In this document: positions 1 to 24,829 of the stretch, one piece after another
Position numbering within the stretch: the first letter of the stretch is position 1
Layout: the number at the start of each line of letters is the position of its first letter
Virus record (IMG/VR): IMGVR_UViG_3300032677_001852
Location: 1-24,829 of that record
DNA length: 24,829 nucleotides
Source: a virus
Reading direction: 5' to 3' (one strand)
Program-made: the position numbers and the translations under genes
Notes under the pieces: model-generated
The model's input: only the letters and a program-made list of their open reading frames with translations
Told to the model about the DNA's origin: nothing
Database searches by the model: none

Positions 1-669
1 AAACCCCTGTTGGAAAATTCATTTATGTCGGCAGTTACTGTGTTGGGCAACAACGATCCTTTGCCTAAATTTGATTACTGGAGTCCTATCATGAGTATTC
101 CAGGATTTCTAGGAGTGACGTATAAGAATCTGCCACATAAACTGCAGTATCTTACACCAGGCAAAGACTGTAGACTGGCTTGGCAAGACCGTTTGGGCAA
201 GAAAACTAAACTTAGAGTGGGTGTATGCTGGAGCGGGCGCAGAGACAGCTGGATCAATCAGCACAAAGCAGTGCCTTTTGAAAAGATATTTGGGTTGATA
301 CAACGCAATCCACAATATGAATGGATCAATCTACAAGTTGACTGTACTGCCGAAGAAGAAAGCCAACTAATAGCACAGGGAGTCAAAGCGTATCCTGGCA
401 CTATATCCAATTGGAATGACACCGCAGGCCTTATAATGAATCTAGACTTAGTCATTGCTGTAGATACTGCTGTGGGCCATTTGACCGGAGCATTAGCCAG
501 ACCATTTTGGCTGCCACTCAATCAGTTTGGACAAGATTGGCGTTGGTTACTTAAACGTAATGACAGCCCTTGGTATCCCAGCTGCCGTATATTCCGTCAG
601 CCCGATATAGGTGCTTGGGACGAACCGTTGATGCAAATTGAAAATAATTTGCAACTGTTTAAGATTTAA
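1..669 (+). CDS. Glycosyltransferase family 9-like protein, C-terminal part (5' end outside window)
   Basis: The frame is open from the first base of the window, so the gene begins upstream; the TTG at position 10 is not a convincing start. The visible 220 or so residues carry the C-terminal half of a GT9 (heptosyltransferase-like) fold as found in TPR-GT9 proteins: a VGVCWSGRRDS strand-loop, then DTAGLIMNLDLVIAVDTAVG followed by HLTGALARPFW, and the closing WRWLL...DSPWYPSCRIFRQ block. Those family blocks usually form the nucleotide-sugar binding half. An N-terminal TPR region may lie outside the window, but that is inference. The gene ends convergently with the small minus-strand gene, overlapping it by 4 bases. 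It is probably a sugar transferase acting on virion or host-surface glycans. The substrate cannot be read from the sequence. Confidence 0.75.
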   Translation, partial: KPLLENSFMSAVTVLGNNDPLPKFDYWSPIMSIPGFLGVTYKNLPHKLQYLTPGKDCRLAWQDRLGKKTKLRVGVCWSGRRDSWINQHKAVPFEKIFGLIQRNPQYEWINLQVDCTAEEESQLIAQGVKAYPGTISNWNDTAGLIMNLDLVIAVDTAVGHLTGALARPFWLPLNQFGQDWRWLLKRNDSPWYPSCRIFRQPDIGAWDEPLMQIENNLQLFKI

Positions 670-932
670 TTTTTGATTTTGCTGTTAAGCGCAGGGTTGG
701 TCTGATTGGTCATTAAAATTACACCGTCCCAAGTAAATCCTATTTGACCAGCGCCCATTACTTCTGTTAATACCCATGTTGGGTTATTATATTGCCAAAT
801 CATAGCTGGTGTAGTAGCTTGAACCAAACAAGTGGTGTTTTCGGGAGGTGTCCACGTATCTGTATTGCCGTCCCACACTACGAGATTTATTACTACGTTG
901 TTTTCTAAAATTAAGTAATTTTGAATTTCCAC
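666..932 (-). CDS. Small fibre-operon protein of unknown function
   Basis: An 88-residue protein with no signal peptide or membrane segment. It has two WDG-type motifs (VVWDGNTDTWTPPENT near residues 18-34 and GFTWDGV near 65-71) and is rich in W, N and T. Small proteins of this look often sit directly behind glycine-rich tail adhesins in T4-like phages, and an adhesin-associated or chaperone role is possible. That rests on context only. It is the last gene of the minus-strand fibre operon, 10 bases after the glycine-rich gene, and its stop overlaps the convergent glycosyltransferase-like gene. Confidence 0.6.
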   Translation of the reverse strand: MEIQNYLILENNVVINLVVWDGNTDTWTPPENTTCLVQATTPAMIWQYNNPTWVLTEVMGAGQIGFTWDGVILMTNQTNPALNSKIKN

Positions 933-942
933 AATTTAACCT

Positions 943-2127
943 TTACCAAGTTCCAGATATAATCACGCTGCCGCTGGCACCCGGATAAGCACCCGGAGTT
1001 CTGTTGGGATAACCTGCAGCTCCTTGCCCACCAAACCCAGATCCAGTATTTCCCTGAATCACGCAACAACCAATGAAAGCACCCTTACCGCCTTGAGCTA
1101 TTACATATCCTGTGCCGTTGTAATTACCAATAGTACTACCACTTATAGGATTGTAAATACCACCACCACCACGTGTACGACTAAATGCGCCAGGATTTAA
1201 AGTTGACTGAGCCACTTGATTGTAGTAAGTGGAACAACACCCGCCGCAGCATACATTTTCTAAATTTCCTGCTATGTAGTATTTTCCATCAGTACCTTGC
1301 ACTGACATGGCATAGTATTGACACATATACGGAGCAACTTGAACACCGTGCCAGAAAACACCAGCTGTGCTGGCATAAGTGTAATTACCCGCCGAACGGC
1401 AGTATTGATAATTGTATGAACCTTCCTGATTAATACACTTAGTGGTGTACAATCCACCTGGACGTCCGGCTCCTCCTCCGCCACCGCCGCCGGCGTTGTC
1501 AGACCAAACTCCGTAGCCGCCTTTGTTTCCATAATTGGGATATGACTGTGTATAGCTTCCGCCTAAAGTTCCGCGGTCTCCACCGCCGCCTGATCCACCT
1601 GCGTGTCCGCCATAATTGTAACAATTAGCAGAGGGATCTCCTCCTCCGCCACCATAAGCAGATTTTGATCCAATTGAAGTTGAACTAATAGTAGTTGTTC
1701 CCCCATTACCTCCACCGGCACCTCCACCGCCTCCAATAGTGAAAGATACAACTTCGCCGGGTAATGGAGTTACACCTCCAATTACCACACCGCCGGCGCC
1801 ACCACCCCCACCACCTTCATCCCAACTTGGACCCCCACCACCACCGCCACCAATGACAATATATTTTATTGAACCCACTACTGTACTTGGAATAGTATAC
1901 GATCCATTAGAAGTAAACTGAACAAATTTGGCTGTTGGTATATATTTTGCGGCGCCGTAAAAGTTGCTAACACTTATTGCTCCGCTAGTAGGCACATTAG
2001 GCGCGGTATCAGTAGTTTTTACATAAGCTCCACCTTTATAATAAGAACTTAAAGAAATCGGGTTTCCGCCGCCAAATTCCCCTGCTATAGTTGCTAAAGA
2101 AATAGGACCCGAACTAGGTATAGCCAT
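943..2127 (-). CDS. Glycine-rich tail fibre tip / adhesin-like protein (paralogue 1)
   Basis: A 394-residue protein. Residues 1-60 form a compact head, with GPISLATIAGEFGG, PISLSSYY and NVPTSGAISVSNFYGA. A beta segment follows (about 65-92, ending KYIVIGGGGGGG), and the rest is dominated by poly-glycine runs. Such runs occur in phage adhesins that fold as stacked polyglycine-II helices, as in the gp38-type tip of S16-like phages. The middle and C-terminal part holds an unusual set of cysteines (CINQEGSYNYQYC, CCGGCC, GCC). The start codon overlaps the stop of the upstream fibre gene by one base (TAATG), so translation is probably coupled. The likely role is receptor recognition at the fibre tip. 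It shares its head domain with the product of 6680-7636. Confidence 0.75.
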   Translation of the reverse strand: MAIPSSGPISLATIAGEFGGGNPISLSSYYKGGAYVKTTDTAPNVPTSGAISVSNFYGAAKYIPTAKFVQFTSNGSYTIPSTVVGSIKYIVIGGGGGGGPSWDEGGGGGGAGGVVIGGVTPLPGEVVSFTIGGGGGAGGGNGGTTTISSTSIGSKSAYGGGGGDPSANCYNYGGHAGGSGGGGDRGTLGGSYTQSYPNYGNKGGYGVWSDNAGGGGGGGAGRPGGLYTTKCINQEGSYNYQYCRSAGNYTYASTAGVFWHGVQVAPYMCQYYAMSVQGTDGKYYIAGNLENVCCGGCCSTYYNQVAQSTLNPGAFSRTRGGGGIYNPISGSTIGNYNGTGYVIAQGGKGAFIGCCVIQGNTGSGFGGQGAAGYPNRTPGAYPGASGSVIISGTW

Positions 2128-3614
2128 TACGGTGTTCCGTATCCAGTCATGTTAGCCAAGGCTATAAGATTTCCACCCGAATCCAGTGACAAAATAGCAG
2201 TAGAGTTATAATAAAAATAAAGTTTACTGCCCGATTGTCTTATTGAAAATCCGCCAGTCATATTAATGTTACCGCCAGTGATATTACCACCAGTGATACC
2301 ACCACTTGTTGAAATTGTGTTTGATCCAAAATTAGCTAAAAAACTAGCCGCAGTGGCATTAGAATATCCAGCAGGTAATCCAGTTATTTGACTTCCGTTA
2401 CCTATTAAATAATTACCAATAACATTACCGCCAGCTGATACTAATCCACTAGTTACCACATTGCCACCGGTAACATTACCGCCAGCTGATACCAATCCAC
2501 TAGTTACCACATTGCCACCGGTAACTGTGCCAGTTGCGCTGACACCAACGTTGGTACTCCAAGCATTGGCCGATGCGCTGTAGGTCCAATTGGTCAAAGT
2601 TGCCGAACCTGTGTTTCCTGCGTGTAAACCCGAGCCATTAATGTTGGCAAATGTTGATTGATTATTAGCCAAATCAACGAATAAGTCATTGGTAACAATA
2701 ACATTACTGTCAATAAATGTAATATTTCCTTGAACATTCAAGTTGCCCAGTATATTACCTGATCCATATACAAATAAACTGTTTCCTATGATATTGCCCG
2801 AAGCACTTACATTAGTTGCCAGTACATTTCCACTGGCGCTTATGTTAGTTGCTGATATGGGTCCCGAAAATGTAGCTAGATAAGCCGACACATTAGAATT
2901 GCTATAAGTTGCTGGTAATCCGGTCAGCTGACTGCCGTTGCCCAAGATATAACTGCCAGTGATATTGCCTGTAACACTTACGGTGCTGGCTGTAAAACTA
3001 CCTGAATATGTTGGCAAGTAAGCGGCTACATTGGCATTACCATAAGAATTTGTAATATTACCAGAATTAATGTTTGATAAGTAGTATCCATCACCTAAAA
3101 TATAACTACCTATAATATTACCCACCGCAGAAACATTATTTGCTACAGAAACATTATTTGTTACGGAAGCATTACCCGAGATAGAAGCATTATTCAACAC
3201 AGAAATGTTACCTGCGACGGAAGCATTACCTGAAGCAAAAATATTATTTGCCGCAGACAAATTGCCCACAGTGACTGTGCCTGTAGTGGATATGTTGTTA
3301 GATCCAAAATTACTTAAAAAGCTGGCTACATTGGCATTACCATAAGCACCAACGTTTACCCAACCAATGCCTGATCCAGAATACACTGACAGCAATTTGG
3401 TGTTCAAATTAAACCACAACTGTCCCGTCAGAGGATTTGTTGGCGCTGTTGTGCTGGAAAAATTTTCCAACATCTGTATAAAATTAGTATCTTGTAGCAC
3501 TCCATATCCAATATAGTTCTGCCCTATAAGGGTTACAGAACTTTGTTGATTGATAGTGCCGTCAGGTATGGTAGCAAATAGCGTACCGTCAGTTAAGTAT
3601 ATCGCGTATGACAT
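2127..3614 (-). CDS. Tail fibre / baseplate-attached structural protein with repeats
   Basis: A 495-residue protein. The first about 70 residues (YAIYLTDGTLFATIPDG, GQNYIGYGVLQDTNFIQMLENF, PLTGQLWFN) form a compact N-terminal domain of the kind found at the base of virion fibre proteins in T4-like phages. The remainder is a long low-complexity beta-type shaft rich in N, S, G, V and A, built from recurring units such as NASVxGN, a SYILGNGSQLTGLP-like unit and NVAAYLPTYSG-like units. Two 17-residue copies are exact at the protein level (see the tandem repeat). There are almost no charged residues in the shaft, as expected of a trimeric beta-fibre. It is the first gene of the leftward fibre operon and has a GCTAAATAC motif 23 nt before its start. 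Confidence 0.75.
   Translation of the reverse strand: MSYAIYLTDGTLFATIPDGTINQQSSVTLIGQNYIGYGVLQDTNFIQMLENFSSTTAPTNPLTGQLWFNLNTKLLSVYSGSGIGWVNVGAYGNANVASFLSNFGSNNISTTGTVTVGNLSAANNIFASGNASVAGNISVLNNASISGNASVTNNVSVANNVSAVGNIIGSYILGDGYYLSNINSGNITNSYGNANVAAYLPTYSGSFTASTVSVTGNITGSYILGNGSQLTGLPATYSNSNVSAYLATFSGPISATNISASGNVLATNVSASGNIIGNSLFVYGSGNILGNLNVQGNITFIDSNVIVTNDLFVDLANNQSTFANINGSGLHAGNTGSATLTNWTYSASANAWSTNVGVSATGTVTGGNVVTSGLVSAGGNVTGGNVVTSGLVSAGGNVIGNYLIGNGSQITGLPAGYSNATAASFLANFGSNTISTSGGITGGNITGGNINMTGGFSIRQSGSKLYFYYNSTAILSLDSGGNLIALANMTGYGTP
2421..2522 (-). repeat. Two tandem 51-bp repeat units inside the fibre shaft
   Basis: Positions 2421-2471 and 2472-2522 are identical except for one base (T/C at the 21st position). 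The 51-bp unit keeps the reading frame and adds a 17-residue shaft block containing GGNVVTSGLVSAGG. The near identity indicates a recent duplication that lengthened the fibre. Confidence 0.9.
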
Positions 3615-3636
3615 ATGATTTATCCAGTGTTAGCAA

Positions 3637-3645
3637 GTATTTAGC
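3637..3645 (-). promoter_or_regulatory. Late-promoter-like motif GCTAAATAC
   Basis: The minus strand reads GCTAAATAC, resembling the T4 late -10 element TATAAATA and identical over 9 bases to the motifs at 13864-13872 and 18117-18125. It lies 23 nt upstream of the fibre gene start at 3614, giving a leader of ordinary length. It probably drives the fibre operon. Confidence 0.5.
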
Positions 3646-3726
3646 GTAGTTTTTCCTAAAATATATAATTATCACAAAATATCCAAACATCTGTACAAAT
3701 CCAGTGTTTGTGCGAGATTTATAGGG

Positions 3727-3755
3727 TAGACAAGTGCGTTGAATAAGTATATAAT
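3727..3755 (+). promoter_or_regulatory. Near-consensus sigma70 promoter for the oxygenase pair
   Basis: A TAGACA -35 box (3727-3732, one mismatch to TTGACA) and a perfect TATAAT -10 box (3750-3755) are separated by 17 bases, the optimal spacing. Transcription would begin near 3762, just before the ATG at 3773. In T4-like phages such host-type promoters drive early genes, which suggests these two plus-strand genes are expressed before the late minus-strand operons. Confidence 0.65.
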
Positions 3756-3772
3756 AAAATTTTTATATCTAC

Positions 3773-4339
3773 ATGAAACAATCATATCGAATAGTACGCC
3801 AAGCTATCAGTCCAGACACGTTGGATCTTTTAAAAAATGCTGTATTAATGTATAAACAAATAAAATATTACAAAAATAACACCCCCGAAGACGATTTAAC
3901 TGCGTACGGAGACAAACAAAGCCCCATAAGTTTTTCTTTTTATAATGAAATCACATTTGATAGTCTGGCAGTTAGTTTGTTGCCGTTAATGGAAGAAACC
4001 ACTGGCTTAGAACTATTTCCCACATACACTTATGGTAGAATATATTGGCCAGGAAGTACGTTGAGTAAACACGTGGATAGACCCAGTTGCCAGTACAGTG
4101 CCACATTGTGCGTGGATGTAAAGGGCAAACCCTGGCCTTTCTATATAGAAAATAAAAAAATCACACTACAAGTCGGAGATTTGGTTGTATACAAAGGCTG
4201 CGAAGTGGAGCACTGGAGAGAAACATATACCGGCGAACAACAGATTCAGTTATTTCTGCACTATGTTGATGCCAATGGTATATATCGAAATTATAAGTTT
4301 GACCAAAGACCCCTACTAGGATTAGAAAAAAATGCCTGA
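3773..4339 (+). CDS. 2-oxoglutarate/Fe(II)-dependent oxygenase (putative)
   Basis: A 188-residue protein with a double-stranded beta-helix oxygenase signature: the HxD iron motif in SKHVDRP (H100, D102) and a distal His in EVEHWRE (H147). A core strand (YTYGRIYWPGSTL) precedes the HxD. The usual 2OG-binding Arg about 10 residues after the distal His is not obvious; the position reads EQQIQLFLHYVD. The enzyme presumably hydroxylates a protein or nucleotide substrate, but the target cannot be read. No Shine-Dalgarno sequence precedes the ATG. It is first in a two-gene plus-strand unit behind a strong sigma70-type promoter and overlaps the second oxygenase by 8 bases. Confidence 0.75.
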   Translation: MKQSYRIVRQAISPDTLDLLKNAVLMYKQIKYYKNNTPEDDLTAYGDKQSPISFSFYNEITFDSLAVSLLPLMEETTGLELFPTYTYGRIYWPGSTLSKHVDRPSCQYSATLCVDVKGKPWPFYIENKKITLQVGDLVVYKGCEVEHWRETYTGEQQIQLFLHYVDANGIYRNYKFDQRPLLGLEKNA

Positions 4340-5096
4340 AGAAAAAAACACCGCCATTACAAAAAAAACACCCGCCGCCGCAGCCAGAGAGCGCAAGCCC
4401 AAAGCTGCCAAAATAATAGGCGATGTTCCTAAAATTGATGAGAAATATCTAAGCAAGTACAACATGACCAAAGATTATGCCAGCAGTTTCAATTGGCACT
4501 TGGACAGTGTAACCAATGAAAATTGGGCGTATTATCATAACTTATTCACCCCCGAAGAGTGTGATAAAATTATAGAAATTGGCACTGAGGGTATTTTATC
4601 CAGTCCACTTACCTATGGCACAGTGGGAAAGTTGGTTCGATCTCAAGATGACATTGAAAAAATAGTCAAAATACGTCGCAGTCCCATTTCTTGGATTCGC
4701 AGCGACTTAGAAGATACAAATTGGATATTCCAACGTATTGGTACTTGTGTGAAAAACATCAACAATCAATTTTTCAATTACGATCTCACGGAAATACAAA
4801 GTCTACAATTTACCAGCTACCTTGCCGAAGATCAAGGATTTTATGGCAAACACATTGATATGGCATATCAAAGCAACAGTACCAGAAAACTCAGTGTAAC
4901 AATACAACTTTCAAACAGTGAAGATTATACCGGCGGAGATTTGCTATTACACACTAAAAATGAACCCGAGCGTCCCCATCGAAATCGAGGCACAGCCGTA
5001 TTTTTTCCGGGATACACACTACATGAAGTAACTCCAGTTACTCAGGGCACGAGATATAGTCTAGTAGCTTGGGTATTGGGACCAAGATTCAAATAA
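4332..5096 (+). CDS. Prolyl-4-hydroxylase-like 2OG-Fe(II) oxygenase
   Basis: A 254-residue protein. The first about 30 residues are a basic, Ala/Lys-rich and probably disordered leader. The catalytic core has all the expected marks: HxD in GKHIDMA (H174, D176), RKLSVTIQLSNSEDYTGGDL, then GTAVFFPGYTLHEVTPVTQG (distal H231) and TRYSLVAWVLG with the 2OG-binding Arg (R241). The layout resembles P4Hc/PiuC-type oxygenases, which are common in marine T4-like phages. Its start overlaps the end of the preceding oxygenase gene, so the two are likely co-translated. It converges on the RimK-like gene with a 13-base gap in which I see no clear terminator. Substrate unknown. Confidence 0.85.
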   Translation: MPEEKNTAITKKTPAAAARERKPKAAKIIGDVPKIDEKYLSKYNMTKDYASSFNWHLDSVTNENWAYYHNLFTPEECDKIIEIGTEGILSSPLTYGTVGKLVRSQDDIEKIVKIRRSPISWIRSDLEDTNWIFQRIGTCVKNINNQFFNYDLTEIQSLQFTSYLAEDQGFYGKHIDMAYQSNSTRKLSVTIQLSNSEDYTGGDLLLHTKNEPERPHRNRGTAVFFPGYTLHEVTPVTQGTRYSLVAWVLGPRFK

Positions 5097-5109
5097 CACA
5101 ATTTGCCAA

Positions 5110-5994
5110 TTAATTTATTTTGAATCTCACGTATTCAGTGATGAAGTCAGCCACATCTACCCCGCAGTAGCGTTCAAACCCCGAAAATCCCGGGTTACTG
5201 TTGGCTTCACACACACGGAAACCACGTTGATCAAACAGCAAGTCTACTCCGGCAATGTCCAGCCCCAACACACGAGCCGTTTCTCTAGCTAGGTATTCTA
5301 TTTCTTCAGTAAGCTCAAAGTTTTCCCCAGTGCCACCAGCAGTGATATTGGCTCGAAAATCACCGTCAGGAGCTGTACGCCGCATAGCACCTATAACTTT
5401 GCCACCTATTACCAGCACACGCAAGTCTTCACCCACTCGTTCGCCTAGATACTCCTGTACTATCATGGTCTTTTTGTTGCCAAGATTGTCAATAAATTCC
5501 ATCAGCTTCTTATAGTCACGCTTGCGTTCGCAGAGATAAACTCCTTCTCCGTAGCTGCCGGTTACAACTTTAATCACACAGGGAAATCCTATGCTGGTTT
5601 CTACCAGTTTGTCATCTATGGGCATACGCACCATCATGGTGTTGGGTATGGCTATGCCTGAACGACTTAATATCTGACTGGTGCGTAGTTTGTCCTTGAC
5701 GGTTTCTATGGGCAAACTGCCGTTGATACAAGTCACACCCGCTTGTTCAAAGTGTCGAACTACAGCCAGTTGAAAAGGCAAAATGCCAGCACCCAGTCGT
5801 ACCAACACCAGCCTGGGCAACTGCATGTCCTGACCTTGATATTTTATACCCTGAGCTATGTTTCTATCCACTATGATGTCAAAATCATCAGGGTGGCACA
5901 TGCGAGCTTGTATGCCTTTGGCTTGAAAAGACTCGGCAAGTCTGGTACTTTCGTACTCGTTACGATCCAACTTGGTGAGTATTATAACAGTCAT
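5110..5994 (-). CDS. rimK-like: RimK-like ATP-grasp ligase
   Basis: A 294-residue protein from the ATG at 5994 (MTVIILTKLDR). A longer frame begins 7 codons upstream, but the 5994 start forms an ATGA overlap with the preceding stop and is preferred. It has the ATP-grasp architecture of RimK/LysX-type amino-acid ligases: an N-terminal alpha/beta domain, KDKLRTSQILSRSGIAIPNT, the ATP-binding strand FPCVIKVVTGSYGEGVYLC, VQEYLGERVGEDLRVLVIGG, and the Mg-binding CEANSNPGFSGFERYCGVD. RimK adds glutamates to the C terminus of ribosomal protein S6. Here, inside a tail-gene block, a ligase that extends the C terminus of a virion or host protein is plausible but unproven. Confidence 0.85.
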   Translation of the reverse strand: MTVIILTKLDRNEYESTRLAESFQAKGIQARMCHPDDFDIIVDRNIAQGIKYQGQDMQLPRLVLVRLGAGILPFQLAVVRHFEQAGVTCINGSLPIETVKDKLRTSQILSRSGIAIPNTMMVRMPIDDKLVETSIGFPCVIKVVTGSYGEGVYLCERKRDYKKLMEFIDNLGNKKTMIVQEYLGERVGEDLRVLVIGGKVIGAMRRTAPDGDFRANITAGGTGENFELTEEIEYLARETARVLGLDIAGVDLLFDQRGFRVCEANSNPGFSGFERYCGVDVADFITEYVRFKIN

Positions 5995-6593
5995 GGGCGA
6001 TAAAACAAGATCCACTGATCCGGAGCACCATCAGTATAGTCTCTGTTGGTGTTCTTCACCAACTGATAGCCTGGCTTCATTGTGGCCCGTACTTTTTCTT
6101 CGGTAATATTGGTCCAGTCAAACTCATACTCGGGCCAAGGACCGTCAGTGACGCCTTTGTTCAGTACACCACGACGTCCAATCATACGACAGTCATTGAT
6201 TATAATGATGTCATTGGGTATACGTGTCATCAAAATCATCAACTCTGACAGCAGGGGGTTACTGGACACTCCATTGATGAGTTCATCACCTATGGCAGTG
6301 TCACCTGCAGAAAAATGACCGTCAAGATAAATGGTCACTGGTTGATGGATGGTGCTTAATATTTCAGGCAGTATCTTTTTGCTGTTGCCCAAATACATGC
6401 GTACCCGACTATTGTCGAAAAATCGGTCACAACAGTGTTGATAGAATTTTTCCGCTAGTTCAATACTGTGTACTATTTGATAAGCAGGGGCGACCGAAGC
6501 TATGCCGTCTCCCAAAAAACTACCGGTTTCGATATATTCAGCGGTTTTGTCACATTTTGATTCTGTGTAGAATTTTTCAGTTAAATTTGGCAT
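5991..6593 (-). CDS. SAM-dependent methyltransferase-like protein
   Basis: A 200-residue protein. The Rossmann-type glycine motif is YIETGSFLGDGIASV (residues 20-34), followed by the acidic ribose-binding strand VHSIEL, then RVRMYLGNSKKILPEIL and TIYLDGHFSAGDT, and a later strand ending IIINDCR. This pattern matches small class I methyltransferases of the type found in sugar and natural-product modification clusters. The acceptor is unknown. The start at 6593 has no Shine-Dalgarno but a GATAAATA element 4 nt upstream. The stop overlaps the RimK-like start (ATGA), so the two products probably work in the same process. Confidence 0.65.
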   Translation of the reverse strand: MPNLTEKFYTESKCDKTAEYIETGSFLGDGIASVAPAYQIVHSIELAEKFYQHCCDRFFDNSRVRMYLGNSKKILPEILSTIHQPVTIYLDGHFSAGDTAIGDELINGVSSNPLLSELMILMTRIPNDIIIINDCRMIGRRGVLNKGVTDGPWPEYEFDWTNITEEKVRATMKPGYQLVKNTNRDYTDGAPDQWILFYRP

Positions 6594-6597
6594 TGAA

Positions 6598-6605
6598 TAT
6601 TTATC
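6598..6605 (-). promoter_or_regulatory. Late-promoter-like motif GATAAATA
   Basis: The minus strand reads GATAAATA, one base from the T4 late consensus TATAAATA. It ends 4 nt before the methyltransferase ATG, leaving essentially no room for a leader. Confidence 0.5.
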
Positions 6606-6699
6606 AAGCGGCGACTGCCGTGATATTTTTTGCCGTTGACACTGTACCTACAATGTCAAATTCACCGGCAGTATAAAACTTACCAGTAGCCTTGAATAA
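6604..6699 (-). pseudogene. Remnant of a tail-protein C terminus, no start codon
   Basis: Directly behind the glycine-rich gene, in its +1 frame, 31 codons stay open between a TAG at 6700-6702 and the TGA at 6604-6606. They read ...KATGKFYTAGEFDIVGTV..., ending TAVAA. The YTAGEFD sequence resembles the closing segment of structural proteins in related phages. There is no ATG, GTG or TTG start. It is best explained as the tail end of an earlier fibre gene left behind when the glycine-rich adhesin module was exchanged. A rare +1 frameshift extension of the adhesin is the alternative. Confidence 0.45.
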
Positions 6700-7636
6700 C
6701 TACAACTCCCCGATATCCTGCGCCCGGTGCCCCATACGAACCACCAACACCGCCCCCGCCTCCCCCGCCACCATAATAAGTGGCCGGTGCGCCTGTGTTA
6801 CCGCCGCCACCTGTTCCTCCTGCTGATACACCTGAACAATGCGAACCGCGAGCACCTCCGCCAGCAACATAAGCACCCAGTAACGAGCAATATACTCCTA
6901 TTCCACCCACATAGCCCGTATAGCAACAAGGACAAGATATATTGCTACAAGGTGCCCCACCTGCCCCACCGCCTGCTGACCCAGTATCACTGGCCCCGCC
7001 AGTACGACCACCCACACTGGCTCCATTGTGACCTTGTGCTCCGCCTGTACCACCAGGTCGAGCCCCTGTATCTCCAGATCCCCCACCGCCCCCACCTGAG
7101 GCTATAGAACTTCCGCCATTGCCATATACACAGCCACCGTATCCCCCACCATAGGCTGTATATCCCAAAAATGTGGTATTGCCGCCTCGTCCGCCAGTTG
7201 CTGGATATCCACCTGCAGCCGCCCCAGCACACCCAATTACAGCCGGGTAAGATGCTCCGGGAGTTAGAGAAACACCAGTAAGTTGAACCACTCCACCGGC
7301 ACCACCACCCCCGCCTGCGCCAACTGCTCCCCCACCCCCTGTGCCACCACCACCACCACCCCCAATTAAAGTGGCTTTAACAGTGCCAACAAGTGTAGTG
7401 GGAGCCACCCAAGTTTGAGAAGAAGTAAGTAAAACAGTTTGTAATGTGAGTTTTTTAGCACCGTAGAAATTGCTGAGACTGACGGCGCCCGATGTGGGCA
7501 CATTGGGAGCATAGACATTGCCAGTTACATACGCTCCGTTGCGATAATAGCTACTTAGAGCTATCGGGGCGGCGGGACCACCAAATTCAGTTTGTATATC
7601 TTTAAGCGATATGGGTCCAGAAGCTGGCAAAGTCAT
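6680..7636 (-). CDS. Glycine-rich tail adhesin-like protein (paralogue 2)
   Basis: A 318-residue paralogue of the product of 943-2127. The head is closely matched (PASGPISLKDIQTEFGG, PIALSSYY, APNVPTSGAVSLSNFYGA), followed by a beta segment ending VKATLIGGGGGGG and a C-terminal body of poly-glycine runs with GA, GG and GS spacers. A cysteine cluster (CSNISCPCC) sits in the glycine body, as in the paralogue. It is probably a fibre-tip or receptor-binding protein. The gene stands alone between the RimK/methyltransferase unit and the unknown genes further right, with an AATAAATA motif 30 nt upstream. Confidence 0.75.
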   Translation of the reverse strand: MTLPASGPISLKDIQTEFGGPAAPIALSSYYRNGAYVTGNVYAPNVPTSGAVSLSNFYGAKKLTLQTVLLTSSQTWVAPTTLVGTVKATLIGGGGGGGTGGGGAVGAGGGGGAGGVVQLTGVSLTPGASYPAVIGCAGAAAGGYPATGGRGGNTTFLGYTAYGGGYGGCVYGNGGSSIASGGGGGGSGDTGARPGGTGGAQGHNGASVGGRTGGASDTGSAGGGAGGAPCSNISCPCCYTGYVGGIGVYCSLLGAYVAGGGARGSHCSGVSAGGTGGGGNTGAPATYYGGGGGGGGVGGSYGAPGAGYRGVVVIQGYW

Positions 7637-7666
7637 TTTAGTATTCCAATTTTAGTTATATAACTT

Positions 7667-7674
7667 TATTTATT
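7667..7674 (-). promoter_or_regulatory. Late-promoter-like motif AATAAATA
   Basis: The minus strand reads AATAAATA, one base from TATAAATA, ending 30 nt before the glycine-rich gene start at 7636. The 10-base palindrome GTTATATAAC follows immediately. A normal-length leader is possible here. Confidence 0.4.
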
Positions 7675-7700
7675 TGATTTTTGTTTGATATTTTTTATAG

Positions 7701-8249
7701 TCAGCGTTGGGCAAAATCTTGAATAAATTTATCGTACATTTTGACAAGTTTATTATATTGTTTTGATAGCGTTTTAAGCGACGCGATCATCGCAGTATAA
7801 TCTTCACTGCCTTGTAACAGGCACTTCCACAGGCATTGACGCTGTTCGTATGTCATATTTCTACTAATTTCTTCCACCAGCGTTTCCAACTGGTTATCAG
7901 TGGCTAGTCGCAAAAAGTTTAACCTATCAACTGCCTGGCGATATTCAGCTTCCACAAAGACTGTGCCAAATAAACTGTAAAATGTCATGTTACCGTAATC
8001 AGCAGCGGCGCCGTCTTCTCGGTGAAGACGATTGTTCTTTTCCCAGTAACGGTTGCCATAGTTACTAACTTGATACGTGGTGCCGTCACGAAATTCCAAC
8101 TTGATCTGTGGTTCATACAACTGATTTTTGATGACTCGCATCAAATAGTCGTGGTCAAACTGTGTGTATTCGTTAAAGTTTAAATAGTGCGATTTAATCA
8201 TTTTGCTTGGTCTTGACGTTTCTATTGGGGTCGTGTTTACAGCGGTCAC
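7701..8249 (-). CDS. Unknown protein with an NRLHREDG motif
   Basis: The longest form is 182 residues from a GTG at 8249. An ATG at 8201 (MIKSHYLNFNEYTQF) would give 166 residues and is the more ordinary start; neither has a clear Shine-Dalgarno. The N-terminal half contains YWEKNNRLHREDGAAADYGN, like the short 'xxNGxLHREDGPA' repeat found in many phage and bacterial proteins of unknown role. The C-terminal half is predicted helical and charged. No catalytic motif is visible. It lies between the HNH insertion and the second adhesin gene. Function not recognised. Confidence 0.6.
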   Translation of the reverse strand: MTAVNTTPIETSRPSKMIKSHYLNFNEYTQFDHDYLMRVIKNQLYEPQIKLEFRDGTTYQVSNYGNRYWEKNNRLHREDGAAADYGNMTFYSLFGTVFVEAEYRQAVDRLNFLRLATDNQLETLVEEISRNMTYEQRQCLWKCLLQGSEDYTAMIASLKTLSKQYNKLVKMYDKFIQDFAQR

Positions 8250-8266
8250 TGTGCCAGCGGGCGGCG

Positions 8267-8794
8267 TTAGCTGTCTAAGTTAAATGTTACTATATAAAAA
8301 TGAAATTCTGTTCCATTTTTTTCTAAGAATTTTTCTTTTGAGAACTGAATTTCAGTCAATCCTACATGATCTGGATCTTTAAATAAGATTGCACTTTCCT
8401 CGACAAAATCAACTACATCGTCAAGAGTAGGATACCACAATACTCTTTCAAATGGGCCTCGCATAAACATAAATGGTAATTCTTTTTTGAACATTGACTT
8501 GTATCGCTTACGTTGATTACTATCAAGCCAAACGTTAATAGCTGGATTCAAAAAACAATCAAGGGCTCGATGTTTACAGTCTTGTGCTTCTTTCCAAGTC
8601 CATCCTGCTTGCTTGACCATTGCTTTAACTTCTTTAACAGATTCAAATTGATAATCAAAGTAATTATCGGCTAACTCATTTTCGCTTTTGCGTTTTAAAT
8701 GACGGATTAATTTATTTTGAGCAATAATCGAGGCTTTATTTTTCTTTGCTTCGTGTTCTGCTATTCGCATTGTTTCGTATTGTCTTGAGTTCAT
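8267..8794 (-). CDS. Unknown protein linked to the HNH endonuclease gene
   Basis: A 175-residue, lysine- and glutamate-rich protein with a helical N-terminal half (KNKASIIAQNKLIRHLKRK) and a more mixed C-terminal half ending in beta-like FHFYIVTFNL. No known motif is visible. Its ATG overlaps the stop of the HNH endonuclease gene by four bases, so the two are translationally coupled and may have arrived together. A partner or accessory function for the endonuclease is inference only. Confidence 0.55.
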   Translation of the reverse strand: MNSRQYETMRIAEHEAKKNKASIIAQNKLIRHLKRKSENELADNYFDYQFESVKEVKAMVKQAGWTWKEAQDCKHRALDCFLNPAINVWLDSNQRKRYKSMFKKELPFMFMRGPFERVLWYPTLDDVVDFVEESAILFKDPDHVGLTEIQFSKEKFLEKNGTEFHFYIVTFNLDS

Positions 8795-9576
8795 TTTTTG
8801 TCCTTACATTTATCGCCGTGAAAACGAGCATAGCCATTTACTGCTATTAATCGATTACAATGCTCGCAAAGTTTCTTTTCTCGTTTACTGCCACGTACCG
8901 CGTCTGCTTTAGCTTTGATAGTTTCTGCCGATTGTTTACGTCCTGTGGCTTTTGCTCTCATTTTTTCTTTTGTAGCATTTGAGTGTGATCCGTCGAAACC
9001 AGGCTTTGTACTTTTATGATTTTTTGATAATTTTTTTCTGTGTTCGTCGGTAATGGGTGGCTTCTTTTTGCCCGTTGTGTTTGCTACCAGTCTTGCGTGT
9101 TGTTCTTTGGTTAGCTTGTTGCCAGTATTTTTTTGGCGAATAGTTTCTTTTGCTTTATCAGTGTGGCGCTTATTGTACATTGGATTTCCTGCGCCTTTCA
9201 TAGCATCACTTTGTAATTTAGCTCGTTCGGCACGAATTCCTTCAAGTCGTCTTGAAGAGAAATGTCTATTACTAACTTGATTATGATTTACTACACTTCG
9301 CATTTCGTATGCTTTAAGTACTTTGAAGTATGCTTGTTTGTTATCCTTATAGATTTTTGTTAATAAGAAGTGTACTAGCTCGTGTTCTCTGTCTGTTAAA
9401 TGTGTAATATTACTAGCATCGTCGCTATCGCCTTTGAGCCAACCAGCAGGTCCTTTACGTTTACGGATAGCGTAGAACGATTCCGGAACAATATGATGTC
9501 GTTCTGTATATTCATCGGTAACACGGGTTTGTCCTCGTTTACAGATATTATTGTACCAATTTTTGTATTTGTCCAT
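8791..9576 (-). CDS. Free-standing HNH homing endonuclease with NUMOD-type repeats
   Basis: 261 residues from the ATG at 9576 (MDKYKNWYNNICKRG). A frame 18 codons longer exists, but a CATAAATA late-type element lies between that ATG and this one, so the shorter form is chosen. The N-terminal part carries the HNH core (TERHHIVPESF, then NITHLTDREHELVHFLL). The rest contains NUMOD3-like DNA-binding units (GNPMYNKRHTDKAKETI, TGRKQSAETIKAKADAVRG) and a C-terminal CEHC...H...C cluster (CEHCNRLI, FHGDKC) likely to bind zinc. It sits just after the gp23 terminator, a typical place for a homing endonuclease that spreads into genomes lacking the insertion. No Shine-Dalgarno is seen. Confidence 0.85.
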   Translation of the reverse strand: MDKYKNWYNNICKRGQTRVTDEYTERHHIVPESFYAIRKRKGPAGWLKGDSDDASNITHLTDREHELVHFLLTKIYKDNKQAYFKVLKAYEMRSVVNHNQVSNRHFSSRRLEGIRAERAKLQSDAMKGAGNPMYNKRHTDKAKETIRQKNTGNKLTKEQHARLVANTTGKKKPPITDEHRKKLSKNHKSTKPGFDGSHSNATKEKMRAKATGRKQSAETIKAKADAVRGSKREKKLCEHCNRLIAVNGYARFHGDKCKDKK

Positions 9577-9581
9577 ATTTT

Positions 9582-9589
9582 TATTTATG
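9582..9589 (-). promoter_or_regulatory. Late-promoter-like motif CATAAATA
   Basis: The minus strand reads ACATAAATAAAAATATGG: the element ends 5 nt before the HNH endonuclease ATG. It gives the inserted endonuclease its own late-type promoter downstream of the gp23 terminator. Confidence 0.5.
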
Positions 9590-9636
9590 TTTGTTAAGTC
9601 TACAAATAATATTAACATACACAACAGCATTAGTCA

Positions 9637-9667
9637 ACAAAAAACCCACCGAAGTGGGTTTTTGTTT
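9637..9667 (-). terminator. Rho-independent terminator after gp23
   Basis: The minus strand reads AACCCAC-TTCG-GTGGGTT followed by a run of T. This is a stable stem closed by a C(UUCG)G tetraloop, about 40 bases after the gp23 stop. It ends the head-gene transcript and separates it from the HNH endonuclease. Confidence 0.9.
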
Positions 9668-9704
9668 TGTTGCTTGAAGTACAGAAATACTGTACCAAAA
9701 TGGA

Positions 9705-10901
9705 TCAGCTAAAGCTGAGATTTTGGACAGCTATCTCGCCTACGTAATCTGCTGCGTTACCGAAGGAACTTGCAGTATTAGTGAGCTCGACGAAGCCATA
9801 CCTGGTCATAAATGAAACGACTGGTTCGAAAGTACTTGGATCCAATACAACTCCTGAACTCATCAACGGAATATATGGGCAATAGAAAGCGGCAGCATCT
9901 GCCTCACTAGAACCTTTATATCCAACCAATACAGGCTGTGTATCTTGAGCATAGCTGTTTACGAATACACGTAAACTGCCGTTTAAAGTACCAACAAACT
10001 TGGTGTTTGTAGGAGCTTCAAATGTGCCTTCTGTTGTACGAGCAAAAGCTGAAGTAGTAGCTGACTGTAATACTGTCAACGCTGCACTTGATACAACTGC
10101 CCAGTTACCAGCGCCACGACGTGTACGCTGAGCAATCAAGTTAGCAACACGATTGATAAGCACTGCCAATGCGGCATGTTCGTCACCAACGAATGTAGCT
10201 GTACCTGATACTGTAGCTTGGTTGTATGTGTACTCTGTAGCAGCCAAACTGCTTAATGACAAGAGAATCTCTTGATCGATTTCAGCTGTGATTTCTTGTG
10301 CTAGAGCAGCCATAATTTCTGCTTCAACATCAATACCATGCATAGCCTGTGCGTCTTGAGCACTTTCAAATGTCCAACGTGCTTGTAACTTACGTGTCTT
10401 AGCTTCAACAGCTTGTTTCAAGATCTGGATACTGATCTGCTTACCGCCTGTACCTTCCATAGTTGCTGTATTGTTACCAGTATAGCCAGTAGCTGTAGTG
10501 GTATTTTGTGGCACTGTGGAGTAGGCAGTAGCGATGGTAAACGGACTCAACGCTTCTTGACCTGCTGTTACACTGGTGTTAGCCAAACTGTTGTCTGTCA
10601 AACTCTGTGCATAACGTACACGTAATGTATGGATCTGTGATACAGGTCCAGTCATTGGCTGTACACCAACCAACTCGTTAGCAATAACAGTTGGCATCAC
10701 ACGACGGATTACTGGGAGAATAACACGGTTCAATGTTGCGATGTTACCTGAACTTGTTGAACCTGCTGATGCGTTCTCTTTCAAATACTTACGTGTGTTT
10801 TCAAGGATTACACTCATAGAAGAACGCTTTGAGCCGTTAAGGCCTTCCAGCAGTGCATCTTTAGTTTCACCCCAACGATTTTCTAATAATTCTTGTGACA
10901 T
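9705..10901 (-). CDS. 23: Major capsid protein gp23
   Basis: A 398-residue T4-type major head protein, shorter than T4 gp23 (521) and somewhat shorter than typical cyanophage forms. Recognisable blocks are LENRWGETKDALLEG at the N terminus, RVILPVIRRVMPTVIANELVGVQPMTGP, the central EIDQEILLSLSSLA, and the C-terminal SFMTRYGFVELTN. Residues 40-42 (LKE, before NASAGSTSSGN) fit the (L/I)xE cleavage motif of the gp21 protease, so the first about 42 residues may be removed at maturation; LLE at 17-19 and ILE at 32-34 also fit. A strong ribosome site (AAGGAGACTTAAATG) agrees with high expression. It follows gp22 by 21 bases and is closed by the terminator at 9637-9667. Confidence 0.95.
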   Translation of the reverse strand: MSQELLENRWGETKDALLEGLNGSKRSSMSVILENTRKYLKENASAGSTSSGNIATLNRVILPVIRRVMPTVIANELVGVQPMTGPVSQIHTLRVRYAQSLTDNSLANTSVTAGQEALSPFTIATAYSTVPQNTTTATGYTGNNTATMEGTGGKQISIQILKQAVEAKTRKLQARWTFESAQDAQAMHGIDVEAEIMAALAQEITAEIDQEILLSLSSLAATEYTYNQATVSGTATFVGDEHAALAVLINRVANLIAQRTRRGAGNWAVVSSAALTVLQSATTSAFARTTEGTFEAPTNTKFVGTLNGSLRVFVNSYAQDTQPVLVGYKGSSEADAAAFYCPYIPLMSSGVVLDPSTFEPVVSFMTRYGFVELTNTASSFGNAADYVGEIAVQNLSFS

Positions 10902-10922
10902 TTAAGTCTCCTTTTATTTTTT

Positions 10923-12017
10923 TTACAGCCCGGCCAAACGCTTCAAATCAATAACGTTGCTATTTGCTTCGTCATCTGATTCTTGGCTACGGACCGATTT
11001 ATCGCCAGTTGCTTCAGACAATGTTTCAGTAATTACTGTTTTGGCTTTTACTGAACCATTCTCTAGCACAGCTGGAAGATACTTTTCGAAAGCGGATTTC
11101 AAACGTTTTGTCTGTACGCTTTCAAGTAAATTACGCATTACCTCGGCTTTTTTCTCGTTTAACGGAGCTAACAGCTCGTCCATTGTGCGGGTACGCTCGT
11201 TGGATTCTTTGATAATACGCATTTCACGCTCTTTTGATTCGACAAGATGTGTTGCTTTCTTGGCGAAACGGATGGCCTCACTAAGTTTGGCGTCTTTTTG
11301 TTGTATGATAGTGTGTAACTTGCGAACTTCGGCTTTTTCATTTAAATGAGTAGCACCAAATTCTGCACTATATGCTTCAAAAATTCTGCGACCAAAGTTG
11401 TTCTCGCGAGCAACTTGGATGTCTTCTTTCAAACTTACAAGTTCAGCTTTGAGATGCTGGCTTACTACACGTGTCATTTTTTCAGCAGATTCTTTTACAA
11501 AACGGCTTTTCAATGATTCTAACTGTTGACGTGCGTTGGCAACCAGTCTAACTTTGGTTTCCACTACTGCCTGCTTGTCTTCAGCAAATTCTTTTATTTC
11601 ACGTGCCAAAGCATGCACAATGAAGCCTTCAAATTTCTTCATGCCATCATTGTGTGCCTTGCGATCTCTACGCAATTCGCCAATTTCTTCAGCTAATTTG
11701 GTCACCATAAAGTTGTTAAACTTGTTGGCGCTTTCCTTAATAGTGTTTTGAAATTTAACGCGATCTTCGGCCAACTGTTGCTTTTCAGCTTTTAGTTGTT
11801 CGACTTCTGCGATGAGACTTTCTGTAACCATGCGATCCAATGCTTCCACCATCACTTGTTTGTCATGCTCATAGCGTTGGGCAAACTCTTCGCGGAGTTC
11901 TGCACGTGCTTGTTCTTTGACTTCAACTATCTTGGCTTCCCAAGCTTCGTTAATCTCTGTACGAGTTTCTTCATTGATCAAGTCGCTATCTAGTAACGGT
12001 TTTAAACTGTCTAGCAT
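10923..12017 (-). CDS. 22: Prohead scaffold (core) protein gp22
   Basis: 364 residues, highly charged and almost entirely helical, with long coiled-coil stretches rich in E, K, A and R, as expected of the T4 gp22 internal scaffold that the gp21 protease degrades during head maturation. Landmarks are MLDSLKPLLDSDLINEETRT at the start and EAYSAEFGATHLNEKAEVRKL in the middle. The position between gp21 and gp23 matches the T4 order. Only one base separates the gp21 stop from this start (TAAAATG), with GAGGG inside the gp21 end as ribosome site. Confidence 0.9.
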   Translation of the reverse strand: MLDSLKPLLDSDLINEETRTEINEAWEAKIVEVKEQARAELREEFAQRYEHDKQVMVEALDRMVTESLIAEVEQLKAEKQQLAEDRVKFQNTIKESANKFNNFMVTKLAEEIGELRRDRKAHNDGMKKFEGFIVHALAREIKEFAEDKQAVVETKVRLVANARQQLESLKSRFVKESAEKMTRVVSQHLKAELVSLKEDIQVARENNFGRRIFEAYSAEFGATHLNEKAEVRKLHTIIQQKDAKLSEAIRFAKKATHLVESKEREMRIIKESNERTRTMDELLAPLNEKKAEVMRNLLESVQTKRLKSAFEKYLPAVLENGSVKAKTVITETLSEATGDKSVRSQESDDEANSNVIDLKRLAGL

Positions 12018-12018
12018 T

Positions 12019-12672
12019 TTATTTCCCTCTTAATTTGAGATCATTGATTAACTTTACTACTTCTGTTTTCAAATATCTCTGTACTTTGTTGTCCTGACTG
12101 GCTTCTTTAGCTACATCAAACAGTCTATGTCCGTGCTTCATGTTAAGAAGACCTTCATAAATTGCTGTTGGATACGCATTTGGAGCACTGGGTTGGGCAA
12201 CCACATCCACAGTGACGATTTCAAAGTCACTGACATGTCCGTTATGGTCGTTGACGTTTCCTGATCCACGACTACTAACACCTAATTTAACACCCGAATC
12301 TAACATGGTTTTTACCAGTGTTCCCATCGGGGTTGGTAATACTTTTAATTTTCCATATCCGCATGGACCATCCATCCACATGTTTTCAATCATGTGACTG
12401 ACTCGATCCAAGTTGATCTTCAAATCGTCTGGGTGATCAACTTCGCCTAACACGCTATGACCTGACTTTATCTGTTCGTTGATAGTATCTACTGCTTTGG
12501 CTATCTCGTTTACTGGATAAACTCTTTCATTTGCATTACGCACCCCACCCTCTATACAAATACCCTTCATGTAAAGCGTTTTTCCGGATCCATCGGCAGC
12601 TTCTTCAGACTCCAATACTACACGAGCCTGAGTAAAGCTGAGATGTTCTTTTAGATAAGTGTTACGCTTCAT
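12019..12672 (-). CDS. 21: Prohead core protein protease gp21
   Basis: A 217-residue serine protease of the herpesvirus assemblin-like fold (T4 gp21, MEROPS family S80). The catalytic His lies in GEVDHPDDL (H80) and the nucleophile Ser in GVSSRGSGNV (S133/S134). The N-terminal strand carries MKGICIEGGVRNANERVYP. It cleaves scaffold and capsid proteins in the prohead. The gene lies 9 bases after the acidic core-protein gene and 1 base before gp22, and lacks a strong Shine-Dalgarno. Confidence 0.93.
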   Translation of the reverse strand: MKRNTYLKEHLSFTQARVVLESEEAADGSGKTLYMKGICIEGGVRNANERVYPVNEIAKAVDTINEQIKSGHSVLGEVDHPDDLKINLDRVSHMIENMWMDGPCGYGKLKVLPTPMGTLVKTMLDSGVKLGVSSRGSGNVNDHNGHVSDFEIVTVDVVAQPSAPNAYPTAIYEGLLNMKHGHRLFDVAKEASQDNKVQRYLKTEVVKLINDLKLRGK

Positions 12673-12681
12673 ATGTGTACA

Positions 12682-13542
12682 TTAACCTTTTGGAAATGGG
12701 GTACGTGTGTTTGGATTCATCTGATCAAACTTTGGCTTGGTAGCTGGCTCCATTTTGCTGCCATATCCGCCTTTTGCTGGTGTATTTTTAAATTTTCCAG
12801 CATTTGGCAAATCGCCTTCACCTTTGCTATACTCATTGCTAGGTTGCTTGTAAGCAGTTGTGCCATCTGGATTTGTTTCAGAAGCTACATTTTTAACCGG
12901 GCGTCCCATCATTCCTGCTGCGCCTGAATCAACAGCGTATGATGACTTTTTATTAACAAAGCTAGGCTCTGTTGTAACTGGACTTGGGGCACGATCTAAT
13001 GTGATATTTTCACTCATTGGCATTGGCTCATCTTCAAACTCTGATGTGTCGTCCATAGCATAAGCATCACCACCAACTTCATGATCTTTTGGCTCCATAG
13101 TTTCGCCACCTTCGCCGCCCATCATTTGTTCAAATTCAGCCATTAACTCGTCTAATTTGTCTTCTAAATCAATAACACGGTCTTCGATGTCATGATCAAC
13201 TTCATCATCTTCGCTATCCATGTCTTTGTCTTCTTCTTCTTCTTCTTCGGCTTCACTCATGCCTTCTTCGTCAACTTCAACTTCACGCATTAAGTCTTGG
13301 CTGGCGCTTCCGGAAGTATCTTCCATGCCTTCTTCATACATGCACTCATCACAGCCTTCGCCATGACAGTGATGGCATTCTTCGCCTTCTTCGATGTCTT
13401 CTTCTTCCATGCCTTCTTCATTCATGAGATTCTCATAAATTTCGCGTGACTTTTCAACTACTATATCATGGAATAATTCTTTAGCTTTCGCTTCTTCATC
13501 GTTAATCACATATTCGATTAACTGTTCAAATTTCGATGTCAT
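12682..13542 (-). CDS. Acidic prohead core protein (gp67/68-like position) with a CxxCxGxGCxxC motif
   Basis: 286 residues from the ATG at 13542 (MTSKFEQLIEYVIND), chosen because AAGGAGA lies 7-8 nt upstream; a frame 10 codons longer begins at 13572 but has no ribosome site. The N terminus is helical (EQLIEYVINDEEAKAKELFHD). Then come extremely acidic stretches, a C-x2-C-x4-C-x2-C motif (C56, C59, C64, C67; CHHCHGEGCDEC), another acidic segment with a helix (IEDRVIDLEDKLDELMAEFEQMM), and a flexible Gly/Pro/Lys tail. Its place directly before gp21 matches T4 gp67/gp68, small internal core proteins. The zinc motif is not a known gp67/68 trait. Confidence 0.7.
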   Translation of the reverse strand: MTSKFEQLIEYVINDEEAKAKELFHDIVVEKSREIYENLMNEEGMEEEDIEEGEECHHCHGEGCDECMYEEGMEDTSGSASQDLMREVEVDEEGMSEAEEEEEEDKDMDSEDDEVDHDIEDRVIDLEDKLDELMAEFEQMMGGEGGETMEPKDHEVGGDAYAMDDTSEFEDEPMPMSENITLDRAPSPVTTEPSFVNKKSSYAVDSGAAGMMGRPVKNVASETNPDGTTAYKQPSNEYSKGEGDLPNAGKFKNTPAKGGYGSKMEPATKPKFDQMNPNTRTPFPKG

Positions 13543-13575
13543 ATACATTCTCCTTGGGTTATGGCTCGTCATAGA

Positions 13576-13583
13576 TATTTACT
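13576..13583 (-). promoter_or_regulatory. Late-promoter-like motif AGTAAATA
   Basis: The minus strand reads AGTAAATA. It ends 33 nt before the preferred start of the acidic core-protein gene (13542) and 3 nt before the alternative ATG at 13572. With the downstream start, this promoter gives a leader containing the AAGGAGA ribosome site. Confidence 0.4.
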
Positions 13584-13638
13584 CTAGACGGAGAAAAACT
13601 AGTATATAACGACTATAAAATGGGTAGGTTTAAGATTT

Positions 13639-13857
13639 TTAAATTGCCGGAGCGGCAGGAGGTGCGTATTGTGCGCGAAGATCTTTTAGTTTGTCTCTAA
13701 ATTCAACTGCTCTAATGTCATTCATCTTGCGTAGTTTATTAATTTGACGCAGAGTAAGTCGTGTTTTACGTAGTTGTCCCATTTGTGGCTGGGTATTGTC
13801 TTGGCTTAGATCTTGATAAGCTTCGGGTTCACGCTCGTATAGTTCGTTCAGTATCAT
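13639..13857 (-). CDS. Small basic head-operon protein, unknown
   Basis: A 72-residue protein with an acidic N-terminal segment (NELYEREPEAYQDLSQD), a basic helix (KTRLTLRQINKLRKMNDIRAVEFRDKLKDLRAQY) and an Ala/Pro tail. Similar short genes sit between gp20 and gp21 in T4-like marine phages, usually as hypothetical proteins or gp67-like candidates. A role in the prohead core is suggested by location. The start has no Shine-Dalgarno and lies 6-7 nt after a GCTAAATAC motif. Confidence 0.6.
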   Translation of the reverse strand: MILNELYEREPEAYQDLSQDNTQPQMGQLRKTRLTLRQINKLRKMNDIRAVEFRDKLKDLRAQYAPPAAPAI

Positions 13858-13863
13858 AATACT

Positions 13864-13872
13864 GTATTTAGC
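13864..13872 (-). promoter_or_regulatory. Late-promoter-like motif GCTAAATAC
   Basis: The minus strand reads GCTAAATACAGTATTATG: the motif ends 6 nt before the ATG of the small head-operon gene. The 9-mer is identical to those at 3637-3645 and 18117-18125. Confidence 0.5.
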
Positions 13873-14128
13873 GTTTTTTATTTGTTTCGCTGGAATTTAT
13901 TGTGGCAGTTCCGGTTTTTTCATCAACTGTCATATAGCCATGACAAGCTATATTCCAGTCCTCGTTACCTTGTCCATTGCCTGTGGTTTCAGATTGGCTA
14001 GGCACGTTTATAATGACATTTTTTACTATGTATTCTTCTTCATTTTCAAAAACGCGCCACACGTGATTCAAACTACCCCTGCCAGGTAGTCCTCTAGTTT
14101 TATTAAAACGTATCAAATACTTGTTCAT
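13868..14128 (-). CDS. Conserved-looking small protein of the portal-protease interval, unknown
   Basis: An 86-residue protein starting MNKYLIRFNKTRGLPGRGS, with HVWRVFENEEEYIVKNVIINVP and a later EDWNIACHGYMTVDE. It is a compact, probably beta-rich domain with no catalytic motif and no membrane segment. A similar gene with an RFNKTRG-type start and a VWRVF core is often seen between gp20 and gp21 in cyanophage-like genomes (from memory, not searched). Its start overlaps the preceding oxygenase stop (ATGA), so translation is coupled. The late-type motif for the next gene lies inside its last codons. Confidence 0.6.
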   Translation of the reverse strand: MNKYLIRFNKTRGLPGRGSLNHVWRVFENEEEYIVKNVIINVPSQSETTGNGQGNEDWNIACHGYMTVDEKTGTATINSSETNKKR

Positions 14129-14808
14129 ACCACTGTAGGTTGTGTTGTATCTAATTTCATTGCCACTCCCAAATTAAAATGTATAAATCTAAAGGGTTTG
14201 ACTGATGGATTCTTGAGGAAACTGTGCGGTAACCAAGAATTTGTAAAAATAAATGTGCCAGGTATTGGCAAGAAATTTATCATCGTACTGCCATAGGTAG
14301 CTTGAGCAGGATTAGACTCAGGAAGATTAGAATAGACTTTAGCCGACCTGGGATCATGAAATACAACTCTAGGAGCGTCATCAGGTACGTCTAGAAAATA
14401 AAATCCTGTAATATGGCTGCCGCCGTGTATGTGTTGTTCTTGTCCGGAAAATTTATAGTGTTCTTGTGCCCACAATTCATGGAATATAACTTCCAGCATC
14501 TGCATATTATAGCCTTGGCTCATTAAAATATTAGATGCCGTGGCTTTGATAAAATTTGTAAAATCAGACAGTCTGGGATCAGCAGACATATTATCGCCCA
14601 TATAAACAGGATAAATCTCGTTTAGTTTAATGCCTTTTTTTGTGCGATTTACATATTCTCTTGATATCTTGTTGATGTCTTTGAGAAAGTCAGTGTGTGT
14701 AACACTGTACACAGCAGAAGTAAAATAATGCCATTCTTTTAGTTCTAACAGATTTTCTGATTCTGCTGGTGTTGTGTTAGTAGTATCTTCACCTATAATT
14801 TTAGCCAT
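14125..14808 (-). CDS. Putative 2OG-Fe(II) oxygenase (TIGR02466 / PF13759-like)
   Basis: A 227-residue protein. The diagnostic stretch is EQHIHGGSHITGFYFLDVP (H126, H128) followed by VVFHDPR, then GTFIFTNSWLPHSF (distal H195) and KPFRFIHFNL (candidate 2OG Arg, R207). This follows the pattern of the family described as 2OG-FeII_Oxy_5, in which HxHxxSxLSGVYYL and FxDPR recur. It is the third oxygenase-type gene in the window but the only one in the head operon. It has a good ribosome site (GGAGATATTATG). Substrate unknown; a virion protein is a reasonable guess from location. Confidence 0.75.
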   Translation of the reverse strand: MAKIIGEDTTNTTPAESENLLELKEWHYFTSAVYSVTHTDFLKDINKISREYVNRTKKGIKLNEIYPVYMGDNMSADPRLSDFTNFIKATASNILMSQGYNMQMLEVIFHELWAQEHYKFSGQEQHIHGGSHITGFYFLDVPDDAPRVVFHDPRSAKVYSNLPESNPAQATYGSTMINFLPIPGTFIFTNSWLPHSFLKNPSVKPFRFIHFNLGVAMKLDTTQPTVV

Positions 14809-14877
14809 AATATCTCCGATTTAAACAATAATAACAGGTAATTTAAAAAAGATCAAGAAGATAAGGAAGATATTTGG

Positions 14878-17800
14878 TTAAAGTCCGGCCGGGCCACCGC
14901 TCGGAGCTCCTGGTGTTGGTACAACCGCTGGGGCAGGACCTGCTCCAGTATCTACTTCGGCACTGCCCAAATCAGTATTAGTCAAGTCAGTATTCATATC
15001 TAAATCAGATGATAATCCGCCCGGAGTAATGCCCACACTACGAAGACCTTGTCCTTGCTGTGCCTGCATTTGTGGATTGTCGCGTTCTTCTTTCCATAGT
15101 GTTTCATTTTCTAATATTTCTTCGTCGGACAAACCTAAGAAACGTTTGAGTGTAAATCGTTTGCTGAGATAATTCAATGGTTCTAAAGAAGCAAATGTTG
15201 CTACACGAGCTGTATCCAGCTCAGATTGGCGATAACTGGCAAAATTCTGTGGTTCTGTTAATGTTATGTCAAACAACCCGTTATCAATTTCAAAACCTCT
15301 CCATCGCATGTACATTTTAAATTCGTCATCTAATTTCTGCATTATTAATTTCTGTAGGCGTTCGCAGTATTTGTTGAATCGAAATTCTTGTATTAATGCT
15401 GTACCCACACGTCCATCGTTAGTGGCGGCTCCGGAATCATCCGGTCCTGTGGGCAAATAGCTACTAGGCACACGCAGACCTCTAGCCATTTTGTTGTTAA
15501 AGTATTTTAAATCATCAATTTCGCCTAAGTTTGAATTTTTGGTAAACACACCGGCACTTAACGCAAACGTATGATAGCCATGATAAATTTCATCACCGTC
15601 GATAGTTAAAGTACCAACATCCATTGGCTCATCTAAGTATTCAATTTTAGCAATTCGATGGTTGTGAACGCTTTCTTTTTTACGGAAATCAGACCAGCTA
15701 GTATAGCCATACTGTTTAACCATACTAGTCAGTCCTGTTGCTGTAAATCCTTTGTCTATACTCCAATTGCGAACTTTTTTATCTTTGTTTAATATTGCCA
15801 ATTCATTAACGATGTTGATATTTTTATTCAGTTCATCGATAATATCATTAACAGTTATTTCGTGCGTAGTTTTGTCTTTAACCATATCGATCACACTCTT
15901 AAGCATACTGTGAGAATATGACACTGATTGCAATTCTTTCATATTGCTACGACGTTTTTCGTTGTTTTTCCAATCTTTTAGGTTACGGTCAGATACAAAT
16001 TTACTACGTTCTTCTCTTAGCTCACTAGTCCAACCAGCTTTTTGTTGTTCACATACCCATTGACGATATTCTTCATCTTTGGCCATTTTTTCTAGTTTTG
16101 TTTTGTTTGCTATTTTAAATGCAGCTCTACTGTTAGCGGTCCGGATTGCCTTTGAATCATCATCTAATGATTCAAAGTACTTTTTAAGTCCAGCTGCCTT
16201 ATTCTCATTTAATTCTACTAGTTCTTCTTCTGTTAATGAACTATACCAATTTGTAAATCTTTCACCAACAGTTTTACAATATTTTTCATATTCTGCTAGA
16301 TTATTATCTTTAAGATTTTGTAATCTACGTTTTGCGGCTAGTGTACCCAACTGTTGAGATTCTTTAGAAAATCCATGATGTTGATGTAGTTTTTGATGGT
16401 CGTGCCATGCCATCCAGCATAAATTTTCCGGGCTGTTATCATGCCTGTTAAAATTTACATGATGTCTGACATCATATTTGCCATCACTGTATTCTTCGTT
16501 AAATATTTTATATTTTACTAACGTATCTTTAAACTCATCTGCTACCATTCGATGAGTATATTTCCATTGTTTACTACTATTATCAAAGTATTCTTCATAT
16601 CCATCGAGTTTAGTGTCACAAACTTCTTTTTTACGATATAATGGAATTAAACTATCACCAACTGTCAGTTCATCAGCACGTTTGAATTCTACATCATACT
16701 GGGGAAATTTATGATCTGGTGTACATATAATAGATTCACCATTGTCTAAAGTAATCTTTAAAACTTGTGCTTGCCGTTGCGTCATGCCAGCCCAAGATAC
16801 TAATCCTGGTACAACTTTGCCTGTTATAGGTTCACAACTATAAACCCAAAGCGTTTTACCTTCTGCTAATTCATCAGATACTTGTGCTATAGTAAGTTCT
16901 CTACCATCTAACAATGACACACTAGTGTCCATACTAAAACATCCACCTGGCAATACTTCAATACTACTTCCTCTACCATCTGAAGTTTGCGGGAAAAAGT
17001 AATCTTCATTTACAGACAACGCATTATAACTAGCATCCATCATATTGGCCCCGCCGCCTGATATAGTTGGTATTCTGCGCTGATGCATTTCATTTTTAAC
17101 ACGTTCCACAAACGCCATAGCCATATGGCTGGGCATGTTACCCACATCTATCTTGAACAAACGTCGTTCTGGGGCACGTTGTACACGATATATCAATATA
17201 GAATCTTCTAGTAGCTCTTTTTGTTTGTAAACTTTATAGATATTTTCCAGTATACTTTGTCCAAACGGCCAAAAATAATCTAATCCCTCGTTTAAACTCA
17301 AATGTACCACATGTTTAGAGTCAATACATGATTCATTCATAGCTTGTGTAAAGCGGCTGTTACCCACACCGCCTCCGCCGCCACCACCAGATCCACCGTT
17401 AGGTGCGTTGTAATTATTTCCCGTAGTAACCGAACCAGTGCTACGACTCACATAGTAGTCTGATGTAGTCTTGGCTGCCATGCTCATATTCTGAAAGTTA
17501 GGATTTATATCGCGTATGATATACTGCTCAGGACGTTTGCCTTCGCTTTCATTAACTATGATACGTGCTACTTTAATCATGTCTACCCAATACATTTCAA
17601 ATGTCTCGGGATCACGCACAAACACTTGATCCCCATATTTAATAGTGTTTCGAAACAGTTTAAATATACGTTGATCCAGCTTGTTTAATTTAGTCCATTG
17701 CTGTAACTGTTTTTTTATTATTTCAATTTCATGATCAGTGGGTTTATTTGTAAATTTAATATCAAAAGGAGTGCCATTGTCGCTGTTTTGCTGTGTGCTA

Positions 17801-18111
17801 AATTCTGCGATAATGTCTAAACAAGCATTGACTTCTGAATCACAATCCATGTTTTCATACTGATTGTAGCGTTCTAATCTATTTGGATGTCCAGAATATA
17901 CTTCGGGTAATCTAGACGCATAGTTTCTAAAAGCAAATTCATTGCGACTACCTGACTCAAAATCTCCGCTGTTGCGATTGTACCCAGGCAATCCAAAATT
18001 ATTTTTGCCAGATATAGGACTCAGTTGTCCCAATTGATTAACGTCAGCAACTTTGAAGTACTTTCTCCAAGAACCCCCGTTGCGACTGTTGTGTCCGTCA
18101 TTAGTAGCCAT
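14878..18111 (-). CDS. 20: Portal vertex protein gp20 interrupted by an HNH intein
   Basis: A 1077-residue precursor: N-extein 1-390, intein 391-859, C-extein 860-1077, giving a mature portal of 608 residues. The extein halves match T4-type gp20: YENMDCDSEVNACLDIIAEF, FRNTIKYGDQVFVRDPE, YRVQRAPERRLFKIDVGNMP, then across the junction EVLPGG|SNLGEIDDLKYF, NKMARGLRVPSSYLP and GTALIQEFRFNKYCERLQKL. Gp20 forms the dodecameric DNA-packaging and tail-joining ring. The insertion lies in the conserved LPG stretch of the portal core, so an unspliced product should not assemble. A glycine run near residue 244-250 and a Pro/Gly/Ala-rich C terminus are probably flexible. The start has no Shine-Dalgarno and lies 5 nt after GCTAAATAC. 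Confidence 0.93.
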   Translation of the reverse strand: MATNDGHNSRNGGSWRKYFKVADVNQLGQLSPISGKNNFGLPGYNRNSGDFESGSRNEFAFRNYASRLPEVYSGHPNRLERYNQYENMDCDSEVNACLDIIAEFSTQQNSDNGTPFDIKFTNKPTDHEIEIIKKQLQQWTKLNKLDQRIFKLFRNTIKYGDQVFVRDPETFEMYWVDMIKVARIIVNESEGKRPEQYIIRDINPNFQNMSMAAKTTSDYYVSRSTGSVTTGNNYNAPNGGSGGGGGGGVGNSRFTQAMNESCIDSKHVVHLSLNEGLDYFWPFGQSILENIYKVYKQKELLEDSILIYRVQRAPERRLFKIDVGNMPSHMAMAFVERVKNEMHQRRIPTISGGGANMMDASYNALSVNEDYFFPQTSDGRGSSIEVLPGGCFSMDTSVSLLDGRELTIAQVSDELAEGKTLWVYSCEPITGKVVPGLVSWAGMTQRQAQVLKITLDNGESIICTPDHKFPQYDVEFKRADELTVGDSLIPLYRKKEVCDTKLDGYEEYFDNSSKQWKYTHRMVADEFKDTLVKYKIFNEEYSDGKYDVRHHVNFNRHDNSPENLCWMAWHDHQKLHQHHGFSKESQQLGTLAAKRRLQNLKDNNLAEYEKYCKTVGERFTNWYSSLTEEELVELNENKAAGLKKYFESLDDDSKAIRTANSRAAFKIANKTKLEKMAKDEEYRQWVCEQQKAGWTSELREERSKFVSDRNLKDWKNNEKRRSNMKELQSVSYSHSMLKSVIDMVKDKTTHEITVNDIIDELNKNINIVNELAILNKDKKVRNWSIDKGFTATGLTSMVKQYGYTSWSDFRKKESVHNHRIAKIEYLDEPMDVGTLTIDGDEIYHGYHTFALSAGVFTKNSNLGEIDDLKYFNNKMARGLRVPSSYLPTGPDDSGAATNDGRVGTALIQEFRFNKYCERLQKLIMQKLDDEFKMYMRWRGFEIDNGLFDITLTEPQNFASYRQSELDTARVATFASLEPLNYLSKRFTLKRFLGLSDEEILENETLWKEERDNPQMQAQQGQGLRSVGITPGGLSSDLDMNTDLTNTDLGSAEVDTGAGPAPAVVPTPGAPSGGPAGL
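15535..16941 (-). mobile_element. Intein with HNH homing endonuclease in gp20
   Basis: 469 residues starting at Cys (CFSMDTSVSLLDGRELTI, block A) and ending AGVFTKN with Ser as the +1 residue. Block B is GESIICTPDHKFPQY (TxxH type) and block F is IEYLDEPMDVGTLTIDG with YHGYHTFAL. The residue before the terminal Asn is Lys, not the usual His. The middle carries an HNH nuclease core (DVRHHVNFNRHDNSPENL then CWMAWHDHQKLH) and helical, basic DNA-binding segments, with no LAGLIDADG motif. Self-splicing would restore the portal frame at LPGG-SNLGEID. All splice-junction residues except the penultimate His are present, so it is probably active. Confidence 0.92.
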
Positions 18112-18116
18112 AGATA

Positions 18117-18125
18117 GTATTTAGC
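18117..18125 (-). promoter_or_regulatory. Late-promoter-like motif GCTAAATAC
   Basis: The minus strand reads GCTAAATACTATCTATG: the motif ends 5 nt before the portal ATG and lies in the 17-base gap after the tape-measure stop. No Shine-Dalgarno is present. Confidence 0.5.
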
Positions 18126-18128
18126 TTG

Positions 18129-20594
18129 TTAGCTTTGTCGTTGTAATATCTTGTTGTTTATACTGTTGGCTTTTTCCATAGTACGCACTATAGCGTCCAA
18201 TTTATTTAACTGCATAGCCATCATGTTCATTTGCTCAGAAGATCCAGTATTTTGTGTCATCTGAACTGGTATATTTCTTCCATCTGGCAATGGTACCACA
18301 GCTTCGGTGTTGTGTAACATAGCAGTATAGCCGCTTTTTGGTCCGCTTAGTATTCCGCCAACCTCGGCTGTGGGCATATTATTAGCAAAAGCCGAAGCAT
18401 ATTGTGTTCGTTTATCTGTTTCTTCTTTTCCACCTGCATACCCTACAGCTTTTCCAGTTTGTTTTATATCGCTTAAATCATATTTCTTCGAAGCTTCTTT
18501 GAAATAAGCCACGGCAATTTTTTCAGCAACTTCGGGATCATTCGCTAGATCCGGATCTTTTACCAAATCAACCCCAATCAACTTACTAAATTTTGAATAA
18601 TTGTCTTTTCCAGTAAGTTGTATAAGTCCTCGGCCACGATATTTGTATCCCTCGTCACCGGCATTGCCCATTCTTCCGCCGTAAATGAAATTACCAATCG
18701 CCTCTGGACCCTGTGCTGCCAGGGCATCTGCCTCGTCTTGTGATTTAAATTTTTTCGGAAACAATTTCATCAATGTTTTACCGGAATAATTTAAATTTTC
18801 TGACTGGGGTTTGAAATTACTTTCTGCTTTTATTTGAGCTAAAATATTTGCCTGCGATTGATTATCTGTTATACCCGAAGCTGACAACAGTTTTACTATG
18901 TCGCCTGGATTTACAGAAGCAGGCTTCCCTCCTGCCGCTGGTTTAAGAGTTGCAGCAGGTGCTGGTGCTGGGGCTGGCGATGGGGCTGGTGCTGGTGCTG
19001 GCGATGGTGCTGGTGCTGGGGCAGGTGCTGGTGCCGGGGCTGGTTTGGGTTTTGCCAGAGGTGCCTCTTGCGGCCCACTGCCTGACACAATATTACCCAT
19101 TTCGTCATATTGAGTTTCCCCCAGCGCCGTTTCTGCTTTAGTAAGAGCGGGGGCTGGTTCTCCCAGTTTACCCAAAGCCTTTGCTGCCGACATTGCGGCA
19201 TTTGCCACAGCTACCATGCCTGTTTGTACAGCTTTTTCGGCAGTTTGAGTAAGCTTACGCTGAGCCATACTTGCCGCCACTGCCACAGCCGTTTCTTTAT
19301 CTGCGCCTGCTTTTTGTTTATCCTGCTGATCTTTGGCATCTTTTATATTTTGTGCCATGGAAGTACCTGCTGTAGAAGCAAATTTTACTAAAACGCCCTG
19401 AGAAGTAATAATCGAATCAGATAATCCAGCACCGGCTAATCCGACTGTATCATTAAGAGTTTTTCTAGAATCTTTGGCTGCCAAATCCATGGCCACACCC
19501 ATGTCTCGGCCACCTTTTTGTATATACGACGCTGTTTCTGGCAAAGATCTAGCTATTTTTTGATATTCAGGATTATTAACTGCTCCAGAAAGCAACAATG
19601 TCATCTGATCTGCAGCTTCTTGTCCACCTTTACCAAAAGCGGCATTTATCAATTCTGTATTTCTAGCCAATTCTTCTTTGGCGGCTATATCCCCAGCATC
19701 TGCTCTTTGTTGTAACTGGAAGGCCTTGCTGGCATATTGTTGTGTGGCCAATGCTTTTTCTTGTACAGAATTTTGTTGATCTGCTGACAAACCAGTTAGT
19801 TTTGTCAATCGGTCTTGTTGTTCTATATAAGCTTCGGCACTGGCTGCCATCTGTTCTGCTGTTTGTTTTTGAGAAGATCCGCTTAACTGTTGTATTTTGA
19901 CATAGCCCGCCATACCTCGATTAATATCATCTACGGTCATGCCCATGCGTTGGAATTGCTCGCCAACACCACTTTCTGCTATACTTTTAGATGCCGCGGC
20001 AAATTGTTTTGCTCCTTGCGCTGCCGTACCTCCTAATGTTGACAAATTAGAGGAATTTTCTTTCATCAAAGCACCCATTTTACCAATCTCACCCATGGTA
20101 TAACCCATGCTTTGTAGATTTTCAAATGTGTCCTGCATGCCAGTAGCTAGTCCGCTACGACTTATGTCTCTATAGCCATCTAATAGTTCTTGACCCTGTT
20201 TGATTGCGGCTTTGGCAAATTCAGTAACAGCCCCAACAGCGAAAACCAAAGCTTTGCCCAACAGTCCCACAGGACCAAGAGCTAAGGTCAATGCGGCACC
20301 AGCAGCATCGGCAGCTGAACCAAATTCCGATACACTATTACCGCCAGATGCTAATGATTTAGCCAAACCCAACGTAGATGAACCTAAATCAGCTTTGGCT
20401 TTTTTCATAGCCTCAGTATAGCCTAATATGCCTTTTTTAGCGTCTGCTAATGCGGTTTCATAGGCTTTTGATGCGGACAAATATTGTGCGGAGCTTTTTC
20501 CATGAGACGCCGCAAAGCGAGTCATATCTTCGGCAGCATTTTCTAAAGCTATACGTAAATCGTCGGAAATTTTCGGGTCAAATTCTTCAGCCAT
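18129..20594 (-). CDS. Tape-measure-like tail protein with GH19-type muralytic domain
   Basis: An 821-residue protein. The N-terminal third is helical with a hydrophobic segment (about 95-130: ALTLALGPVGLLGKALVFAV), as in tape measure proteins. Helical, Gln/Ala-rich sequence continues to about residue 500, followed by a Pro-Ala linker (about 515-547). Residues about 565-745 form a GH19 chitinase/lysozyme-like domain: ANILAQIKAESNFKPQSENL with the candidate catalytic Glu, IGNFIYGGRMGN, and GYKYRGRGLIQLTGKDNYSKF. The C terminus (GGILSGPKSGYTAMLHNTEA, VVPLPDGRNIPV) is typical of tape measure ends. It probably spans the tail tube and locally cuts peptidoglycan during DNA entry. T4 instead carries its lysozyme in gp5. 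A TAAGTA element, not a Shine-Dalgarno, precedes the ATG. Confidence 0.8.
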   Translation of the reverse strand: MAEEFDPKISDDLRIALENAAEDMTRFAASHGKSSAQYLSASKAYETALADAKKGILGYTEAMKKAKADLGSSTLGLAKSLASGGNSVSEFGSAADAAGAALTLALGPVGLLGKALVFAVGAVTEFAKAAIKQGQELLDGYRDISRSGLATGMQDTFENLQSMGYTMGEIGKMGALMKENSSNLSTLGGTAAQGAKQFAAASKSIAESGVGEQFQRMGMTVDDINRGMAGYVKIQQLSGSSQKQTAEQMAASAEAYIEQQDRLTKLTGLSADQQNSVQEKALATQQYASKAFQLQQRADAGDIAAKEELARNTELINAAFGKGGQEAADQMTLLLSGAVNNPEYQKIARSLPETASYIQKGGRDMGVAMDLAAKDSRKTLNDTVGLAGAGLSDSIITSQGVLVKFASTAGTSMAQNIKDAKDQQDKQKAGADKETAVAVAASMAQRKLTQTAEKAVQTGMVAVANAAMSAAKALGKLGEPAPALTKAETALGETQYDEMGNIVSGSGPQEAPLAKPKPAPAPAPAPAPAPSPAPAPAPSPAPAPAPAATLKPAAGGKPASVNPGDIVKLLSASGITDNQSQANILAQIKAESNFKPQSENLNYSGKTLMKLFPKKFKSQDEADALAAQGPEAIGNFIYGGRMGNAGDEGYKYRGRGLIQLTGKDNYSKFSKLIGVDLVKDPDLANDPEVAEKIAVAYFKEASKKYDLSDIKQTGKAVGYAGGKEETDKRTQYASAFANNMPTAEVGGILSGPKSGYTAMLHNTEAVVPLPDGRNIPVQMTQNTGSSEQMNMMAMQLNKLDAIVRTMEKANSINNKILQRQS
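18952..19050 (-). repeat. Pro-Ala hexanucleotide repeat (linker)
   Basis: About 16 degenerate GCTGGT-type hexamers (seen on the plus strand) encode the (PA)n linker, interrupted by two PS units, between the helical tape-measure part and the muralytic domain. Such tracts vary in length between isolates through slippage. Confidence 0.85.
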
Positions 20595-20599
20595 AACTA

Positions 20600-20607
20600 T
20601 ACTTATC
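20600..20607 (-). promoter_or_regulatory. Late-promoter-like element GATAAGTA
   Basis: In the 26-base divergent gap between the tape-measure and gp26-type genes, the minus strand reads GGATAAGTATAGTTATGG. The element is a weaker TAAATA variant ending 5 nt before the tape-measure ATG, the same geometry as at gp20. Confidence 0.35.
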
Positions 20608-20620
20608 CAAGGAAAACCAT

Positions 20621-21460
20621 ATGAACTCTAATAACCCATTGAAACAATATTTTAGACAGCCTGCTGTGTATATCAAATTACCCAGTCAAGGCAATTACTA
20701 TCCAGCAGGCACATTAGAAATGCCAGAAAATAAAGAATTGCCAGTATACCCTATGACTGCCATAGATGAAATAACCTATCGTACCCCCGATGCGTTACTC
20801 AGCGGACAAGCAGTGATCAATGTGATTCAAAGCTGCGTCCCAAATATAAAAAATGCTTGGTTTATTCCGTCCATAGATGTGGACACTATATTGATAGGCA
20901 TAAGATTAGCTAGTTATGGACACGAAATGGACTTTACTACCAGTTGTCCAGGATGTAACACTACCAAAGACTACGGAGTAGACCTACGCAGAACTTTGGA
21001 TAGTATTCAAGCTCCTGATTATAGTCAACCTATCATACAGGGCGATATTGAAATATATTTCAAACCCATGACTTACAAAAATCTTTCGGATAATAATAAA
21101 ATGCAGTTTGATGATCAACGCACGTTAAACTCTCTAAATATCAGTTCGGCAGATGATGTCACTAAGATATCAGCCATAGCAGATGCCATCAAAAAAATGA
21201 CCGAAATGACAGTGATAGCTCTAGCACAAAGCATAGTTACCATAAAGACACCCACGGCTATAGTAAACGAACCAGAATACATAACAGAATTCATGATAAA
21301 TTGTGACAGAACCATGTTCAATCGCATACAAAATTATGTTATTGAAAAGAAAACCATGGCAGAGATGCAGCCTTTGGAAATAACCTGCGATCAATGTCAG
21401 CATACTTACAAGCAACCACTCACACTGGATATGTCAAATTTTTTCGAGCGCGCCTCCTAA
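20621..21460 (+). CDS. 26: T4 gp26-type baseplate hub / tail-assembly protein
   Basis: A 279-residue protein of the T4 gp26/gp51-like family (PF12322 type). Landmarks are NPLKQYFRQPAVYIKLPSQG, YPAGTLEMPENKELPVYPMT, DEITYRTPDALLSGQAVINV, and an inserted metal-binding pair CPGC (C109, C112) and CDQC (C256, C259), which probably folds as a zinc ribbon. In T4, gp26 takes part in baseplate hub assembly. The family's place beside tape-measure genes also suggests a tail-assembly chaperone role, which is inference. The gene is divergent from the tape-measure gene. Close to its end it carries the slippery heptamer A AAT TTT, and it is followed after 2 bases by a 70-residue partner in the -1 frame. Confidence 0.8.
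   Translation: MNSNNPLKQYFRQPAVYIKLPSQGNYYPAGTLEMPENKELPVYPMTAIDEITYRTPDALLSGQAVINVIQSCVPNIKNAWFIPSIDVDTILIGIRLASYGHEMDFTTSCPGCNTTKDYGVDLRRTLDSIQAPDYSQPIIQGDIEIYFKPMTYKNLSDNNKMQFDDQRTLNSLNISSADDVTKISAIADAIKKMTEMTVIALAQSIVTIKTPTAIVNEPEYITEFMINCDRTMFNRIQNYVIEKKTMAEMQPLEITCDQCQHTYKQPLTLDMSNFFERAS
21436..21442 (+). promoter_or_regulatory. Candidate -1 ribosomal frameshift site (A AAT TTT)
   Basis: In the gp26-type frame the codons are TCA AAT TTT TTC, so the seven bases AAATTTT fit X XXY YYZ exactly. Slipping back one base enters an open frame through 11 further codons to the ATG of the partner gene and on to its stop, giving a 351-residue fusion. A 6-bp stem (CAGATC at 21475-21480 with GATCTG at 21496-21501) lies about 33 bases downstream, rather far for a classical stimulator. 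Confidence 0.4.
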
Positions 21461-21462
21461 CT

Positions 21463-21675
21463 ATGACCAACGAACAGATCTCAGAATACATAGATGATCT
21501 GGATAAAGAATCAGATGCGATAAGGACGGAGGCGTTACGTATGTGTTGGTACATGCGGGGTGGAATTACCTATGATGATGCCATGCAGCTCAGTAACTCA
21601 GAAAAACAATTGATATCAAAGATTATTGATGAAAACTTAGAAACGACGAAAAAAACAGGACTTAACTTTTTTTAA
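21463..21675 (+). CDS. Small partner of the gp26-type protein, possible tail-assembly chaperone segment
   Basis: A 70-residue helical protein: MTNEQISEYIDDLDKESDAI, then ALRMCWYMRGGITYDDAMQLS, ending ENLETTKKTGLNFF. The ATG lies 2 bases after the gp26-type stop, with no Shine-Dalgarno in front of it (TTCGAGCGCGCCTCCTAACTATG), so it is translated either by stop-restart coupling or as a -1 frameshift extension of the gp26-type protein. The same frame is open upstream to 21394. The paired arrangement recalls the G/GT tail-assembly chaperones of lambda-type phages. I do not recognise a named T4 equivalent with certainty. Confidence 0.7.
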   Translation: MTNEQISEYIDDLDKESDAIRTEALRMCWYMRGGITYDDAMQLSNSEKQLISKIIDENLETTKKTGLNFF

Positions 21676-21855
21676 AAATATTAAACTTTATTAATAGAAG
21701 TATGAAAAATACATTTATTCAAAACAAAAGATGTGCGAGTCTAAATCAGAAGAACATAAAGACAATATGTTTGAAACCTCTAAAGACATACCAGCAATCA
21801 AGTAGACAAAAGCTAAAAACAAATTTGTTAAAGAGTTAATTTGAATAATATTAAA
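21676..21855. other. AT-rich non-coding stretch after the gp26-type unit
   Basis: About 180 bases, strongly A-rich on the plus strand, with no open frame of note, no tRNA and no strong hairpin. It appears to be a 3' untranslated region leading to the convergent terminators. I see nothing else in it. Confidence 0.6.
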
Positions 21856-21874
21856 AGATTAGCTACGCTAATCT
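21856..21874 (-). terminator. Terminator-like hairpin for minus-strand transcripts
   Basis: The minus strand reads AGATTAGC-GTA-GCTAATCT, then TTTTAATATT: an 8-bp perfect stem with a modest T run. It would end transcription of the candidate RNA or of read-through from the GIY-YIG gene. The hairpin lies back to back with the plus-strand terminator. Confidence 0.5.
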
Positions 21875-21906
21875 AAGATCTCGTTTGCACTCGATCTTAT
21901 TTTTTT
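21875..21906 (+). terminator. Rho-independent terminator for the gp26-type unit
   Basis: The plus strand reads AAGATC ... GATCTT (6-bp stem, 12-base loop) followed by ATTTTTTT. It lies about 200 bases after the 70-residue gene, with the 8-bp hairpin of the opposite strand directly before it. Confidence 0.6.
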
Positions 21907-22279
21907 AGCTTTTGATTGTAGCACTTCATCTAGATTAACAGCTCATAATTCACCGTAAACACGGTGAATTCAATGACTTCATCTGAGTTGCACAGTCATC
22001 TATCATAAAGAGATTGTAGTTTCCTACGCGGAGGCGGTTGACCGGTACCCCCTACTCTAGCTTCACATGTCAACGGAACCCTAGTGACTTGATGATAAAT
22101 CCAAGTTCTATAAGCATGGGTCGTATCTTTTTCCACGGAGCCCAAACCATTTGTTGCCTTAAGTTAGCTTTTGCCTTTGACGCCCGAGCGAACCGAAGTC
22201 CATTCTATCCGAGCTGGGTATCTCACCAGCCCTCAACGGGGATCGAGCAGCCTCGATCAAACGTAGTCGGTTAGATGCC

Positions 22280-22720
22280 TTACTGTGATGCTTGTAATTT
22301 ATTGATTATATGGCTGCCATGTACGCGGACTTGTATATGCCCGTTATAGTAGTCGTTAGTTTCTAACACACGTCTACTAAACTGTTCTCTGGCCTCTATG
22401 TAACTGCATTCGGCTTTTGAACGGCAATAATACAAAATCTCTCTGGTAAAGTTTTCGATGCCTAATTTTTCAATATCTTGATTGAGTTCTATACTGCTGC
22501 CGGTGTACTGTTGCCAGTCGCTGTCTATTTTACTACGGATGCGTTTTCTTTTTTTGATGCCGTTTTTTTGTTTAACTGTTTTATATGTTGTTTTACTAAA
22601 TTTTGCTAATTTTTTACCAATATATTTTCTGCCAGTCAAGTTATTTTTAATCAAATAAACAAAACCAACACAGTCGTCGGGTAGTGATTCTACAGTAGTA
22701 TTTTCGAAAAGCCAGGGCAT
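22280..22720 (-). CDS. GIY-YIG nuclease-domain protein
   Basis: A 146-residue protein. The GIY-YIG motif is GFVYLIKNNLTGRKYIGKK (residues 19-37), followed by basic sequence (KTVKQKNGIKKRKRIRSK), SDWQQYTGSS, and the helix AECSYIEAREQFSRRVLETN with the candidate metal-binding Glu, then NDYYNGHIQVRVHGSHI. It has no separate DNA-binding module, so it is a compact single-domain enzyme: a Seg-like homing endonuclease or a resident phage nuclease. It lies 39 bases downstream of gp46 and immediately upstream of the candidate structured RNA, with its TAA at the RNA's 5' edge. Confidence 0.8.
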   Translation of the reverse strand: MPWLFENTTVESLPDDCVGFVYLIKNNLTGRKYIGKKLAKFSKTTYKTVKQKNGIKKRKRIRSKIDSDWQQYTGSSIELNQDIEKLGIENFTREILYYCRSKAECSYIEAREQFSRRVLETNDYYNGHIQVRVHGSHIINKLQASQ

Positions 22721-22759
22721 GACATGTAATTAGCAAGCCGTGCTTCGCTGATAAAATTT

Positions 22760-24523
22760 TTACTCTACCTCAACATCTGTGTTGTAACTGGTATATCCAT
22801 TTTCTTTTACTACTTTTAATATATTCTCTACACGACTAACTAACTCGTCTCGATGCGAAACCAGCCATATGCTCTTTTGTCTTTCACGACTCATTTGTTT
22901 TAAAAGAGCAAGGGCGTTCTCAACACCCTGGGTATCAAGACCGTTATCTATCATTTCATCCACAAAGAGTAAATTAATCGGTTGATACAGCGATTCAAAC
23001 ACATCTCGAAAGGCCCATGCCATACTTAGTATTAATCGATTCCTTTCACCTCTGGACAGATTATCAAAATCAAGTTCTCTGCCCAGCTCTTCAATGCTAA
23101 CAGTGAGATCGTTTTGAAACACCACGGTATGCGGTAATCCCATACGATCTAGATAGTGTGTTAGTCTTGTATTGAGATAACTTAAATTTTGTTCTATAAT
23201 CTTTTTTCGTATAAAACTGTCTTTGCTAGTTAATAACTTTAGCAAAAAGTCCTGATGATCTTGTAGTCTTGTAAGTTCGTTGACTGTGTCATATGACACT
23301 TCTTCGGCGGCTGTAGCAGTCATCTCTTCTATCTGTTCCGCATAAGGATCAATTTCTACACGTTTCGCATCTAGTTCTTTTTGTAGATTGGCGAGATTGG
23401 CTCGATGTTGTATGGCATCTTCTTCTTTGTCATAAAACATCACTGGACGTTTGCCTATCTTACCTAAACTATCAACACTTGATTGTAATTCATTGACAAG
23501 ATCAAGATATTGTTGGCATGCTGTGATAGCTGTTGATAATTCTTTCTTTTTTTCCGCTAGCACTGCCTCGTGTTTGTGATCATGGAACTCTTGACCGCAG
23601 GTATGGCAAGTGTGTTGTTCAAGTGTAGCGATTTCGTTAGTAAGCTTCTTAGTTGTTTTTTCTTCTCGAGCATGATCCATTTTTGCTCGGCTAATTGCCG
23701 TCGCATGGTCGTTTAGATTTTTCCTCAGTGCTTCCCATGTTGCAAATGCTTTGTGTGATGAAATTTCAGCTTCGATGTCAATTTCTTGAAACGTTGCCAG
23801 CGCCGATTCAAGCGATAACAAGTCTTCTGCATTTTTTGCTTGCCATAATGTTTGTCTACGCTTAACTGCTTCTATTTGTTCTTGTATGCGTTTGTTAGCA
23901 TCTTGAACAGCACGTATTCTAAATTCTTCCCGAGTAATATCTTCTTTGGTTGTGCGTGATAATTCTTTAATGCGTTCAGCACGTTCACTTAACATGGTAA
24001 TGCCCAACAACTGCTCGATAATAGTGCGTTGATCGTTGGCTTTTAATGATAAAAACGGCTCAGTATAAGTATTCAATGCCATGATATGTTTAAACATGTC
24101 ATGACTCATACCCAAAATATCTTCTATGGCGTCTTGTGTTTCACGGCTATCACCTTGGGCATTGTCTTCTGCCTCAGTGACTTTGTTATTGACATAGAAT
24201 TTTAAAATGTTAGGCTTACGTCCGCGTTCAATTTTATATTCTTGTTCACCAACAACAAAGTCTAAACTTACCATCATACCTTTGGTGTTGGTTTTATTAA
24301 CAAGATTGTCTCGGCGAATATTACTCAATGCTTGCCCATATAAAGCATAGCTTAGGGCGTTTATGATTGTAGTTTTCCCTGTGCCATTCCTGGATCCGTC
24401 CCCACCCAAATCTAAATTTTCTCCCAGTACCAAAGTTAAATCATTGCGATCAAAATTAATACCTTGTGTGGCATTACCCACACTCATGAAATTTTTAACT
24501 AAAAGATTTTTTATTTTAATCAT
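22760..24523 (-). CDS. 46: Recombination nuclease subunit gp46 (Rad50-like)
   Basis: A 587-residue SMC/Rad50-type ATPase. The Walker A motif is GENLDLGGDGSRNGTGKTT (34-52), with the insertion usual in gp46. Long coiled coils flank a zinc-hook CHTC (about 306-309, followed by GQEFHDHKH). The ABC signature is LSRGERNRLILSMAW (about 487-501), and Walker B is INLLFVDEMIDNGLD (about 514-528). With the gp47 nuclease it resects DNA ends for recombination-dependent replication. Its ATG overlaps the gp47 stop by 4 bases (ATGA), the usual 47-46 order. Confidence 0.95.
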   Translation of the reverse strand: MIKIKNLLVKNFMSVGNATQGINFDRNDLTLVLGENLDLGGDGSRNGTGKTTIINALSYALYGQALSNIRRDNLVNKTNTKGMMVSLDFVVGEQEYKIERGRKPNILKFYVNNKVTEAEDNAQGDSRETQDAIEDILGMSHDMFKHIMALNTYTEPFLSLKANDQRTIIEQLLGITMLSERAERIKELSRTTKEDITREEFRIRAVQDANKRIQEQIEAVKRRQTLWQAKNAEDLLSLESALATFQEIDIEAEISSHKAFATWEALRKNLNDHATAISRAKMDHAREEKTTKKLTNEIATLEQHTCHTCGQEFHDHKHEAVLAEKKKELSTAITACQQYLDLVNELQSSVDSLGKIGKRPVMFYDKEEDAIQHRANLANLQKELDAKRVEIDPYAEQIEEMTATAAEEVSYDTVNELTRLQDHQDFLLKLLTSKDSFIRKKIIEQNLSYLNTRLTHYLDRMGLPHTVVFQNDLTVSIEELGRELDFDNLSRGERNRLILSMAWAFRDVFESLYQPINLLFVDEMIDNGLDTQGVENALALLKQMSRERQKSIWLVSHRDELVSRVENILKVVKENGYTSYNTDVEVE

Positions 24524-24829
24524 AGATTTTGATATATTTTTAATAGTAATTTAGGATCGTAGAATTCTGACTCTATATTAGTAATCTGATCTGTAACAAT
24601 TTGATCTACTGATTCAAACTTTACTTCCCCGGGTGCTAGATCTACATCAACATCTGTGCGCTTACTGGGTATAAGCGCCATTTCTCGTAAGCCATGAGTT
24701 TGTATAAATGTTTCTTTAATAAAGGTAGCTTCTTCGTAGGATATATCGATATCTAATTCCACGCGAACATGCATGTTTTTCTTTAGTATACTGCCGCCTT
24801 GATCAATAGCTTCGCTTAATTTCATAACA
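24520..24829 (-). CDS. 47: Recombination endonuclease subunit gp47 (Mre11-like), C-terminal end
   Basis: The frame is open to the window edge (a GTT codon precedes the ATG at 24825), so only the last about 102 codons are present. They contain HVRVELDIDISYEEATFIKE and end EFYDPKLLLKIYQNL, which fits a gp47 C-terminal region. The phosphoesterase motifs lie outside the window, so the call rests mainly on the coupled position before gp46. The gene's missing part should hold the Mre11-type metal ligands. Confidence 0.75.
   Translation of the reverse strand, partial: VMKLSEAIDQGGSILKKNMHVRVELDIDISYEEATFIKETFIQTHGLREMALIPSKRTDVDVDLAPGEVKFESVDQIVTDQITNIESEFYDPKLLLKIYQNL

Follow-up and report, generated by a model that had tools for sequence, protein, structure and literature searches.

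A large structured RNA of T4-like phages with paired repeats that change together

What occupies the gene-free interval behind the GIY-YIG gene of this virus? The window analysed here is the whole 24,829-base virus record, which carries T4-like genes, including those for a portal protein with an intein, a baseplate protein and a gp46-like nuclease. The interval sits between a SegE-type GIY-YIG gene (PF19835; 22280..22720, minus strand), itself preceded by the gene for a gp46-like recombination nuclease subunit (22760..24523, minus), and two plus-strand genes that converge on it, orf93 (21394-21675) and the T4 baseplate protein gene (20621-21460). Elsewhere in the window, the gp20-like portal protein (14878-18111, minus) contains an intein splicing domain (PF14890), and 18129-20594 (minus), between the portal and baseplate genes, encodes a protein of 821 aa with a stretch of the glycoside hydrolase 19 family (chitinase class I). 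The initial annotation had proposed that the interval encodes a minus-strand structured RNA. Homolog alignments, covariation and a terminator scan identify it as a non-coding structured RNA of T4-like phages, predicted to span ~416 nt on the minus strand (21856..22271). The terminator marks its 3' end; its 5' end is placed to within some tens of bases.

The interval had been described as gene-free, with a conserved protein reading frame through it named as one observation that would speak against an RNA. No reading frame is kept among 60 relatives, and a conserved protein, including one in the plus-strand frame at 22038-22274, was therefore rejected. Taking the most open of six frames in each relative, the longest run without a stop codon is 69 codons at the median (range 40-121; the total length is ~133-139 codons in three rows of this test). 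Moreover, anchor-to-anchor distances in the 60 relatives take all three values modulo 3.

The secondary structure is kept by compensatory changes. It was scored on an alignment (A3) of 60 sequences drawn at random from the 79 sequences of the window's own type, type A, whose ends could be placed. A 77-pair structure with a pseudoknot is paired in 97.7% of 4,574 cells, and both-sided changes occur at 35 of the 77 pairs (392 double-change cells). Sliding the partners by 1-3 columns reduced pairing to 34.9-47.0%, with 9-18 doubly changed pairs and 19-57 double-change cells, a comparison that favours the proposed structure because it was derived from the very sequences scored. None of 500 shuffles, which break the relatedness among sequences, did as well as the real alignment in pairing, in doubly changed pairs or in covariation score; the count of further pair types was not above the shuffles (189/500 reach the observed value). 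A 5' hairpin before 22240, where the alignment is shifted, was left out of the pair count. Two candidate helices were also discarded: columns 99-102/462-464 showed no double change, and columns 221-224/400-403 were removed because they lacked double changes and compete with a compensated pairing. Thus, the strong helices of the initial annotation hold up by compensatory change, though the folding energy is unremarkable. On the minus strand the z score is -0.84 and 20 of 100 shuffles fold as well; on the plus strand it is -1.99, with 3 of 100 shuffles as good. Folding energy alone would have pointed to an artefact or chance folding, an explanation overturned by covariation. The choice of the minus strand is likewise supported: six G-U pairs (columns 111/119, 173/188, 174/187, 196/219, 228/246 and 231/243) are near-invariant in 58-60 of 60 rows and would become A-C mismatches on the plus strand.

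Read 5' to 3' on the minus strand, the RNA begins with a 5' body domain (22183..22240) in which helix 22240-22237/22186-22183 encloses helices 22232-22230/22213-22211 and 22228-22226/22217-22215, all three with double changes. Covariation helices 4-6 lie within 22117..22168 and comprise a hairpin (22168-22166/22158-22156) and a stem (22144-22141/22120-22117) with inner pairs 22137-22136/22123-22122; the outermost pair of this stem is UA in 33 rows, GC in 18 and CG in 7. A 10-pair hairpin (22110-22101/22092-22082; helix 7, 22082..22110) is paired in 99.5% of cells and doubly changed at three pairs. It is followed by a near-invariant hairpin (22059..22081; helix 8, no double change), whose loop supplies the 5' strand of the pseudoknot (22074-22069). 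The core is closed by stem 22058-22055/22012-22009 (22009..22058; helix 10), with an outer pair that is UA in 41 rows and AU in 19, and contains a core stem (22052-22047/22035-22030; 22030..22052; helix 11) with double changes at one pair.

The 3' strand of the pseudoknot (GUUGAC/GUCAAC; 22037..22042) lies inside the 20-mer GGGGGUACCGGUCAACCGCC (22052-22033). The pseudoknot, earlier listed as possible, is real: it is nearly invariant within type A and occurs in three compensated forms across types, GUUGA/UCAAC (151), GUUGU/ACAAC (135) and GUCGU/ACGAC (4), of 298 pattern matches that count overlapping loci. Eight of the 298 are unpaired by the pseudoknot rule, and two of these (L153 and L188) look like stray matches. 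Also within the core is the GNRA hairpin GUAG-GAAA-CUAC (22016..22027; helices 12-13), which the initial annotation had recognised and whose stem varies by compensation. A long A/T-rich sequence replaces this hairpin in L111, L032/L105, L107 and L151, so the position tolerates extra sequence. The C(UUCG)G loop recognised alongside it is present in the window, in a long hairpin extension; this extension is found in 4 of 60 A3 rows (the window, L009, L014 and L020), and UUCG itself in the window only.

The 3' part carries two copies of a short repeat around a hairpin. Copy 1 (CTC + AGATGAA + G) occupies 21977..21987, with its 7-nt word at 21978-21984; copy 2 (TCT + AGATGAA + G) occupies 21924..21934, with its word at 21925-21931. 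The copies are 53 nt apart in the window, and between them lies a hairpin (UUCACCGU...ACGGUGAA; 21949..21968; helix 14). Beyond copy 2 follow a stem-loop of variable sequence (21875..21898; helix 15), paired in 88.8% of cells and doubly changed at 6/6 pairs, and an intrinsic terminator hairpin (21856..21874; helix 16), doubly changed at 6/8 pairs. The terminator, detected by the terminator scan as well, consists of stem 21874-21856 and then TTTAATATTA, at the 3' edge where it had been placed.

This large folded non-coding RNA is found in many environmental bacterial viruses, some of them giant. The exact minus-strand 20-mer matches at least 120 stretches in IMG/VR. Among 80 loci retrieved solely through the neighbouring GIY-YIG protein, a search with the window sequence (nhmmer) matched 56, a fairer figure than the overall 177 of 201, since the latter set includes the window itself and 120 loci picked by the exact 20-mer. 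Among the 24 unmatched GIY-YIG loci, nine have the core pattern, three more have RF01718 and nine show a third type (type C, below) by weak matches; of the rest, L016 and L067 stop at the gene or close to it, and no recognised RNA is seen in L070, which has a GIY-YIG gene and ~900 nt beyond it. Among 16 longer phage records searched with the window RNA, eight gave strong matches (E below 1e-50), at one place each, including records of 337, 340 and 347 kb. In named phages only short pieces align, with coverage never above 7% of a type A query or 6% of a type B query, and a shared-domain model searched against stretches of six such phages gave no convincing hit (best E 0.28). The exact core pattern is absent from a bacterial genome collection (84,980 species, contigs of at least 3,000 bases).

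The genomic setting recurs among these relatives. When loci are selected by the RNA 20-mer alone and must have 700 nt of sequence upstream, 99 of 103 have a same-strand GIY-YIG gene no more than 2.5 kb upstream; over all fetched places, which include those fetched via the GIY-YIG gene itself, the counts are 132/136 for type A and 118/120 for type B. The spacing between RNA and GIY-YIG gene resembles that in the window in many other loci. Downstream genes are convergent at 92/102 type A and 95/101 type B places with room (overlapping loci counted), the remainder being without a hit, and the RNA is thus excluded as a 5' leader of the next gene where this arrangement is seen. Upstream of the window RNA, a scan of the minus strand gave no sigma-70-like site. 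Immediately before the RNA, six loci (L009, L010, L020, L026, L094 and L117) share a similar stretch that contains segments resembling GUUAGGGGAAGCCC and CCAGUGAAACUCUGG, which suggests a 5' extension of the RNA in some relatives.

Does the RNA belong to a described class? At gathering score, the Rfam search proposed in the initial annotation returned no hit for the whole window. At E up to 10, the interval gave five sub-threshold hits among all Rfam families; the best, mir-183 (E 0.0075, 23.9 of 53 bits), fits the repeat-flanked hairpin and was taken for chance. The earlier statement that the interval matches no tRNA, tmRNA, RNase P or group I/II intron agrees with Rfam at E up to 10 and with ARAGORN, which found no tRNA or tmRNA in the window; these classes were rejected, for introns also because no split gene is seen in the window. 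Nor do the Rfam models of GOLLD, ROOL and OLE match in the window.

A sister type links the RNA to a known motif. RF01718 (Polynucleobacter-1), a table row marked 'y y ?' in Weinberg 2010 (PMC2864571), was found in 13/20 and 9/20 loci of two sets (best E 1.1e-25), and window-only nhmmer reaches 13 of these 22 loci (for example, L072 at 1.1e-9 and L057 at 3.7e-9). A model (R1) built from types A and B, partly from the same contigs as those tested, placed a window-type 3' domain directly downstream of RF01718 on the same strand in 22/22 loci. These type B RNAs, of which 83 non-redundant sequences were aligned, carry RF01718 at the 5' end (model positions 1-141) and resemble the window in their similar core, twin repeats, terminator and position behind the same kind of GIY-YIG gene. 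Since the RF01718 model spans only about the 5' third of type B, beside a window-like 3' domain in all 22 loci, it represents a fragment of a longer RNA. The 5' body of the window differs: RF01718 does not appear among the matches to 21680-22320, even at E up to 10 (curated cut-off 37 bits). The window is therefore type A, absent from Rfam, in which the common pseudoknotted core and 3' platform are joined to another 5' body. Type C has a third 5' body behind the same kind of GIY-YIG gene; it comprises nine loci with weak R1 matches (E 0.0006 to 0.043) and no Rfam match at gathering score. Type C loci behind the GIY-YIG gene include L073, L005, L037, L042, L044, L048 and L066. In the literature searched, no paper besides PMC2864571 was found for Polynucleobacter-1 or RF01718 by name or number, and no published description of the longer RNA with its twin repeats.

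The paired repeats, missed in the initial annotation, are the most unusual part of the RNA. In types A, B and C, a hairpin is flanked by two copies of one 7-nt word, and the word itself differs between phages (AGATGAT, GGATAAT, AGATAAT, GGATGAT, AGATGAA, ACATGAA and others). When copies were compared via alignment columns rather than pattern matches, they were equal at the three variable sites in 94/94, 94/94 and 93/94 type A sequences and in 82/83, 83/83 and 82/83 type B sequences, against 45-76% agreement expected from column make-up. No other pair of variable columns is at least 97% identical, of 19,701 pairs in type A and 41,328 in type B. Mismatched copies within the alignments occur in L150 (type A) and in L050 and L271 (type B). 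The type A alignment holds 94 of 111 non-redundant sequences, with 17 divergent ones left out (13 type B and 4 type-A-like); of the type-A-like outliers, L172 has equal words, L115 is one letter off, the copies of L033 disagree at the first site and those of L181 are unlike. Three type B rows outside the pattern matches (L224, L250 and L258) have equal words by eye. In type C, ACATGAA occurs twice in 7/7 sequences read.

The equality of the copies is accompanied by repeated change. The twin-repeat word changed at least 26 times on a tree. At its three variable sites, the RNA-body tree requires a minimum of 20, 14 and 6 changes, with identical numbers for the two copies. Restricting the test to well-supported branches left 8, 4 and 3 independent pairs, all agreeing (p 0.008, 0.125 and 0.25), so that significance is reached by the set of the first site alone. 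Gene conversion between the copies was considered and is disfavoured, because it should also have evened out the neighbouring letters: those before the word are nearly always CTC at copy 1 and TCT at copy 2 (exception, L011), and they remain different. This joint change suggests a twin recognition site for one partner.

Searches for what keeps the copies equal were directed at the RNA, its flanks, neighbouring proteins and related genomes. No consistent third strand pairing with both repeats was found inside the RNA (Watson-Crick 6-mers, without G-U); among the bins of this search, one near the 3' flank had 6 own-type hits versus 0.8 for other types, and another had 0 versus 6.1. Complements of the own-type word are not enriched in flanking DNA. 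Between two ~340-kb relatives that differ by an AGATAAT-to-GGATGAT change, this change occurs in the aligned DNA (212,560 bases in 248 pieces, overlaps included) solely at the two repeats. Likewise, no residue in five neighbouring proteins tracks the word (48-90 loci per protein); the best residue scores 0.66, versus 1.0 for the other repeat copy. The likeliest remaining explanation is that the copies are held equal by one partner bound twice, which would be a host or phage RNA outside these data or a sequence-reading protein encoded elsewhere.

As a whole, we consider these results best explained by a scaffold RNA, related to RF01718, that would offer twin sites to one partner in trans, with a probability of about 0.45. 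The transcript would probably arise from the gp46/GIY-YIG operon or from an unrecognised phage promoter, and would end at the terminator. Its folded body and pseudoknot may form a rigid scaffold, and the 3' platform would carry the short word in two copies flanking a hairpin, for binding of the same partner, be it an RNA or a protein that reads sequence. We propose that both copies must change together because the recognition sequence of the partner varies by phage. A more specific version, which we put forward tentatively, is a targeting RNA: the scaffold would present a reprogrammable word of ~7 nt twice and hold two copies of a phage- or host-specific partner at a fixed distance, with the three 5' bodies (A, B and C) set on one twin-site platform.

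Several other readings were weighed against this one. In the window, ~10 bases or less separate the stop codon of the GIY-YIG gene from the RNA, which shares its strand and runs to a terminator. This layout would fit a cis-acting 3' UTR that protects the message of the gp46/GIY-YIG operon or terminates it, with repeats that bind a phage RNA-binding protein regulating the operon; the 'y y ?' entry in the Weinberg table (PMC2864571) also accords with such a role. However, the sequence directly upstream of the RNA varies among loci, the RNA lies ~1 kb away from the GIY-YIG gene in L003, L004 and L007, it is present in L103, L127 and L181, where no GIY-YIG gene was found, and it is larger and more conserved than a usual 3' UTR, so that we regard this reading as unlikely. 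The adjacency of the GIY-YIG gene in the loci found by the 20-mer would equally suit a remnant of a homing intron with this gene as its endonuclease. That origin is disfavoured to the point of being barely credible, since Rfam at E up to 10 lists no group I/II intron, no interrupted gene is seen in the window, three loci keep the RNA without the gene, and the structure extends to the terminator.

The RNA could instead be a self-assembling large phage RNA of the GOLLD/ROOL kind, with the repeats as part of an assembly interface. It shares their style, being phage-borne, large, pseudoknotted and more conserved 3' than 5' (as GOLLD is described in part of PMC12286853), and two named phages, Phosso and PA5oct, have long, well-folding gene-free or gene-poor stretches at a like place. 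Against this, neither family is among the Rfam hits at E up to 10, the window has no tRNA, whereas GOLLD and ROOL are often near tRNA islands (PMC12286853), and the repeats are identical rather than complementary, so that kissing by base pairing is impossible; we consider this reading improbable too. A further possibility is that equality of the copies matters and the word is neutral. In DRT2-type reverse transcriptases, the polymerase jumps between copies on the template, and a template of this type or a bypass-like element would account for a drifting word with equal copies and for the intervening hairpin. A template RNA of this type was rejected for want of a cognate enzyme: no reverse transcriptase (PF00078) was found at E up to 0.1 in any of 16 phage records, which are possibly incomplete (none is rated 90% complete). 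Ribosome bypass is opposed by the absence of a kept reading frame, and the idea as a whole appears very unlikely.

The trans-acting scaffold with twin sites thus remains our preferred reading. Beyond the choice of mechanism, a motif from 2010, held in Rfam, proves to be part of a much larger RNA, for which a structure, a genomic setting and two sister types can now be given. The constraint on its repeats, in which the copies are equal and the word is free, goes beyond ordinary secondary structure and makes a sharp experiment possible.

How does this RNA compare with known systems? In Sinorhizobium phage Phosso (PV764938.1, L363), a 1,014-nt gap without annotated genes (9411-10424) lies downstream of gp46, flanked by genes for a Holliday junction resolvase and RNase HI, and folds very strongly (z -7.76, 20 shuffles). 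It contains a sub-threshold match to EGFOA RNA (RF02955), which scores 29 bits where the cut-off is 37.7 (E 0.0045 when this stretch is searched). A larger search does not list EGFOA up to E 0.2, and it is unmatched in the window; the gap is a possible positional analogue of the window RNA. In Pseudomonas phage PA5oct (NC_071039.1, L361), the gene-poor stretch at 11149-12080, between gp46 and a baseplate hub gene, contains three small hypothetical genes, has a perfect TTGACA-17-TATAAT promoter in front and folds with z -2.3 (20 shuffles). This stretch does not match the window RNA by the shared-domain model, and the two named-phage stretches show no sequence similarity to each other. The initial annotation had placed the RNA in an unidentified class of the GOLLD/ROOL kind, which is right in kind; it is not a recognisable GOLLD or ROOL, and the 5' third of its sister type is Polynucleobacter-1. 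Like these comparable large phage RNAs, whose functions are described as poorly understood (PMC12286853), the window RNA is large, ornate, phage-borne and pseudoknotted, and GOLLD too has a conserved 3' part and a less conserved 5' part (PMC12286853). Unlike them, it is shorter, lies beside gp46 rather than tRNA genes and has no Rfam match; its paired direct repeats may be a further difference.
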